From: Methanoculleus caldifontis | Lineage (GTDB): Archaea; Halobacteriota; Methanomicrobia; Methanomicrobiales; Methanoculleaceae | NCBI RefSeq assembly: GCF_032842345.1 | Contig: NZ_WBKO01000001.1 | Location: forward strand, 682,001 to 746,000 | Direction of reading: 5' to 3' | DNA length: 64,000 nt | In this document: positions 1 through 64,000 of the stretch, piece by piece | Position numbering within the stretch: position 1 is the stretch's first letter | Layout: every line of letters starts with the position of its first letter | Position numbers and translations under genes: made by a program | Notes under the pieces: model-generated | What the model was told of the DNA's origin: nothing | Seen by the model: the letters and a program-made list of their open reading frames with translations, nothing else | Database searches by the model: none

Positions 1-1
1 C

Positions 2-601
2 GCCGTCGGCCACCTTGCGCGGGGGAATCTCGACGGCCGGGTGGCAGCCCGGATCGCCACGGGCGGCCTTCTCGGTGTCCTCATCGGCTCCTGGCTCTTC
101 TCCTTCATCGTCGACCATACCCGCGTCCTCGACCTGATCCTCGGCCTGATCTTCCTCGCCCCGTCGATAGGGATGATCCGGGACGGGCTCCGGTCCGGCA
201 CCCGGCCGGAGCCTGAGCGTGTCGGGGGAACCGCTCCCGGCCACGCCCTCTTCGGGGCCACCGTCGGGGTCCTGACCGGGATCACCGGGCTTGGGGGCGG
301 TTACGCCCTCGTCCCGGGGCTGCTCTACCTCTTCGGCGCCCCGGTCTCTGTCACGATGGGGACGTCGCTAGCGTCCATGATCCCGATGGCGGTCGTCGGG
401 GGCGGGATCAAACTCGCGGAAGGGTATGTCGCCGTCGGGGCGGGGCTGATCCTCGCTGCCGGGTCGATCGCCGGCGCCCAGGCGGGGGCCGCGTCGATCG
501 GAAGGTTCCGGCCGGCGACCCTGAAACTGGTCTTCGGCCTCTACTTCCTCTACGCGGCGATCCGCTTTATCGCGGGGTTCCTCGGTATCGGGGTGCCCTG
601 A
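2..601 (+). CDS. TauE/SafE family sulfite/sulfonate exporter, 5' end cut off
   Basis: C-terminal ~199 residues of a polytopic membrane protein of the TauE/SafE (DUF81) family, which moves sulfite, sulfonates or related organosulfur anions across the membrane. The frame is open from the left edge, and the residues before the GTG at 41 (GHLARGNLDGRVA) already look like the family's conserved loop between repeats, so that GTG is internal and the true start lies outside the window. The second half has the glycine-rich repeat (TGITGLGGGYALVPGLLYLFG) and a further run of hydrophobic segments ending in FGLYFLYAAIRFIAGFLGIG. Substrate cannot be told from sequence. The family is sure; the annotation is partial only because of the window edge. 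Confidence 0.9.
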   Translation, partial: AVGHLARGNLDGRVAARIATGGLLGVLIGSWLFSFIVDHTRVLDLILGLIFLAPSIGMIRDGLRSGTRPEPERVGGTAPGHALFGATVGVLTGITGLGGGYALVPGLLYLFGAPVSVTMGTSLASMIPMAVVGGGIKLAEGYVAVGAGLILAAGSIAGAQAGAASIGRFRPATLKLVFGLYFLYAAIRFIAGFLGIGVP

Positions 602-737
602 ACCGTATCTCCGGAATGGTTGCCGGGGAGGCGGACGGGCCTCCGGGACCGGCAGTGACGGAAAGCCCGGTTGCCGTCAAGGTTTTTAGCCGGCGGCCGC
701 CCATATCCTAGTACCGATACGCGGTGGGGCCCCGGAG

Positions 738-1679
738 ATGGAGTGGAAGGATATTGTCAGCGTTCTCGCGGGCGGGATCGTGATCCTGCTCGTCGCTCTC
801 GTAGTGAAACCCGCGCTCCTCCCGGCATCGGGCGGCCCCTCTCTCGCCGGGGCGGCACCGCCCGTGTATCACCCGCCCATCCCGGCCCCGGCCGCGACGC
901 CGTTCCCGGAAGGCGCTCCGGTCTACACCCGGACCTTCCGCTGGACGTCGATCGACGGCGGGGTCCATACAACGGAGGTCCGGGTCCCGGAGGCGCTCTT
1001 CCTCGAGCGCCGGGCGACCCCCCGGTTTGCCGACCCGCTCGCCTGGGGGCGATACGCCCTCGCGGATGCCGATCGGCCGGTCCTCGACGACCTCGCCCGC
1101 CGGATCGCACCCCCGACCGCCAACCCGGAAGAGGAGTACTTCCGGCTGATGAACCTGATCTTCTTCGTCCAGCAGATACCGTACGCGCCCGACAACAGCA
1201 CCGACTCCTATACCGAAGGCGTCCTCCCCCGGTATGCCCGGCATGTGGGAAAGAGTGTTGAGTACACCAGATACCCCGTCGAGACGCTCGTCGACGGGAA
1301 GGGAGACAGCGAGGATGCGGCTATCCTGATGGCTGGGCTCCTCGACGCTCTCAGCTACGATACGGTGCTGCTCCGGTACCCGGACCACATGGCGCTCGGT
1401 ATCCGGATGGAGGGGTTCAACCCCTATTACGCGAAGTACACGCCGAAATACTTCACGTACGAGGGGAAGCACTACTACTACGTCGAGGGGACGAACTACA
1501 CCTCGGTCTCCACGGGAAATTCGACGTTCTGGGCCAGGCCTGCCCCGATCGGTGATACCCGGGCCGGGCCGGTCGAGAGCGTGAGGTCGGGGACGCCGGA
1601 GATCATTCCCCTGCGCTACCTCCTCATGCCCGCCGAATACCGTATCCACCCGGTCCGGCTGCCGGGGAGAGGGGCGTGA
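738..1679 (+). CDS. membrane-anchored transglutaminase-like protein with Ser replacing the catalytic Cys
   Basis: 313 residues. One N-terminal membrane segment (about residues 5-25) is followed by a Pro/Ala-rich linker and an extracellular domain. Residues ~188-225 read GDSEDAAILMAGLLDALSYD followed by PDHMALGI, the spacing of the transglutaminase-like fold (normally GDCED...H). The nucleophile position is Ser here, so classical Cys protease/transglutaminase chemistry is doubtful. A Tyr-rich stretch and YYYVEGTNY supply the possible third acidic position. It may be a binding protein or a hydrolase of altered chemistry. The stop overlaps the GTG start of the next gene (GTGA), so the two are probably co-translated. 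Fold assignment is by motif only. Confidence 0.65.
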   Translation: MEWKDIVSVLAGGIVILLVALVVKPALLPASGGPSLAGAAPPVYHPPIPAPAATPFPEGAPVYTRTFRWTSIDGGVHTTEVRVPEALFLERRATPRFADPLAWGRYALADADRPVLDDLARRIAPPTANPEEEYFRLMNLIFFVQQIPYAPDNSTDSYTEGVLPRYARHVGKSVEYTRYPVETLVDGKGDSEDAAILMAGLLDALSYDTVLLRYPDHMALGIRMEGFNPYYAKYTPKYFTYEGKHYYYVEGTNYTSVSTGNSTFWARPAPIGDTRAGPVESVRSGTPEIIPLRYLLMPAEYRIHPVRLPGRGA

Positions 1680-2272
1680 GTGCCGTGGACCTGAAGGCTC
1701 CGAAACTCCCGAAACTTCCGAAAATCACCGTCAGCCGGCGGCAGGCGCTCATCGCCGTCGGGGCGGCGGTTGCCCTGATAGCCGTCGTTTTCATCGGGTG
1801 GAACCTGTATCTCGACCACACCAAGGAGCAGCGGGTTGCGGCGTTCGGCAGCCATATGGCAGCCTCGGAGGCAGACCTCCACCGGCTCCACGAGGCGGTC
1901 TCGACGCACATGCGCTCTTCCCCTGACCACCTCTCGATCGGTGAGACTGACGCGTATATGCGGCAGTTTGGAGCCCTCGCGGAGTACGGGAGGGGGGTCA
2001 CGGCCTATCACCGGCAGGTGATCGCTGCCGATGTGGTCCCGATGAGTTATGCCGGAGCGCAGGCGGCCTACATCCGGGCGCTCGAGAGCCTGAACCGGGC
2101 GTTCTCCCTCTGGTCCTCGGCCGCGGCCGCCTACGACGCAAAGGCCTACGCCGCGGCAAAGGATAATCTCAAAGAGGCGGACGGTGCGTGGAAGGAGTAT
2201 CTGGCCGCGGTAGAAGAGTACGAGCGGGAACTCCGGGCTGCAGAGAGCGGGGAGGAGATCTCTCCCGCCTAG
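1676..2272 (+). CDS. single-pass membrane protein of unknown function
   Basis: 198 residues, GTG start overlapping the previous stop. A basic, proline-rich cytoplasmic N-terminus (KAPKLPKLPKITVSRRQ) precedes one transmembrane helix (about residues 25-46), then a long, mostly helical, Ala- and charged-residue-rich outer domain. I recognise no enzymatic motif. The translational overlap with the transglutaminase-like protein suggests they act together at the cell surface. The end overlaps by 4 nt the end of the convergent lipoprotein gene. Confidence 0.6.
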   Translation: MSAVDLKAPKLPKLPKITVSRRQALIAVGAAVALIAVVFIGWNLYLDHTKEQRVAAFGSHMAASEADLHRLHEAVSTHMRSSPDHLSIGETDAYMRQFGALAEYGRGVTAYHRQVIAADVVPMSYAGAQAAYIRALESLNRAFSLWSSAAAAYDAKAYAAAKDNLKEADGAWKEYLAAVEEYERELRAAESGEEISPA

Positions 2273-2949
2273 ACGAGATACTTCTCCGGGACCTTGACGG
2301 TGATGGTGAGCGACTTCAGCGACTCAGAACGGATGATGAAGTAATAGTCGCCGTAGCCTTCCCGGATGGTGAATGTCTCCTCCTTTCGTGCAGAGCCGCT
2401 CTCTGTAGAGTTATCTTTTGTCGAGACGTTTCCGGGGCGTGCCAGATCGGAACGGGAGTACTGGATCTCCCTGACAATCTTGTTGGGGTCGCTCTTTTCG
2501 TAGATCTCCATTGCTAACCAGGAGTAGTCGTTCATCGGCGTCACGCTCACGTTGACGGCCCAGTAGGGGTACGGGATACGATAGACCTCGGTGGCAAGAA
2601 CACGGGGAGGCCGGTCGATGGTTGCCGTTGCGTAGTCCACCATCCTCTCGGAGACCCGGAGGTCGTTAGGCTGCTTTGTCATCGTGATCGTGGGTGTCGG
2701 GGTCGGGATCTGGTAGGTCCGCGGGTCGACGAACGCCACCTTCCTCACTTCGAGGGTCGTATTCTCGCGGGGGGGTGCGGCGGGGGTGGGGGCCGGAAGA
2801 CCCCCCAGCAACGTCTGCGCCAGCGTCAGCAGCTGCGGCGGGGCGGGGGAATCGGACTGGAGATCTGCAACCGTATCGGGCGCCGTGCAGCCTCCGGCCA
2901 CGACGGCGACCGCAAGGAGGATAAGGAGCGGGATGTGGCGCCCTTGCAT
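2269..2949 (-). CDS. predicted lipoprotein, function unknown
   Basis: 226 residues with a signal peptide and lipobox-like AGGC at about residues 18-21, then a Pro/Thr-rich linker (residues ~30-90) and a beta-rich domain containing PYPYWAVNVSVTPMNDYSW and a C-terminal FIIRSESLKSLTITVKVP. It looks like a small extracellular beta-sandwich tethered to the membrane, of a type common in Methanomicrobiales. No catalytic residues recognised. It is convergent with the preceding operon. Confidence 0.65.
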   Translation of the reverse strand: MQGRHIPLLILLAVAVVAGGCTAPDTVADLQSDSPAPPQLLTLAQTLLGGLPAPTPAAPPRENTTLEVRKVAFVDPRTYQIPTPTPTITMTKQPNDLRVSERMVDYATATIDRPPRVLATEVYRIPYPYWAVNVSVTPMNDYSWLAMEIYEKSDPNKIVREIQYSRSDLARPGNVSTKDNSTESGSARKEETFTIREGYGDYYFIIRSESLKSLTITVKVPEKYLV

Positions 2950-3042
2950 ACTGATCTCTTGTTTTGAGGCGCTATTAGTAGTTACTCATACGATCCGGGG
3001 ACGGGGCGGGAAAAAGAGATGGTTGGGCGGACCGGGGGCGCT

Positions 3043-3543
3043 TCACGTCCCCTCGAGTGCTTCCATGGCAAGGCCTTCGAACTCATGGCCCAGCTGCGCA
3101 AACGTCCTCTCGACCTCGGCGACCCCCGCCGGATCCCCCAGTTTCAGCAGGGCGGCGGCGGTCAGGGCCCGGCAGCACTCGGACCGGCTGGTCCTGAGGA
3201 TGCCGATCAGCGGGTCGACCGCCCGGGGATCACCGATCTCGGCGAGTGCCCAGACTGCCGGGTTCTTGATATCGTCGTCCGCGACGAGCAGGACCCCGAT
3301 GAGCGGCTCCACCGCTTCGGCCCCGGTTCGGGCGAGCGCCATCGCCACGGTCCAGCGTGCATCGCTGTCGGTGGCGAGCAGGGCCTGCACCAGCGGCCCG
3401 ATCGCCGGCGCCCCGATGGTCCCGAGACTCCCGACAGCCTGCAGGCTGGTGTAGGTGTCGGCGTTCAGCATGACGTGCATCAGTTCCCGGACCTGCCCGG
3501 GCTCGCCCGCCTTAACTTCTCTCCTCTCGATCGTCTTCTGCAT
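3043..3543 (-). CDS. HEAT-repeat protein
   Basis: 166 residues made almost entirely of PBS-lyase/HEAT-like helical repeats: GSLGTIGAPAIGPLVQALL, MALARTGAEAVEPLIGVLL, WALAEIGDPRAVDPLIGIL and AALLKLGDPAGVAEVE at about 31-residue intervals. Such repeats are protein-protein interaction scaffolds; no lyase residues are evident. A second, smaller HEAT protein lies at 19402. The partner is unknown. Confidence 0.8.
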   Translation of the reverse strand: MQKTIERREVKAGEPGQVRELMHVMLNADTYTSLQAVGSLGTIGAPAIGPLVQALLATDSDARWTVAMALARTGAEAVEPLIGVLLVADDDIKNPAVWALAEIGDPRAVDPLIGILRTSRSECCRALTAAALLKLGDPAGVAEVERTFAQLGHEFEGLAMEALEGT

Positions 3544-3654
3544 CTCCTCACCTCCTCTTTACAGATGGGGGGTGTCCCGGCGTTACAATAAGCCTTTACG
3601 CACCGGAATCGCCGTACAGTACTGCGGAACGGCAGTGCCGGGCATAGATTTTTA

Positions 3655-3775
3655 TACCCTTCCGCGGCGGCCGGTGGAAGCTCCGCTCCTAGCGGAACGT
3701 CGCACCCTTTGAGACACGCGTCGCCACTCGAAAACACTTCGCGTTTTCTCAAGTTACTGCCCTAGCAGTAACTGC
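3655..3775. repeat. cluster of small hairpins running into the end of the HTH-PAS gene
   Basis: Three adjacent inverted repeats: CCGCTcctAGCGG, GAAAACacttcgcGTTTTC and GTTACTGcccTAGCAGTAAC. The last one supplies the final codons and stop of the minus-strand HTH-PAS gene (stop at 3749). The CCTAGCGGAACGTCGCACC wording resembles the hairpin units of the arrays at 17.3 and 49.4 kb. They may act as a transcription terminator between the two minus-strand genes or be degenerate repeat units. Confidence 0.5.
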
Positions 3776-5629
3776 CGCCATCATGCCGAGCACCCTGCCG
3801 TCTTCGCCGATGATCGGCGTCGCGAGAAGGTCCACCCGGAACTTCGCACCGCCGTTCCGGATGCCGGCCCGCTCGCCATGCCAGGACCCGCCATCGAGAA
3901 CCATCCGGATGATCTCCCGCATCTCCTCCGGCTCTTCCCAGAACCGGGAGAAGTGTGACCCCCGCACCTCCTCTGCTGTCGGGTAGTTCCAGAGGGCGAG
4001 GTAGGCGGCGTTCGCGTAGGTCACCACCCCGTCCGGGGCGAGGAGGGCGACCGCACGCCCGGTGCAGGCGATAGCCCGGTCTTTGAGGAGCATCTCCTGC
4101 TCCCGCCGCCGCAGGTCGGCGATGTCCGCGACGAGGAGGCGGTAGGCCCGCGTCTCCTCGGTGATATCCTCGCAGGTCGAGTACTCTGTCCCGTCGCAGA
4201 GTGTTACGAAGCGGGAAAGAATCGTCTTCCTCGATCTGTCCCGGCACCGGACAGTAAACGTCCGGGGCCTGACCTGGCCTGGAACCGACCGCTCAAGGTC
4301 CGATCGCCAGGCGCCGAGGGCTTCCTGCCGGGCCTCTTCGTCCGGGAAGATCAGCCGGGTCCACTCAGCGACCGTGGGCGCCTCGTCCGGACCGTAACCG
4401 AAGATCTCTACGAACCGGCGGTTGACGTAGACGAACCGCCCCTCGCGGTCGATGAGCGCGACCCCGAAGGGGGACGAGTCGACCATGCCCCGGAACCGGG
4501 CCTCGCTCAGCCGGAGCTGCTGGGCGGTCTCGCGCCGCGCGAGGGCGATCGAGGCCTGCCGGACGAACGACTCCACCGTCTCCCGGTTCTCGAGTTCCCT
4601 TCCGGCGGGGAGGAAGATGCCGGCGATGCCGAAGAGTTGCTCGCGCCAGACCAGCCCTATGATGCACGTCTTCACAATATTGAATCGGGAGAGGATCGCC
4701 TCGCAGACCTCTTGTGGGACCACCCCGAAGCAGAGGTCGTAGAACGACCATGAGGACGGTTCGGGGCGGAAGACAAACTCCCGCAGGCCGCGCAGCAAGA
4801 GGGGGGTCTCGTTGTACGGGGCCTCCAGGAGACGGGTGACCGGGAGGATCAGGCCGAGGGGGTCGCGCCCCAGAAGTGCCGTGACCCCCTCCCGGAACCC
4901 CTCGCCTCCAACCGCCTGGACGACGAACTGACGGTCGGGCTCGTCGTAGGAGATGATGAAGATGTATGTCCCCGGCGCGAGCTCCATGAGCCGGTCGACG
5001 ATGTACTGGTAGATATCGCCCACCGGCGGCAGATCGACGAGGTCGGTCGCCGTCCGGGCGAGGAACATCGTGTTCCGGATGTACTGTTTCCGCTCGGTGA
5101 TATCCTCGAGCACGACGGTGCAGCCCTTCTCCCCGCCCTCAAACGTCGTCGGGATCGCCTGCATTTGGTAGAAGGACTCGCTGCCGTCGTCCCGCCGGTG
5201 CTGGATCTCGGCGATCACCTGCTCGCGCTCGAGGCCCTCGACCACGGCGAGCGCCTCCGGCGAAGAGACGACCGGGAGGGCCGCATCGCGGATGTTGCAG
5301 CCGACGATCTCATCTTTTGTACGCCGAAATCGCCTCAGGCACTGGTCGTTGGCCTGGACGATCGTGAGGTCGGCATCGAGGACCAGGATCAGGTTCTTCG
5401 TGAAACAGAGAAACGCCGAGAGAGGTATACGCTGCGCGACCGAGTAGACCTTGGCGTTGCCGACGAGCCGCGCCTCGACCTGGCCTTCTGCCTGCATCAC
5501 CTCGAGGTGCCTGGAGACCGAGTTCCGGTTTGCTCCGAGGGCCCTTGCGATCTCCGTGATCGTCATACCCTTCGGCCGGAACTTGAGGGTCCGCAGGATC
5601 CTCCCCGGGAGATCCTGATCCGGCTGCAT
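3749..5629 (-). CDS. HTH-PAS-GAF sensory regulator (no kinase domain)
   Basis: 626 residues. Residues ~8-65 form a winged HTH (GMTITEIARALGANRNSVSRHLEVM), followed by the signature PLSAFLCFTKNLILVLDADL that opens the first PAS domain. Then come a PAC segment, a GAF-like region (~190-365), and two more PAS domains (~375-490 and ~505-620). There is no histidine kinase, GGDEF or receiver domain, so it is probably a one-component regulator in which ligand or redox sensing by PAS/GAF alters DNA binding. Paralogues with the same N-terminus lie at 13155 and 43343. A strong TATA box lies just upstream. The last residues are encoded by a repeat hairpin. Confidence 0.85.
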   Translation of the reverse strand: MQPDQDLPGRILRTLKFRPKGMTITEIARALGANRNSVSRHLEVMQAEGQVEARLVGNAKVYSVAQRIPLSAFLCFTKNLILVLDADLTIVQANDQCLRRFRRTKDEIVGCNIRDAALPVVSSPEALAVVEGLEREQVIAEIQHRRDDGSESFYQMQAIPTTFEGGEKGCTVVLEDITERKQYIRNTMFLARTATDLVDLPPVGDIYQYIVDRLMELAPGTYIFIISYDEPDRQFVVQAVGGEGFREGVTALLGRDPLGLILPVTRLLEAPYNETPLLLRGLREFVFRPEPSSWSFYDLCFGVVPQEVCEAILSRFNIVKTCIIGLVWREQLFGIAGIFLPAGRELENRETVESFVRQASIALARRETAQQLRLSEARFRGMVDSSPFGVALIDREGRFVYVNRRFVEIFGYGPDEAPTVAEWTRLIFPDEEARQEALGAWRSDLERSVPGQVRPRTFTVRCRDRSRKTILSRFVTLCDGTEYSTCEDITEETRAYRLLVADIADLRRREQEMLLKDRAIACTGRAVALLAPDGVVTYANAAYLALWNYPTAEEVRGSHFSRFWEEPEEMREIIRMVLDGGSWHGERAGIRNGGAKFRVDLLATPIIGEDGRVLGMMAAVTARAVT

Positions 5630-5647
5630 GCCATACCGCCGTTGTAG

Positions 5648-5664
5648 GCCTGCGTATAATATAT
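5648..5664 (-). promoter_or_regulatory. TATA-box promoter of the HTH-PAS gene at 3749-5629
   Basis: On the minus strand the sequence AAGTATATATTATACG lies about 20-35 nt before the ATG at 5629, as expected for an archaeal TBP site with a very short leader. It is an unusually good TATA box for this GC-rich region. Confidence 0.55.
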
Positions 5665-5850
5665 ACTTCTTTCGTCTTGCGGCGGGGCTGTATCTCCGGC
5701 GGATCGAATGCCTCTCTCAGGAGGCGGACGGCACCTCCGGAACGCAGACGCTCATCGGTGCGCAGGGAGGCCGGGGGAAGATCGGCCGGGGTGCAGGGAT
5801 TTATGGGGGGAGGACGTATCCTGTAGGACAGGCCCGGAGGGCAGCCGATT

Positions 5851-6588
5851 ATGGAGGACAGAGAACTCGTCAGCATAACACAGGGAGCGCTCGCGATCAT
5901 GAACCCGACCACCCCGGCAAAAGTGCTCGCCGCGGGAAAGGCGGCAGGGCTCGGCAGGGGGACCCGCGTCGTGGAGACCGGGTGCGGGAACGGGACGATC
6001 CTCGCGCTCTGGGGGCAGGAGTACGGGATATCCGGCCTCGGCATCGAGTCCCGCGAGGACGCCTGCAACCGGGCGGAGGAGACGTTCCGGGCGGCGGGGC
6101 TTGGCGACCGGCTCAGCGTCCGGTGCATGGACGCCCGCGACTACGCCCCCGACGAACCGTTCGACTGCGCCGTATCGATCGGGGCGTCCCACATCCAGGG
6201 CGGGTTTTCGGCGACGCTCGATTCCCTCCTCGGTCTCGTCCACGACGAGGGGACGATCGTCATCGGCGACCGTTGCTGGCGGTCGGACCGCGTCCCGCCG
6301 GAGTTCGCCCGCGAGTGGCCCGACGTCCTGACCGGCTACGAGATCCTCGGCACCGCCCGCGAGGCCGGGCTCGACGTCGCCGCCGTCATCCGGGCGGGTC
6401 CCGAAGACTGGGACCGCTACGAGTCGGCGATCTGGCAGGCGGTTCTCTCCTGGCTCGGCAGCCACTCCGACCACCCCGACCGCGACTTCATGGTCGGCTA
6501 CCTCCGCCGCGTCCAGGACGAGTACTTCGGCTACGGCCGGGAGTATATGGACTGGGCGATGTATGTCATGGTGCCCGGCTTCTGGTGA
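5851..6588 (+). CDS. class I SAM-dependent methyltransferase
   Basis: 245 residues with a Rossmann-type methyltransferase core. Motif I is VVETGCGNGTILALWG (about residues 40-55), motif II is GLGIESRED, and the post-I/motif IV region is CMDARDY...FDCAVSIGASH. The conserved C-terminal part GYEILGTAREAGLDVAAVIRAGPEDWDRYES is typical of a small-molecule methyltransferase subgroup. The substrate is unknown. It is monocistronic and is followed directly by a palindromic repeat. Confidence 0.82.
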   Translation: MEDRELVSITQGALAIMNPTTPAKVLAAGKAAGLGRGTRVVETGCGNGTILALWGQEYGISGLGIESREDACNRAEETFRAAGLGDRLSVRCMDARDYAPDEPFDCAVSIGASHIQGGFSATLDSLLGLVHDEGTIVIGDRCWRSDRVPPEFAREWPDVLTGYEILGTAREAGLDVAAVIRAGPEDWDRYESAIWQAVLSWLGSHSDHPDRDFMVGYLRRVQDEYFGYGREYMDWAMYVMVPGFW

Positions 6589-6593
6589 GAGGA

Positions 6594-6678
6594 GGTCTCG
6601 CGCGAAGCCGCGAAGAACGCGAAGTTCGGCGAAGTGGTATTGACGGTTATCTTCGCGCTTTCGCGCCTTCGCGTGCGG
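6594..6678. repeat. dispersed ~80-bp inverted-repeat (REP-like) element, copy A
   Basis: Two arms of about 27 nt built from GCGAAG/CTTCGC heptads (left CGCGAAGCCGCGAAGAACG, right inverted CTTCGCGCC..CTTCGCG) flank a ~16-nt unique spacer. The same structure recurs at 17501, 23834 and 50056. It lies between a plus-strand stop and a convergent gene. Confidence 0.8.
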
Positions 6679-6759
6679 ATGGTTCTCATGGTCGCTGGGG
6701 GGGCAGGGAGTGCGACCTTTGACGGGAATTTTCCCCTGAGCCAAAAAAGGAAGTTCCGG

Positions 6760-8412
6760 TTACGCTCCGGCATACACCCCGGAGCCGACGAACCATTTCT
6801 CGTCCACCGGAGCGACGTAGCAGAGTTTGAGCCCGTCAAGCCCGGTATCCGGGTTGTAATAGGTGACGTAGACGAACCCGCCCCCGGCCTCTGCTGCGGC
6901 GCTCTCAAGCAGGATCACCCTGACGCCGTACCGGTCCTCGAAGTCGAGACGGTTCTTCCCGATGAGATCGGGCTGGTAGGGGAGGGCGAGCGTCGTCCCG
7001 TCCGTCCCGTAAGCAAAGATGTATGCCCCGCCGTCGGCGAAGTCACCGGAAAGGTCGTTGAAGGCTGCGCATGCCGTCTCTCTCCCCTGCTCCTGAGCAA
7101 AGCCCCTTGCGGCCTTCACCCGCTGGACGAGCGTCTCCCTGACGCTTGTGTTGAAGTCGGTCGCGACCTCAGGGATGTAGATCCCCGACCCGACGAACCA
7201 GGTCCCGTCTACGGGGAGGACGTAGCCGAGTTTGAGTTCCTCCGCGTACCCCCGCGCCGGGTTCGGGTAGAGATAGTAGATGCTGCCGCCCCCTTCCGCC
7301 GCAAGCCTGCTCATGCCGTAGATATACGCCACGCCGCTTGAGTCGTGCACTTCGCTACGGTTCGTCCCGATGAACGCCGGCTGGAAGGGAAGGGCAAGGA
7401 CGGTGCTGTTCATGTCGTAGGCGAAAATGTAGAGCTCATCCCTGGCGAATTCTCCGTCGGGGTCGTTGAACGCGGCAAGTGCCTCCGTCCGGTCGTGCTC
7501 CCGTGCATACGCCGCAGCAGAGGCGACGAAAGCCTTCATCTCCTCGGCCGCATCCGCCGCAGGGGGCCTCTCGCCTGCCGGGGCCTGCTGCCGCTCCGCT
7601 GCGTCGAGGTTCCGCGTGACGACGACGCGCCATTCGGCTCCGTCGATCCCGGCAGTCCCCCAGATCGCCTCCTTGGTCACGTTCCGCTCCCAGCTCCGGT
7701 CCCAGAACGAATACTCAAGAGATCCCGTGGGTTCGGCGACGATCCGGGCAAACGCTTCCTGGAGCCCCGGTACCTGGTAATCGGGGTCCGAGAAGAGGTT
7801 GCGCCCGATCTCCTCGGGGGTGGTGTCGTAGATCACCCGCCCGTCGGTCTGCGCCACCCAGATGTCGTACGGGGTGCCGTTCGTCAGGGGCGCGATCGTC
7901 CGTCCGATGAGGGCGTCGGGCCTGTAGGCGATGCTGACGAATCCCAGGTACTCCGTCCCGCAGATCGGGTAGCTCTGGGTGATCCCGGTGAATCCCTCAT
8001 TGAGGTAGAAGGCCTCGCTCATGAGCGGCGCCCGCTCCCGGACCGCTCGCTGAACCTGCGGCTGGGACGAGACGTCCGTGTTCACGAGGCCGGCATAGTT
8101 CTCGGGCACGGCCATAACCACGATACCATCTCTCGATATCACGAGGTATGACTCGGCCCAGGGGTACTCCAGCAGCGTCTGCTTCAGTGCTTCTTTCCCT
8201 GCAGCGCCCGAAAGCCCGGTCTCGCCGAGCACCCGGGCATCCTCCCCGAGCGAAGCCCCGACCGAGGCGAGCTCCTGATCTATCGCGAGGACGGCCTCCT
8301 GGAGGACGGCGTCCCGGGTCGTCTGCAGGGGGGGCTGGCTCTCTTCCATGCAGCCTGCTCCGAGCACCGTGACGGCGATGACGAGAGCGGCAGCGATCGT
8401 ACATATGCGCAT
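6760..8412 (-). CDS. Cache-domain lipoprotein, putative extracellular sensor
   Basis: 550 residues. The signal peptide has lipobox-like GAGC (residues 19-22). The N-terminal third (~30-280) resembles a double Cache domain (ESYLVISRDGIVVMAVPENY, SYPICGTEYLGFVSIAYRPDALI). It is followed by two tandem single-Cache-like units (~300-420 and ~430-550), each with YIFAYDMNSTVLALPFQP or YIFAYGTDGTTLALPYQP and ending DGTWFVGSGIY or DEKWFVGSGVY. There is no transmembrane signalling output, so it probably binds a ligand outside the cell and hands the signal to a partner. Two near-identical Cache units suggest internal duplication. Confidence 0.8.
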   Translation of the reverse strand: MRICTIAAALVIAVTVLGAGCMEESQPPLQTTRDAVLQEAVLAIDQELASVGASLGEDARVLGETGLSGAAGKEALKQTLLEYPWAESYLVISRDGIVVMAVPENYAGLVNTDVSSQPQVQRAVRERAPLMSEAFYLNEGFTGITQSYPICGTEYLGFVSIAYRPDALIGRTIAPLTNGTPYDIWVAQTDGRVIYDTTPEEIGRNLFSDPDYQVPGLQEAFARIVAEPTGSLEYSFWDRSWERNVTKEAIWGTAGIDGAEWRVVVTRNLDAAERQQAPAGERPPAADAAEEMKAFVASAAAYAREHDRTEALAAFNDPDGEFARDELYIFAYDMNSTVLALPFQPAFIGTNRSEVHDSSGVAYIYGMSRLAAEGGGSIYYLYPNPARGYAEELKLGYVLPVDGTWFVGSGIYIPEVATDFNTSVRETLVQRVKAARGFAQEQGRETACAAFNDLSGDFADGGAYIFAYGTDGTTLALPYQPDLIGKNRLDFEDRYGVRVILLESAAAEAGGGFVYVTYYNPDTGLDGLKLCYVAPVDEKWFVGSGVYAGA

Positions 8413-9136
8413 AACCGAAATTACCCCGGCCTGCAGTTAAATATGCCGAAATTCCAGGAGCCTGCCCGGGAAATATTTCACAAAACCCCGGAATTTCCAT
8501 GCCCTGGCAGTCGTTTTTGCGCTGCACTGCGCCGGACGCACGGATCCGCGAAACGGATCGTGGGAGGTCTGTTGCCGGGATCCGCAGTGCGCGATGCAGG
8601 ATGGGCGTCTCCGGGCTGCGGGGGTCGATCGTTCGGGTCCCGGCCGGACTCCGGGCGGAAGTCGTATGCGCCTTCATGCCGGGTGCCGGCAGAGAAACAC
8701 CGGGAAGGAATCGCCTCCTACTTCCGTCGTTTTATTCTCGTTTGTTTACCTATCCGGAACTCCGACGCTGCAGATACTCGTGAGAATCGAGGACAGTTCA
8801 AAAGTTTTTCGGCGATTCGGGCTGAGATTGGCGGCTAATGGGCGAAATAAAATAGAATCGTATAAATACCGCATGGATCATCTAATATCTTGGGGAACCT
8901 TACCCCGGTGACATGAGAGAACTGTAAACGCGAGTGGAGCACGCCCCGGATGGGAAGTGCTCGTACTACTCACTCGTCGCGTGCGGCGTTCGGCACGTGT
9001 GGGCGGTCGGGTGGGTATCCACCCCCTGTGCCCCCTCTGACGCTGGTGCGCCCTCTTCTTCGTTCAGACACAGCCTTGCTTCATCTTCCACACCGGAGGG
9101 GGATGCTCTCCTCTCGCGCCATCCCTGCAGCGTGGC
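8413..9136. other. 724-bp stretch without a supported protein gene
   Basis: No reading frame on either strand shows recognisable homology. The first 430 bp hold nothing I can name. From about 8840 the base composition turns AT-rich, with a TATA-like CGTATAAATACC at 8858-8870, and is then followed by a run of hairpins described as a possible RNA. Confidence 0.5.
8886..9032 (+). ncRNA. candidate structured RNA downstream of a TATA box
   Basis: About 20-25 nt after TATAAATACC come GGGG(8892-8895)/CCCC(8903-8906); a two-part stem CGAGTG(8931-8936)/CACTCG(8971-8976) with inner GAGCAC(8937-8942)/GTGCTC(8957-8962); CGTGC(8980-8984)/GCACG(8993-8997); and GGGTGG-GTAT-CCACCC (9009-9024). Four ordered stems directly after a promoter suggest a non-coding RNA. 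No SRP, RNase P or tRNA signature is present. The 3' end is unknown. This is inference from pairing by eye. Confidence 0.35.
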
Positions 9137-9628
9137 TCACATGTACAGCGCCTGGAGGGCGACGACCTCGGCGCTGTCCTTTGCCCCCGCGTAGTCCTCG
9201 AGCGGGTCGGCGTTCACCTCGAGGAACCGCAGCCCCCACCCGAACGGGGCGAGGATATCTCGGGCCTGCTCTTTCTCGCCGAGGATGTAGAGGGTTGCGG
9301 CCATCGCCTCCACCGAGGTCAGGCGGAACGGCCGGCCGAAGTTCACCGGGTTTGCGGCAACGAGGAAGGGAAGCGCCCGGCGGTTGCGCCAGGAGGCGAC
9401 GGCCCCGGTGTCGAGGACCTCCCAGGAGCAGTCGAGCGCCGTCACCGAGGGGAGGTCCCGGTCGGCGGGAGAGACCGCTCTCTCCGCCGTCGGGTCGAGG
9501 AGGAGGGTCGAGCGGGGGATCTTTGCAATGCTTGTGACGATCGTGACGAGCCCCCGCTGCGCGAGTTTCTTCATCGTGCATTTCCGGGGGTCGCAGGTAT
9601 TGTCCCGATAAGCGTAGAGCCGTATCAT
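9137..9628 (-). CDS. tsr3: Tsr3-like 16S rRNA aminocarboxypropyltransferase
   Basis: 163 residues. Tsr3 (DUF367) transfers the 3-amino-3-carboxypropyl group of SAM to a hypermodified uridine/pseudouridine of small-subunit rRNA. Signatures seen: RDNTCDPRKCTMKKL near the N-terminus, STLLLDPTAERAVSPADR, TALDCSWE, and LPFLVAANPVNFGRPFRLTSVEA. I chose the internal ATG (MIRLYAYRDN) at 9628 because family members start there and the extra upstream residues are not conserved. It is divergent from the next gene with only 35 bp between starts. Confidence 0.9.
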   Translation of the reverse strand: MIRLYAYRDNTCDPRKCTMKKLAQRGLVTIVTSIAKIPRSTLLLDPTAERAVSPADRDLPSVTALDCSWEVLDTGAVASWRNRRALPFLVAANPVNFGRPFRLTSVEAMAATLYILGEKEQARDILAPFGWGLRFLEVNADPLEDYAGAKDSAEVVALQALYM

Positions 9629-9663
9629 CTGCCTTGTTATGGTACGCCGCCGAGATCCTATCA

Positions 9664-10503
9664 ATGTACGTGCTCGTCGCTCCCTGCATCCTCAATCCCG
9701 CCTGCCGTGCCCGCGGGATAACGACAGAGGAGGATCTCCGCTACTTCCACCGGGCCGCGGAACGCTGCCGGCGCTTCTCGGTCGAGATGGTCCCGCTCCC
9801 CTGCCCGGAGACGATCTACCTCGGCGCCGACCGGGAGCCGGGCTCGTTCCTCGACCGGCTCGCGACCGATGAGTTCTCGGCGCTCCTCGACCGGCTCGAG
9901 GCAGAGGTCCGCGCCCTCATCCGGGAGCGGGGCGAGCCGCCGCTTGCGATCGTCGGGGTCGACTCCTCCCCCACCTGCGGGGTGACGGCCACCTACTACT
10001 CGTCCGTGAAGCAGCCCGGGCGGGGGGCGTTCCTCGCCCGGTTCCCGGATATCCCGGCAATCGACGTGAAGGAGTTCTCCCGCTACCGGGTCTACCTTGC
10101 AGGCCCGCTCTTCTCGGAGGCTGAGAGGGCCTACAACCTCGTTCTCCGCGACCTCCTCGAAGCCCACCTCTTCGACGTCTACCTCCCCCAGGAGGTGGGG
10201 GACACGAGCTGCACCCGGTGCCGGGAGGAGCACCGGACCATCTTCACGCAGCATCTCCGGGTGCTCCGGGATATCGATGCCGTCGTCGCGGTCATCGACG
10301 GCGCGGACGCCGATTCCGGGACATCGTGGGAGATGGGGTATGCCTACGCCCTTGGAAAAAAGATCGTCGCGCTCCGGACGGATTTCCGGATCGCCGGGCA
10401 GAACGAGCTCGTCAATCTGATGCTCGAGGAGTCGGCGAGGGTGGTCGCGGCAAAAGAGGACCTCCCTCAGGCGCTCGGCTCGCTTCTTCCTGCGTCAGGG
10501 TGA
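9664..10503 (+). CDS. TudS-like desulfidase fused to nucleoside 2-deoxyribosyltransferase
   Basis: 279 residues starting at MYVLVAPCILNPACRARG; the upstream in-frame residues overlap the divergent promoter. Residues 1-~135 resemble DUF523/TudS thiouracil desulfidases, with Cys at PC.LNPAC, PLPCPETIYLG and DSSPTCGVT (three cysteines that could hold a 4Fe-4S cluster). Residues ~145-279 are a nucleoside 2-deoxyribosyltransferase (YRVYLAGPLFSEAERAYN, and DSGTSWEMGYAYALGKKIV with the catalytic-type Glu). The fusion suggests salvage or detoxification of thiolated nucleobases or nucleosides. Domain calls are motif-based and the joint pathway is inference. Confidence 0.75.
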   Translation: MYVLVAPCILNPACRARGITTEEDLRYFHRAAERCRRFSVEMVPLPCPETIYLGADREPGSFLDRLATDEFSALLDRLEAEVRALIRERGEPPLAIVGVDSSPTCGVTATYYSSVKQPGRGAFLARFPDIPAIDVKEFSRYRVYLAGPLFSEAERAYNLVLRDLLEAHLFDVYLPQEVGDTSCTRCREEHRTIFTQHLRVLRDIDAVVAVIDGADADSGTSWEMGYAYALGKKIVALRTDFRIAGQNELVNLMLEESARVVAAKEDLPQALGSLLPASG

Positions 10504-10908
10504 GGCCGGCCGCCTCTTCTCCATCGAAAGGACGTTTCTGTCGCCGATCCTGGCATAGGAGACGCGGTCCGTCACCGTCCGGATGAAGTGGACGCCGAGC
10601 CCCCCGATCGGCCGCTCTTCTACGGGGGTATCGAGAGACGGCTGCGGGGCGTTGAGCGGGTTGAACGCGACGCCGTCGTCGGCGATCGTCACGCAGACGG
10701 CCTCATCGTCTACCGTGCAGCCGACCGTGATCGTCCCGGCCTCCCCGTCGGGGTAGCCGTAGAGGATGGTGTTGCTGCAGGCCTCGTCGACGGCGAGTTG
10801 CAGGGCAAAGATGAGTTCATCACCGCTACCGTTGAGTTCTTCGGCGAGAAATTCGGCGATCGTCGCGAGCGCCGAGAGATCCGCCCGTATCGTGAGTTCA
10901 GCCATCAT
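10495..10908 (-). CDS. RsbW-like ATP-binding anti-sigma-type kinase
   Basis: 137 residues of the GHKL/HATPase_c_2 family (RsbW/SpoIIAB type). The N-box is ALQLAVDEACSNTILYGY, the G1 region IADDGVAFNP and the G2 region GGLGVHFIRTV. Such proteins phosphorylate a STAS antagonist and sequester a client. ATGATG at the start overlaps the stop of the SpoIIE phosphatase gene (10905-10908), so the three-gene order is antagonist, phosphatase, kinase. Archaea have no bacterial sigma factors, so the client must be something else. The 3' end overlaps the convergent tudS-like gene by 9 nt. Confidence 0.85.
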   Translation of the reverse strand: MMAELTIRADLSALATIAEFLAEELNGSGDELIFALQLAVDEACSNTILYGYPDGEAGTITVGCTVDDEAVCVTIADDGVAFNPLNAPQPSLDTPVEERPIGGLGVHFIRTVTDRVSYARIGDRNVLSMEKRRPASP

Positions 10909-12272
10909 ACCACCCGCAGTATCATGAGTGTCTGGTCGTCGAATTGCGGTTCATCTCCTGAGAACCCGGCTACCGCGCCGCGGATCCGGTCGACGATCTC
11001 GCCGGGGGAGAGGTCGCGGCAGCCCGTGACGGTCTCGATCAACCTCTCCTCCCCGAACTGCTCCTCGCCGGGATTGATCGCCTCGGTGATCCCGTCCGTG
11101 TAGAGGAGGAGGAGGTCGCCGCTCGCAAGCGCGACGGTCTCCTCCCCGTACTCGGCCTCCGGCATGACCCCGAGGATGATCCCCGTGCCCTCCAACCGGA
11201 CCGGCCGGACGGCGCCCGACCGGAAGAGGAGAGGCGGGTTATGCCCCGCGTTGACGTAGGTGAGCGTCCGCTTCGCCGGATCGGCGACCGCGTAGAAGAG
11301 GGTGACGAACATCCCGGACTTCGCGTCCTCGGCGATGAGCGAGTTGGCTTCGCCCACGGCCTCGCGGGCGCTCCGCGGGACCAGGGTGTTCGCCCGCAGG
11401 ACCGTCCGCGAGAGCGCCATGAAGAGCGCCGCCGGGACGCCCTTCCCGGCGACGTCGGCGATGGCGAAGGCCGTCCGGTCTCCGGGGAGCGGGATCGCGT
11501 CGTAGAAGTCGCCGCCGACCTCCTTTGCCGGGAGCGAGAGGGCGGCGAGTTCGATCCCCGGAACCTCCGGCAGCCGTTCGGGGAGGAAGCTCATCTGGAT
11601 GTCGTGGGCGATCCTGAGTTCGGCCTTTTTGCGCTCGAGTTCGGAGAGGTAGGTATCCCGCTCGGCCTTCGTCTGCCGTTCGGCGATCAGGTTTCCGATG
11701 ATGAGCGCGAAGACGAAGACTCCGGTGGCATTTGCGATGGTCATCGGGAGGGCCACCCCCTCGACGACGGTGAGCGCTTGCTCGAACGGCCGGCAGATGG
11801 CGAGGGTGAGCCCCATGTGGAAGGCCTCCATCCCGACGGCGAAGAGGACCGCGCCGTGCATCCCGATGAACTTCCTCCCGGCAAGAAGGAAGATCAGCCC
11901 CCCGAAGAGACCCGCCAGGACCGTTGCGGCCGCGCACGGGAGGGCGGTGAACCCGCCGAGGGAGAAGCGGTACGCGGCGCCGATCAGGCCGGCGCCGAGT
12001 CCCACCACCGGGCCGCAGGCGAGCCCCCCGACCATCGGGCCGAGGTCGCGGACGTTTGCCGTGGCGCCGAGGATGGTGATCCCGCTCTCGGTGCCGTAGA
12101 TGGAGAGCGCGCCAAAGAGGAGAGTGAGGATGGCCTGGCCTTTCCAGGTGAAGACGCCGTCGAGCACCTGGGTGAACGACGCCGTCCGGGTGATCAGGTA
12201 GGCGACCACCACGACGACGCAGATCATCTGCAGGAGCACAAAGAACGTATCGCCGTAGCCGGAGAGTGCCAT
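10905..12272 (-). CDS. membrane SpoIIE/RsbU-type PP2C phosphatase
   Basis: 455 residues. The N-terminal ~200 residues carry about six membrane segments of the 5TM-LYT/LytS type (GTESGITILGATANVRDLGPMVGGLACGP). A short coiled coil (ERDTYLSELERKKAELRIAHDIQMSFLP) leads to a PP2C-like SpoIIE domain with KEVGGDFYDAI, AIADVAGKGVPAALFM, YVNAGHNPPLL, LLLYTDGITEAIN and DDQTLMILRV, including the metal-binding Asp residues. It would dephosphorylate the neighbouring STAS protein in response to a membrane signal. Confidence 0.9.
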   Translation of the reverse strand: MALSGYGDTFFVLLQMICVVVVVAYLITRTASFTQVLDGVFTWKGQAILTLLFGALSIYGTESGITILGATANVRDLGPMVGGLACGPVVGLGAGLIGAAYRFSLGGFTALPCAAATVLAGLFGGLIFLLAGRKFIGMHGAVLFAVGMEAFHMGLTLAICRPFEQALTVVEGVALPMTIANATGVFVFALIIGNLIAERQTKAERDTYLSELERKKAELRIAHDIQMSFLPERLPEVPGIELAALSLPAKEVGGDFYDAIPLPGDRTAFAIADVAGKGVPAALFMALSRTVLRANTLVPRSAREAVGEANSLIAEDAKSGMFVTLFYAVADPAKRTLTYVNAGHNPPLLFRSGAVRPVRLEGTGIILGVMPEAEYGEETVALASGDLLLLYTDGITEAINPGEEQFGEERLIETVTGCRDLSPGEIVDRIRGAVAGFSGDEPQFDDQTLMILRVV

Positions 12273-12300
12273 GCCGGTCTACACCCCCTGGCGCGCCCGC

Positions 12301-12657
12301 TCAGGGCTCCGCCGGGAACCCGGCAAGCGCCGCCGCTTCGTCGGGAGCGAGGGAGAAGATCCGGTGGAACCCGGCCATGGTGAAGACCTCGAGGATCTGC
12401 GGGTTTCCGCAGGCGATCCGGAGCGTGCCGCCGTCCTTCTTCAGCCGCTTCAGTGCGGCAAGCAGCACCCGGAGGCCGGAGCTGCTGATGTAGCTGAGAT
12501 CGCAGAGGTTGATGAGGAGGTGCCTGCTTCCGGTATCGAGTACCCGGTTGATCCGCTCTTCTGCCGCCTCCGAGGAGGAGGCATCGAGCCTGCCCTTCAC
12601 CGCGACGATATCGACGGCGCCTGCTCTCCTCTCGGTAATCTCCAGGTGATCGCGCAT
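12301..12657 (-). CDS. STAS-domain anti-sigma-antagonist-like protein
   Basis: 118 residues of the SpoIIAA/RsbV family: KGRLDASSSEAAEERINRVL, then LLINLCDLSYISSSGLRVLLAALKRL with the phosphorylatable Ser in the SSSGLR loop. It is first in the operon, 28 nt before the SpoIIE phosphatase. It is the expected substrate of both the kinase at 10495 and the phosphatase at 10905. A paralogue with an almost identical SSSGLRVLL loop is at 19049. Confidence 0.9.
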   Translation of the reverse strand: MRDHLEITERRAGAVDIVAVKGRLDASSSEAAEERINRVLDTGSRHLLINLCDLSYISSSGLRVLLAALKRLKKDGGTLRIACGNPQILEVFTMAGFHRIFSLAPDEAAALAGFPAEP

Positions 12658-13154
12658 TTATCAACTATTTCAATCTGATGGCTAAAAGATGTTGCTCTGC
12701 GTCCGGCGAGAGCGAAAAAATGAGGGTGTATTGAGGGTGTGTGATAACCATCCGGTTGCGGCAGGGCGGCCTTCGGGCGGTTGTGCCTTCCGCCCGGGTG
12801 CCTCTGCTCGCACCGTGCCGGTATGAGTGTGTTCAGAGAGGTGTGCCTGTGTTGCTTGCTGCCGGGGTGTTCTCCGGAGCGGACGTCAACCCTGACGTTG
12901 ATGCAATCAGCGTGGTGAATGTTCCGTTCACCGTCCCAGCCGATTCTCGTCTCGGTTTCGGACCACCTGTGCCCGTGTGGTCCGGGTCGTCGGTGAGATT
13001 CCCCTTCTCCCCGACTCTGGGGATCATATGTTGATCGATATATTTTATAAACCTTTCTGTTATTGCCTTGCATTGGGGCGTGGCATTGCATGTGGCATCA
13101 TAGCATGCGACACTGCAAAACCCTATATTCCCCGGCGCGAAATCCTGTTTGCAC
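12658..13154. other. 497-bp divergent intergenic region with a TATA promoter
   Basis: No supported gene. Near the right end ATATATTTTATAAACC (about 13033-13049) is a clear TATA box for the HTH-PAS gene, giving a leader of roughly 80 nt. The leader contains GCATG-(11 nt)-CATGC, a possible small hairpin. The remaining ~370 bp show nothing recognisable. Confidence 0.5.
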
Positions 13155-14831
13155 ATGGATCATATTACCGACACACTCTCACCCCTGCTGAACGCCCTAA
13201 AAGAGCACCCGCGGGGCATGTCGGTCTCCGATCTTGCTGCCGCCGTCGGAGTCAACCGGAACACCGTCTCCCGGTATCTCGACGTCCTCCTCGTGTCGGG
13301 CCAGGTGGAGATGGAGACCTACGGGAAGGCAAAGGTCTTCTACCTCTCGCAACGGGTTCCTATCGCCGCCATGCTCAACTTTTCGTCGGATCTGGTCCTG
13401 GTCCTCGACCGCGACCGCCGGATCGTCCAGGCAAACGATGCCGTCTGCACGTTTGCCGGGAAAGATCGGGACGAGATCATCGGCAGGAGCGTCGAGGAGT
13501 CGCCGCTTGCGGCGTTCGATCATCCGCTGATCCGGAGCCGGATCGCCGACGCCTTGAACGGTGGTGAGGTCACGGAAGAGCTCCGGTTCCTGCGGCGCGA
13601 CGAGGAGCTCTTCTTCCGGATCAAGTTCCTCCCCACCGTCTTCAACGACGGGGCGCCGGGCGTCACCATCATCCTCGAGGATATCACCGAGAGCCGCAGG
13701 GCGGAGGAGGCCCTGCGCGAGAGCGAGATGCTTTTTCGGAGCCTCGTCGAGAACATCAACGACCTGATCCTGAACGTCGACGAGACCTGCACGTTCACCT
13801 ACGTCAGCCCCAAAAGCCGGGAGATCCTCGGTTACGCGCCCGAAGAGATGATCGGGAAGACACCCTGCGACTTCATGGGCCGGGAGAAGGCAGAGCGGGT
13901 CCACGAACAGTTTGCCGCCCTCTTTGCGGACCCCGAGCCGAAGGTCCTCTTTGAGTGGACGATGCACCATCGTGACGGGAGCACCGTCGTCCTCGAGGCG
14001 GGCGGGACGCCGATCTATGATATGATCGGGGAATTCACCGGCTACCGGATGGTCTGCCGCGACGTCACCGACCGGGTCCGTGCCGTCAAGAGGGTGGCCC
14101 AGTGGAAGTCGTTCCTCTACTCGGTCGTCAACAACATCCCGAGCATGGTCTTCGTCCGTGAAGTGGAGGGGAACACCTTCGTCTTCGCAAACCATGCCGC
14201 AGAGACGTTCCTTGGGAAGACGCAGGAAGCGATGGCCGGGAAGCAGGCCGAGGACCTCTTCCCGCTGGAGATGGCGTCTTTCTTCGCCAACGGCGACCGT
14301 GATCTCGCGGAGAGGGCGTTCGCCCTCGAGGAGAAGGCGCACCTCCCCGGCGGGCGGACGCTCTCCATGAAGAAGATCCCGGTCTACAACTCGCACGGCA
14401 GGCTGAAGTACATGCTCGGCATCGCCGAGGATATCACCGACCGCGCCGCCGCCGAAGACCTCCTCGTGGCCGAGCGCGACCGGGCGCAGGGCTACCTGGA
14501 TGCAGCCGGAGTGGTGATCGCGGTCATCGGCGCGGACGGCACCATCGACTTCGTCAACCGGAGGGGGTGCGAGGTTCTCGGCTGCGTCGAGGGGGAGCTT
14601 GTGGGGAAGAACTGGTTTGGAACGGCCGTCCCGGAGCGTCTCCGCGACCGGCTCTCCCGGAACTTCGCCCGCCTCGTCGCCGGCGGGCTTGAACCCCCGG
14701 CCTTCGAGGAGAGCCCCATCGTCACCCGCGACGGTCGGGAGAAGCCGATCCTCTGGCACAACGCCCTTCTGCGGGACGCGGACGGCAAGGTCGTGGCGAT
14801 GGTGAGCTCCGGCGAGGAGATCGCGGAGTAA
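13155..14831 (+). CDS. HTH-PAS sensory regulator (no kinase domain)
   Basis: 558 residues from the ATG at 13155 (a TTG six bases earlier is possible). A winged HTH (GMSVSDLAAAVGVNRNTVSRYLDVL) at residues ~20-55 is followed by the family's RVPIAAMLNFSSDLVLVLDRDR junction. Four PAS/PAC units follow at about 70-185, 195-315, 320-440 and 445-558 (for example LILNVDETCTFTYVSPKSREILGY and MVFVREVEGNTFVFANHAAETFLG). It ends within the last PAC with no catalytic output. A one-component regulator is the most likely role, as for the paralogues at 3749 and 43343. Confidence 0.85.
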   Translation: MDHITDTLSPLLNALKEHPRGMSVSDLAAAVGVNRNTVSRYLDVLLVSGQVEMETYGKAKVFYLSQRVPIAAMLNFSSDLVLVLDRDRRIVQANDAVCTFAGKDRDEIIGRSVEESPLAAFDHPLIRSRIADALNGGEVTEELRFLRRDEELFFRIKFLPTVFNDGAPGVTIILEDITESRRAEEALRESEMLFRSLVENINDLILNVDETCTFTYVSPKSREILGYAPEEMIGKTPCDFMGREKAERVHEQFAALFADPEPKVLFEWTMHHRDGSTVVLEAGGTPIYDMIGEFTGYRMVCRDVTDRVRAVKRVAQWKSFLYSVVNNIPSMVFVREVEGNTFVFANHAAETFLGKTQEAMAGKQAEDLFPLEMASFFANGDRDLAERAFALEEKAHLPGGRTLSMKKIPVYNSHGRLKYMLGIAEDITDRAAAEDLLVAERDRAQGYLDAAGVVIAVIGADGTIDFVNRRGCEVLGCVEGELVGKNWFGTAVPERLRDRLSRNFARLVAGGLEPPAFEESPIVTRDGREKPILWHNALLRDADGKVVAMVSSGEEIAE

Positions 14832-14898
14832 TCCCGGCCGGACCTGCGGGTCCGGGCGATAAGTCACCTCTTAAATACGCCGCGGGGCACATAGAGTA

Positions 14899-15477
14899 AT
14901 GGTGACAACCTTGGTGGACATAATCTCCCTTGTCCTTATCGCTGTCGTGGTGCTGGTCGTGATCGGCGTCGCGGCGGCAGCCATCGGCATCTACAACCGG
15001 TTCTTCTCGCTCAAAAACTCCGCCGAGGCGACCCTCGGACAGGTGAAGGTCGCGATGAAGAAGCGGCTGGACATGATCGAGCAGCTCCTCGGTGCGGTGA
15101 AGAGCTACGCAGCCTTCGAGAAGGAGACCCTGACCGGGGTGACCGCGATGCGGGCCCGTGTCGGCAGCGCCGGTCCCGGCGACCTGAACGAACTCGAGCG
15201 CGAGTCCCGGTCGGTCCTCGGGCGGCTCATCGCCGTCGCGGAGAACTACCCGGACCTCAAGACCTCGCAGACGGTGAAGGACCTGATGGGCTCGGTGAGA
15301 GGGGTCGAGGACGAGATCGCCCGGCACCGCTACACCTACAACAACATCGCCCAGCAGTACAACACCATGACCGATACGATACCCTCGAACCTGATCGCCG
15401 GCGTCATGGGCTTTACGAAGCTGCAGTACCTGGAGTTCGGCGAGGAGATCGAGCGCGTCCCGACGATAGCGTTCTGA
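14899..15477 (+). CDS. lemA: LemA family protein
   Basis: 192 residues. One N-terminal membrane helix (about 5-30) is followed by YNRFFSLKNSAEATLGQVKVAMKKRLDMI, the LemA signature, then a helical bundle with YNNIAQQYNTMTDTIPSNLIA near the end. The function of LemA proteins is poorly known; they often sit beside DUF2207 or TPM membrane proteins, as here. A TATA-like CTTAAATACG lies about 30 nt upstream of the ATG. The gene is 12 nt from the DUF2207 gene, so an operon is likely. Confidence 0.88.
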   Translation: MVTTLVDIISLVLIAVVVLVVIGVAAAAIGIYNRFFSLKNSAEATLGQVKVAMKKRLDMIEQLLGAVKSYAAFEKETLTGVTAMRARVGSAGPGDLNELERESRSVLGRLIAVAENYPDLKTSQTVKDLMGSVRGVEDEIARHRYTYNNIAQQYNTMTDTIPSNLIAGVMGFTKLQYLEFGEEIERVPTIAF

Positions 15478-15489
15478 TGAAGTGTGGGC

Positions 15490-17307
15490 ATGACTGAACG
15501 GCAGCAGATCATCATCCTTGTTGCCATCACCCTTCTTGCCGGGGTGCTGGCGGTCGCGGGAGCCCTTGCTCTCCCCGACCTTCTCCGGGGCAGCCTGGAA
15601 GTCCAGGATTACGATGCCGTCTTTTACGAGAACGGGACGTTCATCGAGCGCTACACCTACGACGTCCGTTCCGCGGGGGAGTACCGGATGCTCTTCCGTT
15701 ACTGGGACGCACCGCTCACCTTCGCCGCCGTCGACCGGCCGCATATCGAGTTCGTCCAGATGACCGCCCCGCCCGGGACCATCGGTTACGTCAGGAACGC
15801 GGAGGGCGAGGTGCGGACGGCCGCCGGGAATCCGAGCCCCTCGGACCTTGCGGTGATCCGGGACCTCGCGTTCGAGAACGAGGTGGGCCTCTACAACCCC
15901 GGCTACTTCGCGCCGGGGACCTACACGGTGGAGTACCACTACCGGATCCGGCCGCCGATCGAGCACGACGACCAATGGGCGCACCTGAACCTCCGGCTCG
16001 TCGACGAGCATGTCCCCTACCGGAACCTCCGGATCGCCCTGCCGTTCGCCGGGTATATCGAGGAGGTCTACACTCATCCCCCGACCCTCGAGGTCGAGCG
16101 GACGGCGGATGCCGTCATCATCACGGGGAGCGCCCCGCAGGGCGACTCTCTGAACGTCGAGATGATCCTCGATCCGGCGTTCATGGAAGAGATCGACGGG
16201 TTCCCGCAGTTCGTCTCCGATGTGCGGCAGCAGGCTGCCGACGCCAACCGCTGGTCCCCTCTCCTCTACGGGGCGGCGAGCGTCCTCTACTGGCTTGCGA
16301 TCCTTCTCGTCCTCCTGATGCCGTTCATCCTTCTCGGCGTGTATATCCGCTACGGCAGGGAGAAACCGTTCACGGTGCCGGAGTACCTGAGTTTCACGCC
16401 GAACACCGCGCTCAAGCCCTGGCAGGTGAACCTCCTCTTCAAGGGCGACGCTCTTGAGTTCGATGACAACGGGTTCTACGCGACGGTCCTCGACCTCCAC
16501 CGGCAGGGGAAGATCGTGGTGACGGAGAAGCCGGAGGGCGGAGGGGTCACGGTCCGGATCGTCTCAGGGGAGTCGACCGATCCCTACGAGCAGCGGGTCC
16601 TCAACTTCCTTGCCAACATCGCCGACGACCACGTCGTGGATACCGCCGAACTTACGGCGCTCGCCGAGACCGCCCGGCGGAGCCCGGGTTACCAGCACCG
16701 GATCATGCAGTATCAGCAGTCGCTCACCGCTCTCTCCCGGAATGTGGACACCACGCTCTCCCGGCGGTATATCCGCGACGGCCGCGAGCTCGTCCTTCCG
16801 CTCGTCTTCCTCGGGGCCATCCCCTGCGGGCTTGCGATCCTCGCGTTCATCCTGGCGCCGGGTGCGGTCAATCTTCTGATCCCGGCCGGCATCCTCTTCT
16901 TCATCGTCGCGGTCCAGGTCGGGATCGCGGCCCTCTTCCCCTCGACCCTTTTTGGGATCTGGAAGGACGACCACTACAAGGAGAAACTCGAGTGGGACGC
17001 GTTCGCCTACTTCCTCTCGGACCTCGCCCTGATCCGGCAGTACTCTCCTGCCGACCTCTCGATGTGGGGCGAATGGCTGGTCTACGCGACCGCCCTCGGC
17101 CTCGGCGATAAGGTCGAGCAGGCGATGAAGAACTTGAACATCAGCCTCCCGGACGTCGGGGTGCCGCTCTACTCGAATATGCCGATGATCTTTGCTCCCA
17201 TCGTCCTCTTCTCCCCGCCCTCGAGCGGCGGCGGCTTCGGTGGCGGCGGCGGCGGGTCGTTTGGGGGCGGCGGCGGCTTCGGCGGCGGCGGCGTCGGGGG
17301 ACGCTGA
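15490..17307 (+). CDS. DUF2207 membrane protein with glycine-rich tail
   Basis: 605 residues from the ATG at 15490 (GTG 6 nt earlier possible). Signal/anchor helix at the N-terminus; a beta-rich outer domain (~40-250, YRIRPPIEHDDQWAHLNLRLVDEHVPYRNLRI); membrane helix near 270-290; cytoplasmic part; paired helices ~440-490; and a C-terminal tail of GGG-rich sequence (SSGGGFGGGGGGSFGGGGG). This order matches DUF2207 proteins, whose genes accompany lemA in bacteria and archaea. The role is unknown, probably envelope-related. Confidence 0.85.
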   Translation: MTERQQIIILVAITLLAGVLAVAGALALPDLLRGSLEVQDYDAVFYENGTFIERYTYDVRSAGEYRMLFRYWDAPLTFAAVDRPHIEFVQMTAPPGTIGYVRNAEGEVRTAAGNPSPSDLAVIRDLAFENEVGLYNPGYFAPGTYTVEYHYRIRPPIEHDDQWAHLNLRLVDEHVPYRNLRIALPFAGYIEEVYTHPPTLEVERTADAVIITGSAPQGDSLNVEMILDPAFMEEIDGFPQFVSDVRQQAADANRWSPLLYGAASVLYWLAILLVLLMPFILLGVYIRYGREKPFTVPEYLSFTPNTALKPWQVNLLFKGDALEFDDNGFYATVLDLHRQGKIVVTEKPEGGGVTVRIVSGESTDPYEQRVLNFLANIADDHVVDTAELTALAETARRSPGYQHRIMQYQQSLTALSRNVDTTLSRRYIRDGRELVLPLVFLGAIPCGLAILAFILAPGAVNLLIPAGILFFIVAVQVGIAALFPSTLFGIWKDDHYKEKLEWDAFAYFLSDLALIRQYSPADLSMWGEWLVYATALGLGDKVEQAMKNLNISLPDVGVPLYSNMPMIFAPIVLFSPPSSGGGFGGGGGGSFGGGGGFGGGGVGGR

Positions 17308-17327
17308 CGCTCCCCCCTCCCTCTCAT

Positions 17328-17500
17328 TCGCACCTGACGGTGCTCAAACTCCGGCCCTTTGGCCTATCGCCCCTCGCACCTGACAGTGCTCAAACTCCGG
17401 CCCTTTGGCCTATCGCCCCTCGCACCTGACAGTGCTCAAACTCCGGCCCTTTGGCCTATCGCCCCTCGCACCTGACAGTGCTCAAACTCGCTTCGCTCGC
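17328..17500. repeat. 46-bp tandem hairpin repeats, four units
   Basis: Units start with TCGCACCTGACGGTGCTC (first) or TCGCACCTGACAGTGCTC (next three) at 17328, 17374, 17420 and 17466, spaced exactly 46 bp. Each unit has one GCAC(C)...(G)GTGC hairpin and a second GGCCctttGGCC palindrome after AAACTCC. The last unit runs through CGCTTCGCTCGC into the REP-like element at 17501. Not CRISPR: there are no variable spacers. Confidence 0.85.
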
Positions 17501-17583
17501 CCTTCGCGGCTTCGCGCCTTCGCGTGAGCTTGACGACAGAGGCATTAACGAAGTCTCACGCGAAGCCGCGAAGAACGCGAAGA
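17501..17583. repeat. dispersed ~80-bp inverted-repeat (REP-like) element, copy B
   Basis: Left arm CTTCGCGGCTTCGCGCC and TTCGCGTGAG, ~24-nt spacer, right arm CTCACGCGAAGCCGCGAAG plus AACGCGAAG. The arms are near-perfect inverse complements. It directly abuts the 46-bp tandem array. Confidence 0.85.
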
Positions 17584-17802
17584 GAAGGAGGAAGTTAACC
17601 GGCACTCGCGACTCTCAGACCTTAGCGCGAGGTTACGTTACAATACAGCCCCCGGAGCCTGTCACCATACCCGGAGAGCCACAAGATGCGGCCCCTCTTC
17701 TCCCGGCCGGTATACGGCTCTCCCGGCCGATGGGTCCGAATATTATCGTAGTTAAGGCAATTTACTTACCTGCCGGGGGAGAATGTATCTCTGTTGATGC
17801 AT
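17584..17802. other. intergenic region before the repeat lipoprotein
   Basis: No gene supported. A TATA-like or AT-rich stretch (GAATATTATCGTAGTTAAGG, 17737-17756) about 50 nt before the start is the likely promoter. Confidence 0.4.
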
Positions 17803-18978
17803 ATGACGCGAGCATATCCGGGCTATCCGGTTATCCTTCTTACACTCCTCGGCGCCGTCATCGCCTGCGGGTGCATGGCCGCCGGCGGAGAGGATCTGCC
17901 GGCCGACCGTATCTCCGGGAACGGGACGGTCACATACGTCGATCTCGAGGGCGGGTTCTACGGTATCGTCGGAGAGGGCGGACGCTACCTCCCCGTGAAT
18001 CTGCCCGAAGAGTTCCGGCAGGACGGTCTCCGGGTCAGGTTCGTCGCCGATCCCCTGAAGGACACGGCGACCCTCCAGCAGTGGGGGACGCCGGTCGAGA
18101 TCGTCGAGATCGAGACAGCCGATACCCGCCGCACGGTCGCGGCGAACGGCACGATCACCTATGTCGACCTCGAGGGCGGGTTCTACGGGATCGTCGACGA
18201 TGAAGGGCGACGTTTCCTCCCCCAGGACCTCCCTGAGGAGTACCGGGTCGACGGTATCCGGGTGGCCTTCAGTGCCGATGTGCTGGACGGGGGGGCCGGG
18301 ATCCATATGTGGGGGACCCCGGTGACCCTCTCCTCCATCGAGCGGATCGACGGGGTCCTGCTCGTATCGGGGAACGGCACGATCACCTACGTCGACCTTG
18401 AAGGCGGGTTTTACGGGCTCCTTGCCGACGACGGGAGACGGTATCTTCCGCTTGACCTGAACGAGACCTGGCAGGTGGACGGTGTGAACGTCACCTTCGT
18501 CGGCCGGGTGCTGGAGGATGTCGCGACCATCCAGCAGTGGGGCGTCCCGGTCGAGGTCCTCGCCATCGATTCGGCCGGCAACACGACCTATGTCGCGGAG
18601 ACCGGGACGGTCACTTACGTCGATCTCGAGGGCGGGTTCTACGGGATCGTCACCGACGGCGGCGAACGCTTTCTCCCGCTCAACCTGAACGAGACCTGGC
18701 GGGTCGACGGGATGAGGATCGCCTTCGCCGGCAAGATCGCCCGCGATGTCGCGACCATCCAGCAGTGGGGGACTCCGGTCGAGATCATCGCCGTCCCCTG
18801 GTCGTGTGCGACATGCGGCGTGAGCGCCGGCATCGCCGACCCGGCCGCTGTCTGGTGTATCGAACAGGGTTACGCCTATGAGACCCGGAAGAACCCCGAC
18901 GGCAGCGAATACGGTGTCTGCATCCTTACAAACGGCACCGCTGTCGACGCCTGGGACCTCTACCGGCAGAACCACTAA
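17803..18978 (+). CDS. secreted lipoprotein with four ~75-residue repeats and a DUF333 domain
   Basis: 391 residues from the ATG at 17803 (TTG/ATG at 17794 and 17797 also in frame). The signal peptide is followed by a CGC lipobox-like site. Four tandem repeats of 75-77 residues each open with NGT[IV]TYVDLEGGFYGIV and close with QWGTPVE. The last ~50 residues (IADPAAVWCIEQGYAYETR, then DGSEYGVCILTNGT) are a DUF333 domain. Each repeat looks like a small beta-barrel or OB-like module. Repeats 3 and 4 share LNETW, so they diverged most recently. Function unknown; cell-surface location expected. Confidence 0.78.
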   Translation: MTRAYPGYPVILLTLLGAVIACGCMAAGGEDLPADRISGNGTVTYVDLEGGFYGIVGEGGRYLPVNLPEEFRQDGLRVRFVADPLKDTATLQQWGTPVEIVEIETADTRRTVAANGTITYVDLEGGFYGIVDDEGRRFLPQDLPEEYRVDGIRVAFSADVLDGGAGIHMWGTPVTLSSIERIDGVLLVSGNGTITYVDLEGGFYGLLADDGRRYLPLDLNETWQVDGVNVTFVGRVLEDVATIQQWGVPVEVLAIDSAGNTTYVAETGTVTYVDLEGGFYGIVTDGGERFLPLNLNETWRVDGMRIAFAGKIARDVATIQQWGTPVEIIAVPWSCATCGVSAGIADPAAVWCIEQGYAYETRKNPDGSEYGVCILTNGTAVDAWDLYRQNH

Positions 18979-19048
18979 CTCTTTTTTACGGCCCCTTGCC
19001 CGGGCGCAAAACGAGCTGTTTTTCCCCTCGCGCGCTGAGAACTGAACC

Positions 19049-19405
19049 ATGGACGTTTCGGTCAGCGAGCGGGACGATACGGCAATCGTATCGGTGGACG
19101 GCAGAATCGATGCGGAATCGGCGGAACGCCTGGATAAGGCGATAGGCGGAGTGCTGGCACGCGGCGGGCGAAAGGTGCTCGTGAACCTGGAGAAAGCGGC
19201 TTACATGAGCAGCAGCGGTCTGAGGGTCCTGCTCGGGAAGATGCGCGACCTGCGGCGGACGGACGGCGATCTGGCGCTCTGCTCGGTCCGGCCCGAGGTC
19301 TACCAGGTCTTCCTGCTCGCGGGGGTGCACGAGGTCTTCCCGATCTACGTGGGCCTCGACGAGATCTTCGACGAGCGGGATGAGGAGAAGCAGGAGTCGC
19401 CGTGA
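19049..19405 (+). CDS. STAS-domain anti-sigma-antagonist-like protein
   Basis: 118 residues: DGRIDAESAERLDKAIGGVL, then VLVNLEKAAYMSSSGLRVLLGKMRDL with the conserved phosphorylatable Ser. It is a paralogue of the STAS protein at 12301, 6.7 kb away, but has no kinase or phosphatase next to it, so it may be served by the switch at 10.5-12.3 kb. The stop overlaps the GTG start of the HEAT protein (GTGA at 19402). Confidence 0.88.
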   Translation: MDVSVSERDDTAIVSVDGRIDAESAERLDKAIGGVLARGGRKVLVNLEKAAYMSSSGLRVLLGKMRDLRRTDGDLALCSVRPEVYQVFLLAGVHEVFPIYVGLDEIFDERDEEKQESP

Positions 19406-19698
19406 CGGACGGCCTGATCCGCATCCTCCGCGACGGCAGCAGTGCCGACCGGATGGCCGCGTCGGCGGCACTCGCCGCCCTCGGCCCGGCCGCCCTGCCT
19501 GCCCTCTTCTCCGCACTCGACGATCCCGACCCCCGCCTCCGGATGTGGGCGGCCTACACCCTCGGCACGATCGGGGATAAGCGGGCGGCCCCGGCGCTCA
19601 CGCGGGCGCTTGAGGACGGCGACCCGGGTGTCGCGAAGTGGGCGGCCGACGCCCTCCGCCGGGTCGGGGCCGGGGGCTGCGGCTGCCGGTTCTGTTAA
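19402..19698 (+). CDS. small HEAT-repeat protein with a Cys-rich tail
   Basis: 98 residues. Two and a half HEAT/PBS-lyase-like repeats (AASAALAALGPAALPALFSALDD, MWAAYTLGTIGDKRAAPALTRALED, KWAADALRRVG) end in GGCGCRFC, a possible metal site. It is translationally coupled to the STAS gene, so it is probably its binding partner or the effector of that switch. Confidence 0.75.
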   Translation: MTDGLIRILRDGSSADRMAASAALAALGPAALPALFSALDDPDPRLRMWAAYTLGTIGDKRAAPALTRALEDGDPGVAKWAADALRRVGAGGCGCRFC

Positions 19699-19704
19699 TC
19701 TCCT

Positions 19705-20709
19705 CTAGCGACGACGGCCGGCAAGGATGACGGCGAGACCGAGCGCGGCTATGGCTGCTGCAACCGGGAGCGGGGCTGCGGTCGGCGTCGGGGTGGTTGC
19801 CGGAACCATCGTCTCCGTCACCGTCACCGTCGGGGTCACGGTCGGCGTCGGGGTGGCCGCCGGGGTCGTGGGCACCGGCGTCGGTGTCGCTGTCGGGGTC
19901 GGGGTCACGGCGGGCGTCGGCGTCGGGGTGGCATCGACCCCGACACGGTTGCCCACCGTGAAGGTCACCGGCTCGGAGTCGGGAGCAGAGGCGTCGAAGG
20001 CCGCCGGCGTCCTCCAGACGGCCCGGGCGGTGTAGGTCCCGTATTCACGGAGGCCGGAGAGCTCGATCGGGCCCGGTCGTCCCGGATCGTCGGTGTAGAA
20101 CCGGGTCGAGCTGACGTTCTGCCCGGCAAGGTTGACCCCGCTGATGACGGTGCTCTCCGCACCGCCCGGCGTGGTGAGCACGATATCGACCGTCGCCGGG
20201 TAGGCGCCGCCCGCCTGGTAGAAGGACCCGACGTCCGGGGACGTCACCCTGAACGCGATCCGGGTGTTTCGCGAAACGGTGAGCCCGGCCAGCGGTTCGT
20301 GGTGGTAGGGGCTTGCGAGCACCACGTCAAGGAAGATCTGCGGCTCCCGGATAAAGACGAGCGCCCTCGCTCCGTCCTGGGGGTTGTAGGCGTGGTAGGT
20401 CCCGAACTCCCCGTTCACCAGGAAGTCCTGGACCGTGAAACTGGTGTCGTCGGCGACCGGGATGCTCTTCAAGAGCGCCCGGTCGGGGTTGCCGTCCTGG
20501 TACCTCTGGAGGGCCGTGATGGGATTATTCGTGGTCGCGTTCCGGAGCTGCGAGAGATCGAGCCCCTCTTCGTGGATGAAGATGGTGTCGTAGGGCTGGA
20601 TCTCGTTGATCGCCGGCCCGCGGGCCCCGGCCTCTCCGGCACAGAGGGCGAGAAGGCAGACGGCGAGGAGGATGACGAGGCCTCGCCTGCGGATCCACTC
20701 TGATGTCAT
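19705..20709 (-). CDS. DUF3821-type surface glycoprotein with Thr-Pro stalk
   Basis: 334 residues. The signal peptide (about 8-29) precedes an N-terminal domain with NEIQPYDTIFIHEEGLDLSQL (DUF3821-like), a second beta-sandwich (~115-230), a TPTPTPTVTPT stalk (~240-310), then a C-terminal hydrophobic helix and RRR, typical of membrane-anchored, heavily glycosylated archaeal surface proteins. Related to the proteins at 24045 and 46030. Confidence 0.8.
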   Translation of the reverse strand: MTSEWIRRRGLVILLAVCLLALCAGEAGARGPAINEIQPYDTIFIHEEGLDLSQLRNATTNNPITALQRYQDGNPDRALLKSIPVADDTSFTVQDFLVNGEFGTYHAYNPQDGARALVFIREPQIFLDVVLASPYHHEPLAGLTVSRNTRIAFRVTSPDVGSFYQAGGAYPATVDIVLTTPGGAESTVISGVNLAGQNVSSTRFYTDDPGRPGPIELSGLREYGTYTARAVWRTPAAFDASAPDSEPVTFTVGNRVGVDATPTPTPAVTPTPTATPTPVPTTPAATPTPTVTPTVTVTETMVPATTPTPTAAPLPVAAAIAALGLAVILAGRRR

Positions 20710-20880
20710 GATATCCCGTGTGCTGATTCTGCTGATATACCTTGGTGCGGCGAGGCTCTGCCGGCTTCTCTGCGGCCCGACTCCTCATTACTGCTGGTAT
20801 GAGCCCTTTTTGCCCGATGCGTTCCAAACCGGTTGCAATTTCAATTCCGCACCCTTAAATAATTCCTTCCCCCAGTTGTG

Positions 20881-22392
20881 ATGATGAAAAAGGTCGCCTT
20901 TATCGTTGCATCCTTCCTTGTCTTCCTCGCGATCCTGGCGCTCCCCATCGATCCCGGCCTCCTCGCCCCTGAGGCAAAGTCCGTCGCGGCGGTCACCGTG
21001 CTGATGATCCTCTTCTGGGTCACGGGCGTCATCCCGCATGAGGCGACCGCCCTGCTCCCGCTGGTCCTCTTCCCGGCCCTCGGGGTCCTCTCCCCGGTGA
21101 AGGTGGCGGAGTCATACGGCAACGAGGTGATCTTCCTCTTCCTCGGCGGATTCATCATCGCGATGTCGATGCAGCGGTGGAACCTGCACCGGCGGATCGC
21201 GCTGCATATCATCCGGGTCGTGGGGACGAGCCCGCGCCGCCTGGTGCTCGGGTTCATGCTCGCAACCGCGTTCCTCTCGATGTGGATCTCGAATACCGCG
21301 ACGGCCATGATGATGATCCCGATCGCGGTCGCGATCATCCTGACGATCATCCCCGGGACCGACCGGGCGCTTGAGCTGCTCGAGGGAGAAGAGCAGTCGC
21401 TCGCACGGTGCCTGATCATCTCCATCCCCTACGCGGCGAGCATCGGGGGGATCGCCACGATCATCGGCTCGCCTCCGAACGGGATCTTCATCTCCCAGCT
21501 TGAGGCGATCTTTCCCGACGCACCCACGATAGACTTCTTCACCTGGATGAAGTTCGGCGTTCCCTTCGCCCTGACCTTCCTCCTCATCGCCTGGCTCTGG
21601 CTCACCCGGGTCCCCTACCGCCGGATGCTGACGACGCTGCCGAGCGCCCGGGGGATCATCCGGTCGGAGCTCGCGAAACTCGGTCCGATCTCGAAGGGCG
21701 AGCGGTGGACGCTCATCGTCTTCACCCTGACGGCTCTCGCCTGGATCTTTGCGCAGACCAAGGATATCGGCGGAGTGGTCATTCCCGGCCTCGACATGCT
21801 CTTCCCCGGCATCAAGGACTCTACCATCGCGATCTTCGGGGCGCTCCTCCTCTTCCTTCTCCCGATCGACGCCAAAAAGGGCGTCTTCACCATGAACTGG
21901 GAGTGGGCGGTGAAGATCCCCTGGGGTATCCTCCTCCTCTTCGGCGGCGGTATCGCCCTCTCGAACGGGTTCATCCAGAGCGGGCTTGCCGCGACGATCG
22001 TCGAGTCCCTCACCCTCATTCACGGCCTTCCGATCGTCCTCCTGCTCCTCGTCGTGGCGCTGGGGGTCTCGCTTGCGACGGAGGTCTCCTCGAACACCGC
22101 GATGGCCGCCGTCCTGATGCCGATCATGGCGGTCACGGCGATCAGCGTGGGGATCAACCCGGTCATCCTGATGCTGACCGCCGCGGCTTGCGCCTCGATG
22201 GCGTTCATGCTCCCGGTCGCCACCCCGCCGAACGCCGTCGCCTTCGGGAGCGGCTACATATCGGCAAAAGACCTGCTCCGGTCGGGCTGGGCGCTTGACA
22301 TCATCGGCGTCGTGCTCTGGACGGCTTTCCTCTTCACGGTCGTCCTCTGGGCGACCGGGGTCCCCCTCGATATCCCTGCCTGGGCGCTCTGA
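20881..22392 (+). CDS. SLC13/DASS-family anion symporter
   Basis: 503 residues from the ATG at 20881. About 11-12 hydrophobic helices, with family motifs SNTATAMMMIPIAVAI and the later LATEVSSNTAMAAVLMPIM, the two SNT-type substrate/sodium-binding loops, plus LPVATPPNAVAFGSG. The family carries dicarboxylates, sulfate or phosphate with Na+. A TATA-like CTTAAATAAT at 20854-20863 lies about 22-27 nt before the ATG, so the transcript is probably leaderless. Confidence 0.88.
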   Translation: MMKKVAFIVASFLVFLAILALPIDPGLLAPEAKSVAAVTVLMILFWVTGVIPHEATALLPLVLFPALGVLSPVKVAESYGNEVIFLFLGGFIIAMSMQRWNLHRRIALHIIRVVGTSPRRLVLGFMLATAFLSMWISNTATAMMMIPIAVAIILTIIPGTDRALELLEGEEQSLARCLIISIPYAASIGGIATIIGSPPNGIFISQLEAIFPDAPTIDFFTWMKFGVPFALTFLLIAWLWLTRVPYRRMLTTLPSARGIIRSELAKLGPISKGERWTLIVFTLTALAWIFAQTKDIGGVVIPGLDMLFPGIKDSTIAIFGALLLFLLPIDAKKGVFTMNWEWAVKIPWGILLLFGGGIALSNGFIQSGLAATIVESLTLIHGLPIVLLLLVVALGVSLATEVSSNTAMAAVLMPIMAVTAISVGINPVILMLTAAACASMAFMLPVATPPNAVAFGSGYISAKDLLRSGWALDIIGVVLWTAFLFTVVLWATGVPLDIPAWAL

Positions 22393-22435
22393 TCCCCCCG
22401 GCACCTATTTTATCCCGGGCGCCCATCCCGCCCGG

Positions 22436-23791
22436 ATGGCAGACGATCGGTATTACAGCCCGGCGATGGAGACGCTCCCGCGAGCGGATCTCGATGCGCT
22501 CGTCGACGAGCGGATCCAGGCCACCGTCCGGTACGCGGCGGAGCATTCCCCCTTCTACCGCCGGTGGTTCGAACGACATAAGATCCGTCCGGAGGCGATC
22601 CGGGATCACGAGGACCTCCGCGACCTCCCCATCATCTCCGGGGCGACGATCCGGCGTTACCAGCCCCCGAACACCCCCGAGTTCTGTTTCAGGAGCGTCC
22701 CCTGGGATGCGGTCTTCACGGTCAACGAGACCTCGGGGACGAGCGGGGTCCCGAAGAGTTTCTTCCTCACCTGGGAGGACTGGGAGCGGTATGCCGGGAA
22801 GTACGCCCGGCTCTTCGTCTCGCAGGGTTTTGAACGGGGCGACCGGGTGGTGGTCTGCGCATCCTACGGGATGAACGTCGGGGCGAACACCATGACGCTC
22901 GCCGCCCGGGATCTCGGGGTGACGGTCATCCCGGAGGGGAAGTGCACCTTCCCGGTCAGGGTGATGGCGCACTACCGCCCGACGGCGGTGATCGGGAGCG
23001 TCTTCAAGCTCCTCCGGCTCGCCCGCCGGATGGAGGCGGAGGGGATCCCGCCGCAGGAGGCGGGCGTCAAGCGCCTCGTCGTCGGCGGCGAGAGCTTTGC
23101 CCCGGAGTCCCGGCGCTACCTGGAAGAGGTCTGGGGCTGCCCGGTCTACAACACCTACGGGAGCACCGAGGGAACGATGTGCGGGGAGTGCACCCGCCAG
23201 GCCGGGCTTCACGTCCCCGAAGACCTGGTCCACTTCGACCTCTACGACCCCCGGATGGAGCGGTTCGCCCCGGACGGCGAGAGCGGCCGGCTGGTCTATA
23301 CGACGCTCCTCGAGCCGGGCAGGAGGGCGGGGACGCTCCTCATCAATTACGACACGGAGGATACCTGCCGGGTCGTCTCCCGGGAGCGGTGCGCATGCGG
23401 GCGGACGCATATGCGGATCGAGAACCCCCGGCGCGAGGCGGAGACGGTCCTGGTCGCCGGAGTCCCGCTCAACCGGGTGGACGTGGAGGCGGCGGTCTTC
23501 GCGCCGGAGCATATGGCCTCGCTGAACGGGGAGTACGAGGCATTCATCTACGGCGGCGAAGAGGCGGGGGAGACCGTTCTCCGGGTGAGCATGGAGACCC
23601 TCGATCCGGCTGGCGCCGACCCGCGCGAGGTCGAGGAGACGTTCCTTGCCGCCCTCTTCCGGTCGGTGCCGGCCCTTGCAGAGGCCTACGAAGACGGGAC
23701 ACTCCGTGTCCTCTGCACCCTCACGCCGCCGGGAGGGCTCGAGCTCCACCGGGTGCCCGGCCGGCCGAAGCGGATCGTGGACCGGCGGTGA
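22436..23791 (+). CDS. PaaK/coenzyme F390 synthetase-like adenylate-forming ligase
   Basis: 451 residues from MADDRYYSP; a TATA-like CTATTTTATCC about 25 nt before this ATG supports it as a near-leaderless start. The phenylacetate-CoA ligase family signatures are ETSGTSGVPKSFFLTWEDW (P-loop), VYNTYGSTEGTMCGEC (A5 motif), and a C-terminal RCACGRTHMRIENPRR with zinc-like Cys residues. In methanogens this family includes F390 synthetase, which adenylylates coenzyme F420 under oxidative stress; an aryl-CoA ligase is the alternative. Confidence 0.72.
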   Translation: MADDRYYSPAMETLPRADLDALVDERIQATVRYAAEHSPFYRRWFERHKIRPEAIRDHEDLRDLPIISGATIRRYQPPNTPEFCFRSVPWDAVFTVNETSGTSGVPKSFFLTWEDWERYAGKYARLFVSQGFERGDRVVVCASYGMNVGANTMTLAARDLGVTVIPEGKCTFPVRVMAHYRPTAVIGSVFKLLRLARRMEAEGIPPQEAGVKRLVVGGESFAPESRRYLEEVWGCPVYNTYGSTEGTMCGECTRQAGLHVPEDLVHFDLYDPRMERFAPDGESGRLVYTTLLEPGRRAGTLLINYDTEDTCRVVSRERCACGRTHMRIENPRREAETVLVAGVPLNRVDVEAAVFAPEHMASLNGEYEAFIYGGEEAGETVLRVSMETLDPAGADPREVEETFLAALFRSVPALAEAYEDGTLRVLCTLTPPGGLELHRVPGRPKRIVDRR

Positions 23792-23833
23792 AGCGCCAGA
23801 GAGCCAGGCGAAGGACTGAGAGGCGTGACGCGA

Positions 23834-23913
23834 TCTCACGCGAAGCCGCGAAGGCGCGAAGTCATTGGGGTTTTTAGCACCCGCTTTCGCGTTCTTCGCG
23901 GCTTCGCGTGAGT
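23834..23913. repeat. dispersed ~80-bp inverted-repeat (REP-like) element, copy C
   Basis: Left arm TCTCACGCGAAGCCGCGAAG plus GCGCGAAG, ~22-nt spacer containing GGGGTTTTTAGCA, right arm CTTTCGCGTTCTTCGCGG plus CTTCGCGTGAG. It lies between a stop codon and a convergent gene, like copy A. Confidence 0.85.
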
Positions 23914-24044
23914 AGTTGTTGCGTGGGGGTGAGATTTCATACGTGCAAAGCCGTGAAGATCAGGGCAGCTGCAATCCCTCTCCATATGAATCCATGAGGT
24001 ACTGCCTCAGGCCTGACCGATGAAAAAAAGGACTATCCCGGTCC

Positions 24045-24575
24045 CTACCGCCGCCGCACCAGGAGTCCGGCTGCTGCCGCCGCGAGAGCCGCTGCTGCCG
24101 GCATCACGGGTCCTGCCGCGGTCGGCGTGGGGCTTGGTTCCGGTGTCGGCGTCGGCGTCGCCTCCGGCGTCGGTGTCGCCGTGGGGGTGGGGGTGGCCGC
24201 CGGCGCCGTGACGGTGAATCTGGAGCTCGTCGTGGCGTCGCCCTCGACCCAGTCCACGGTGACGAGATACTCGCCGGGTTCAAACCCGGCCGTATTCACC
24301 TCGAACGACCAGGTGTTCGCGGTGCCGTTGCCTGCCTGGACGACGGCCGTCCCCGATGTGCCCCCCGCCCCGCCCGGCCCGAACGCGACCGGCGTCACCT
24401 CAACAATCAGGCGGTTGCCGGGAGCGAGGTTCGTCGTCCCGCTGATGACGACCGTCTCCCCGGCAGCGACGGTGCCGATCTCATCGATGGTCGTCCCCTG
24501 CGCGGCCGCGGTGCCGCAGACCCACGCGGCGAGCACGAGCGCGGCCAGGATCCGTGCAGATCTTCTGGCATCCAT
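24045..24575 (-). CDS. small surface protein with Thr-Pro stalk and C-terminal anchor
   Basis: 176 residues: signal peptide (7-26); a single beta domain (IDEIGTVAAGETVVISGTTNLAPGNRL, ending EPGEYLVTVDWVEGDATTSSRFTV) of the type repeated in DUF3821/S-layer proteins; a TPTPTATPTPE stalk; and a C-terminal Ala-rich helix ending VRRR. It is a short version of the surface glycoproteins at 19705 and 46030. Confidence 0.75.
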   Translation of the reverse strand: MDARRSARILAALVLAAWVCGTAAAQGTTIDEIGTVAAGETVVISGTTNLAPGNRLIVEVTPVAFGPGGAGGTSGTAVVQAGNGTANTWSFEVNTAGFEPGEYLVTVDWVEGDATTSSRFTVTAPAATPTPTATPTPEATPTPTPEPSPTPTAAGPVMPAAAALAAAAAGLLVRRR

Positions 24576-24613
24576 ATCCTCTCTTCACCACCTCCCTCCT
24601 TTTCGTACGGCGA

Positions 24614-24626
24614 GATAAGCGTTATC
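24614..24626. promoter_or_regulatory. GATAA-GCG-TTATC dyad between divergent genes
   Basis: A perfect 5-bp inverted repeat with 3-bp spacer lies midway between the minus-strand surface gene (start 24575) and the plus-strand metallo-beta-lactamase gene. Either half could serve as TATA-like element (GATAAG) for each direction, so it may be a shared operator or promoter. Confidence 0.4.
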
Positions 24627-24708
24627 CAGGCCCGGCACCATGAGCGATATCCGCCTGGTATTTCTCCTTCGCGTTCCAATACTGCTTCATCAGCCAGGGT
24701 GTTGCGGA

Positions 24709-26352
24709 ATGCTTGAAGACCAGCGATGGCAGCCGGTGCCGGGGACCGCCGGCGCCGAGATCTACCCCTTCCTCCGGAAGCCCGACGTCACCTGCTCGAA
24801 CGCCTACGTCATCCGGACGCCCGGCGAGATCCTGATCGTCGATACGGGGGCGGATGCCGGGCAGATGGACCGGATCCTCGAACTCGTGGAGGAGACCATC
24901 CGGGAGGCGCCGCGTCCGGTCTTCCTCTTCATCACCCACTGCCACGCCGACCACTGCTACCAGGCCATCCGGGACCGGCGGTTCCGGTCCCTCCCGGACC
25001 TCACCGTCGCCGCGGAGGAGGAGGGCGCCCGGGCGCTCGAGTCCGCCGATCCGGCCCGGACGGTCGCGGAGATCATGGGATGGGAGGTCGAACCGCTCCC
25101 GGTCGGACTCCCTCTCCTCACCGTCCGCGACCGCGAGGCCCTGGAGGCGGGCGACGGGATCGTCCTTCACCGGCAGCGGATCCCGCTCCGTTCCGGGGAT
25201 ACCCTCCACGTCTATCACACCCCCGGCCACTCGGACGACAGCATCTGCATCCGGTTCGGCGACCTCCTCTTCATCGGCGACCTCCTCTTCGCGACGAGCC
25301 CCGGGGTCGCGGGGCTTGTCGGGTGGGACCAGCCGGCGCTGCTCGCGACCGTCGGGAGGGTCCGCTGGATCCTTGCCTGCGAACCGGTGAGCCTCTGCTG
25401 TCCCGGCCACGGCCGGTGCGTCCCGGCCGCGGCGATGCCCGCTCTCCTCGACCGGCTCGCGGGGGATGCCGGGAGGCTTTCGGATATCGGCACCTTCGAC
25501 CGGCAACGGCTCGACGACTCCCTGGAGCACGCCGTCGACCTGCTCCAGGAGGCCAGCCGGATCTTCTCCGTGATCGCAGGAAGGCTCTACGCCCTCGCTT
25601 ACCGGCTCGACGACCTCGGCGAGGCCGAAGAGGCCCGGCGTTACCTGGACCTCCTTGAGTCCGACCGGATCGACGAGTTCCTGGCGGAGTTCTCGCGGTT
25701 CGTCGACGAGTTCCGGGCGGGGGAGAAACTCGAGGTCCAGCTCGTCCTCAAGGCCGTCCAGGTGATCCAGCGGATCGAGGCTCATTTCGCGGGTGACCGG
25801 CTCAACCACGTCGTCGACGCATCGCTCCTCCGCCGGGCCGGCCGCCTGCTCACCGACTTCATGAACACGATCATGGGCTACCGGGAGACCGCCTGCCTCT
25901 CGGCCGTCGACCTCCCGCCGGTGCTCCGCGACCTGGTTGGCGGGATCTCGACCCCGCCCTTCTCGGACGAGGCGTTCATCGAGGCGGCCGACGACCCGGC
26001 AGCATACCGCGACGGGCTCGTCGCCCGGCTCGCCTACCTCCCGCTCTTCGAGGGCGTCGACCTCTCCGTCGAGACCGATGGCCCTCTCCCGCCGGTGCTG
26101 GTCGACCGGGAACGGTTCTTCGACGAGGTCGTCGGCGTGCTCGAGGACCTTGCGGCCGCCGGGGCTCGCGAGGTCCGGCTCTCTCTCCGGCAGGAGGGCG
26201 ACCGCATCGGCCTCCGGGTCCGGGGCCCGGCCCCGCTCTCCGGGCGGAAGCTCCGGTTCTACCGCCGGAAGTTCGGCCTTGCCGGTGCGTCGCTCGATCC
26301 CGGCGCGGACGGTGCCGCGCTCCTCCTCCTTCTCCGGCCGGCCGCATCCTGA
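24709..26352 (+). CDS. metallo-beta-lactamase fold hydrolase fused to a degenerate kinase-like region
   Basis: 547 residues from MLEDQRWQPVPG; an upstream in-frame ATG at 24640 adds 23 non-typical hydrophobic residues. Residues ~30-260 are an MBL domain with VDTGAD, the metal motif THCHADHC, a later HTPGHSDDS, and IGDLLFATSP. Residues ~270-445 are helical and resemble a DHp-like dimer region. The last ~90 residues (PPVLVDRERFFDEVVGVLEDLAAAGA, then a beta strand and GLRVRGPAP) recall the N-box half of a histidine-kinase ATPase but lack clear G boxes. Substrate unknown; the C-terminal call is tentative. Confidence 0.7.
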   Translation: MLEDQRWQPVPGTAGAEIYPFLRKPDVTCSNAYVIRTPGEILIVDTGADAGQMDRILELVEETIREAPRPVFLFITHCHADHCYQAIRDRRFRSLPDLTVAAEEEGARALESADPARTVAEIMGWEVEPLPVGLPLLTVRDREALEAGDGIVLHRQRIPLRSGDTLHVYHTPGHSDDSICIRFGDLLFIGDLLFATSPGVAGLVGWDQPALLATVGRVRWILACEPVSLCCPGHGRCVPAAAMPALLDRLAGDAGRLSDIGTFDRQRLDDSLEHAVDLLQEASRIFSVIAGRLYALAYRLDDLGEAEEARRYLDLLESDRIDEFLAEFSRFVDEFRAGEKLEVQLVLKAVQVIQRIEAHFAGDRLNHVVDASLLRRAGRLLTDFMNTIMGYRETACLSAVDLPPVLRDLVGGISTPPFSDEAFIEAADDPAAYRDGLVARLAYLPLFEGVDLSVETDGPLPPVLVDRERFFDEVVGVLEDLAAAGAREVRLSLRQEGDRIGLRVRGPAPLSGRKLRFYRRKFGLAGASLDPGADGAALLLLLRPAAS

Positions 26353-26410
26353 CCCGGACCGTCCGGGGGTAAGCTTCTTACCTCTGGCCCCCGGAGTCAG
26401 GGTGATCGTG

Positions 26411-26692
26411 ATGGCGATGCAGCACGTGCCCGGAGTTGACCGCGGCAGGGTCTTTCTGTATGCCCTGAGTACCTGCGGCTGGTGCGCCAGGACAAAGGAA
26501 TTCCTCACCGACCTCGGCGTCGGGTTCTCGTACGTCTACGTGGACCTCCTCGCGGGCGAGGAGCGTGAGCGGATGATCAGGGAGGTCGAGCGCTGGAACC
26601 CGCAGCTCTCGTTCCCGACGGTCGTCGTCAACGACACGAAGGTGATCGTCGGGTTCCGCGAGGACGAGATCCGGGAGGCGGTCGGTGCCTGA
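26411..26692 (+). CDS. glutaredoxin-like thiol-disulfide protein
   Basis: 93 residues with VFLYALSTCGWCARTKEFLTDLG (CxxC active site CGWC), YVYVDLLAGEERERM, and LSFPTVVVNDTKVIVGF (cis-Pro in FPT), the complete glutaredoxin fold. It overlaps by 8 nt the start of the FTR-rubredoxin gene, so it is probably the disulfide partner reduced by that enzyme. Confidence 0.88.
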   Translation: MAMQHVPGVDRGRVFLYALSTCGWCARTKEFLTDLGVGFSYVYVDLLAGEERERMIREVERWNPQLSFPTVVVNDTKVIVGFREDEIREAVGA

Positions 26693-27197
26693 CACGACGA
26701 GCGAGGCGGAGGTGGAGCGGCTCATGCGCGACCTCGACCGCGAGGCGGCGGCCGGCGGCTACCACCTGAACCCCGATAAGGAGTTCACCCGCGGCCTCGT
26801 CCGCGGCCTGCTCGCAAACCGGGAGCGTTACGGCTATATCTCCTGCCCGTGCCGCCTCGCTTCCGGGAACCGGGAGGAGGACCTCGACATCATCTGCCCC
26901 TGCGACTACCGGGACCCCGACCTCACCGACTACGGGGCCTGCTACTGTGCCCTCTACGTCACCGCCGACGTGGAGGCCGGGGTCCGGGCAGCCGGTCCCG
27001 TCCCGGAACGCCGGCCCGGGCCGGCGGAGCGGCAGCGGCAGAAGGAGGAGCGGGCCGCGGTCGGCCGCATCCCGGATGGGCTGAGGTATCCGGTCTGGCG
27101 GTGCAGGGTCTGCGGTTACCTCTGCGCGCGAGACGAGCCGCCCGAGACCTGCCCGATCTGCCGGGTCCCCCGCGACCGGTTCGAACGGTTCATCTGA
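26685..27197 (+). CDS. ferredoxin:thioredoxin reductase catalytic subunit fused to a rubredoxin-like domain
   Basis: 170 residues, GTG start inside the glutaredoxin gene. Residues ~50-95 hold the FTR-beta motif: CPCRL...ICPCDYRDPDLTDYGACYCALYV, which binds the 4Fe-4S cluster and the redox disulfide. After a charged linker, residues ~135-170 form a rubredoxin-like iron or zinc site (WRCRVCGYLCARDEPPETCPICRVP). Together with the glutaredoxin this would pass electrons from ferredoxin to protein disulfides. Confidence 0.88.
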   Translation: MPDTTSEAEVERLMRDLDREAAAGGYHLNPDKEFTRGLVRGLLANRERYGYISCPCRLASGNREEDLDIICPCDYRDPDLTDYGACYCALYVTADVEAGVRAAGPVPERRPGPAERQRQKEERAAVGRIPDGLRYPVWRCRVCGYLCARDEPPETCPICRVPRDRFERFI

Positions 27198-28446
27198 GCC
27201 GGGTGAGGAGCGCGTAGACGAGGAACGCGGCGACGATCCCGTTCACGGGAGGGATGCCGGGGATCACGGCGGCGGCAAGGGAGCCTGCGGCGTAGGCGGC
27301 AAGCCCGCGCCGGTTGAACCGCGGGACGGCCCCTTCCTCGAACGGCGGGTAGCGGCCCCGGCGGCCGATGAAGAAGTCGGCCATGATCACCCCGCCGAGC
27401 GGGGGGATGAGCACTCCCATCGTGACCATGTAGGGGATCAGCCAGTCGTACATGCCGAGCAGGGCGAGCAGGGTCCCGGCTGCGGCGCCGGCGGAGGTGA
27501 CCAGCCGCCGCCGTTCGGTCCGGAAGAAGTGGCATCCGGCGACCGAGAAGTTGTAGATGGTGTTGTCCTGGGTCGTCCAGATGTTCAAGAAGAGGAGCAG
27601 GACGCCGGCCAGGAGAAGGCCCTGGACTGCCAGGACATCGACGATATCGGAGAGGCCGTAGACCGCCGCCCCTATCGCCCCGACGGCGACCATCAGGGTG
27701 TTCCCGACCAGGAACGCAAGGAGCACGGAGATGACGGCGGCCCGGCCGGACCCGGCAAAGCGCGTCCAGTTGGCGACCTGGGTGCCGCCGGAGACAAAGG
27801 TCCCGACGACGATCGTGAGGGCCTCGGCGACCGTGAGGGTGCCTGCCGCGACCGGAGCCGCCCCGCTCCCGGCGTCCCGGAGGGCGACCGCGACGCTCGC
27901 GACGATGAGGAGGAGCATGGCCGGGACCGCGACCCGCGAGAGGGCCGCAAGCCCCCGGTAGCCGATGCATGCCGTCAGGCAGAAGCCGAGGCCGAAGATG
28001 GCCATAAGGGGCGCGAGAAACCACGGGTCGAGGCCCAGCAGGCGGCCGAGGACGATCGCGATCGTCGCGGTCCCCCAGGCGTACCAGCCGATCTGGGTGA
28101 GGCCGAGGAGCGCGTCCGCCCACCTGCTCCCGATATCCCCGAAGGCGAACCGGGCGGAGAGGACGGTGGAGAGGCCGCTCCTGTAGCCGACGTAGCCGAG
28201 GCCGGCGACATACGCGGCGAGGATCGCGTTCCCGCAGAGGATGATCGCCGCAAGGTCGGGCCAGAGCGGGAACGCGGCTCCGAGACTCGCGCCGCCCCAG
28301 ATCGTGGCGGAGAAGAAGGTGAAGCCGAGCAGCACCAGGGTCACCGGCCAGAACCCCTGCCGGGCCTCGTCGGGGACGGCGGAGAGCGGGTAGTCCTCCG
28401 TGCCGCTCCGGCCTGCCTCCTCGCCGCCTCCCTCCGCCCGGATCAC
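27190..28446 (-). CDS. codB: cytosine permease-like (NCS1) transporter
   Basis: 418 residues, about 12 hydrophobic helices. NCS1 features: an N-terminal DYPLSAVPDEARQGFWPVTLVLLGFTFFSATIWGG region, VSGGTQVANWTRFAGSGR, and LNIWTTQDNTIYNFS, as in CodB. It would import cytosine or a related base; no deaminase lies nearby. It is convergent with the FTR gene with an 8-nt overlap. The symbol is by family resemblance. Confidence 0.8.
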   Translation of the reverse strand: MIRAEGGGEEAGRSGTEDYPLSAVPDEARQGFWPVTLVLLGFTFFSATIWGGASLGAAFPLWPDLAAIILCGNAILAAYVAGLGYVGYRSGLSTVLSARFAFGDIGSRWADALLGLTQIGWYAWGTATIAIVLGRLLGLDPWFLAPLMAIFGLGFCLTACIGYRGLAALSRVAVPAMLLLIVASVAVALRDAGSGAAPVAAGTLTVAEALTIVVGTFVSGGTQVANWTRFAGSGRAAVISVLLAFLVGNTLMVAVGAIGAAVYGLSDIVDVLAVQGLLLAGVLLLFLNIWTTQDNTIYNFSVAGCHFFRTERRRLVTSAGAAAGTLLALLGMYDWLIPYMVTMGVLIPPLGGVIMADFFIGRRGRYPPFEEGAVPRFNRRGLAAYAAGSLAAAVIPGIPPVNGIVAAFLVYALLTRLR

Positions 28447-28597
28447 TGCTGTCTCGCCGATGGCAGGAGGTTCTACTGCCTTAGACTAATGCGTTCCGGT
28501 CCACTGCCCGCAGGATGCGCGTTTTCCCTTGAAAAATCCAACCCGGGCTGTTCTGGCGATCCAAGGTGTCATATACCGGCCCCGTCGATTCTCCTGT

Positions 28598-28816
28598 ATG
28601 CCGAGCGTGCGGATCAACGACGGAGATCTCCCCTCCGGGAGCGGCGTGGAGGGAGGAAGGAAGAAGAAGGGCGACGATACCCCGGCGCCCGACCGCCGGG
28701 AGCCCGGAACGGCGACGGAGAAGGTGGAGCGGGACCCCGCGAAATCGCGGCACACGAGGCCCCGTATCGGGGGCGACGACAGCGGTGCCGATATCTTCTA
28801 TACCGGGACGAAATAA
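28598..28816 (+). CDS. possible small charged protein, unrecognised
   Basis: 72 residues from ATG 28598 (MPSVRINDGDLPSGSG), rich in Gly, Asp, Lys and Arg and probably disordered, ending GADIFYTGTK. A CATATACC TATA-like element lies ~25 nt upstream. No family recognised. It is kept because a promoter precedes it and it fills the gap; it may be non-coding. Confidence 0.3.
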   Translation: MPSVRINDGDLPSGSGVEGGRKKKGDDTPAPDRREPGTATEKVERDPAKSRHTRPRIGGDDSGADIFYTGTK

Positions 28817-28817
28817 G

Positions 28818-29183
28818 TCATTTGAGCACCCGGAGGTCTGCCGCGGAGGAGACGACCACCTCCCGTTTCCCGCGGTAGGTCTGCACGACGCCGTAAAGGG
28901 TTACGTTCTCGTCTTTTGCAAGTTCGAGGCCGGCGGCGACGTTCTGCGCCAGGAAGACCGGGGTGCCGTTGACGGTGAGGATCAGGTGCCCCCCGGCCGA
29001 GGTCTCCGCGACCCCCTCGATCCTCCCCTCGAGGACGACGAGGGCCCCGTCCGGGACCTCCACGGAGTACGGGACGGCGAAGAGCGGCCGGCCGGCGGCA
29101 TCAAAGAGGAGATGCCCCGCAAGCACGATCCCGACGACGCAGACGAGGACAAGAAGCGCCGTTTTCTCCTGCCACTCAAGCAT
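28818..29183 (-). CDS. membrane-anchored OB-fold-like protein
   Basis: 121 residues: one N-terminal membrane helix (about 8-28), then a beta-rich domain (GALVVLEGRIEGVAETSAGGHLILTVNGTPVFL, NVTLYGVVQTYRGKREVVV) with the strand pattern of an extracellular OB-fold. Function unknown. It faces the HTH gene at 29254 across a 70-bp divergent spacer. Confidence 0.6.
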   Translation of the reverse strand: MLEWQEKTALLVLVCVVGIVLAGHLLFDAAGRPLFAVPYSVEVPDGALVVLEGRIEGVAETSAGGHLILTVNGTPVFLAQNVAAGLELAKDENVTLYGVVQTYRGKREVVVSSAADLRVLK

Positions 29184-29222
29184 ACGTACCCGATGGGCCC
29201 GGGAGGTTATAACTACCGTCAG

Positions 29223-29245
29223 TTTGATATGTTAACACCGTTAAC
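29223..29245 (+). promoter_or_regulatory. TATA box overlapped by a double GTTAAC operator
   Basis: TTTGATATG (29223-29231) is followed by two copies of the palindrome GTTAAC (29231-29236 and 29240-29245). The ATG at 29254 is only ~25 nt past the TATA, so the site lies between TATA and start, where a bound repressor would block initiation. Autoregulation by the HTH protein is the simplest reading. Confidence 0.5.
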
Positions 29246-29253
29246 TATCCTGC

Positions 29254-29487
29254 ATGGATGATGTGAACCTTCCCCCCTCCTCGAAGAAGATCCTCCTGCT
29301 GCTCGAGGACGGGGGTGCCCTGACCCACAAGGAACTCGTCCGCCTCAGCAGCCTCGCACCCCGCACCGTCCGCTACGCCTTAAAGAGGCTGAAGGACAAC
29401 GATATGATCGTGGAGAAGTTCAACTTCCGCGACGCCCGGCAGATCCTCTACGAGTACAAGGACTCCCGGCTGGTGCCCGTGCAATGA
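29254..29487 (+). CDS. small winged-HTH transcriptional regulator
   Basis: 77 residues forming one MarR/ArsR-like winged helix: SSKKILLLLEDGGALTHKEL, SSLAPRTVRYALKRLKDNDM and the wing EKFNFRDARQILYEY. No effector domain. The stop overlaps the start of the next HTH gene (ATGA), so two DNA-binding proteins are produced together. Confidence 0.8.
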   Translation: MDDVNLPPSSKKILLLLEDGGALTHKELVRLSSLAPRTVRYALKRLKDNDMIVEKFNFRDARQILYEYKDSRLVPVQ

Positions 29488-29801
29488 CCGAACCTCCCTC
29501 CTGCGACATCATGCGCTGCGACACCCTCGCGCGGATGCCCCTTCCCCAGATGCGCGCGGAGATGGTCTACCGGCTCGTGAACGAGCGCGGGATCAGCCAG
29601 AGCGAGGCCTCCAAGCGCCTCGGCATCAGCAGGGCCGCGATCTCCCAGTATATGAGCCGGAAACGCGGCTTTTCCCGGCAGGACTTCCCCGGCGACCTCG
29701 ATACGGTCATCGAGCGCTGGGTCTCCGCGGTCGCCTCAGGCGAGGGGACGATCACCATCTGCGACGTCTGCCGCTCCACCGACCTTCCGGGCCGCCGATA
29801 G
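29484..29801 (+). CDS. HTH regulator with Cys residues at both ends
   Basis: 105 residues. A central helix-turn-helix (GISQSEASKRLGISRAAISQYMSRKRG) resembles archaeal COG2522-type regulators. Cysteines near the N-terminus (CDIMRC) and C-terminus (ICDVC) could bind a metal or a redox cluster. It is coupled to the preceding HTH gene. Confidence 0.72.
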   Translation: MTEPPSCDIMRCDTLARMPLPQMRAEMVYRLVNERGISQSEASKRLGISRAAISQYMSRKRGFSRQDFPGDLDTVIERWVSAVASGEGTITICDVCRSTDLPGRR

Positions 29802-29803
29802 CG

Positions 29804-31480
29804 TCAGGTGCGTCGGCGCCGGTAGAGGTAGAGCACGGCGAGACCGATGAGGATACAGGCCGCCGCCATCAGTTTGAGCCGGTCGAGTCCCCCGACCCTG
29901 CCGGTCCCCGCCTCTCCTGCGGCGTCCCAGTCGTCCTCAAAGACCTCTGCGTAATAGGCGGCGATCCCCGGGTGCTCGATGATCACGCCCGCCTCCCGGT
30001 TGAACGCCGGCGAGTTGGCGTTCCAGTTGACGCTGCTGACGAGGACCGCTTTTTCGTCGACGACGACGCCCTTGTTATGGATCTTGGCGAGGTTGTTCGC
30101 CTCCAGATCCGCGAGCCGGGCCTCGAGCGGCAGCCCTTCGGCCGCGGCGATCCGGTTGATGAGCCCGACCATCTCGTCGTTGTCCGCATCGTCCGCGGTG
30201 TTGAACCAGGCGGCGTCGAGGAGGACCCTGACCGCGACGCCTCGCCGTGAGGCGTCGATCGCGGCCGCGAGGTAGGGGTTGAGTTCGTACGTGGTCTCGT
30301 TCGTGATGTAGGCCTGCTCGATCGCGATGCTCTCCTCTGCCCCCTCGATCAGGTCGAGGATGAGAGCGCTCGTGTCGGGGGAGAGGACCGGGGTCACCCG
30401 CGCCCCCTCCGCGCGGCAGGCGGCGAACTCCACCGTGTAGGCGGGCGCCCAGGGCGTGCGGAGCTCCGCTTCCGTCCCCCTGAACGGAACGATGTCCCTG
30501 CCTGCGGCGTCGGAGAGGAAGACGTCACGGAAGTAGGCGGCGAGCCCGGCGTCCTCGAGGCAGGCGCCCCACCCGCGGTTGCCCTGCAGCCCCGGCACCG
30601 GGTAGCCGCCGGGCTTGAAGTTCTCGCTCCCGATGAGGACCAGCCTCCGGTCGATGACGAGGTACTTCGCGTGGTCGTAGCGGTACCGCGCGTGGGCCGC
30701 ATCCGTCGTCTCCATCGAGAGGACGACGATCCCGCTCCGGTTGAGGGCGCCCGCGACCGCCCGCCCCTCGGGCGAGACGCCGCCCACCGGCCCGCCCTCG
30801 AGGAGGACGGTCACGGCCACGCCCCGCTCGCGGGCGCGGATGAGGTCTTCTGCCATGCCCCGGTCGGTGAACTCGTAGACGTTTGCGAGGATCTCGTGCT
30901 GTGCGCGCGCAACGGCCGCCGAGAAGGCCCCATACGAGCAGTCCGGAGCGACGAACGCGGTCACCGCGACGTTCTCGAAGGTCGCGGGCATAAAACGGGA
31001 CTGGCCGATGAAGAAGGGGCGCGGGTCCCAGACGCCGTCCTCGAAGTAATGGACCTGCCCCTGCCGGGGCCGGACGTCGGCGGGCCAGGCGACCTGCTGG
31101 ACCAGGGTGGTCCCGTGGTAGAGGAGGAGCTCGTCGGCCTGGTTCGCCATCAGGAGGTTCCCGTTTTGGATCACGTCCGGTATGCGTTCCGTCCGTCCCT
31201 CCATCTCGAAGTCGGGGGGGTAGCCGTGGGTCTGCTCGAAGGCCGGGCCGCTCCGCGCGATTATCAGCCGCCCGTCGATCCTCGTTCCCGCCGGGAACCG
31301 GAACCCGCCCTCGCCGTCCGAGACGACGAACCCGTCGAGCACCCCCTTCCCCTCGATCACCAGGTACTCGTCGAGGTCGCCGGCAAGATAGGGGTCGGGA
31401 CAGAACTCGACGATCGCGATACCGCCGGCCGTGCCGGCGATGAGGCAGAGGAGCAGTACGGCCGCGAGGATCCGGCGCAT
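29804..31480 (-). CDS. secreted phospholipase D-superfamily protein, membrane-anchored
   Basis: 558 residues. A signal peptide is followed by a lamin-tail-like beta domain (~22-140, DEYLVIEGKGVLDGFVVSDGEGGF). Two PLD catalytic units follow: YRYDHAKYLVIDRRLVLIGSENF (~285) and NLAKIHNKGVVVDEKAVLVSSVNW (~470), both HxK motifs intact with downstream Ser/Asn. A C-terminal helix and YRRRRT anchor it. It probably hydrolyses a phosphodiester outside the membrane. Confidence 0.85.
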   Translation of the reverse strand: MRRILAAVLLLCLIAGTAGGIAIVEFCPDPYLAGDLDEYLVIEGKGVLDGFVVSDGEGGFRFPAGTRIDGRLIIARSGPAFEQTHGYPPDFEMEGRTERIPDVIQNGNLLMANQADELLLYHGTTLVQQVAWPADVRPRQGQVHYFEDGVWDPRPFFIGQSRFMPATFENVAVTAFVAPDCSYGAFSAAVARAQHEILANVYEFTDRGMAEDLIRARERGVAVTVLLEGGPVGGVSPEGRAVAGALNRSGIVVLSMETTDAAHARYRYDHAKYLVIDRRLVLIGSENFKPGGYPVPGLQGNRGWGACLEDAGLAAYFRDVFLSDAAGRDIVPFRGTEAELRTPWAPAYTVEFAACRAEGARVTPVLSPDTSALILDLIEGAEESIAIEQAYITNETTYELNPYLAAAIDASRRGVAVRVLLDAAWFNTADDADNDEMVGLINRIAAAEGLPLEARLADLEANNLAKIHNKGVVVDEKAVLVSSVNWNANSPAFNREAGVIIEHPGIAAYYAEVFEDDWDAAGEAGTGRVGGLDRLKLMAAACILIGLAVLYLYRRRRT

Positions 31481-31526
31481 ACGCAGGGTTATGTAGCGGC
31501 CGGTTTAATAGCAAAGCGATATGAGC

Positions 31527-32123
31527 ATGCTCGCGCCCCCGCTGGTCGTCAAGGTCGGCGGGAGCCTCTTTGACCGGGTCGGTCACCTGCTCGCCGCCTT
31601 CCGCGAAGTCGGCCGCCCGGTGCTGATCGTCCCCGGCGGCGGGAAGTTCGCCGACCTCGTCCGGCGCCTGAACGTCTCCGACACCACCGCCCACTGGATG
31701 GCGATCGCCGGCATGGAGCAGTTCGGGTGGTACATCGCCTCGCAGGGGATCCCGGCGACCTCCGCGATCGCCCTGCCGACGGAGGTGACGGTCCTCCTCC
31801 CCTACTGTGCTCTCCGCCGGGCCGACCCCCTCCCCCACTCCTGGAACGTCACCTCCGATACCATCGCCGCGTGGGTCGCGGACGAGCTCTCCGCCGACCT
31901 CCTCCTCTTAAAGTCGGTCGACGGCATCCATCGCCGCGGCAAGCTCCTGCCGCGGGTCGAGGACCCCGATCTTGCCGCCGACGAGGTCGATCCCGCGTTC
32001 ATCCGGTTCGTCTTTCAGCACGGTCTGAAGGCGCGGGTGGTCAGCGGGAGACACGACGACCGGATCCGCCGTGCTCTCCTCGACGAGGAGGTCATCGGGA
32101 CGCTCATCGATCCGAGATTTTAA
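31527..32123 (+). CDS. mfnE: [5-(aminomethyl)furan-3-yl]methyl phosphate kinase, methanofuran synthesis
   Basis: 198 residues of the amino-acid kinase superfamily. Motifs: LVVKVGGSLFDRV, VLIVPGGGKFADLV, NVTSDTIAAWVADEL and LLLKSVDGI. MfnE phosphorylates the furan phosphate to the diphosphate used to couple tyramine in methanofuran, a methanogen C1 carrier. A TATA-like TTTAATA lies ~20 nt before ATG 31527 (alternative ATG 31521). It is transcribed away from the PLD gene. Confidence 0.82.
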   Translation: MLAPPLVVKVGGSLFDRVGHLLAAFREVGRPVLIVPGGGKFADLVRRLNVSDTTAHWMAIAGMEQFGWYIASQGIPATSAIALPTEVTVLLPYCALRRADPLPHSWNVTSDTIAAWVADELSADLLLLKSVDGIHRRGKLLPRVEDPDLAADEVDPAFIRFVFQHGLKARVVSGRHDDRIRRALLDEEVIGTLIDPRF

Positions 32124-32168
32124 TTGCCGCGGGGGAGATATGATAAGTTACTCTTTCGAGGAAAAACG

Positions 32169-32333
32169 ATGACAGCGCAAGACCGATGTACCTCCTGCAA
32201 CGCCACGCTGGCCGAGGAAGGCTCCACCTGGTTCCCGTGCCCTGAGTGCGCGCACGAGATCAACAGGTGCTACCGGTGCAGGGAACAGAGCATAGCCTAT
32301 ACATGTCCGAAGTGCGGGTTCCAGGGGCCATGA
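32169..32333 (+). CDS. small zinc-ribbon protein (HVO_2753-like)
   Basis: 54 residues with four Cys pairs: CTSC, CPEC, CYRC and CPKC, giving two zinc sites as in archaeal HVO_2753-type proteins, thought to bind RNA or ribosomes. It starts at MTAQDRC after GATATGATAAG, a TATA-like element. It lies 3 nt before the EF-1beta gene, consistent with a translation role. Confidence 0.85.
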   Translation: MTAQDRCTSCNATLAEEGSTWFPCPECAHEINRCYRCREQSIAYTCPKCGFQGP

Positions 32334-32336
32334 CCG

Positions 32337-32591
32337 ATGGGAAACGTAGCCATCATCTTAAGAGTCATGCCCGAATCCCCCGACGTCGACCGTGACGCGC
32401 TTCAGGCCGCGATCCGGGCGGTCGTCCCTGCCCAGGAGATCCGCGAAGAGCCGATCGGCTTTGGCCTCGTGGCACTGAAAACCGTCGTCGTCGTCCCCGA
32501 CAAAGCCGGGGCTCCTGACGAAGTCGAAACAGCGCTCCAGAACCTTGAAGGTGTCGCAAGCGCAGAGATCGTCGAATCCACGCTCGTTTGA
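32337..32591 (+). CDS. ef1b: translation elongation factor 1-beta
   Basis: 84 residues, the normal archaeal aEF-1beta size. It exchanges GDP for GTP on EF-1alpha. It has MGNVAIILRVMPESPDVDRDAL, IREEPIGFGLVALKTVVVVPD and the C-terminal VETALQNLEGVASAEIVE. Co-transcribed with the zinc-ribbon protein. Confidence 0.93.
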   Translation: MGNVAIILRVMPESPDVDRDALQAAIRAVVPAQEIREEPIGFGLVALKTVVVVPDKAGAPDEVETALQNLEGVASAEIVESTLV

Positions 32592-32618
32592 GCGGATTCG
32601 TATACCTTTTTTTCCGGC

Positions 32619-33572
32619 TTACCGGGCCTCTTCGAGCCGTTCCATCACTTCGGCGGTGACCTTCTTGATCTTTGCGACGGATTCGCGGAACCCCGCAACC
32701 TCGTCGCCCTCGAGACTGATAGGCACCGGGAAGACACCGTTTCTGTTGATCCGGGCGGGCACGCCGATACAGACGTCGCCGATCCCGTGGATCTCGCTCG
32801 TGATGTGGCTGGATACCGTGAGGATCCGGTTCTCGTCGCCGAGGATCGTCCGGACAAGGGTTGCAATCGCTTCGCCCGGCCCGTAGACGGTAGCCCCTTT
32901 CCCCCTGATGATGGCCTCGCCGCTCGTCCTGACGGTATCGATCATCTCCTGCGCGGGCAGTCCCGAGAAGGTGGGCAGGTTGCTGATCCGGATGCCGCCG
33001 ATCGTCGTCGCCGACCAGAGCGGGACCATGCTCTCGCCGTGCTCGCCGATGATACGGGTATGCACTTCGCTGACATGGACGCGGAAGTAGCGCGCGATCA
33101 GGGACTTCAGGCGCATGGAGTCCAGATGTGTCCCGAGCCCGAAGACCTGCCTCGGTTTGAACCCCGAATACTTCAGGGCGACCGCGGTCATGGCGTCGAC
33201 GGGATTCGTGACGAGGAAGAGAAGAGCGTCCGGCGCGCACCGGCCGATGATCTCGGCGGTATCGGCCGTGATCTTTGCGTTCTCAAAAGCGAGGTCGTTC
33301 CTATCCTGGCCGGGCCTGCGCGGCATTCCTGCTGCGGAGATGATGACATCCGAGCCCTCTGCGTCCGAGATTGCGGTGCTGTAGGAGAGCCGGACATCGG
33401 TGCCCCGTGCAGCGAATGAATCAGAGAGGTCACGGCAGCAGCCCGCGAGAAAATCTTCGCGTCCGGGCCTCCCGACGAGCAGCATGTCGCTGACGTACGG
33501 GATCTCGGAGATGGTATGGGCCGCAAATACGCCGACGTTCCCTGTAGCCCCAAGAATCGTTACTTTTGCCAT
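32619..33572 (-). CDS. mdh: malate dehydrogenase (lactate/malate dehydrogenase family)
   Basis: 317 residues starting at MAKVTILGATGNVG; the longer frame upstream is the SRP RNA. Seen: Rossmann GATGNVG, SDVIISAAGMPRRPGQDRNDL (substrate Arg), LFLVTNPVDAMT, HLDSMRLKSLIA and the catalytic IIGEHGESMVPLWS. It interconverts malate and oxaloacetate. The Asn-rich GATGNV and specificity loop fit NAD(P)-dependent archaeal MDH. The ATG is 14 nt after the SRP RNA 3' end on the same strand. Confidence 0.93.
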   Translation of the reverse strand: MAKVTILGATGNVGVFAAHTISEIPYVSDMLLVGRPGREDFLAGCCRDLSDSFAARGTDVRLSYSTAISDAEGSDVIISAAGMPRRPGQDRNDLAFENAKITADTAEIIGRCAPDALLFLVTNPVDAMTAVALKYSGFKPRQVFGLGTHLDSMRLKSLIARYFRVHVSEVHTRIIGEHGESMVPLWSATTIGGIRISNLPTFSGLPAQEMIDTVRTSGEAIIRGKGATVYGPGEAIATLVRTILGDENRILTVSSHITSEIHGIGDVCIGVPARINRNGVFPVPISLEGDEVAGFRESVAKIKKVTAEVMERLEEAR

Positions 33573-33585
33573 GGAGATCGCCGTT

Positions 33586-33892
33586 GGGGACGCGTCCTCG
33601 GTCGACCGTGCGCACAGGCATTCACCGCTGCATCCCTCCTCCACCCCGCAACCCCATGGGCGCCGAACGTCCACGGTAAGTCTGCTCCCTTCCGGGCCTG
33701 AACCGGTACCCGCGGCAAAAGGTCGCCGCCCCCTCCGGGGCTTTGGTTCCTTTCCGCCGACCTCATGGGACGAGGCTTCTCCGTCGGGACGCAACAGCTC
33801 CTGCAAGCCGCTGCGGCCTTCCTCGGACTTCGCCCCCCGCATGACGGCGGTTTCGGGTGATAGGTGACGCCGAGCCACCCAGGCTAGTCCCC
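33586..33892 (-). ncRNA. signal recognition particle (7S) RNA
   Basis: On the minus strand the helix-8 signature GTTCAGGCCCGGAAGGGAG followed by CAGACTTACC lies at about 33675-33706; it binds SRP54. Ends were set by pairing of GGGGAC (5', 33892-33887) with GTCCCC (3', 33591-33586) and CTCGG with CCGAG further in, giving ~307 nt, the usual archaeal length. It lies between a methyltransferase-like gene and mdh, all on the same strand. Confidence 0.92.
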
Positions 33893-33906
33893 GTATGTAG
33901 TGGTGT

Positions 33907-34932
33907 CTACGGGATAAAAATAGCTCCGCCCACCCTGGCCTGCCAGGCCCGGGTGATCCCCTCGATCTTCCCGGCATCCGCCTTCTCGAAGAGGTCGAGG
34001 GCGGCAAGATCGACCTCCGGCGGGAGGACGGCCGCAAGCAGCCGGAGGTCGCCCTGGTAGACCGCGGCCTCCCGCGCGCCCGCCGCGGTCGCGACGAGGA
34101 CAGGGTCCTGCGCGACCGGATTTTGCCGGAGGTTCTCGTAGGACCGGAGGATCGTCACCTCTTCGATCCCGAGCGCCTCCCGGTTCGCCCGGAGGTTGCA
34201 GGCGGTCCAGTACGCGGCGGCGTACCAGGCGTCGTTATAGATCACGCGGGGAACGCCTGCGCGGCCGGCGGCAAGGCCGAGGGTTCCCGCGCCCGAGCAG
34301 GCGTCGACGAAGGTCCGGGGCCGGCGGCGGGCGATCTCCCGCTCGAGGGAGAGGATCTTCTCGTTCCGGTCCCGGGGGAACTCGACGTGCAGGACGGACT
34401 GCTGCTTGTAGACGACGACCGGGCCGCTCCGGGTCGGGAAGACGTCGGCCCGGACGTCGCAGCCGGCGAGCAGGGTGTAGGTCTGCGGCGCCGCGTCGGT
34501 ATCCCTGACGCCCGGCGTCCCGGCGTCCGTCCGGACGACGCCCCGGACTTCCGGAACTTCGGCGAGCAGCCGGGCGGCCGCCCGCTCCCCGACCGACCGC
34601 GAGAGGAGGACGAGCGACCGGGGCGGGAGGTAGGGGGCTCTCCGCATCGGGACGCCGGGGTGGACGAGCGGCATCCCGACGGCCGCGAGGGGTTCGGTCC
34701 CGGCAAGGTCGCCCTCGGCGGCCATGATCCGGTAGATCCCGGCGAAGACCTCGTCGATGAACCGCTTCCCGCAGGCGGGGCAGGGCTCGGCCGTGCCGAT
34801 ATCGGGCGGAGGGCTCCTTTTATCGTAGACGAGCCCCATGCAGTCGGGACAGGGGGCGAAGCGCTCCGGGAGCTCTGCGAGGAGTGTGCGGGCGTCGGTG
34901 ACGCAGTCGTGCCCGCAGACGGGACAGTGCAT
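33907..34932 (-). CDS. zinc-ribbon SAM-methyltransferase-like protein
   Basis: 341 residues from MHCPVCGHDC. A TATATACG box ~25 nt upstream supports this leaderless start; ATG 34971 is an alternative. Cys pairs CPVCGHDC, CPDC and CPACGK form two zinc ribbons in the first ~75 residues. Residues ~120-220 look like a PUA/THUMP-type or unknown RNA-binding region. Residues ~225-341 carry a Rossmann methyltransferase core (FVDACSGAGTLGLAAGRAGV, VIYNDAWYAAAYWTACNLRAN). The catalytic NPPY-type motif is replaced by ALDLFEKAD, so target and activity are uncertain. Confidence 0.65.
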   Translation of the reverse strand: MHCPVCGHDCVTDARTLLAELPERFAPCPDCMGLVYDKRSPPPDIGTAEPCPACGKRFIDEVFAGIYRIMAAEGDLAGTEPLAAVGMPLVHPGVPMRRAPYLPPRSLVLLSRSVGERAAARLLAEVPEVRGVVRTDAGTPGVRDTDAAPQTYTLLAGCDVRADVFPTRSGPVVVYKQQSVLHVEFPRDRNEKILSLEREIARRRPRTFVDACSGAGTLGLAAGRAGVPRVIYNDAWYAAAYWTACNLRANREALGIEEVTILRSYENLRQNPVAQDPVLVATAAGAREAAVYQGDLRLLAAVLPPEVDLAALDLFEKADAGKIEGITRAWQARVGGAIFIP

Positions 34933-34967
34933 ACCCGAAGGGTTGGGGGCCGCGGTATATACGTATT

Positions 34968-35360
34968 TCATGCCGCCTGCGGCGGGACCAGGAGCCCCTC
35001 CCTGAGCCAGCCCCAGGCGTCCCGGAGACGGTTCTCGGGAAAGTATCGGACGTCGATGCCGTTGAACCCCACAAAGAGCCCCGGCATGTGGTTCATCCAC
35101 TCCCGCCACCGCTCGCCGCCGACGATGGCGATCCGGTCGACCCGCTCGATCCCGGGCCACTGCCTGAAGTCGTCCCAGGCCTCGCCGGGCCTCCAGCTCC
35201 GGAACCCCTCGATCTTGAAGAGGAGCCGGACGTTCCGGTTTTCGCTCATCGCTCGTTCGAGGTCCGGGATCAGGATGGTGGTATAGTCGATCTCGCTCAG
35301 TTTTCCGTCGAACCGGAAGCCGAGAATACTTCCTGAACTTTCCTTCATCCGGTCAAGCAT
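34968..35360 (-). CDS. SpoIIAA-like (DUF3478) protein, copy 1
   Basis: 130 residues of the SpoIIAA-like STAS superfamily: GFRFDGKLSEIDYTTILIPDLE, VRLLFKIEGFRSWRPGEAW, VDRIAIVGGERWREWM and GIDVRYF. The second copy at 37735 matches block by block (GFRFDGEMTDEDY, VDRIAITGGEKWEEWM, PGLFVGFTGIDVRFF). Such proteins lack the phosphorylatable Ser and may bind lipophilic ligands. Role unknown. Confidence 0.8.
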   Translation of the reverse strand: MLDRMKESSGSILGFRFDGKLSEIDYTTILIPDLERAMSENRNVRLLFKIEGFRSWRPGEAWDDFRQWPGIERVDRIAIVGGERWREWMNHMPGLFVGFNGIDVRYFPENRLRDAWGWLREGLLVPPQAA

Positions 35361-35504
35361 GGGTGCCTCTATGGGCCCCGGAAGAAAAAAAGGTATGGCC
35401 TGTCGGCGGTCTCCTGCTCCGGCATGGCGTCTGCAGACGGGATCCGGATCCCCTGCCGCCGTCCTCCTCGTGCGTTGCGGCGAAGGGGGCGGGCGTTCCG
35501 GAAA

Positions 35505-36524
35505 CTACGGGCTCTGTTCGGCCGGCTCCATCAACGCCGCGAGCCAGCGGGTGTCGTCTACGGCACCGAGCACCGCCTTTGCGAAGAGCGCCAGCGGCAC
35601 GGCGAGGAAGAGGCCGGGGACGCCGAGCACCAGGAACCAGAAGAAGACCGAGAGGATGATGACGAGCGGGGAGAGGCCGAGTTCTTCTTCTGCGGGGTGC
35701 GGGGCGAGGAGGGTCCGGGAGAGATAGTCGACGGCCGCGATCCCGGCGGCGACGGCCACGGCGCCGGGGAGCCCGTGCTGGAGCCAGGCGAGGCCGGTGG
35801 GGGCGATGGAGATGATAGGGAGGCCGAGGTAGGGGATGTAACTGAAGAGCACGATCAGGATCGCCCAGAGCACCGGGGCGTCGATCCCCATGAGCCAGAG
35901 CAGGACGGCGATGACGCTGCCGGTGACGACGCTCCCCCGCGTCCTGATGCCGACATACCCGTTCAGGCTCCGGGAGAACCCGGTGCACCGGCCGGCAAGA
36001 TCGGTGCCGCCGATGCCGGGTAAGGTGCGAAGCCTCTGCGGGAGCCCGGCAAACTCAAACAGCATGAAGACCGTGACGGTGATGGTCACCAGGACGTCGA
36101 TCGCGAGTTCCGTGAGCCCCGCGACGACCGCCTCGACGGAGGGGAGGAGAGACGCGTCGCCGGACGCCCCCGGGATCTGCCCTCCGAGGTCGGGGCCCGT
36201 GCCGCCGAGGAGCGCCAGCTGCTCCTGCAGGAGCTCCTGGTAGGCCGGGAGGGCCTGTTCGATCTGGAGGAGCGAGATGCCGAGGACGGCGATCAGGAGC
36301 AGGCTCGCTCCGGCGATGAGCCCGACGAGGGCGAGGACCGCCATCCATCGCCGGAATCCTCGCCGCTCCAGCCAGCGGACGGCCGGAGAGGCGACGACGG
36401 AGATGACGAGGGCCGCGAGGACCGGGTTTGCAAGCGGGGCGGCAACGTGCATCCCGGCGACCAGGATGGCGCCGATGACGAGGACGCGGGCGAGCGAGGC
36501 GAGCGTGGACGAGGAGGGCTGCAT
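35505..36524 (-). CDS. AI-2E/PerM family transporter, copy 1
   Basis: 339 residues, 7-8 hydrophobic helices with the family's central helical hairpin and FSYIPYLGLPIISIAPTGL, then LSRTLLAPHPAEEELGLSPLVIILSVFFWFLVLGVPGLFLAVPL. The family exports small molecules or acts as Na+/H+-type antiporters; the substrate is not predictable. Same length and order of motifs as copy 2 at 38828. Confidence 0.87.
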   Translation of the reverse strand: MQPSSSTLASLARVLVIGAILVAGMHVAAPLANPVLAALVISVVASPAVRWLERRGFRRWMAVLALVGLIAGASLLLIAVLGISLLQIEQALPAYQELLQEQLALLGGTGPDLGGQIPGASGDASLLPSVEAVVAGLTELAIDVLVTITVTVFMLFEFAGLPQRLRTLPGIGGTDLAGRCTGFSRSLNGYVGIRTRGSVVTGSVIAVLLWLMGIDAPVLWAILIVLFSYIPYLGLPIISIAPTGLAWLQHGLPGAVAVAAGIAAVDYLSRTLLAPHPAEEELGLSPLVIILSVFFWFLVLGVPGLFLAVPLALFAKAVLGAVDDTRWLAALMEPAEQSP

Positions 36525-36714
36525 TTCAGTCGTGCGCGGGTGTAATCCGGCCCCCTCCTTTCAGGACTCCGCCGGTCCGCCCGAACCTCTTCCCCGCCGG
36601 CATATCCTTTGCTTCACGCGCGGGCTCACCGGTACGCCGCGCCTGCCGTAACGTCATCACGGGAAGAGGTCTGGTCCTCGTATATAAGCGTACCCGGTCT
36701 CCGGGTGGCGGCCT

Positions 36715-37650
36715 CTACCGGGCGCCGCCCCGTGCGGCGGAGTCGGCCGCGGCGTCCTCCTCACCGTCGGGGCGGGGGAAGACCGCCCTGTTCAGCCTGC
36801 CGCGGACGAACTTCCGTATCCGGGGGAAGCCCTGCTCCCACCGGGCCCGGAGGATGGGGACGGTGTAGGGGAGGTGGTGCGGGAGGACTGCCGTCCCCAT
36901 CACCGCCTTCTCGACGAGCGGCCGCTCGCGGCCGATGATGACGGTTTCTCTCCGGGCGACGGCGTCCAGGAACTCCTCCACGGTTTCGGCCTCGGCGCAG
37001 GTGACGACCCCGCCGAGTTCGTGGAGGAGGTGGCCGTCGGTCCCCCCGGTCCGGCCGAGGCGGTGGGCGGCGGCGAGCCCGGCGGCCTTCAGGTTGTGGG
37101 ACCGGGCCATCCCGCCGCAGATCACCTCGAGGGCGTCGAGGCGGGAGAAGACCTCCTGGCCGATGCATCTGCCCGCGACGCACCGCTCGACCCCCCGGTT
37201 CAGGAACGCATACCCGCAGGGGTGCGCCTCGGCGGCGATGCAGGCGTAGCCCTCGCGGCGATCGAGTATCTCCTCGGTGTCGAGACGAATTGCCGTGAAC
37301 GGACCCTCTCCACGGTTCTTCTCGACGTGGCGGCGGTAGAAGTCGACGAGATCGGCGGCCGAGTAGAAGTAGAGGAGGAGGTGCGGACCGTCGCTGGCGC
37401 TGACCTCGATCCCGGGGATGAGGGAGACGTTGCTCTTGTGCCGGCCCGCCTCGACGACGCCGCTCGTCTGGTTGTGGTCGGTGATCGCAAGCCCGATCCC
37501 CCGCCGGGCCGCGAGCTTCAGAGCGTCCCGGACGGAGGTGACGGAGTCGGAGTGGCGGGTGTGGAAGTGGAGGTCCGCCGGGAGCAGCCCGAGACGCCGG
37601 ATCTCCTCTGCTCGGGGCTTCTCAAATATGATATCCTTGTGATAACGCAT
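36715..37650 (-). CDS. PHP-domain metal-dependent phosphoesterase
   Basis: 311 residues. PHP motifs: ADLHFHTRHSDS (motif I), GLAITDHNQTSG (II), IPGIEVSASDG (III), EAHPCGYAF and TGGTDGHLLHE (IV-type His/Asp). These ligate metals for phosphoester hydrolysis, seen in nucleotide or histidinol phosphatases. The basic C-terminal RKFVRGRLNRAV tail is extra. Substrate unknown. Confidence 0.85.
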   Translation of the reverse strand: MRYHKDIIFEKPRAEEIRRLGLLPADLHFHTRHSDSVTSVRDALKLAARRGIGLAITDHNQTSGVVEAGRHKSNVSLIPGIEVSASDGPHLLLYFYSAADLVDFYRRHVEKNRGEGPFTAIRLDTEEILDRREGYACIAAEAHPCGYAFLNRGVERCVAGRCIGQEVFSRLDALEVICGGMARSHNLKAAGLAAAHRLGRTGGTDGHLLHELGGVVTCAEAETVEEFLDAVARRETVIIGRERPLVEKAVMGTAVLPHHLPYTVPILRARWEQGFPRIRKFVRGRLNRAVFPRPDGEEDAAADSAARGGAR

Positions 37651-37734
37651 GGGATCGCTGTCTGTTCGATCACCGGTTGGTTGCCGGGGATAAAAAGGGT
37701 TGCCGGTTCCCCGCAGATCAGGCCGCGACGGCAG

Positions 37735-38133
37735 TTATACCGCCTCCGCTGCCTCCCCCGTCGGTATCGGCTCTCGCAGCCAGTCGAGGGCCGCTTCCAG
37801 GTGGTCGTCGGAGAAGAAGCGGACGTCGATCCCGGTAAACCCGACGAAGAGACCGGGCAGGCGGTGCATCCACTCCTCCCACTTCTCGCCGCCGGTGATG
37901 GCGATCCTGTCGACCTGCCCGATCCCGTACCACCGCTTGAGGGCCTCCCAGTGCCCGCGGGGTTTCCAGCCGTGGAAGTCCACGACCGAGAAGATGACCC
38001 GGACGATGGGGTGGTTCCTTGCCGCCGCCTCAAGCGCCGGGATCAGCCTCGCGGCGTAGTCCTCGTCCGTCATCTCGCCGTCGAACCGGAACCCGACGAC
38101 ATTCTCCGCACCTGTCTCCATCTGCTCGAGCAT
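37735..38133 (-). CDS. SpoIIAA-like (DUF3478) protein, copy 2
   Basis: 132 residues, clear paralogue of the protein at 34968 (shared GFRFDGE, VDRIAITGGEKWEEWMHRLPGLFVGFTGIDVRF). It stands before a DUF1269 protein and the second AI-2E transporter, mirroring copy 1 beside the first transporter. Confidence 0.8.
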   Translation of the reverse strand: MLEQMETGAENVVGFRFDGEMTDEDYAARLIPALEAAARNHPIVRVIFSVVDFHGWKPRGHWEALKRWYGIGQVDRIAITGGEKWEEWMHRLPGLFVGFTGIDVRFFSDDHLEAALDWLREPIPTGEAAEAV

Positions 38134-38224
38134 GGCGCCCCCCTTCCGGCGCGCACCGGAAAAAGGTTTTGGCCGTCACCCGGCGGAGGCCGCCGGGCCC
38201 GGGCTCCTCCTCCTCGCCCCCCGT

Positions 38225-38746
38225 TTACGGGGTAGGCGGCGGGACTGCCGCCGTTGCCGTCGTCCCGGCACCGAAGGCGCCGCGGAGGTTCGCCTCCTCC
38301 GCATCCGAGAGCGAGGTCCGGATGACGCGGCCGCCGTAGTCCTTGATGGCGGCGACCACCTTGTCCGGCGTCATCTTCTTGACGAGCAGGAAGACCGCGG
38401 AGTTGCCCGGCCCGACGCTCTCCGCGACCTCCTTGATGAATTTATCATCGATGCCGTAGTCGGAGAAGCGTCCCGCGAGCGCCCCGGCGATCGCGCCGAT
38501 GGCAAGTCCGAAGATGGGGGCAAAGAAGATCAGGCCGATGAGAAGCCCCCAGAAGGCGCCGGAGAGCGCCCCCATGCCGGCGAGGTTGGTCGCCTGCTTG
38601 ATCTCGGTCTTCCCGTCCCGGTGGTGGACGACGACCACGAGGTCCTCGAGTTCGATCGTGTGCTCCTTTGTCAGGTCGATCAGCCGGTCCCTGACCCGGA
38701 ACGCGGTATCCTCGCCATCATAGGCGATGGCAATCAGATCACTCAT
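38225..38746 (-). CDS. DUF1269 membrane protein
   Basis: 173 residues: an N-terminal alpha/beta part (LIAIAYDGEDTAFRVRDRLIDLTKEH, ELEDLVVVVHHRDGKTEIKQ), then a glycine-rich membrane hairpin (GALSGAFWGLLIGLIFFAPIFGLAIGAIAGALAG), and an outer alpha/beta part ending in TSLSDAEEANLRGAF. Typical DUF1269 layout; function unknown. Confidence 0.88.
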   Translation of the reverse strand: MSDLIAIAYDGEDTAFRVRDRLIDLTKEHTIELEDLVVVVHHRDGKTEIKQATNLAGMGALSGAFWGLLIGLIFFAPIFGLAIGAIAGALAGRFSDYGIDDKFIKEVAESVGPGNSAVFLLVKKMTPDKVVAAIKDYGGRVIRTSLSDAEEANLRGAFGAGTTATAAVPPPTP

Positions 38747-38827
38747 AACTCCTCCCGCACATAAATGCGGCCGAAGATATCTTCCGGGATATATATCCTC
38801 TGCGGTCGGTCCGGGAATGGTCGGGTG

Positions 38828-39847
38828 TTATCCCCTTCGCTCCCCGGAGCCCATCAGTTCCCCCATCCAATGGGTCTCCTCCCAGCTCTCGAGGAAGAGT
38901 TTCACCGCGATCGTCAGGGGTATGGCGAGGAAGACCCCGACCGCCCCGAAGACGAAGCCCCAGAAGACGATGGAGAAGAGGACGACGAACGGCGAGAGGT
39001 CGAGTTCCCTCCCGGCCATCCGGGGGAGGAAGAGGTTCTCGGCGGCGGCGTCTATGAGGGCGATCGCGGCGATGACGGCCACTGCTCCCGCCGGTCCGTA
39101 CTCGATGAGGGCGAGGAGCGTGGGCGGGATCGCGGCGGTGAGGAGACCGACGTAGGGGACGTAACTCAGGACGAAGGCGATGAATCCCCAGAGCACCGCG
39201 AAGTCGACCCCGAGGAGGGCGAGGAAGAGCCCGGTCCCGACGCCGGTGATCAGGTTCACCTTGGTCCTGACCAGCACGTAGTCGATGAGGAGCCGGCCCG
39301 ACTGGGATAAGTGCTGGAAAGGAGAACTCTCCGGCCCCAGGCGCCGGGCGAGCACGGCCGCGAGCCGCGGAGCTTCGATGAGGAGGAAGGCGATCGCGAT
39401 GAAGACGATGACGGCGTCGAAGGCGACGGATCCGAGCTGCTGGGCGAGCCCGGCAATCTGCTGGATCACGTATCCGCGGTCGACATAGTCCCATACGCTG
39501 ATGCTCGCAGGGTCGATGCCGTACCCGGCGAGCATGGCGACCTGCGCCTCCAGCGCCTTCTCGTACTGCGGCAGAGAGAGAATAAACCCGGTGAGGGCCG
39601 CCGCGAGGAAGGCAACCGTCCCGGCGAGGAGCGCGGCGAGGCCGGCGACCACCGCTCCGGCGGCCAGGATCCGCGGCATCCCGCGGCGGGTCAGCCATGT
39701 CATGACGGGCGCGGTGATCATGGCGAAGAAGACGGCGACGAGGAACGGGCCGAGGATCGGGGTTGCGGTCCGGACCCCCGCGAGCACGATGACGACCGCG
39801 GCCCCGACGATCGCGATCCGGGCAGGGGGAGAGAGGTTCCTGGCCAT
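38828..39847 (-). CDS. AI-2E/PerM family transporter, copy 2
   Basis: 339 residues from MARNLSPPARIA; the long frame upstream is antisense to SulP and not conserved-looking. Motifs FVLSYVPYVGLLTAAIPPTLLALIEYGPAGAV, AENLFLPRMAGRELDLSPFVVLFSIVFWGFVFGAVGVFLAIPLTI. Paralogue of copies 1 and 3. Confidence 0.87.
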   Translation of the reverse strand: MARNLSPPARIAIVGAAVVIVLAGVRTATPILGPFLVAVFFAMITAPVMTWLTRRGMPRILAAGAVVAGLAALLAGTVAFLAAALTGFILSLPQYEKALEAQVAMLAGYGIDPASISVWDYVDRGYVIQQIAGLAQQLGSVAFDAVIVFIAIAFLLIEAPRLAAVLARRLGPESSPFQHLSQSGRLLIDYVLVRTKVNLITGVGTGLFLALLGVDFAVLWGFIAFVLSYVPYVGLLTAAIPPTLLALIEYGPAGAVAVIAAIALIDAAAENLFLPRMAGRELDLSPFVVLFSIVFWGFVFGAVGVFLAIPLTIAVKLFLESWEETHWMGELMGSGERRG

Positions 39848-39899
39848 ATCTACAGGGATGGTTTGGGCGCCCGACGAGATAGAGTTTTTCCGGACAGGT

Positions 39900-41561
39900 T
39901 CAGCCCCTCTCCCGGGCCAGGGCCTCCCCGGCCCGGATCGCCTCCCGAAGCGACTCCCCGATGACCGGCGTCGCGACGAAGACGTTCTCCCGGCCGACGG
40001 CGGCGGCGGTCCCGGTCTCTTCGAGACCCGCAAGGAGCTTCGGGTCGACTTCGGCGAGGACGAGCCGGCTGCCGTGGGCGCCGACCTGCCGGGCGTAGCG
40101 CTCCAGCATCCGGAAGAGCCCGCTCCCGGCCTCGACCCTCCCCCGGAGGGCGAGGACGACGACGGCGCCTTCGACCCCTTCGGGGGAGGGGAGCGAGCGT
40201 TCGATCGCCCGGAGGGTGGCGAAGTAGACGCTGCCGGAGACCGAGAGGACGGTGAGCCGGCCTGCCGTGAGCCGGCCCGGCGGGGGCTCTTCGCGGAACA
40301 TCCCCTCCCCGACCGGGACGAGGCGGACGACGGAGGCCTCGCGGGTGGAGGTGACCAGGTAGATGCCGAGCGAGAGGAAGACGCCGACGTAGATGCTGTA
40401 CTGGAGCGGGAGGACCTGGGTGGAGACGAAGGTGGCGAGCATCGCCCAGCGTCCGGGGCGGGAGTACCTGCAGATGCAGGTGATCTCCCTCGGCCGGTAC
40501 ATGAGTTCGGCCCCGATGAGGATCAGGATGCCGGCGAGGGCCGGGAGCGGGATCTGTTCCGCGAGCGGTCCCGCAACGATGATGATCGCCCCGACGATGG
40601 CCCCGGAGATGAGGTTCGCCGCCCGGGTCTCTGCCCCCGCGCCGACGTTCAATGCCGTCGCCGCGAGCGAGCCGGCCGAGGGTGCGCACTGGAGGAAACT
40701 GCAGACGATGTTCGTCACGCCCTGCCCGGAGAAGTCGCGGTTCACATCGGCGATGGTCCCGTCGCGTTCCGGGATCGCCTCCGTGACCCCGACGGCCATC
40801 ACGAGCCCGATGATGGCGAGGGCGAGCGCGGGGACGAGGAGACCGGGCGCGAGAGCGATATCCGGGATGACGGGGAGAGGGAGGCCGGCAGGGACGGCGC
40901 TGATATCGCCGACGAGCGCGACCTCCGGCAGGGCGGCCTGAACGAGGGGGGCGGCGATGATGAGCGGGAGGAGAAGGGCGACGGGGCGGAGGCGCGGCAC
41001 CCGCCGGAAGGCGACGACGAGGCCGATGGTGAGGAGGCCGATGCCGAGCGCTTCGGGCTGGACCCCTTCCGTGTGGGTGAGGAGGTCCACTACCGCGAGG
41101 ATCTGGACCGGGTTTCTCGGGAGGTCGTAGCCGGTGAGGTTGCCGAGCTGGCCGACGATGATCAGGAGCGCCGCCCCGACGATGAACCCGGTCAGGACGG
41201 CGTTCGATATGAACCGGGTCAGGCTGCCGGCCCGGACGAGCCCGAAGCCGAGCTGGAAGAGCCCGACGAGGAGGGTGAGGACGAAGAGGGTGGCCGGGAC
41301 GTCGGCCTGCGGCACCGGGGCGAGGACGGAGAAGAGGGAGACCGCGAGGACGTTTGAGAGCATCACCTTGAGATAGGAGGAGCCGGTGAGGAACGCCGCG
41401 AACGCCGTCGCGAACGCGGCGGTGTAGAGGCCGTAGATGGGGTCGATCCCGGCGACGAGGGCGAACCCCATCCCCTGCGGGATCCCGACGAGGGCGGTCG
41501 TCGCGCCGGCGGCGAGGTCGGCGGGAAGGCTCCTCCTCCACTGCGGTGTGCCGGCGGGCAT
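39900..41561 (-). CDS. SulP-family anion transporter with C-terminal STAS domain
   Basis: 553 residues from MPAGTPQWRRSL. The membrane part has LAAGATTALVGIPQGMGFALVAGIDPIYGLY (first SulP signature), FSGQGVTNIVCSFLQCAPSAGSLAATALN, and ~12 helices. The final ~115 residues (VSGSVYFATLRAIERSLP, VVVLALRGRVEAGSGLFRMLERYA) form a STAS domain. It transports sulfate, bicarbonate or a similar anion. Confidence 0.9.
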   Translation of the reverse strand: MPAGTPQWRRSLPADLAAGATTALVGIPQGMGFALVAGIDPIYGLYTAAFATAFAAFLTGSSYLKVMLSNVLAVSLFSVLAPVPQADVPATLFVLTLLVGLFQLGFGLVRAGSLTRFISNAVLTGFIVGAALLIIVGQLGNLTGYDLPRNPVQILAVVDLLTHTEGVQPEALGIGLLTIGLVVAFRRVPRLRPVALLLPLIIAAPLVQAALPEVALVGDISAVPAGLPLPVIPDIALAPGLLVPALALAIIGLVMAVGVTEAIPERDGTIADVNRDFSGQGVTNIVCSFLQCAPSAGSLAATALNVGAGAETRAANLISGAIVGAIIIVAGPLAEQIPLPALAGILILIGAELMYRPREITCICRYSRPGRWAMLATFVSTQVLPLQYSIYVGVFLSLGIYLVTSTREASVVRLVPVGEGMFREEPPPGRLTAGRLTVLSVSGSVYFATLRAIERSLPSPEGVEGAVVVLALRGRVEAGSGLFRMLERYARQVGAHGSRLVLAEVDPKLLAGLEETGTAAAVGRENVFVATPVIGESLREAIRAGEALARERG

Positions 41562-41592
41562 GCCCCGGAAGGGGGCGGGGCGCGGGATATAG

Positions 41593-42666
41593 TTACCCCT
41601 GCCCGGTGAGGACCGCCTGCTCGCTCTTCCCGGCGCGGAGCTGAACGACAAGGAGTTCATAGGCGGAGACGAGGAGTGCGGCAAAGAGCGGGCCGAGGAT
41701 AACTCCGATGATCCCGAAGAGGGCGAGGCCCCCGAAGAGGCCGATCATCATCAGGACGGGGTGGATCGCCATCCGCCTCCCCATCATCTTCGGCCGGAAG
41801 TAGAAGTCGGCGGACCCGGAGATCAGGGGGTAGCCGACGGCGAGCATCACGACCGCGCCTGATGTGTCCCCCTGGGCGAGGGCGTAGAGGGCCAGGAAGA
41901 TGATCAGGATCTGCGGCCCGAGGAACGGAATGAGCTGGAAGATGCCCATCAGGACGGCGAGGACCAGGACCTGACCGTAGCCCCAGAAGACGAAGAAGGG
42001 AACGGCGATGAGGAAGGTGATGAGGGCCACCTGGACGTTGACGATGTAGACGGCGTAGAGGGTGTCGACGGTCTTGCCCGAGAGGCTGTTCACCGAGGCA
42101 GCGAGTTGTTCGGGGAGGACGGACCGGAGTTCCTGTGCCACGTGGTCGCCTGAGAGGACGAAGAGGTAGAGGGCGAGGAAGAAGATGAAGGCTTTCAGGA
42201 GGATCATGGGGAGGCTCATCGCGATGCTCGCGAGGTAGGCCTCGAAGATATTGACGACGGCCTGGAGGGTCTCGGCCACCGCGTCAGGGGTGAGGATGCC
42301 GGCGTCGGGGAGCGCCTCGACCCAGCCGATGATGATGTTTGCCATGTTGAAGATGTAGCCGGCGTTGGTGTAGACGATCGCCGCCGTCAGGACGATCAGT
42401 CCCGATATGGAGGCGAAGGCGAGGAGCGTGATGATGGCGGCGGCGATGCGGTCGGAGGATCTGCAGGCCAGGCGCTGCTTGAACGGGATGAGGACGACGG
42501 CGAGGGAGAGCGCGAGCACGATGGCGTCGAGGAGCGGCCAGAAGGCGATGAGGATCCCGGCGAAGATGAGGAGGGCGAGGATCAGCGTCAGGAGACCGGT
42601 GTCGGAGTATCTGGTGGTCACTATCTCCCGTATGTGGATCTGGCATATGAGCCCTTCGTAACGCAT
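41593..42666 (-). CDS. AI-2E/PerM family transporter, copy 3
   Basis: 357 residues as drawn; a GTG at 42621 giving VTTRYSDTGLL is a plausible later start. Motifs IFQLIPFLGPQILIIFLALYALAQGD, SADFYFRPKMMGRRMAIHPVLMMIGLFGGLALFGIIGVILGPL. It is more diverged than copies 1 and 2 and is a third member within 7 kb. It abuts SulP with a 31-bp gap. Confidence 0.87.
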   Translation of the reverse strand: MRYEGLICQIHIREIVTTRYSDTGLLTLILALLIFAGILIAFWPLLDAIVLALSLAVVLIPFKQRLACRSSDRIAAAIITLLAFASISGLIVLTAAIVYTNAGYIFNMANIIIGWVEALPDAGILTPDAVAETLQAVVNIFEAYLASIAMSLPMILLKAFIFFLALYLFVLSGDHVAQELRSVLPEQLAASVNSLSGKTVDTLYAVYIVNVQVALITFLIAVPFFVFWGYGQVLVLAVLMGIFQLIPFLGPQILIIFLALYALAQGDTSGAVVMLAVGYPLISGSADFYFRPKMMGRRMAIHPVLMMIGLFGGLALFGIIGVILGPLFAALLVSAYELLVVQLRAGKSEQAVLTGQG

Positions 42667-42884
42667 CCTGTCGTTTTTGATTGAGTTTTAGAGGATACTG
42701 CGGTTGGATTTGCAGGGAGTGAATCCTGTGCGGGAGCACCGTATCGGGAGAGATCGCTGCCTGCAGGGCCGGCCCGATCCCGGTTGTCCGGGCGGGGGAT
42801 CCGGCAGCAAACTTTAACCCCCCTGTCCCCATAGCCCTGAGTGGATGCGCGTTTCGGCTGCAAGCGATGGGCGGGGTGATGCAG

Positions 42885-43292
42885 ATGGGTGACGAGCAGA
42901 ATGCGGAGACAGTGGGAAGACTCTTTGAGGCGTTCGGGCGCGGGGATATCCCGGGCGCCATGGAGTTCTTTGCCGAGGATGTCGATTTTCGATCGCCGGT
43001 GACACGTATTCATCATCAGGCGCTCACGTGGGCGCGTCCCCGCCACGGGCGCGAGGAGGTGAGACGGTTCTTCGGAGAGATGGCTGCAGAGGTGAGGCCG
43101 GAGCCGTTCGAAGTTCTGACGCTCGTCGCCCGGGACGATATGGTTGCCGTGGAAGGGCGAAACAGGGGGACCGTCAACGCAACGGGGGTGCAGTTCGTCC
43201 ATGACTGGGCGATGTTCTTCTCGTTCCGGGACGGCAGGATCGTACGGTGTTATCACTACTATGACACGGCAGATCTCCTTGCGGCGTTTTGA
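42885..43292 (+). CDS. SnoaL/NTF2-like protein
   Basis: 135 residues from ATG 42885, which has a GGGGTGAT ribosome-binding site 5 nt upstream (in-frame ATGs at 42867 and 42879 also exist). NTF2-fold pattern: TVGRLFEAFGRGDIPGAMEFFAEDVDFRSP, GREEVRRFFGEMA, VAVEGRNRGTVNATG, FVHDWAMFFSFRDGRIVRCYHYYDTADLLAAF. A small ligand-binding or isomerase-like protein; substrate unknown. Confidence 0.82.
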   Translation: MGDEQNAETVGRLFEAFGRGDIPGAMEFFAEDVDFRSPVTRIHHQALTWARPRHGREEVRRFFGEMAAEVRPEPFEVLTLVARDDMVAVEGRNRGTVNATGVQFVHDWAMFFSFRDGRIVRCYHYYDTADLLAAF

Positions 43293-43342
43293 GGCGCCGG
43301 GAGCCGTGTGCCCCGGCCGCAACTCCCCCGGGAGGGAGGGGT

Positions 43343-44995
43343 TCAGCCACCGGGGATCTCTTCGAAGGTGATGTAACGGTCCCCGTTGCTGAGGATGACG
43401 GGGTGGAAGCGGACGGTCTTCTCCTCGCCGTTCTTACACCGCGCCCGGCCGGTCTCCGGCGTTGTCCTGCCGGCATCCCGGGGGGCAACCGTCTCTCCCC
43501 GGCAGTCCGAATCGGGAAATGCCCGGGTGAACCATTCCCCGCCTGCTGCAACATCGTCCTCTGTATACCCGAAGAGTTCGGTGAACTGCCGGTTGACGAA
43601 GAAGGCCCGATCGCCCTCTCCGACGATTGCGGCGGGGATGGGGGTGAGGTCGAAGACTTCGCGGAACCGCTCTTCGCTCTCCTGCAGGACCTCCTCCGTC
43701 CTCTTGCGGTCGGTGATGTCCCGAAGGATCCCCTCCCGGAAGAGGGGTGCGCCGTCTGGATCACAGGTTATCACGAACCGGTCGGAGAGCCACCGGTATC
43801 TGCCGTCCCCGCACAGGAACCGGTAATCGACCGTCCCTTCCTTCTCTCTCAACGAGGTGCCTATCTTATCGGTCAGTACCCGTTCAAGATCTTCGGGGTG
43901 GACGCGCCTGAGGATCGCGTCCACGTTCAGGCCCAGGATCTCCTCTACGGGGTAGCCGGTGATCTGCTCGATTGCGGGGCTGAAGTAGTCGAAACGGCCT
44001 GACCGGAGATCCCGCCGGTATAAGGCGTCGGTGGAGTTGTCGAGGATCGATCTGAACCGCGCCTCGCTCTCCCGCAGGGCCGCTTCAGCCCTCTTCCATG
44101 CCGTTGTGTTGAACCCGATGTGAGCGAGGCGGTTCACGCTGCCGTCCTTCTCGATGATGGGGATGAGATGGTGCTCGTAGTCAAGTTCCCGGCGCGTATC
44201 TTCCCAGATCACCGCCTGCTTCTCCCGAACCGCTCTCTCCAGGTATCTCGCCCGGATCTCGGCGATCTCGGGAGGCAGGTAGGCGGCTATGTTCCTGCCC
44301 ACGTAATCCTCGAGACGCACGCCGAGCCTCCTCGGGGCCACTTCATTGCTCACGAGCACGGTCCCCTCGCTGTCGATGAGGTGCGCCGGCTGCGAGAGGG
44401 CAAACATGAACGCGTGGAGGTTGTCTTCGCTCTTCTTAAGCGCCTCCATCATCCGGTGCCGGTCGGTGATGTCTTCGAGGACGACGGTAAGGCCTCTCTT
44501 GCCGTCTTCAAAGGTCGTCGGGATCACCTGGAGGTGGAAGAAGAGGTCCCCGCCGTCGTGCGGGTGCCGGAGGTCGGTGACGACCTGCTCTTTATCCATG
44601 CCTTCCATCACGGCCATGGCCTCCGGGGCGGAGACGACCGGCAGGTCTGCGGCCGCCAGGGTCAGGCCTATGAGATCGTCCTTCTCACGCCGGGCGAGTT
44701 TGCAGTACCGGTCGTTGATCTGGACAATCTTCCCGGTGCTGTCGAGGACCAGGATCAGGTTTCTGGTGAAGCAGAGGAACGCCGAGAGCGGCACCCGCCG
44801 GGCCCGGTAATAGACTTTGGCCGTGCCGAACTCCCGCAGTTCAACCTGGCCGTTTGCCCGGAGGAGTTCCAGCTGTCGGGCTGCCGTGTTGCGGTTGATC
44901 CCGGCCTCGCGGGCGATCTCGGCGATGGCCATCCCTTTGGGGCGGGACCTGAGAACGTTGAGGACGCGGGCGGCGGTATCCTGCTCCTGCTGCAT
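43343..44995 (-). CDS. HTH-PAS sensory regulator (no kinase domain)
   Basis: 550 residues. The N-terminal winged HTH (GMAIAEIAREAGINRNTAARQLELL) and junction VPLSAFLCFTRNLILVLDSTG are almost those of the regulator at 3749. Four PAS/PAC units follow (~75-180, ~185-300, ~305-425, ~430-548), e.g. DALYRRDLRSGRFDYFSPAIEQITGY and TPIPAAIVGEGDRAFFVNRQFTELFGY. No output enzyme, so DNA binding is the likely output. TATA AAAAGTATATCAC lies ~30 nt upstream. Confidence 0.85.
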   Translation of the reverse strand: MQQEQDTAARVLNVLRSRPKGMAIAEIAREAGINRNTAARQLELLRANGQVELREFGTAKVYYRARRVPLSAFLCFTRNLILVLDSTGKIVQINDRYCKLARREKDDLIGLTLAAADLPVVSAPEAMAVMEGMDKEQVVTDLRHPHDGGDLFFHLQVIPTTFEDGKRGLTVVLEDITDRHRMMEALKKSEDNLHAFMFALSQPAHLIDSEGTVLVSNEVAPRRLGVRLEDYVGRNIAAYLPPEIAEIRARYLERAVREKQAVIWEDTRRELDYEHHLIPIIEKDGSVNRLAHIGFNTTAWKRAEAALRESEARFRSILDNSTDALYRRDLRSGRFDYFSPAIEQITGYPVEEILGLNVDAILRRVHPEDLERVLTDKIGTSLREKEGTVDYRFLCGDGRYRWLSDRFVITCDPDGAPLFREGILRDITDRKRTEEVLQESEERFREVFDLTPIPAAIVGEGDRAFFVNRQFTELFGYTEDDVAAGGEWFTRAFPDSDCRGETVAPRDAGRTTPETGRARCKNGEEKTVRFHPVILSNGDRYITFEEIPGG

Positions 44996-45060
44996 GATGA
45001 GTGTTCAACTGGGGACATTGTGATATACTTTTGCAGGGGGGGAAGAGTGGGGAGGCGACT

Positions 45061-45150
45061 TATACCGGAGGGCGCAGAACCCGGGACGGGCGGGTTCATA
45101 ATACGGTTGTTGCAGGGATCCTGGGGCGCCGGCAGGAGGGAGCTCGTGCC
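45061..45150 (+). pseudogene. C-terminal fragment duplicate of the gene at 45403
   Basis: In frame, YTGGRRTRDG...VVAGILGRRQEGARA parallels YTRERKAW...VVAGILERRKKETRA of the intact gene 340 bp downstream. The 21 nt around GTTGCAGGGATCCTGG are nearly identical. The N-terminal two thirds are missing and no start is present, so this is a decayed partial copy. Confidence 0.6.
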
Positions 45151-45402
45151 CGGGGATATGCCGGTTCTCATTTTCCAGAAGGGCGGTTTGTAGCCGGCCT
45201 GCTATCACCGTCCGGGAGCAGTTGATCCACGGACTTGTTGCCTGCCGTATGCCGGGATCTGCAGTGCCTGATGAAAATCTCCAGGACCTCCCTTCTCCTG
45301 TTGGGAATCGTCATCGATCAATTTATTGACCGGTAGGGGCAATTGAGCGTCTGGACACCTGCATGTATAATCCTGTGCAGTGGCTCATGGAGGTGACTGC
45401 CG

Positions 45403-45612
45403 ATGGAAGCGAAGACGCTTGATGAGATCAGGGTTCGGGGGTTCGAGGCACTGGTGAAGAGCCTCGGGCCTGCCGATGCGATACGGTTCATCCGGAGTTA
45501 CTCCCACGGAAGCGGAGACTATACCCGGGAGCGCAAGGCCTGGCTCGAGCAGGACCTCTATGCGGTCGTTGCAGGGATCCTGGAGCGCCGGAAGAAGGAG
45601 ACCCGGGCCTGA
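45403..45612 (+). CDS. small conserved protein, function unknown
   Basis: 69 residues: LDEIRVRGFEALVKSLGPADAIRFIRSYSHGSGDYTRERKAWLEQ. The pattern RxxGFEALVxxLGPADAIRFIRQ...GDYTxER is one I recognise from small uncharacterised proteins spread across bacteria and archaea, often near mobile or toxin-antitoxin genes. GGAGGTGA lies 6 nt before the ATG, a strong ribosome-binding site. A broken copy precedes it. Confidence 0.72.
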   Translation: MEAKTLDEIRVRGFEALVKSLGPADAIRFIRSYSHGSGDYTRERKAWLEQDLYAVVAGILERRKKETRA

Positions 45613-46029
45613 CGGGTGCGCCTGCACTGGTCTTCCGACACATAACCTGCTTTTTTCCCGGACCGATCTGTCTCCCGACGGAGAACCGCGGTCTTGATCA
45701 CGAGTGGGCCTGTCGCGCCCATGTCCGGTGCGACTCCTCCGTTCTCTGATGGGCATCGTTCCGATCCGGGATTGTCCGGCCGCATATGAGGGGCCGGCAT
45801 GGCTGTATCGGACTCTCCGGCTCCCTTGAGTTGGCGGATTTCGCCTACTCCCGATCTCCCGGTCAGGGCGATAACGGCATATTTATCCTACCTTGCACGA
45901 GACAGAACCCTGCTCGCGGAAAAGAGGGCTCTCACCGGTCCAGTGGCTCTATCTTGTGTTCAGTCCCCCCGCAGTTGGTATCCTGCGGAATTCCAGCCCC
46001 TCCGTTAACGCGTTATCAAGAATGGGATT
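45613..46029. other. long 5' region of the S-layer-like gene
   Basis: No gene seen in this 417-bp stretch. CATATTTATCC (45878-45889) is a TATA-like element about 145 nt before the start of the large surface-protein gene, implying a leader of ~120 nt, unusually long beside the leaderless genes here and possibly stabilising a highly expressed mRNA. Confidence 0.45.
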
Positions 46030-48423
46030 ATGATGAGTTCAGAGCAAACGGCGTTTCGGGCGATCGTTACTGTGGCCCTTCTGGCCGCGCTGGTCGTTGC
46101 ACCGGCCGCGGCACAGAGGACCGTTAGCACCGGCAACACCATCTATGTAGGTGAAGAAGACCTCAACGTCACTGCAGTATTTCCAGGCACTACCAGCGGA
46201 TACCTGGTTCACTTCAGCAGTCCCACCGACAGGACTGTTGTGGGAGCACCTATCAGCGTCGTTGCCACCTCGAGCTTCGACCTGACTGCAACTGCAGTCG
46301 GACAGAATACGGGTATCTGGTATGCTTTTGCCACTCCCGACTACACGGGCGCTCCCATTGGAGACGTTCTCGTCCAGACCCCCTCGACGAACCTCCGCGT
46401 TCTCCTGGGGAGCACCGGCACCACGTCCGTCGACGGCCAGAGCATAACCCGGTCGAGCGCTATCCGGTTCCGGGTTGACCACAACCTTGCAGGCCTGGGC
46501 ACCGGCACGAACGACCCCAATTACAACACGATTGAGGTCCGGCTGACCACGCCCGGCGGCGGTACGGTCACAACCTTCGGTGGCGAGAGCCTCAGACTGC
46601 AACTTACCGGCCAGTGGACCGAGACCAACCCGATCAACCTGACCGGCGCCATGGTCGGCACGTACACCGCCAGAGGTGTCTGGCCCACCGCAGCCGGCCT
46701 CGGCACGGAGTACAACACCAACGCCGTGACATTCCAGGTCTCCTCCGGAGCGGTCGGCATCACCTCGAACAAGGACACTGTTGTTCGTGGCAACTCGTTC
46801 ACCGTGACCATCACCGGCGAATCCGGGCAGGACTACTTCCTGACCCTCCAGAACCCCGGTGAGCAGCCCCCGACGTTCCGCGCGAATCAGGTCGGCGTGA
46901 CCCCGAACACGGCTACCAACGCGACCGTCAGGACCACGGCAGCCGGGACCCGGTCTGTCGAACTGACCTCCACCAGGGCTACCAGAGAGGCAAGCTACAC
47001 CCTCCGCGTTACCGACCCGCGTGACCCGAGCAGGTACGACGAGGTCCGCGTGAGGGTCGAGACCGGCACGGTCACCGTCACCGCCTCCGGCACCGGCGTC
47101 TACTATATCGGCGAAGAGATCACCTTCTCCGGAACCAATACCGACAGCGACACCGTTTACCTCTTCATGACCGGTCCGAACCTCGGCACCCGGGGTGTTC
47201 ATCTCCTCGGTACCCTGAACCCGGTCGTCAACGGCTCTGCTGCCAGTTTCGTCAACGTGGACGTTGAGGCTGACGACACCTGGTCCTACCGGTGGGTCAC
47301 CCACGGAGTCACCAGGTTACTTGACTCCGGCGGCTACACGATTTATGCGGTCTCCGCCCCCCACGATAAGGACAACCTCGCTAATGTCGCGTATGCCGCC
47401 CGCATTATCCAGCTCCGGCCCGGCTTCGTCACCGCGACCATGAGCAGTACGATTGTTGCGAAGGGCGACGACGTGACGATCACCGGTACCGCACAGGGCA
47501 ACCCGGCCAACGTCCGCATCTGGGTCTTCGGTCCGTACTACTACGGCGGCGCTAACGGAGCGTTAGGGGTCCAGACCGTCAGTGTCGAGTCCGACGGCAG
47601 CTTCAAGTACAACGTTCTCAACACCGAGAACCTCGTTGCCGGACAGTATTTCGTCGTCGTCCAGCACCCGATGGGCACGAGCTTCGAGGTTGCACAGGGT
47701 GACGTTAACGCCAGACAGAATGCCAGCAGCATCTACCGTGCTGATCAGACCGGCGCGACGAGCGTCTTCGTTGCGAACCTCGTGACCCTCCAGGCCTCTG
47801 AGGCAGCAAACACGCTGATCAACGCCCTTGACTCTCCCTACGCCAACGACGCCTACACCAAGCTCACCTTCTTCCTCCTCTCCGGTGACGACCCCGCCCC
47901 GCCCTCCGGCGACAACCTCACCCTCTCGGCGGGCTGGAACTTCGTCTCGATCCCCCGGCCCCTCGCGGCCGGCAACGACACCGCGGCGATCTTTGCCGGC
48001 GTCGACGCTGACGGCCACTCGGCCCTCCGCTACGATACCGCTAACAGGAGCTGGACGGCCCTTCAGAAGACCGACCGACTTGCCCCCCTCGAGGGGTTCT
48101 GGGTCTACTCGGCCGCGCCCGTGACAGTCCCCCTCACCTTCTCGACCGACTCCCTCCTCCCGCCTGCAGAGCGCACCCTCGCTCCGGGCTGGAACGCCGT
48201 CGGGATCACCGGGACAGCCCCGGCGACGGCGAGGGACGCCCTCTACTCGGTCAACGCACAGTGGACGACCCTGATCGGCTACGACGCCGGGAAGCAGGCC
48301 TTCGAGACCGGGATCGTCAACGGCGGGAGCGGGGCATACGCCGATACCCGATCGGTCCATCCCGGCCGGGGCTACTGGCTCTACATGACCGGGCCGGGCA
48401 CCCTCTGCGCCATAGGAGCGTGA
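46030..48423 (+). CDS. S-layer-like surface glycoprotein (DUF3821-containing)
   Basis: 797 residues. Signal peptide about 10-31 ending APAAAQ, then RTVSTGNTIYVGEEDLNVTAVFPGTTSGYLVHF, the DUF3821-type N-terminus; several beta-sandwich domains (~100-640) each with the FRVDHN, ITGESGQDYFLTL or TVTASGTGVYYIGEEITFSG type of opening; and a C-terminal pair of LSAGWNFVSIPRPL / LAPGWNAVGITG units. Many NxS/T sites. No C-terminal membrane helix, unlike the smaller surface proteins nearby. Size and composition fit the principal S-layer or a related sheath protein. The stop TGA overlaps the next ATG. Confidence 0.82.
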   Translation: MMSSEQTAFRAIVTVALLAALVVAPAAAQRTVSTGNTIYVGEEDLNVTAVFPGTTSGYLVHFSSPTDRTVVGAPISVVATSSFDLTATAVGQNTGIWYAFATPDYTGAPIGDVLVQTPSTNLRVLLGSTGTTSVDGQSITRSSAIRFRVDHNLAGLGTGTNDPNYNTIEVRLTTPGGGTVTTFGGESLRLQLTGQWTETNPINLTGAMVGTYTARGVWPTAAGLGTEYNTNAVTFQVSSGAVGITSNKDTVVRGNSFTVTITGESGQDYFLTLQNPGEQPPTFRANQVGVTPNTATNATVRTTAAGTRSVELTSTRATREASYTLRVTDPRDPSRYDEVRVRVETGTVTVTASGTGVYYIGEEITFSGTNTDSDTVYLFMTGPNLGTRGVHLLGTLNPVVNGSAASFVNVDVEADDTWSYRWVTHGVTRLLDSGGYTIYAVSAPHDKDNLANVAYAARIIQLRPGFVTATMSSTIVAKGDDVTITGTAQGNPANVRIWVFGPYYYGGANGALGVQTVSVESDGSFKYNVLNTENLVAGQYFVVVQHPMGTSFEVAQGDVNARQNASSIYRADQTGATSVFVANLVTLQASEAANTLINALDSPYANDAYTKLTFFLLSGDDPAPPSGDNLTLSAGWNFVSIPRPLAAGNDTAAIFAGVDADGHSALRYDTANRSWTALQKTDRLAPLEGFWVYSAAPVTVPLTFSTDSLLPPAERTLAPGWNAVGITGTAPATARDALYSVNAQWTTLIGYDAGKQAFETGIVNGGSGAYADTRSVHPGRGYWLYMTGPGTLCAIGA

Positions 48424-49124
48424 TGCGGGTGAGACAGATCCTCGTTCTGCTCCTCCTCCTCGCCCTCGCGGCGCCCGCGTCCGCCATCCCGGCCCTCCCC
48501 GCGGAGTTCTCGGGCACGGTCACGATCGACGGGAGCCCGGCGCCGGCCGGGACCGCCATCACCGCCCGGATCGGCGACCGCGACTGCGGCTCGCTCACCC
48601 TCGTCGCCGCCGGGGCCTTCGGCGGAGAAGGCATCTATGATAACCGCCTGATCGTCAACGGAGAGGACAGCGATGCCGGGAAGACGATCATCTTCCTCGT
48701 CGGCGGCATTGCCGCCGGCTCGGCCGTCTACACCCCGGGTACCTCGACCACGATCGCTCTCGCAGCGACGGGGGGCACGGCACCCGGCGGCTCTTCCGGG
48801 TCGTCGTCAGGCGGCAGCGGCGGTTCGGGCAGCGGCCCGTCCACCACCCCGTCCGCCACCCCGTCCGCCACTCCTACGCCGACGGCAACGGTGACGGAGC
48901 CTGCTGGGACCGACACCCCCGACGCCGGTGAAGAGGGCGCGGTCCGGCAGGAGACCCCGGCCCTCGCGGCGACGACGACCGTCCCCCTCGCCGATCCCAC
49001 TCTGACCTTCGGGCCCGTGGTCTCTGCGGTCGCGGTGCAGCAGGCCGGGCTGCCGTTCTCGTGGCTCGCGGGACTTGCGGCCCTCGCCGGGGCGGCCTGT
49101 CTTGCCCGTACGCGGAAGGGTTGA
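48423..49124 (+). CDS. secreted protein with Ser/Thr-rich stalk and C-terminal anchor
   Basis: 233 residues: signal peptide to about 22; a small beta domain (FSGTVTIDGSPAPAGTAITARIGDRDCGSL, GIYDNRLIVNGEDSDAGKTIIFLVGG); a GSSSGGSGG/TPSATPTPT stalk; and a C-terminal helix FSWLAGLAALAGAACLARTRKG. Start overlaps the S-layer stop (TGATG), so translation is coupled. It could tether the unanchored S-layer-like protein. Confidence 0.78.
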   Translation: MRVRQILVLLLLLALAAPASAIPALPAEFSGTVTIDGSPAPAGTAITARIGDRDCGSLTLVAAGAFGGEGIYDNRLIVNGEDSDAGKTIIFLVGGIAAGSAVYTPGTSTTIALAATGGTAPGGSSGSSSGGSGGSGSGPSTTPSATPSATPTPTATVTEPAGTDTPDAGEEGAVRQETPALAATTTVPLADPTLTFGPVVSAVAVQQAGLPFSWLAGLAALAGAACLARTRKG

Positions 49125-49202
49125 CAACCCCTCGCGTCCGGGGTAAAGGGAGCGCCGGTGCCGGAGAGTATAAGTGGATAGGCGCAGGATCACAGAGTAA
49201 CG

Positions 49203-49508
49203 ATGCATCCTCTCACCCGGATCCGGCTGAATCTCCGCACCATCCGGGAACGCTACGGTGTGGCCCGTATCGGCATCTTCGGGTCCGTGGCGCGGAACGA
49301 GGCCACCGCGGCAAGCGACATCGATATCCTGGTGGAGTTTCGGGAGGGGGAAGAGACTTTCGATGCCCCGCGCCTGGCGGCGCTCGAGCTCCTGCCCGTA
49401 GGAGCGTCGCCTTTCGCACCTGGCGGTGCTCACGCTCACTTCGTTCACGCTTCACACCTGCGGTGTTCGAACTCCGTTCCTGACGGAACGTCGTCCTTCG
49501 AAGCCTGA
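49203..49508 (+). pseudogene. truncated MNT-type nucleotidyltransferase (antitoxin) gene
   Basis: Residues 1-~55 match the minimal nucleotidyltransferase core: GVARIGIFGSVARNEATAASDIDILVEF with the GSV...DID catalytic pattern. After FREGEETFD, where family members continue with NFMDLKF...VDLV, the frame instead reads hairpin-repeat sequence (DAPRLAALELLPVG...). The break coincides with the first hairpin unit at 49370. No HepT partner remains downstream. Confidence 0.75.
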
Positions 49509-50020
49509 TGGCTTCTCAAACTCGCTTCGCTCACGCTTCGAAGCCTGATGGCTTCTCAAACTCGCTTCGCTCACGCTTCGAAGCCTGATGGCTTCTCAAA
49601 CTCGCTTCGCTCACGCTTCGAAGCCTGATGGCTTCTCAAACTCGCTTCGCTCACGCTTCGAAGCCTGATGGCTTCTCAAACTCGCTTCGCTCACGCTTCG
49701 AAGCCTGATGGCTTCTCAAACTCGCTTCGCTCACGCTTCGAAGCCTGATGGCTTCTCAAACTCGCTTCGCTCACGCTTCGAAGCCTGATGGCTTCTCAAA
49801 CTCGCTTCGCTCACGCTTCGAAGCCTGATGGCTTCTCAAACTCGCTTCGCTCACGCTTCGAAGCCTGATGGCTTCTCAAACTCGCTTCGCTCACGCTTCG
49901 AAGCCTGATGGCTTCTCAAACTCGCTTCGCTCACGCTTCGAAGCCTGATGGCTTCTCAAACTCGCTTCGCTCACGCTTCGAAGCCTGATGGCTTCTCAAA
50001 CTCGCTTCGCTCACGCTTCG
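49370..50020. repeat. hairpin-repeat array: six variable hairpins then 13 perfect 40-bp units
   Basis: Hairpins of the form NNNCC-loop-GGNNN: GCGCC/GGCGC (49370), GCTCC/GGAGC (49388), GCACC/GGTGC (49416), ACACC/GGTGT (49454), GTTCC/GGAAC (49476), then AAGCCtgatGGCTT repeated every 40 bp from 49501 to 49981, thirteen identical copies. The linker is TCAAACTCGCTTCGCTCACG. Not CRISPR since there are no spacers. The stem changes are compensatory. Confidence 0.92.
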
Positions 50021-50055
50021 AAAATCTCCGGCCTTCTCGATCTCTGGCCCAGCGC

Positions 50056-50139
50056 CCTTCGCGGCTTCGCGTCTTTCGCGTGAGGCACTATCACTCTCTG
50101 TGCCCAAAACTCACGCGAAGCTGCGAGAAACGCGAAAAA
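50056..50139. repeat. dispersed ~80-bp inverted-repeat (REP-like) element, copy D
   Basis: Left arm CCTTCGCGGCTTCGCGTC plus TTTCGCGTGAG, ~25-nt spacer, right arm CTCACGCGAAGCTGCGAG plus AAACGCGAA. It ends the hairpin array, just as copy B ends the array at 17.3 kb. Confidence 0.85.
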
Positions 50140-50256
50140 ATGTCGGTGGTTTGCTCTCCAAGCGGACTGCTTCAAACATTTTAGCGAAGTACTGTGTCTC
50201 AGTCCCTGCTCGTAGAGAGCAGCACTTTCCAGCCCCTGCCTTGCCGCATCAGGACC

Positions 50257-50290
50257 TTTGATATATTTCTACTCATATGTGTAATAATTG
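50257..50290 (+). promoter_or_regulatory. promoter with shared CATATGTGTAATAATT element, DUF5320-DUF134
   Basis: TATA TTTGATATATTTCT (50257-50270) is followed within 4 nt by CATATGTGTAATAATT (50274-50289), then GAGGTGAT as ribosome-binding site and ATG at 50303. The same element recurs at 60070 with one mismatch and, weaker, at 59618. Confidence 0.65.
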
Positions 50291-50302
50291 AGGTGATACA
50301 CC

Positions 50303-50500
50303 ATGCCAGGATTTGACGGAACGGGTCCCTCCGGCCGCGGCCCCATGACGGGCGGCCGCCGGGGACGGTGTGCCCTGCCTCCGGCGGAAGCGGCCGAAGG
50401 CGAGTCCGCCGCACCGGTCCTCCGCGGCGTCGGCCGGGGCGGGATCCCGTGGGGATGCGGTCGCGGTCGTTGTGGCGGTCGGGCACGCGGCCGGTGGTAA
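50303..50500 (+). CDS. DUF5320-like small Gly/Arg-rich protein
   Basis: 65 residues opening MPGFDGTGPSGRGPMTGGRRGRC, the DUF5320 signature (MPxxDxTGPxGxGPMTGRxxGxC). The rest is Gly/Arg-rich with CGRGRCGG. These proteins have unknown function and are usually found beside DUF134, NifX-like and MinD-type genes. 67 nt separate it from DUF134. Confidence 0.8.
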   Translation: MPGFDGTGPSGRGPMTGGRRGRCALPPAEAAEGESAAPVLRGVGRGGIPWGCGRGRCGGRARGRW

Positions 50501-50567
50501 CGGCCGGTGCCGGAACGAAGGCACTATCTGCACGCGGGACGGATCTCTTTTTGAGGAGAATGGTAGC

Positions 50568-50945
50568 ATGAACACAAGCGAGCCCGGCGAGGGGCGCTGC
50601 CGCCGCGGGCGCGGCCGGCCCCGTGTCCGCCGGGTGATCGGCGATGAGGGGGCGTTCCGCTGTTTCGGCCCCCTCTGCGGGAGGCCCGACGAGATCATCG
50701 TCATCCTCCCCGAAGAGGTGGAGGCTCTCCGGCTCGTCGACCTCCAGGGGCTCGAGCAGGAGGAGGCCGCCGTCGCCCTCGGCGTCTCCAGAAAGACCCT
50801 CTGGCGCGACCTCCACGAGGCGCGGGCCAAGGTCGCCGACGCCCTGGTGCACGGGAAGACGATCCGGATCGCCGGGTGCGGCCGCCGGCAGAAAGAGGGG
50901 TGTCCCGAGGACGGAGACGCCCCCTCCGGGCCGCCGCCCGGGTGA
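50568..50945 (+). CDS. DUF134 HTH protein, candidate regulator
   Basis: 125 residues from MNTSEPGEG (ribosome-binding site TGAGGAGA upstream). Signatures: RGRPRVRRVIG, FGPLCGRPDEIIVILPEEVEALRLVDLQGLEQEEAAVALGVSRKTLWRDLHEARAKVADALVHGKTIRI. The second half is a sigma-70 region 4-like HTH; the first has cysteines that may sense iron or sulfur. It probably regulates the operon it shares with DUF5320. An oligo-T stretch (50971-50977) after the gene is a likely terminator. Confidence 0.88.
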   Translation: MNTSEPGEGRCRRGRGRPRVRRVIGDEGAFRCFGPLCGRPDEIIVILPEEVEALRLVDLQGLEQEEAAVALGVSRKTLWRDLHEARAKVADALVHGKTIRIAGCGRRQKEGCPEDGDAPSGPPPG

Positions 50946-50990
50946 TCCTGCAGGGCATCTGCTCTGCACGTTTTTTTCAAAGAACTGAGA

Positions 50991-51012
50991 TGGGCCCGGA
51001 GGGATTCGAACC
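50991..51012 (+). repeat. att-type direct repeat, distal copy
   Basis: Identical for 22 nt to the tRNA 3' terminus at 53503-53524, ending at TTCGAACC of the T-loop; the next base differs. There is no tRNA body here, so it is the duplicated target end left by site-specific integration. Confidence 0.85.
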
Positions 51013-51094
51013 TCTGGGGGTAGCAGTTGCCATGAAAGTAGGGTGAAAGAGCATCCCCAAGTAGGTGGATCTCCTTGGTGGCTCGATCCACTGT

Positions 51095-51232
51095 ATGGTG
51101 AGCGAGCATCGGGACCGCTCGAACATGGTTGTCCACATCCTGTCGATGTATGTGGAGTCCCTTGAGGCCGAAGGGAAAGAGCGCAAAAACCCGGAGAAGT
51201 GGATGAAGGTCGAAGAGGGGTGGGTTGACTAA
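51095..51232 (+). CDS. possible short ORF, Arc/CopG-helix-like
   Basis: 45 residues: MVSEHRDRSNMVVHILSMYVESLEAEG and a charged tail. The pattern RDRSNMVV.IL..Y..SLE resembles the second helix of a ribbon-helix-helix protein whose N-terminal strand is missing. Too short for a family call; it may be a decayed fragment inside the integrated element. Confidence 0.3.
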   Translation: MVSEHRDRSNMVVHILSMYVESLEAEGKERKNPEKWMKVEEGWVD

Positions 51233-51359
51233 TGTTGCTGCCGGTCCGAGTCTCACCACACCGCCGCGTGTGGGCTGACGTTTCGTTCAGATACGAGAAG
51301 CACATCTATGCCGGGTCCCACAAGGGGATGTTGCCAGGTATACCCTCAAGTATGGCCGC

Positions 51360-51602
51360 GTGAACGGTGTTTATGAAGATGAGGAGATCGCGCATGATCT
51401 CAAGCGCACCGTTGCCGGGATGCTCAGGCGTGGGGTACCGCGTCGGCAGGTTGTGGAAGAGACCTCCGCGCTGTACGGGATCCCAGAAGAGTGCATTGAC
51501 GAAGTAGTCGCAGCCTGCCCCCCCCTCAATAGCCCCCTTTTAGGTTGCGGTCCTCGCAGAGTATGTGGGAGAGGTAGTTGCTGCAGGGGAGGTGGATTGT
51601 GA
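51360..51602 (+). CDS. small protein of unknown function in the integrated element
   Basis: 80 residues, GTG start: VYEDEEIAHDLKRTVAGMLRRGVPRRQVVEETSALYGIPEECIDEVV looks like a genuine helical domain. The remainder (CGPRRVCGRGSCCRGGG) is Cys/Gly-rich and may be out-of-frame run-on. In-frame sense sequence (VARYTLKYGR) precedes the start, suggesting a 5' truncated gene. Not recognised. Confidence 0.4.
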   Translation: MNGVYEDEEIAHDLKRTVAGMLRRGVPRRQVVEETSALYGIPEECIDEVVAACPPLNSPLLGCGPRRVCGRGSCCRGGGL

Positions 51603-51664
51603 ACCTCTTCCGAGTTCACCGTGAGGGGAAGGCTTGTTCGTGTAAAAACTTATGGCAGGCGTTA

Positions 51665-52915
51665 TTAACAACGCACCGACCACCTTAGGAAAAATGCAAA
51701 GTATGGATCGAGAATATACAGTGTGGTGCTGTCCTTGTCCCACTCGATAAGTCTGGGCTTGCCTTCTGAATGACTCGAAATGAGTTCCATCTGCGCTAAG
51801 ACCCTTGAAACCTCATGAAGTTGAGGAATATTTTCGTCTAGAACCGATCTTAACTGCGTCCTTATTTGTTCGTACCTTGTTTCCATCTCTGGGCCCGTGT
51901 TAGCCAAAGCTTGCAAAACCGCTGCATAAATATCCCCTTCTGTTCCGTCAACGAAACGTCTTTTAATTCGGTCCGTTCTTTGTCGGGGCCCCCTAAGCAA
52001 AAGTGCATAATCATTTTTTGAGGTAATTTTGTCGGTAATGCCTTTAAAGAAGCCTGCCATTGAGGGTGTAAATGTGATCGGTGTAACATCTGGAGTTGTT
52101 TCTCGAATATTGTTGGATTTACATAAACTCTCACAAAATTCTTGCATTAATTGTGGATTTCCATAACTTTCATCCGCCAATGCCCTATTTTGTTCTCTTG
52201 GTGAGGTAACATTTAGTAATGGGAATCCCTTTTCTGCAATCTCGATTAGTTCCTCTGTTCCCCACAATGGGATCTTTAATTGTTGTACCCGACCTGTCAT
52301 CTCAGATTCAACTTTTACTGCGTCATATGCACGATGAGGAACAGACAGTAAAACGACACGTAACCCCTCGAAAATGGGGTTTTTCAGGGACCTAATTATT
52401 TGAGTTTGGACTTCTGGGGGGATATAATGAAAATCGTCAATAATAACTGGAATATTCTGCTTTTCTAGATTTCTTATGGCTGCGTTTCGCGGGGTGTCAT
52501 ACCGTGAGTATATTGTGGTAATACCCTTAGTGGAGGTGGTACTCCCTCCTAGAGATCCGCTCCCTTTAGCAACGACAGCATTTATTCCCCCCTCCACACT
52601 CGTAGATAACGTTTGATTATCTTCACTTCTTATTTCTGAACTAACGTTAGTGAATGCGTCTAAACGCTCGATGATATTTATCCAGAAGTCATTTTCCTCT
52701 CGGATTTCTCCACCCGAAACCCATATCCCGCTTTTCTTAGAAATTACTTTTCTACAGAGAACTGTCTTTCCCGACTTAGTAGGTCCAGTTAGAGAGAGTA
52801 GCTTATATCCCGTATCCAAATAATCTTTCAATTGATTTTCTAACTCTAATTCGTCCCTGGGGTTGTACGTATGAAGTGGAAAGCCGCCTGGAGTAAAGAC
52901 GTCCTCTATGCGCAT
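51665..52915 (-). CDS. AT-rich AAA/STAND-like ATPase of the integrated element
   Basis: 416 residues. Walker A is SLTGPTKSGKTVLCRKV (about 40-55), Walker B IPVIIDDFHYIPPE (~157), and a sensor-like LRVVLLSVPHRAYD follows. The C-terminal part is winged-helix-like and ends TTLYILDPYFAFFLRW, recalling the DPFF.F..RF end of archaeal DUF234-type ATPases. AT-rich codon use (ATT, AAT, TTA) contrasts with all neighbours, so it was acquired. Function may be defence or element maintenance; no partner effector is seen. Confidence 0.72.
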   Translation of the reverse strand: MRIEDVFTPGGFPLHTYNPRDELELENQLKDYLDTGYKLLSLTGPTKSGKTVLCRKVISKKSGIWVSGGEIREENDFWINIIERLDAFTNVSSEIRSEDNQTLSTSVEGGINAVVAKGSGSLGGSTTSTKGITTIYSRYDTPRNAAIRNLEKQNIPVIIDDFHYIPPEVQTQIIRSLKNPIFEGLRVVLLSVPHRAYDAVKVESEMTGRVQQLKIPLWGTEELIEIAEKGFPLLNVTSPREQNRALADESYGNPQLMQEFCESLCKSNNIRETTPDVTPITFTPSMAGFFKGITDKITSKNDYALLLRGPRQRTDRIKRRFVDGTEGDIYAAVLQALANTGPEMETRYEQIRTQLRSVLDENIPQLHEVSRVLAQMELISSHSEGKPRLIEWDKDSTTLYILDPYFAFFLRWSVRC

Positions 52916-53045
52916 ATATCAGAATTGCCGAAACTATTTTATAATCTTTCTCCCCTACAAGAGGCTCTCTAGTCCTTAACATTTCCTTATCAACTACCTT
53001 TCCTCTTCCCAGAAACATAGGTGTTGTCGAGCATCCCCTCCCTTC

Positions 53046-53297
53046 GGTGCGTCCGGTTGTCCCGGTGCGTCCGGTTAACCCCTTCGATCACACCTGCCTA
53101 CTGTGACGCTCCCTCATGCACGATCCCTCCCCGCAGATTTCGGCTATCCGAAACTGTCCGCACACTTTCGACCATCCGAAACATCACGGCGTCCCCCTCA
53201 AATGCCCCCGTTTTTGGTTACCACCTCTTTAAGACCCATACCACAGAGAGTTAGGATACCCGAAACTGTGCGGACAGATACAGCACTGTGCGGACAG
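53046..53297. promoter_or_regulatory. operator or iteron-like repeats upstream of the RHH gene
   Basis: Direct repeat GGTGCGTCCGGTT at 53046-53058 and 53064-53076. Palindrome-like CTGTGCGGACAG at 53266-53277 and 53286-53297 (exactly 20 bp apart) with an inverted copy CTGTCCGCACA at 53154-53164. TCCGAAAC precedes two of these sites. The last two sites flank the expected start of the gene at 53324. The set could be repressor sites or a replication origin. Confidence 0.65.
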
Positions 53298-53323
53298 TAG
53301 AAAAAACAAGGAGAAAAGAGAAA

Positions 53324-53557
53324 ATGGCAAAAGAAAAGGAATACGTGCGAAAGAGGAGAAGATTGAACATTACGATCTCGGATCAGGCGCATGATTTTCT
53401 GAAAAACCAAGTCACCAATGCGTCCCGATTTATAGAGCGCCTAATCGAAGAGGCTGAAAACGAAATCCAAGCAATGATTGTTACGATTTCCCCGATTAAA
53501 GGTGGGCCCGGAGGGATTCGAACCCACGACCGCCCGGTTATGAGCCGGGCGCTCTGA
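53324..53557 (+). CDS. ribbon-helix-helix DNA-binding protein running into the tRNA gene
   Basis: 77 residues from MAKEKEYVRKRRR. RRRLNITISDQAHDFLKNQVTNASRFIERLIEEAENEI is a complete RHH unit (beta strand plus two helices). The last ~17 residues (GGPGGIRTHDRPVMSRAL) are antisense translation of the tRNA/att site, so the original C-terminus was replaced or extended at the integration junction. Likely autoregulator binding the palindromes upstream. Confidence 0.72.
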   Translation: MAKEKEYVRKRRRLNITISDQAHDFLKNQVTNASRFIERLIEEAENEIQAMIVTISPIKGGPGGIRTHDRPVMSRAL

Positions 53558-53577
53558 CCGGACTAAGCTACGGGCCC
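53503..53577 (-). tRNA. tRNA with CAT anticodon (Ile2 or elongator Met)
   Basis: Acceptor GGGCCCG/CGGGCCC with discriminator A, D arm GCTTA...AGAGC, anticodon stem CCCGG/CCGGG around CTCATAA, T arm GTGGG-TTCGAAT-CCCTC. The T stem has a T-T mismatch at its second pair. No CCA encoded. The CAT anticodon may be Met or lysidine/agmatidine-modified Ile2; the GGGCCCG acceptor leans to Ile2. It is the integration site of the element. Confidence 0.9.
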
Positions 53578-53828
53578 GAGAAGTGTGATGCAGCCGGTCT
53601 GAATCGGGAAATGACGCATTCAGCTCGAATTTCCGGGAGTTCCCGGACTCTCACTGCATATAAATATTGTTCCTTGATCATAAAAACATTGTGCGCGTTC
53701 TGCAGGGCAGCCGCATGCCATACAGGCGCAACGTCCGGAACTCCGCCATGCAGACCTGCGGAAGGACCTCCAGCGCCTGTAGTCCGGGAGACTGCCTGCG
53801 AAACGCTCTGGGAAACTCCTTACTGTAT

Positions 53829-54110
53829 CTACTGGTGCTGCTCTTTCCACTTCATCCAGTTGTTGTAGGCGTTCATATCCCTCTGCTTGAGGGTCTCCTG
53901 GATCTTGTTGTCGATCTCGGTGGTCGTCATCCCGCTGTGCGTGCTGCTCTGGATCTGCTGGGTGATCTCGTCCGCCAGTTTCTGGTCCGCTCCGGCGTTC
54001 TGGATCGACTTCCTGATCTTGTCAGGGTTGAACTGCTCCTCCTGGTTGTTGGTCTTCCGGACCATGGTCTCCTGCCAGGACCGGGACTCCATCTGCTGCT
54101 GTTCCGCCAT
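53829..54110 (-). CDS. stand-alone ATP-cone domain protein
   Basis: 93 residues from MAEQQQMES, chosen because GGTGAT lies 4 nt upstream. TMVRKTNNQEEQFNPDKIRKSIQNAG then ADEITQQIQSSTHSGMTTTEIDNKIQETL matches the ATP-cone, the nucleotide-sensing module normally at the N-terminus of ribonucleotide reductase or in NrdR. Here it is nearly the whole protein, with a Trp/Gln-rich tail, so it may act in trans on another enzyme. Confidence 0.75.
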   Translation of the reverse strand: MAEQQQMESRSWQETMVRKTNNQEEQFNPDKIRKSIQNAGADQKLADEITQQIQSSTHSGMTTTEIDNKIQETLKQRDMNAYNNWMKWKEQHQ

Positions 54111-54125
54111 TTTCATCACCATCAA

Positions 54126-54588
54126 TTATCTGTTCTGTTTTCCTGAATCGAGGTCCGGGCGCCCGTTTTATTCCGGCTCTCTGTCCCCCGGATAGCGATC
54201 TCCGGGAGCTCCACCCAACCCCGCTTCGGTTGCAAGCTGCAGCCTGCCGGGCAACAGTGGGATATCGGATACTTATAAGTTGCGGCTGTTGGCCATCCCG
54301 CTCTTCCCGGCGAAGCAATCGGCGAACGGTGCCCTCCCGGGCGACTAAGAACAATATCGCCCATCTGCGTGGGGCATGCTGTCAGGCGGCGCCGATGCGG
54401 AGGAGAGAATGACTGGTAAGGGGTGCGTGAATCTATGGGGCCGATACGGTCCGAACCCGCGGCCGCCCGAAAACAAACGTCCCGACCCACGGAATCCGGG
54501 AACGGCAGCAACTCGTGCCGTCCCTTGAGTCCGTGCAGATCTGGTGCACATAAACGTCTCCCTCGAACGATAAATACGTTCTGCGGCC
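54126..54588 (-). other. 463-bp intergenic region with a possible small RNA
   Basis: No protein gene supported. On the minus strand CGTATTTATCG (54568-54578) is TATA-like; some 45 nt on, GGGACGGCA/TGCCGTTCCC (54524-54498) forms a strong hairpin, with GTGC/GCAC just before it. A second TATA-like CTTATAAG near 54275 may serve the ATP-cone gene. Confidence 0.35.
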
Positions 54589-55941
54589 CTACGCCTCCCG
54601 CGCCGCCGGGTCGGCCTTCCGGATGGCCGCGAGCACTTCCCGCACCTTCTCGTCCATGAGTTCCTTCGTCTCCGCCTCCAGGTTCAGCCGCACCACCGGC
54701 TCGGTGTGGGAGCGGCGGATGTTGAACCACCAGTCGGGGTAGCCCGCCGTCAGCCCGTCGAGGCGGTCGAGGTCCGCGTCCCGGTAGAGCGCCGCAAGCA
54801 CCGCGAGGACCGCTGCCGGGTCGCTCACCCTGAGGTTGATCTCCCCGGTCGAGGAGTAGCGGTCGAGGGGCCGGACGAGTTCCGAGAGGCTCCGGCCGCT
54901 CGCGGCGATGAGGTTTGCGACCAGCACCATCGTCAGGAGCCCGTTGTCGACGAACCCCATCTCCCGGTAGTAGTAGTGCCCGGAGAGTTCCCCGGCAAAG
55001 AGGGCGTCCTCCTCCCGCATCAGGGCCTTGATGAAGGCGTGGCCCACCCGGGACCGGACAGGCCGCCCTCCCGCCTCCCCGATCACCTCGACGACCGCCC
55101 GGCTCGACCGCAGATCGTAGAGGATCGCCGCCCCCGGGTTCTCTTCGAGCAGGAACGCCGCGATGAGCCCGGTCACCAGGTCCTCGCGGACGCGCCTTCC
55201 CCGCTCGTCGACGAACCCGCACCGGTCCCCGTCGCCGTCGAACGCGACCCCGAACTCCGCGCCCTCGGCCACGACCCGGTCCTGCAGTTCCCGGGTGGTC
55301 GCGGGGTCGAGGGGGTTCGCGTGGTGGTGGGGGAACCGCCCGTCGGGTTCGAGATACATCGGCACGAGCCCCCACGCCGGGACCCGCTCGAAGAGCCGGG
55401 GGACCTCCGGCCCGGCCATCCCGTTCCCTGCGTCCACGACGATCGTGAGCGGCCGGGGGTTCCGCACGAACCCGGCCACCTTCCCGATGTAGGCATCAAG
55501 CATCTCGAGCCGGCGGCAGGACCCGCCGGCGCGGGCGACTGGTTCCTCCCCCACCCGGGTCTCGAGAAGGGGGAGGTCCCGGTCCCCGGAGAGGGGAACG
55601 GCGTTCTCGCGGTCCAGTTTGAACCCGTTCATCTCCCCGGGGAGGTGGGAGGCCGTCACCATCGCCCCGCCGTCGAACCCCCCGGCGGTGACGGCGTAGT
55701 TGAGGAGCGGGGTGCTCGCCATACCGATATCGGCGACCTCCGCCCCGGCCTCGACTGCCCCGCGGGAGAACGCCCGGGCGAGCGATGGCGACGAGAGACG
55801 CATGTCCCGGCCGACGACGATCCGCTCCGCCGCGAGGAGCCCGACGAAGGCGTTCCCGATCCTCCGCGCCGTCGCTTCGTCGAGCTCGTCCGGGTAGCGC
55901 CCCCGGATATCGTAAGCCCGGAAGATCCCGGCCACGATCAC
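54589..55941 (-). CDS. manB: phosphomannomutase/phosphoglucomutase
   Basis: 450 residues. Interconverts hexose 1- and 6-phosphates for glycan synthesis. Family sites: FRAYDIRGRYPDEL, VVGRDMRLSS, the phosphoserine loop MVTASHLPGEMNGFK (family TASHNP with Leu for Asn), metal loop FDGDGDRCGFVD, sugar-binding GELSGHYYYRE, and phosphate loop RRSHTEPVVRLN. It overlaps the nifS-like gene by 4 nt. Confidence 0.92.
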   Translation of the reverse strand: MIVAGIFRAYDIRGRYPDELDEATARRIGNAFVGLLAAERIVVGRDMRLSSPSLARAFSRGAVEAGAEVADIGMASTPLLNYAVTAGGFDGGAMVTASHLPGEMNGFKLDRENAVPLSGDRDLPLLETRVGEEPVARAGGSCRRLEMLDAYIGKVAGFVRNPRPLTIVVDAGNGMAGPEVPRLFERVPAWGLVPMYLEPDGRFPHHHANPLDPATTRELQDRVVAEGAEFGVAFDGDGDRCGFVDERGRRVREDLVTGLIAAFLLEENPGAAILYDLRSSRAVVEVIGEAGGRPVRSRVGHAFIKALMREEDALFAGELSGHYYYREMGFVDNGLLTMVLVANLIAASGRSLSELVRPLDRYSSTGEINLRVSDPAAVLAVLAALYRDADLDRLDGLTAGYPDWWFNIRRSHTEPVVRLNLEAETKELMDEKVREVLAAIRKADPAAREA

Positions 55942-57113
55942 ATTCCTCCCCCGAGCGGGGAGATCTCGCGCAGCCTTCCTATCACCTGCGGGAGCACCTC
56001 GAGGACGTAGTCGACGTCCTCCCCTGTGTTCCGGGAGCCGAGCGTGAGCCGGAGCGAGCCGTGGGCGTGTTCCGGCGGGAGACCGCAGGCGGTCAGGACG
56101 TGGGAGGGCTCGAGCGAGGCCGAGGTGCAGGCGCTCCCCGTCGAGGCCGCGATGCCGAGGGCGTCGAGCATGAGCAGGATCGACTCCCCCTCGACGTAGC
56201 GGAACGCGACGTTGACGTTGTTTGGCAGCCGCTCGGTCGGGTGGCCGTTCAACCGGGTGTCCGGGATAGAATCGAGGATCCCCCGGATGAGTTTATCGCG
56301 CGTCGCGGCGAGCCAGACAGACTTCTGCGGCATCTCGGCGACCGCGATCTCGATCGCCTTTCCCATCCCGACGATCCCGGGGACGTTCTCGGTCCCGGCC
56401 CGACGTCCCCGCTCCTGCGCCCCGCCGTCCATGAACGTCCCAACACGGGTCCCCCGCCGGATATAGAGCGCTCCTACCCCTTTCGGCCCGCCGAACTTGT
56501 GGGCCGAGAGGGCGAGGAGGTCGGCCCCCATCCTCTCGACGTCGACCGGAAAGGCCCCGATCGCCTGGACGGCGTCGGTGTGGAACGGGACGCCGCGGTC
56601 GCGAGCGATCTTCGCGATCGCCGCCACGGGCTGGATCGTCCCGACCTCGTTGTTTGCCGCCATCACCGAGACGAGGATAGTTTTGTCCGTGATCGCCTCC
56701 TCGACCCGCTCAGGCTCCACCCTGCCGAACTCGTCGACGGGGAGGTAGGTGACCCGGTAGCCCTGCTTCTCGAGGGCCCGGCAGGGGTGGAGGACCGCGT
56801 GGTGCTCGATTGCGGAGGTGACGATATGGTCGCCCTTCCGCCGGTTCGCCGCCGCCACCCCCTTGATCGCCCAGTTGTCGGCCTCCGTCCCGCCCGCGGT
56901 GAAGAAGACCTCCTCGGGGCTCGCGCCGATCGCCGCCGCCACCCGGTCCCGGACCTCCTCCACCGCCCCCTTCGCCTCGCGGGCGAGGGCGTAGAGCGAG
57001 GAGGGGTTCCCGAACCGCTCCGAGAAGTAGGGGAGCATCGCGCGGGCGACCTCCGGCCGCACCGGCGTCGTCGCCGCATGGTCCAGGTAGACCGATCGTC
57101 TCCTCTCCATCAC
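55938..57113 (-). CDS. nifS: cysteine desulfurase
   Basis: 391 residues. PLP enzyme that takes sulfur from cysteine: LDHAATTPVRPEV, FTAGGTEADNWAIKG, TSAIEHHAVLHPC, ANNEVGTIQPV, the PLP Lys in SAHKFGGPKG, RAGTENVPGIVG and the active Cys in STGSACTSASLEPSHVL. NifS/IscS group I. No scaffold (nifU/iscU) gene is adjacent. It lies between manB and the Lon-like gene with 4-nt overlaps on both sides. Confidence 0.93.
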   Translation of the reverse strand: MMERRRSVYLDHAATTPVRPEVARAMLPYFSERFGNPSSLYALAREAKGAVEEVRDRVAAAIGASPEEVFFTAGGTEADNWAIKGVAAANRRKGDHIVTSAIEHHAVLHPCRALEKQGYRVTYLPVDEFGRVEPERVEEAITDKTILVSVMAANNEVGTIQPVAAIAKIARDRGVPFHTDAVQAIGAFPVDVERMGADLLALSAHKFGGPKGVGALYIRRGTRVGTFMDGGAQERGRRAGTENVPGIVGMGKAIEIAVAEMPQKSVWLAATRDKLIRGILDSIPDTRLNGHPTERLPNNVNVAFRYVEGESILLMLDALGIAASTGSACTSASLEPSHVLTACGLPPEHAHGSLRLTLGSRNTGEDVDYVLEVLPQVIGRLREISPLGGGM

Positions 57114-59506
57114 TTCGCCGCCATCGGCTGGAACCCGCGCATCGCCTCCGCCATCTCCCCAAGGCGCCGGTCCACCAGGTAGTTCACCGTCCCCTCTTCA
57201 TACGTCCCGTCCTCCCGGCGCGTGCCCGCCGGGACGCCTGTGAGGACCTCGATCCCCTCGTCGATCGTCCGCACCGGGTAGATCCGGAACTTCCCGGCCC
57301 GCGCCGCCTCGACGACCTCCTCTTTCAGCATCAGGTTCTGGACGTTGCTTGCCGGGATCAGGGCGCCCTGGGTCCCATCGAGACCCCTGGCCTTGCAGAC
57401 CTCGTAGAATCCTTCCAGTTTCTCGTTCACCCCGCCGATCGCCTGAACCTCGCCCTTCTGGTTCACCGAGCCCGTGACGGCGATATACTGCTTTAAGGGC
57501 AGGCCCGAGAGCGCCGAGAGGAGGGCGTAGAGTTCGGTGCTCGACGCGGAGTCGCCCTCGATCCCCTCGTAACTCTGTTCGAAGACGAGCCGGGCCGAGA
57601 GGGCGAGCGGCTTGTCGTGCGCGTAGTTGTTGTTGAGGTAGCCGCTGATGATCAGGACGCCCTTCGTGTGGATCGGCCCGCCGAGCGCCGCTTCCCGCTC
57701 GATATCCATGATACCCTCGCGGCCGACCCCGATGCTCGCGGTCACCTTCGACGGCCGCCCGAAAGCGAAATCGCCGAGCCCGATGACAGAGAGGCCGTTC
57801 ACCTGCCCGATCTTCTCCCCTTCGGTCTCGATCAGGAAGATCCCCCGGCGGATGTACTCCTCGATCTTCTGCTGGATCAGGTTCGAGCGGTAGATCTTCT
57901 CCTCGATCGCCTTCGTGATATGCTGCTTCCGTATCTGCTCTGCGCCGTCGCTTGCGGCGTAGAAGTTCGCTTCTCTGATGAGATCGGCCACCGCGGCGAA
58001 CTGGGTCGAGAGCTTATGCTTGTCCGCCGCGAGGCGCGAGCCGTACTCGACCACCCGGGCGATCGCCTCCCGGTCCAGGTGCCGGAGTTTCTCCTCGCGG
58101 ACGAGGTTGCACATAAAGTCGGCGTATTTTCCGGCGTTCTCGTCGTTTCGGTCCATCACGGTGTCGAAGTCGGCCTTGACCTTGAAGAGCTCCTTGAAGT
58201 CGGGGTCCATCTGATAGAGGGCCTGGTAGATCATCGGCGTCCCGATGAGGGCCACCTTGATATCGAGAGGGATGGGTTCGGGCTTGATGGTCTTGGCCGT
58301 GATGAACCCCATCCGCTCCCCCGGCTCCTCGATGACGGCCTCCCCGGTCTTTAAGGCCGTCTTGAGCCCGTCCCAGGAGAGGGGAGCCCGGAGGAGATCC
58401 TCGACGCTCAGGACGAGGTAGCCGCCGTTGGCCTTATGGAGCGAGCCCGGCCGGATCATCGTGAAGTCGGTCGTGAAGATCCCGAACTGGACCTCTTTCT
58501 CGATCTTGCCGAGGAGGTTCTGGAAGGTGGGGTTCTGCTCGACGACCACCGGCGCGCCCCCGTCATCGGCGTTGTCGACGACGATGTTCACCTCGTACTT
58601 TCGGAACGGCATCTCCCGGATGAAGGCCTGGAACTGCGGCGGGGCGCCCGGCTGCTCGGGGACGCCGAGGAAGGCCTGGAGGTTCTCGAGGATGTCGTTC
58701 TGGACGGCGTCGATGTATTCGGGCACCTCCGCGACGCCGGCATACTTCTCCCTGAGTTCGGCGACGAGGTTGCCGATCGCGTAGAGGGCGATGTCGTGGT
58801 TCACGTCCTTGACCGCTTCTGCCCCCTGCCGCTCGATATCCTGCACCTGCCTGAGCGTGCTCCGGAGTTCGGCGTTCAGGGCCTCCCGCCGCCGCTGGAC
58901 CTCCGCCCGCACCTCGCCGGGGAGGGTGATGAACTCCTCCTCGGGTACCGGCCTCCCGTCGATGATTGGGATGGTTAAAAGACCGATAGGGCTCATCTGG
59001 ATGACGAACCCCGCTTCCTGGGCCTTTTGATTGATCCGGGCAATGAGGTCGGTCCTGGTCCCCTGGAGCAACTGGAGGGTCTCGTCACGGCGCTTGGCGT
59101 ACTCCTCGCTCTGGAACGCCCGGGGAAGCGCCTGCCGGGCTTCCTCGATGAACTGCTTCATCTCCTCCCTGAACCGGGTCCCCTGCCCGGCGGGGAGCGC
59201 GATGGCGTTGGGCTCGTACTGGTTCTGGAAGTTGTGGACGTAGACCCAGTCGCTCGCCCGGGGCTTTTGCTTCGCGAGCTGGTCGAGGAAACTCTGGACG
59301 GCACGCATCCGTCCGGTTCCCTGGGCCCCTGCGGCGTAGACGTTGAACCCGGGCTCCCGGATCTCCAGGCCGAACCGGAGCGCCCGGAGCGCCCGCTCCT
59401 GGCCGATGATCTCCTCCAGCGGCCGCATCTCGCCGGTGCTGGCGCATTCGACCTTTCCCGGCTCGTAGACGTGTCGGTACTCTTCTATCTCCAAGGGTTG
59501 AATCAT
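57110..59506 (-). CDS. Lon-like ATP-dependent protease (AAA_32/LonB-type, YcbZ-like)
   Basis: 798 residues. N-terminal IIGQERALRALRFGLEIREPGFNVYAAGAQGTGRMRAV carries a P-loop-like site; residues ~110-290 are coiled helical; the AAA core includes PGSLHKANGGYLVLSVEDLL and FKVKADFDTVMDR. The C-terminal Lon protease domain (~595-760) has VFEQSYEGIEGDSASSTELYALLSALSGLP (catalytic Ser) and SVNQKGEVQAIGGVNEKLEGF (Lys). No transmembrane segment, unlike archaeal LonB. Confidence 0.9.
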   Translation of the reverse strand: MIQPLEIEEYRHVYEPGKVECASTGEMRPLEEIIGQERALRALRFGLEIREPGFNVYAAGAQGTGRMRAVQSFLDQLAKQKPRASDWVYVHNFQNQYEPNAIALPAGQGTRFREEMKQFIEEARQALPRAFQSEEYAKRRDETLQLLQGTRTDLIARINQKAQEAGFVIQMSPIGLLTIPIIDGRPVPEEEFITLPGEVRAEVQRRREALNAELRSTLRQVQDIERQGAEAVKDVNHDIALYAIGNLVAELREKYAGVAEVPEYIDAVQNDILENLQAFLGVPEQPGAPPQFQAFIREMPFRKYEVNIVVDNADDGGAPVVVEQNPTFQNLLGKIEKEVQFGIFTTDFTMIRPGSLHKANGGYLVLSVEDLLRAPLSWDGLKTALKTGEAVIEEPGERMGFITAKTIKPEPIPLDIKVALIGTPMIYQALYQMDPDFKELFKVKADFDTVMDRNDENAGKYADFMCNLVREEKLRHLDREAIARVVEYGSRLAADKHKLSTQFAAVADLIREANFYAASDGAEQIRKQHITKAIEEKIYRSNLIQQKIEEYIRRGIFLIETEGEKIGQVNGLSVIGLGDFAFGRPSKVTASIGVGREGIMDIEREAALGGPIHTKGVLIISGYLNNNYAHDKPLALSARLVFEQSYEGIEGDSASSTELYALLSALSGLPLKQYIAVTGSVNQKGEVQAIGGVNEKLEGFYEVCKARGLDGTQGALIPASNVQNLMLKEEVVEAARAGKFRIYPVRTIDEGIEVLTGVPAGTRREDGTYEEGTVNYLVDRRLGEMAEAMRGFQPMAAK

Positions 59507-59599
59507 TCATCTCACCAGGTTCCTGCAAACTTACACCGCAGGATGTCGCTTGCCTTAAAAAAGGTTCCCCGGCCGGGCACCGGATGGTACGATGGGCGG

Positions 59600-59632
59600 T
59601 TTTAACATATTTAGCGCGTATGTGTACTATGT
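59600..59632 (+). promoter_or_regulatory. promoter with weaker copy of the shared element, first NifX-like gene
   Basis: TTTTAACATATTTAG is followed after ~5 nt by GTATGTGTACTATG (59618-59631), matching TATGTGTAATAA of the site at 50274 at 11 of 13 positions, again immediately downstream of the TATA. The gene starts 50 nt later at 59681. Confidence 0.5.
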
Positions 59633-59680
59633 TTGTCTGCGGCTCTCCCGTGTCGGGAGCCGGGAACACAGGTGAAATCA

Positions 59681-60037
59681 ATGCGGATTGCAATTGCACA
59701 GGACGAAAACCGTGTCTCCGAACACTTCGGGCACTGTGAAGGGTACGCTATCTTCGATGTCGAGGAGTCGATCATCTACCGGCGGGACGACCTGCCGAAC
59801 CCCGGCCACGAACCCGGCCGGCTCCCGGTCTTCCTCGCAGAGCACGGCGTCAACCGGATCATCGCCGGCGGGATGGGCCCGCGGGCCGTCGAGATCTTCC
59901 ACGCGAACGGCATCGAGGTCCTCCTCGGCATCAGCGGGAACGTCGACTACATCGCGCAGGACTACATCGCCGGCCGTCTTGCGCCGGGAGAGAGTTCCTG
60001 CCACCACGAGGACGGCGGAGAGTGCAGCGGGCACTGA
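59681..60037 (+). CDS. NifX/NifB-type (dinitrogenase Fe-Mo cofactor) family protein 1
   Basis: 118 residues from MRIAIAQDENRVSEHFGHCEGY (ribosome-binding site AGGTGA). The ribonuclease-H-like Fe-Mo-cofactor domain continues with FDVEES, GVNRIIAGGMGPRAVEIFHANGIEVLLG and ends in His/Cys-rich SSCHHEDGGECSGH, a probable metal-binding tail. No nitrogenase genes are near; in such clusters these proteins are thought to handle Fe-S or metal clusters. Confidence 0.87.
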   Translation: MRIAIAQDENRVSEHFGHCEGYAIFDVEESIIYRRDDLPNPGHEPGRLPVFLAEHGVNRIIAGGMGPRAVEIFHANGIEVLLGISGNVDYIAQDYIAGRLAPGESSCHHEDGGECSGH

Positions 60038-60056
60038 CGAGGCGGATGCACCATCC

Positions 60057-60086
60057 GAAGTATTATGAACATATGAGTAATAATTC
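60057..60086 (+). promoter_or_regulatory. promoter with CATATGAGTAATAATT element, second NifX-like gene
   Basis: AAGTATTATGA (60057-60067) is followed by CATATGAGTAATAATT (60070-60085), identical to the site at 50274 except one base. The gene starts at 60105 after AGAGGAGT. Confidence 0.65.
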
Positions 60087-60104
60087 ACAGAGGAGTCTAT
60101 CAGC

Positions 60105-60446
60105 ATGATTGTCTGCATCACAGCCCGCGCCGCGGGCACGGATGCCCCGGTCGAAGAGCGGTTCGGCCGGGCACCCTGCTTCGTCTTCGTCGACACGGAG
60201 ACGGGAGCCTCAGAATCGGTCCAGAATCCCCTCATCGATGCCGCAGGCGGGGTCGGGCCCCGGGCGGTCCAGATGCTCTCGGAGCACGGCGCGACGGTCC
60301 TCATCACCGGCCAGGTCGGCGGGAACGCCGCGAAAGCCCTCGAGGCCGGCGGGATCAGGGCATACGCCTACCGCGGGAGCGGCAGTGTCGCCGATGCCCT
60401 CGCCGGGTACGCAGCCGGGAACTTAACGCCGCTCTCCCTCTCCTGA
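60105..60446 (+). CDS. NifX/NifB-type family protein 2
   Basis: 113 residues: MIVCITARAAGTDAPVEERFGRAPCFVFVD, AAGGVGPRAVQMLSEHGATVLITGQVGGNAAKALEAGGIRAY and SVADALAGYAAGNL. It is a second Fe-Mo-cofactor-family member, paralogous in fold to the one at 59681 but without the His/Cys tail. 13 nt before the first MinD-type ATPase gene. Confidence 0.88.
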   Translation: MIVCITARAAGTDAPVEERFGRAPCFVFVDTETGASESVQNPLIDAAGGVGPRAVQMLSEHGATVLITGQVGGNAAKALEAGGIRAYAYRGSGSVADALAGYAAGNLTPLSLS

Positions 60447-60459
60447 AGCGGGACCTGGC

Positions 60460-61302
60460 ATGAAGATCGCGATTGCAAGTGGCAAAGGGGGAACCGGGAA
60501 GAGCACGGTGGCGGCGAACCTCGCCTGCGTCCTCTCCTGCACCCGCGACGTCGTCCTCGTCGACTGCGACGTCGAGGAGCCGAACCTCCACCTCTTCTTC
60601 CCGGCCGCCGCCGTGGACGTGCCGGTGACGACGCCGGTCCCGGCGATCAATCTCGACCGTTGTACTTTCTGCGGCGAGTGCGGGAAATTCTGCCGTTTTG
60701 GAGCCCTTACGGTCCTGAAAGACCGTGTGCTCGTCTTCCCGGAGCTCTGCCACTCCTGCGGGGGCTGCGCCCTCGTCTGCCCGCAGGGCGCGGTCCGGGA
60801 AATCCCGCGCACCGTCGGCCGGGTCGCCTGCTCCCGCCCCATCCCCCGCCTCACGCTGGTGAGCGGGGTCTTGAACGAGGGGGAGGTCCAGGCCCCGGCG
60901 GTCATCCGGGCGGCAAAGATGCTCGCGGAGGGGCACCCGCTCGCCATCTACGACGCCTCGCCGGGGATCGCCTGCCCGGTGATCGAGACGCTCGAAGGGA
61001 GCGACGCCTGTGTCCTAGTGACGGAATCGACGCCGTTCGGGCTGCACGACCTCAGCCTCGCGGCGGAGGTGGTGGAGAAGATCGGCATTCCCGCCGGCGT
61101 CGTCATCAACCGGAGCGACGGCGAGGACGCCCCGACAATGGAGTTCTGCCGGGAGCGCGACCTCCCCGTCCTGATGACCATCCCGTTCTCGCGGGAGATT
61201 GCCGCCGTCCAGAACCGGGGCGGGCTCATCTGCCGCGACCTCCCCGGCTGGGAGGAGCGGTTCGCCGGGCTCTTTGAGAGGATACCGGGGGTGCGCCCGT
61301 GA
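60460..61302 (+). CDS. ferredoxin-containing MinD/Mrp-type P-loop ATPase 1
   Basis: 280 residues. Deviant Walker A ASGKGGTGKSTVAANLA; VDCDVEEPNLHLFF; an inserted 2[4Fe-4S] ferredoxin at ~65-105 (CTFCGECGKFC, CHSCGGCALVCPQGAV); then DASPGIACPVIETLEG (Walker B-like) and GVVINRSDG. Related to Fe-S carriers of the Mrp/NBP35 group. Probably works with the NifX-like proteins in cluster assembly or delivery. The next gene starts within its stop (GTGA). Confidence 0.9.
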   Translation: MKIAIASGKGGTGKSTVAANLACVLSCTRDVVLVDCDVEEPNLHLFFPAAAVDVPVTTPVPAINLDRCTFCGECGKFCRFGALTVLKDRVLVFPELCHSCGGCALVCPQGAVREIPRTVGRVACSRPIPRLTLVSGVLNEGEVQAPAVIRAAKMLAEGHPLAIYDASPGIACPVIETLEGSDACVLVTESTPFGLHDLSLAAEVVEKIGIPAGVVINRSDGEDAPTMEFCRERDLPVLMTIPFSREIAAVQNRGGLICRDLPGWEERFAGLFERIPGVRP

Positions 61303-62168
61303 TCCGGCTCGCGGTCGTCAGCGGCAAGGGCGGCACGGGGAAGACGATGGTGACGGCGGCGCTCGCGGACGTGAGCGCGGTGCCGCAGGTCCTCGCGGAC
61401 TGCGACGTGGACGCCGCGAACCTCTCTCTCCTCCTCGACCCCCGCCGGATCAGCACCGAGGAGTTCCGGGGGCTTGCAGCGGCCCGGATCGATCTCGAGC
61501 GCTGCCGCGACTGCGGGATCTGCGCCGACCACTGCCGGTTCGGGGCGATCGTCCGCCGGGACGACGCCTGGACGGTGGAAGCCCTGCACTGCGAGGGCTG
61601 CGGCGTCTGCACCTACGTCTGCCCGATGGGGGCGGTCTCGATGGAGCCGCGTGTCTGCGGCGAGATCTACGTCTCCGGGACGGAGATGGGGGACCTCGCC
61701 CACGCCCGGCTCTTTCCGGGCTCCGGGAACTCGGGGCTGCTCGTCACCGGGGTGAAGAAGCGGGCGCTCGCCCGGTCGGCTGGCCGGGACCTGCTCCTTG
61801 CCGACGGCCCGCCGGGGATCGGGTGCCCGCTGATCGCGACGGTCGGGGGCATGGACGCGGTCCTCGTCGTCACGGAACCGGGAGTCTCGGCGCTCCACGA
61901 TCTGGAGCGGCTCGTGACGGTCTGCCGGCGATTCGGGGTCAGGATCTTCGTCGCCATCAACCGGTTCGACCTCGCGGAGGATATCTGCAAGAGGATCGAG
62001 GACTACTGCGGGCGGGAAGGCATCACGGTGGCGGGGAAGATCCCGTTCGACCCGGCGGTCGTCGCCGCGGTCCGGGGCGGCTGGCCCGTGACCCGGACCG
62101 ACTCGTCGGCGGCGAAGGCGCTGCGGGCGCTCCGGGACAACCTCTTCTCCGAACTCGGGCTCCCGTGA
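61299..62168 (+). CDS. ferredoxin-containing MinD/Mrp-type P-loop ATPase 2
   Basis: 289 residues: VSGKGGTGKTMVTAALAD, ADCDVDAANLSLLL, ferredoxin insert CRDCGICADHC and CEGCGVCTYVCPMGAV, LADGPPGIGCPLIATVGGMDAVLVV and FVAINRFDLAEDI. Paralogue of the previous gene; two such ATPases side by side probably heterodimerise. An oligo-T run (about 62179-62186) follows as terminator. Confidence 0.9.
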   Translation: MIRLAVVSGKGGTGKTMVTAALADVSAVPQVLADCDVDAANLSLLLDPRRISTEEFRGLAAARIDLERCRDCGICADHCRFGAIVRRDDAWTVEALHCEGCGVCTYVCPMGAVSMEPRVCGEIYVSGTEMGDLAHARLFPGSGNSGLLVTGVKKRALARSAGRDLLLADGPPGIGCPLIATVGGMDAVLVVTEPGVSALHDLERLVTVCRRFGVRIFVAINRFDLAEDICKRIEDYCGREGITVAGKIPFDPAVVAAVRGGWPVTRTDSSAAKALRALRDNLFSELGLP

Positions 62169-62170
62169 GC

Positions 62171-62188
62171 TCGCACTCTTTTTTTTGT
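62171..62188 (+). terminator. oligo-T terminator after the NifX/MinD cluster
   Basis: TCGCACTCTTTTTTTTGTG follows the last stop by a few bases; runs of T are the usual archaeal termination signal. Confidence 0.55.
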
Positions 62189-62278
62189 GAGCCGCTCCGC
62201 TGCCGGAAAATACTGTCAGGATGTCGTAACTGTCAGTTGCCTGATGGAGCGATTGCGAAAAAAGAGTTAATTATTGTT

Positions 62279-62473
62279 TTAGAACCGGGGCTTTCTGTGC
62301 TTGGGGAGGCAGTCCTGGCAATAGACGGGTCTGCCTTCGGTCGGCTTGAACGGGACTTCGCACTCTTTCCCACAGTCGGAACAAACGGTCTTGGTCATTT
62401 CACGGGGGCCGCCGAAGTTCCTCGGGCCGCCGAAATTTCTGTTGCCTCTGTTATAATCCATTGGATTGCTCAT
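62279..62473 (-). CDS. small CxxC-x17-CxxC zinc-ribbon protein
   Basis: 64 residues. A Gly/Arg/Asn-rich N-terminus (NRGNRNFGGPRNFGGPRE) is followed by VCSDCGKECEVPFKPTEGRPVYCQDC, the CxxC-x17-CxxC zinc-binding domain common in methanogens and other microbes; function unknown. TATA-like ATTATATACTATAC lies about 40 nt upstream on the minus strand. Confidence 0.85.
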   Translation of the reverse strand: MSNPMDYNRGNRNFGGPRNFGGPREMTKTVCSDCGKECEVPFKPTEGRPVYCQDCLPKHRKPRF

Positions 62474-62525
62474 GCAGATAAGAACACTGCCTGTAAAGAT
62501 ATGAGTGTATAGTATATAATGTACT

Positions 62526-62885
62526 TCATCGACCCGGAAGGGGGGAGGGTGATCGGGATCCTATCTGCAGTGACCTCCCGGCTTGCCTGGATACAGCGGA
62601 CTTCGGGACCCGAGAGGTTGCGGAAACATGGCTGCCGGACCGATTTCTATTCCTGCGAGCACTTCCGGGCGATGAGGGAGGCGGAAAGGATTCTGCGCGG
62701 TTAATCCTCGGGGCGTTTCCGATCGGGCGTTGCCGCAAGGAGCGATCGAAGTCCCGGATCACCGCGTCGACAGTCTTTTTGTCCCGGAAGATGTCCTCTT
62801 TTGAGTATCCTGCGATGTACTCCTCAATACGTTCGATAGCCTCCGGGATATCTCCGATCAACAGGGCTTCGTCACGTTTAGACAT
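62526..62885 (-). pseudogene. truncated HepT-like (HEPN/DUF86) toxin remnant
   Basis: From the ATG at 62885, MSKRDEALLIGDIPEAIERIEEYIAGYSKEDIFRDKKTVDAVIRDF matches the first ~45 residues of HepT. After 62748 the frame loses similarity (FDRSLRQRPIG...) and the RNase RX4-6H motif is absent. The start overlaps the MNT stop, the usual module order. The toxin is therefore inactive here. Confidence 0.7.
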
Positions 62886-63204
62886 ATACCGCTTCCGCGT
62901 CGACGGCATGCATGAGCCGTGGCTGCCGGGCGATCCCACCCTTCAGCGCGAGATCTACGGGGAGACCGAGGATCCTCTCCAGGTCCTCTTTGAGGTCCAC
63001 GACATCCCAGCCGATCGGCTCGTCGAGCTCGATCAGGATGTCGAGATCGCTCCCTGCGCTCTGTTCGTTGTGCACATACGAGCCGAAGACCCCGATCTCC
63101 CGGATGTGATACCGCTCCCGAAGGTACGGCTTCACTCTTGCGAGCGCGTCGATGATCGACCGCACGGTCCAGTGGGAGGGGATATCTTCAGGCTTTTTCG
63201 GCAC
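62878..63204 (-). CDS. mntA: MNT-type nucleotidyltransferase antitoxin
   Basis: 108 residues: REIGVFGSYVHNEQSAGSDLDILIELDEPIGWDVVDLKEDLERILGLPVDLAL. The GSX10DXD catalytic pattern and third Asp region are intact. MNT antitoxins AMPylate the HepT RNase toxin at a Tyr; here the toxin is broken, leaving an orphan antitoxin. Confidence 0.85.
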   Translation of the reverse strand: MPKKPEDIPSHWTVRSIIDALARVKPYLRERYHIREIGVFGSYVHNEQSAGSDLDILIELDEPIGWDVVDLKEDLERILGLPVDLALKGGIARQPRLMHAVDAEAVYV

Positions 63205-63372
63205 TTTTGGCCTCCTGAAGAGGTGATAGGATGGGGAGACGGTTTAACGTTTCTCCGAGCCGCCCCCATGCCGGTGTGGTGCTCTGCGCGATCATCCGGT
63301 GCGGGATGGTTGCTGAACCACATGCCCCTCCGTCACGGGCTTTTTTTGGTCTGAAATCAAACGGATGGAGGG

Positions 63373-64000
63373 ATGAAGACTCAGATCGAGGAGGCCCGGG
63401 AGGGGTCCGTCACTCCCCGGATGGAAGCGGTCGCAGCGGCCGAAGGGGTCGAGGCCGAAAGCCTCCGCCACTCCGTCGCCGTCGGCGAAGCCGTCATCAT
63501 GACACGGGGAACGTGCTCGGTCGGCATCGGTCGCGGCCTGCGGACGAAGGTCAACGTCAACCTGGGAACTTCGACCTCCCGGGTTCACCCTGAAGAGGAG
63601 GTCGAGAAGGCCAGGATCGCCGGGTTGCACGGCGCGGATACCATCACCGATCTCTCTACCGGGGGAGACATCCCGGCGATCAGGCGGGCGATCTTTGCCG
63701 CCGTCCCTCTCCCGGTCACCACGGTGCCGGTCTACCAGGCCGCCGCCGAGATCGGCGTCGGTGCCATGACCGCAGAGGATATCCTCGCCACCATCAGGCA
63801 TCAGGCAGAGGAGGGAGTCTCCTCGTTCGTCCTCCATGCCGTCACCAGGAAGATGATCGACGCCGCCTGGGACGGGGAGCGGATCATGGGAATCGTCTCG
63901 AAGGGCGGATCGATCACCGCCGCCTACATGCTCACCAACGACACCGAAAATCCCTTCGTCGAGCACTTCGACGAGATCCTTGCCGTCCTCAGGAGACACG
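63373..64000 (+). CDS. thiC: phosphomethylpyrimidine synthase ThiC, 3' end cut off
   Basis: First 209 residues from ATG 63373 with GGAGG just before it. MKTQIEEAREGSVTPRMEAVAAAEGV, GRGLRTKVNVNLGTSTS, HGADTITDLSTGGDIPAIRRAIF, LPVTTVPVYQAA and VLHAVTRKMIDAAWDGERIMGIVSKGGS are methanogen-type ThiC, the radical-SAM enzyme making HMP-P for thiamin. No TPP riboswitch core is visible in the 168 bp upstream. The gene runs off the window. Confidence 0.93.
   Translation, partial: MKTQIEEAREGSVTPRMEAVAAAEGVEAESLRHSVAVGEAVIMTRGTCSVGIGRGLRTKVNVNLGTSTSRVHPEEEVEKARIAGLHGADTITDLSTGGDIPAIRRAIFAAVPLPVTTVPVYQAAAEIGVGAMTAEDILATIRHQAEEGVSSFVLHAVTRKMIDAAWDGERIMGIVSKGGSITAAYMLTNDTENPFVEHFDEILAVLRRH

What the first reader, a model, noticed from the sequence alone, without database searches (positions are those of the whole stretch)
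53829..54110. ATP-cone as a stand-alone protein
The allosteric nucleotide sensor of ribonucleotide reductase is encoded alone, with no reductase or NrdR zinc ribbon. It may regulate a reductase in trans.
Basis: partly seen in the sequence, partly recalled or inferred. Interest (0 to 1): 0.5.

Follow-up and report, generated by a model that had tools for sequence, protein, structure and literature searches.

The report
Free-standing ATP-cone protein in Methanoculleus
A methane-making archaeon encodes the ATP-sensing switch of ribonucleotide reductase as a separate small protein, whose conserved sequence and codon use suggest that it binds nucleotides and is made in quantity, but what it controls is unknown.

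Summary
Window 53829-54110 (minus strand) encodes a 93-aa protein that is a single ATP-cone (Pfam PF03477, 46.5 bits, cut-off 25.8) with no zinc ribbon, cysteine or reductase. The host is a Methanoculleus (archaeon). The gene is real: 16 of 35 genus genomes carry it, plus two relatives. It has its own conserved promoter, leader and ribosome site. The AlphaFold2 model matches solved ATP-cones of NrdR and reductases. Of six NrdR nucleotide-site residues, five are kept at identical spacing (R51 is lost), so nucleotide binding is likely but untested.

Codon choice is mcrA-like, and two-fold codons hardly vary between species (3 of 33 sites, against 40-53% in three neighbouring genes), suggesting an abundant protein.

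'Regulates a reductase in trans' is not excluded but has no positive support beyond the fold. The class II enzyme has no cone and the class III cone has lost key residues, yet reductase content is the same with or without this gene, and nothing links it to nrd genes.

New: where relatives lack the gene, pmm runs straight into tRNA-Met; three carriers keep a decayed tRNA-Met copy upstream, so the cassette was probably inserted at that tRNA.

The parts
53829..54110 (-). coding sequence of the stand-alone ATP-cone, 93 aa plus stop TAG
54115..54120 (-). Shine-Dalgarno-like GGTGAT, four bases before the ATG; motif kept in 21 of 22 rows
54195..54290 (-). conserved promoter and leader: TATA-like box (CTTATAAGTATCC, 54267-54279) and the GTTGC...GCAAC stretch downstream; median identity 0.90 for 54210-54290 against 0.67 for 54290-54420; no second copy found in the genome
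   Evidence: the TATA role is recalled from general knowledge of archaeal promoters
54436..54469 (-). remnant of the ancestral tRNA-Met 3' half (16 of 18 bases at 54452-54469); much better kept in L035 and L034
54530..54588 (-). vestige of the ancestral tRNA-Met promoter (ACGTATTTATCG at 54568-54579), directly after pmm
53501..53577 (-). intact tRNA-Met (CAU) downstream of the cone, with its own conserved promoter stretch at 53630-53700
54589..55941 (-). upstream neighbour, phosphomannomutase-type gene ('pmm', name recalled; not scanned against Pfam here)

Best explanation
It is a free-standing adenine-nucleotide sensor. SHOWN: one ATP-cone and nothing else, conserved, with its own promoter-like leader and ribosome site, five of six NrdR nucleotide-site residues kept, and codon use like that of the methyl-coenzyme M reductase gene. 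INFERRED: the cell makes much of it; it binds ATP (and perhaps dATP) under the beta-hairpin roof, with W88 stacking on a second nucleotide as Tyr83 does in NrdD of Prevotella copri; binding changes how the cones pair through helices 3 and 4 and the roof, as in NrdR and in reductases; and that switched assembly acts in trans on a separate partner protein, or simply holds nucleotide. The partner is not identified. A ribonucleotide reductase is one candidate and not the favoured one, because nothing couples the gene to reductase content and because the inferred abundance is high. The gene reached its place as a cassette at a tRNA-Met gene.
For: PF03477 46.5 bits. AF2 model pLDDT 83.7, two strands and four helices; the 50 best Foldseek matches in the PDB are all NrdR or reductase subunits, and VIA-align gives Z up to 11.4 over 81 residues. 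NrdR V48, K50, R51, E56, F58, K62 (PMC9110341, section 12) fall on V17, K19, T20, E25, F27, K31 with identical spacing; K, E, F, K are in 23 of 23 rows, V in 22 of 23 (I in one), R in 0 of 23. W85, W88, K89 and H92 in 23 of 23. Preferred codons 51 of 55, mcrA 226 of 240, best of 43 longer window ORFs 0.914. Two-fold codon sites variable among species: cone 3 of 33, pmm 44 of 83, csd 31 of 78, lon 100 of 215; in four matched species cone 1 of 35, mcrA 27 of 207. Four-fold sites vary nearly as in the neighbours (6 of 13), and non-coding DNA on both sides of the cone is 25-33% diverged, so the sparing is of codons rather than of the whole cassette by recent transfer.
Against: No binding, expression or interaction data. 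The R51 equivalent and the RDG turn are lost (K-T/S-N-N). Inside the genus dN/dS is not low (median over 153 pairs 0.35, single pairs up to 1.3), which reflects very low dS but could also mean weak protein constraint. Abundance rests on codon use of a short gene (55 informative codons). The gene is missing from 19 of 35 genus genomes, so it is dispensable. The comparison with mcrA alone is not significant (P 0.09).
Confidence: 0.5

Rival explanations
1. Detached reductase switch: the cone docks on NrdJ or NrdD and turns it down when dATP rises, replacing a switch that those enzymes lack.
For: NrdJ of this genome has no cone. The NrdD cone scores below the Pfam cut-off (22.6 bits) and shows T, L, W, R where NrdR has K50, E56, F58, K62 (read by eye). 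Cones can act from another subunit: Leeuwenhoekiella NrdB (PMC5794259, start of abstract and passages).
Against: No linkage to nrd genes. NrdJ present with or without the gene (15 of 16, 18 of 19). NrdD-cone scores equal in both groups. Reductases without a cone are common elsewhere: 93% of NrdJ have none (PMC4390871 Table 2). Inferred abundance argues for another or commoner partner.
Confidence: 0.15
2. Repurposed cone: the fold is kept as a self-assembling or protein-binding module and no longer senses nucleotides.
For: The R51 equivalent is lost and the RDG turn replaced in all rows, and K89 stands where NrdR has Y128. Pfam covers only positions 2-75 of 88.
Against: K19, E25, F27 and K31 are invariant; V48, K50, E56 and K62 are the residues whose mutation impaired nucleotide binding in NrdR. 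The 52%-identical relative in G031 still has them.
Confidence: 0.25
3. Selfish or leftover cargo of an element that entered at tRNA-Met, with no use to the host.
For: Cassette at a tRNA with an empty site in 8 of 13 genomes probed, decayed tRNA copy, patchy presence.
Against: Promoter, ribosome site and codons are kept over the genus while flanking DNA decays. No integrase found beside it. No relatives in phage or plasmid records; the one clear hit in viral contigs is the cone of a phage NrdD.
Confidence: 0.1

Closest known systems
ATP-cone domain of NrdR (transcriptional repressor of reductase genes)
   Same: fold and five of six cited nucleotide-site residues at the same spacing
   Different: no zinc ribbon, no cysteine, so no NrdR-type DNA binding; NrdR model 15 bits against 124.65
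N-terminal ATP-cone of anaerobic reductase NrdD (Prevotella copri, 8p23 and kin)
   Same: fold, Z 8.9-10.2; only a weak sequence match in the PDB, E 0.78
   Different: not joined to a reductase
Second stand-alone cone of Methanoculleus (L002 type, K-x-DGRREPF)
   Same: also an ATP-cone without partner domain, in 20 of 24 good genus genomes (13 of 14 carriers, 7 of 10 non-carriers, list drawn by hand)
   Different: keeps the DG turn; the L002 copy is 23% identical to the window protein; it lies elsewhere in the genome, after an RNase III-like ORF (identity by eye)
hp3 of the Methanocaldococcus FS406-22 nif cluster (PMC8809328, passages)
   Same: methanogen gene described as having an ATP cone; the authors guess that it and its neighbours encode abundant proteins
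   Different: in a nif operon; deletion of hp1-hp2-hp3-fd together had no growth defect; its sequence was not compared here
ATP-cone fused to Mrr_cat endonuclease (L003 and kin)
   Same: ATP-cone outside reductases in the same genome
   Different: fused to a nuclease domain; its cone is just below the cut-off

Membership tests
ATP-cone (PF03477) | curated profile score | tested here: met
   46.5 bits against 25.8
ATP-cone (PF03477) | beta-hairpin roof over four helices | tested here: met
[quoted passage not shown]
   V and K kept, RDG replaced by T/S-N-N (G-T-G in L015). This is a signature of reductase cones and not of the whole family; the profile and fold tests carry membership
ATP-cone (PF03477) | binds ATP or dATP | not testable with these tools
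   contact residues kept but no binding data
NrdR | N-terminal zinc ribbon with two CxxC motifs | tested here: not met
   no cysteine in the protein; TIGR00244 15 bits against 124.65
Ribonucleotide reductase subunit | cone on the catalytic or radical-generating chain | tested here: not met
   the ORF ends after the cone; neighbours are a pmm-type gene and a tRNA
Trans-acting reductase regulator | linkage or co-occurrence with nrd genes | tested here: not met
Trans-acting reductase regulator | physical or kinetic effect on NrdD or NrdJ | not testable with these tools
   needs purified proteins
tRNA-targeted integrative element | tRNA copies on both sides and an empty site in relatives | tested here: met
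   tRNA remnant clear in 3 of 15 regions tested; empty site in 8 of 13 genomes probed
tRNA-targeted integrative element | integrase or other mobility gene in the cassette | tested here: not met
   the cone is the only ORF with a known relative that was found between the tRNA remnant and tRNA-Met; the other ORFs listed there overlap it or are unconserved by inspection

The most novel reading that the evidence does not exclude
A diffusible allosteric switch: an abundant single-domain ATP-cone that reads the ATP/dATP state and controls enzymes in trans, in a genome whose own reductases have lost or never had a working cone. This would be allostery supplied by a separate gene that can be inserted at, and lost from, a tRNA locus.
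Probability: 0.15. Interest if true: 0.8.

Novelty: new variant of a known kind. Interest (0 to 1): 0.42.

Why it matters
The ATP-cone is the textbook mobile allosteric domain; in the passages read here it is described attached to a reductase or to a DNA-binding ribbon, with hp3 of Methanocaldococcus as the one exception met. A conserved, probably abundant free cone would show that the switch can work as a diffusible part, and it gives a roughly 11-kDa protein in which nucleotide-driven cone assembly can be studied alone. It also bears on how reductases without a working cone are restrained.

Tried and rejected
Recent transfer as the cause of the low dS (0.055-0.17 against 0.29-0.47 in neighbours): rejected, since non-coding parts of the cassette are 25-33% diverged and four-fold sites vary almost normally.

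Structured RNA leader or riboswitch: not supported (z -1.03 for the 163-nt leader; no pair with changes on both sides; no Rfam match but the tRNA). A shared regulon motif: the leader has no second copy in the genome.

Single gain on the pmm tree: not shown; carriers need three changes and most forks are weak. Deletion by recombination between the two tRNA copies could explain losses (inference).

Antisense ORFs over the gene were taken as by-products of GC-rich third positions; no relative or family match was sought for them, so this is judgement.

tRNA remnant: in 12 of the 15 upstream regions tested the match to tRNA-Met did not exceed all 300 mononucleotide shuffles; it did in L035 (57 bases), L034 (46) and the window (18). 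Rfam did not score the remnant in L034 or L035.

The first dN/dS script failed on a wrong pattern and was rerun. A PDB sequence search with a second-family cone gave no relative. Paper searches for stand-alone cones: 'ATP-cone'+'stand-alone' 0 papers, 'ATP-cone'+'methanogen' 0, a mixed search with no ATP-cone paper among the 10 listed, 'PF03477' 4 papers; nothing on free cones was seen beyond hp3, in an open-licence library only. The founding ATP-cone paper (Aravind 2000) was seen only as a reference; my recall that it may list stand-alone cones is unverified.

Full report
WHAT IS THERE. The minus-strand ORF at 53829-54110 encodes 93 aa with one confident domain, the ATP-cone (PF03477, 46.5 bits, residues 16-82). 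No NCBIfam model comes near its cut-off. The protein has no cysteine, so an NrdR-type zinc ribbon is excluded. Named relatives place the window in Methanoculleus, a methanogenic archaeon; the window lies in a 2.6-Mb assembly.

IS IT A GENE. Seventeen orthologues align with 36 invariant positions. A profile of them finds the subfamily (over 150 bits) in 18 of 232 genomes of the order: 16 of the 35 Methanoculleus genomes, one same-family genome and G031, whose copy is 52% identical. In a phylum sample of 392 genomes, 10 have it at that level, all within the order. GGTGATGA-n-AATGGC spans the start codon in 21 of 22 rows. The gene has its own conserved promoter-like leader. Between the window protein and the G031 copy dN is 0.31 and dS 1.17, as expected of a protein under selection.

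FOLD AND SITE. The AF2 model (17-row alignment, pLDDT 83.7, residues 1-9 below 50) has a two-strand hairpin and four helices. The 50 best Foldseek matches in the PDB are all NrdR or class I and III reductase subunits; none reaches E 0.001, the best being 1.1e-3. VIA-align gives Z 11.4 over 81 residues to the NrdB cone of 5olk and 10.2 to NrdR of 7p37. In S. coelicolor NrdR, K50, R51 and E56 contact the inner ATP, K62 the outer nucleotide, F58 lies by the base, and V48, K50, E56 or K62 mutants are impaired in binding (PMC9110341 section 12). The same spacing in the window gives V17, K19, T20, E25, F27 and K31. Over 23 rows K19, E25, F27 and K31 never change, V17 is I once, and the R51 position is T, S or G. 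In P. copri NrdD, Tyr83 and Arg87 line the outer site (PMC11226230 passages); by the alignment, with a numbering offset of four that I inferred from K7-R8, they match W88 and H92, both invariant. So the pocket looks kept, with changes at the phosphate end.

CODON USE. Among ten amino acids with one clearly preferred codon (a set of G- or C-ending codons that I fixed in the script) the cone uses it in 51 of 55 cases, mcrA in 226 of 240, and the best of 43 window ORFs of 150 aa or more in 0.914. Across eleven related species, two-fold sites with an unchanged amino acid vary at 3 of 33 in the cone, against 44 of 83, 31 of 78 and 100 of 215 in pmm, csd and lon (P 7e-6 to 1.4e-3); in four matched species it is 1 of 35 against 27 of 207 in mcrA (P 0.09). 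This is what selection for translation would leave, and suggests an abundant protein; it is not a measurement.

ORIGIN OF THE LOCUS. In 11 of 12 long-flank loci the order is lon, csd, pmm, cone, tRNA-Met; in L043 pmm and csd are not between. Of 13 further genomes probed with pmm, eight cone-lacking Methanoculleus have pmm followed within about 155 bases by tRNA-Met with nothing between; the other five have only distant pmm relatives without a tRNA beside them. In carriers the same old promoter follows pmm, but the tRNA there is decayed: 57 bases with 53 identical in L035, 46 bases in L034, and 18 bases (16 identical) in the window, each above 300 shuffles; the 12 other regions tested show no clear remnant. 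The leader, the cone and a second promoter with an intact tRNA-Met follow. The simplest reading is a cassette inserted at tRNA-Met that carried a fresh tRNA copy. No integrase is present, and phage and plasmid records hold no relative; of two hits in viral contigs one is the cone of a phage NrdD and the other a 23-residue match not pursued. On the pmm tree carriers need three changes, so gain followed by losses is possible.

THE REDUCTASE IDEA. The genome has NrdJ (583 aa; barrel and alpha domains only) and NrdD (a 1691-aa frame with an intein-like interruption). The NrdD cone is below the Pfam cut-off and reads T, L, W, R at the K50, E56, F58 and K62 places (by eye). So no reductase here has a clearly working cone, which makes a trans-acting cone attractive. 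But NrdJ occurs in 15 of 16 carriers and 18 of 19 non-carriers, and NrdD-cone scores are the same (16 carriers and 14 of 19 non-carriers, the rest having no listed NrdD cone of full length; P 0.23). A second stand-alone cone exists in 13 of 14 good carrier and 7 of 10 good non-carrier genomes. The link therefore stays a hypothesis.

COMPARISON. In a sample of 70 genomes of the phylum at least 95% complete, 45 have some ATP-cone. Taking short open frames, stand-alone cones appear in four (G000, G083, G038, G249); two more (G278, G312; 166 and 194 aa) look like NrdR by length and score and were not checked. The closest published case seen is hp3 in a Methanocaldococcus nif cluster, whose deletion with three neighbours had no growth defect (PMC8809328 passages). 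I file the window gene as an ATP-cone by profile and fold, not as NrdR and not as a reductase part.

VERDICT. A real, conserved and probably nucleotide-binding free cone, likely abundant, partner unknown; the reductase link is possible but unsupported.

Noticed in passing
own genome C1:523780-524142 (L084:1781-2143) and C1:880599-885671 (L085): Class III reductase seems split: the long NrdD frame ends before the glycyl-radical domain, and a separate 120-aa ORF carries the cysteine motifs and RVTGYL (PF13597 positions 503-562).
   Followed up: partly
L004 and L085, own genome C1 about 880.6-885.7 kb: The NrdD frame is 1691 aa and is interrupted by intein-like sequence; many relatives have frames of 1200-2000 aa. 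Called inteins from recall; not scanned.
   Followed up: no
L115:5534-6628 and 6704-7270 (G031): Two adjacent ORFs with cone-like ends: a 364-aa protein, low-complexity over most of its length with a C-terminal ATP-cone (32.9 bits), and a 188-aa one with part of the motif (no Pfam match).
   Followed up: partly
window 51668-52915 (-): AAA-type ATPase ORF (below Pfam cut-offs) with very unusual codons for this genome (preferred codons 0.35), just beyond the tRNA-Met: likely a recent arrival.
   Followed up: partly
window 53324-53557 (+): Short ORF whose end reads into the 3' part of tRNA-Met on the other strand; a relative 86% identical sits in the same place in L035; no Pfam match.
   Followed up: partly
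window 54195-54262 (-): Leader stretch CACTGTTGCCCGGCAGGCTGCAGCTTGCAACC nearly unchanged across the genus and largely in L043, without covarying pairs; may be an operator.
   Followed up: partly
L003:811-1638 and relatives (L018, L020, L022): ATP-cone fused to an Mrr_cat endonuclease domain (L003 scanned) occurs in several Methanoculleus genomes by sequence likeness.
   Followed up: no
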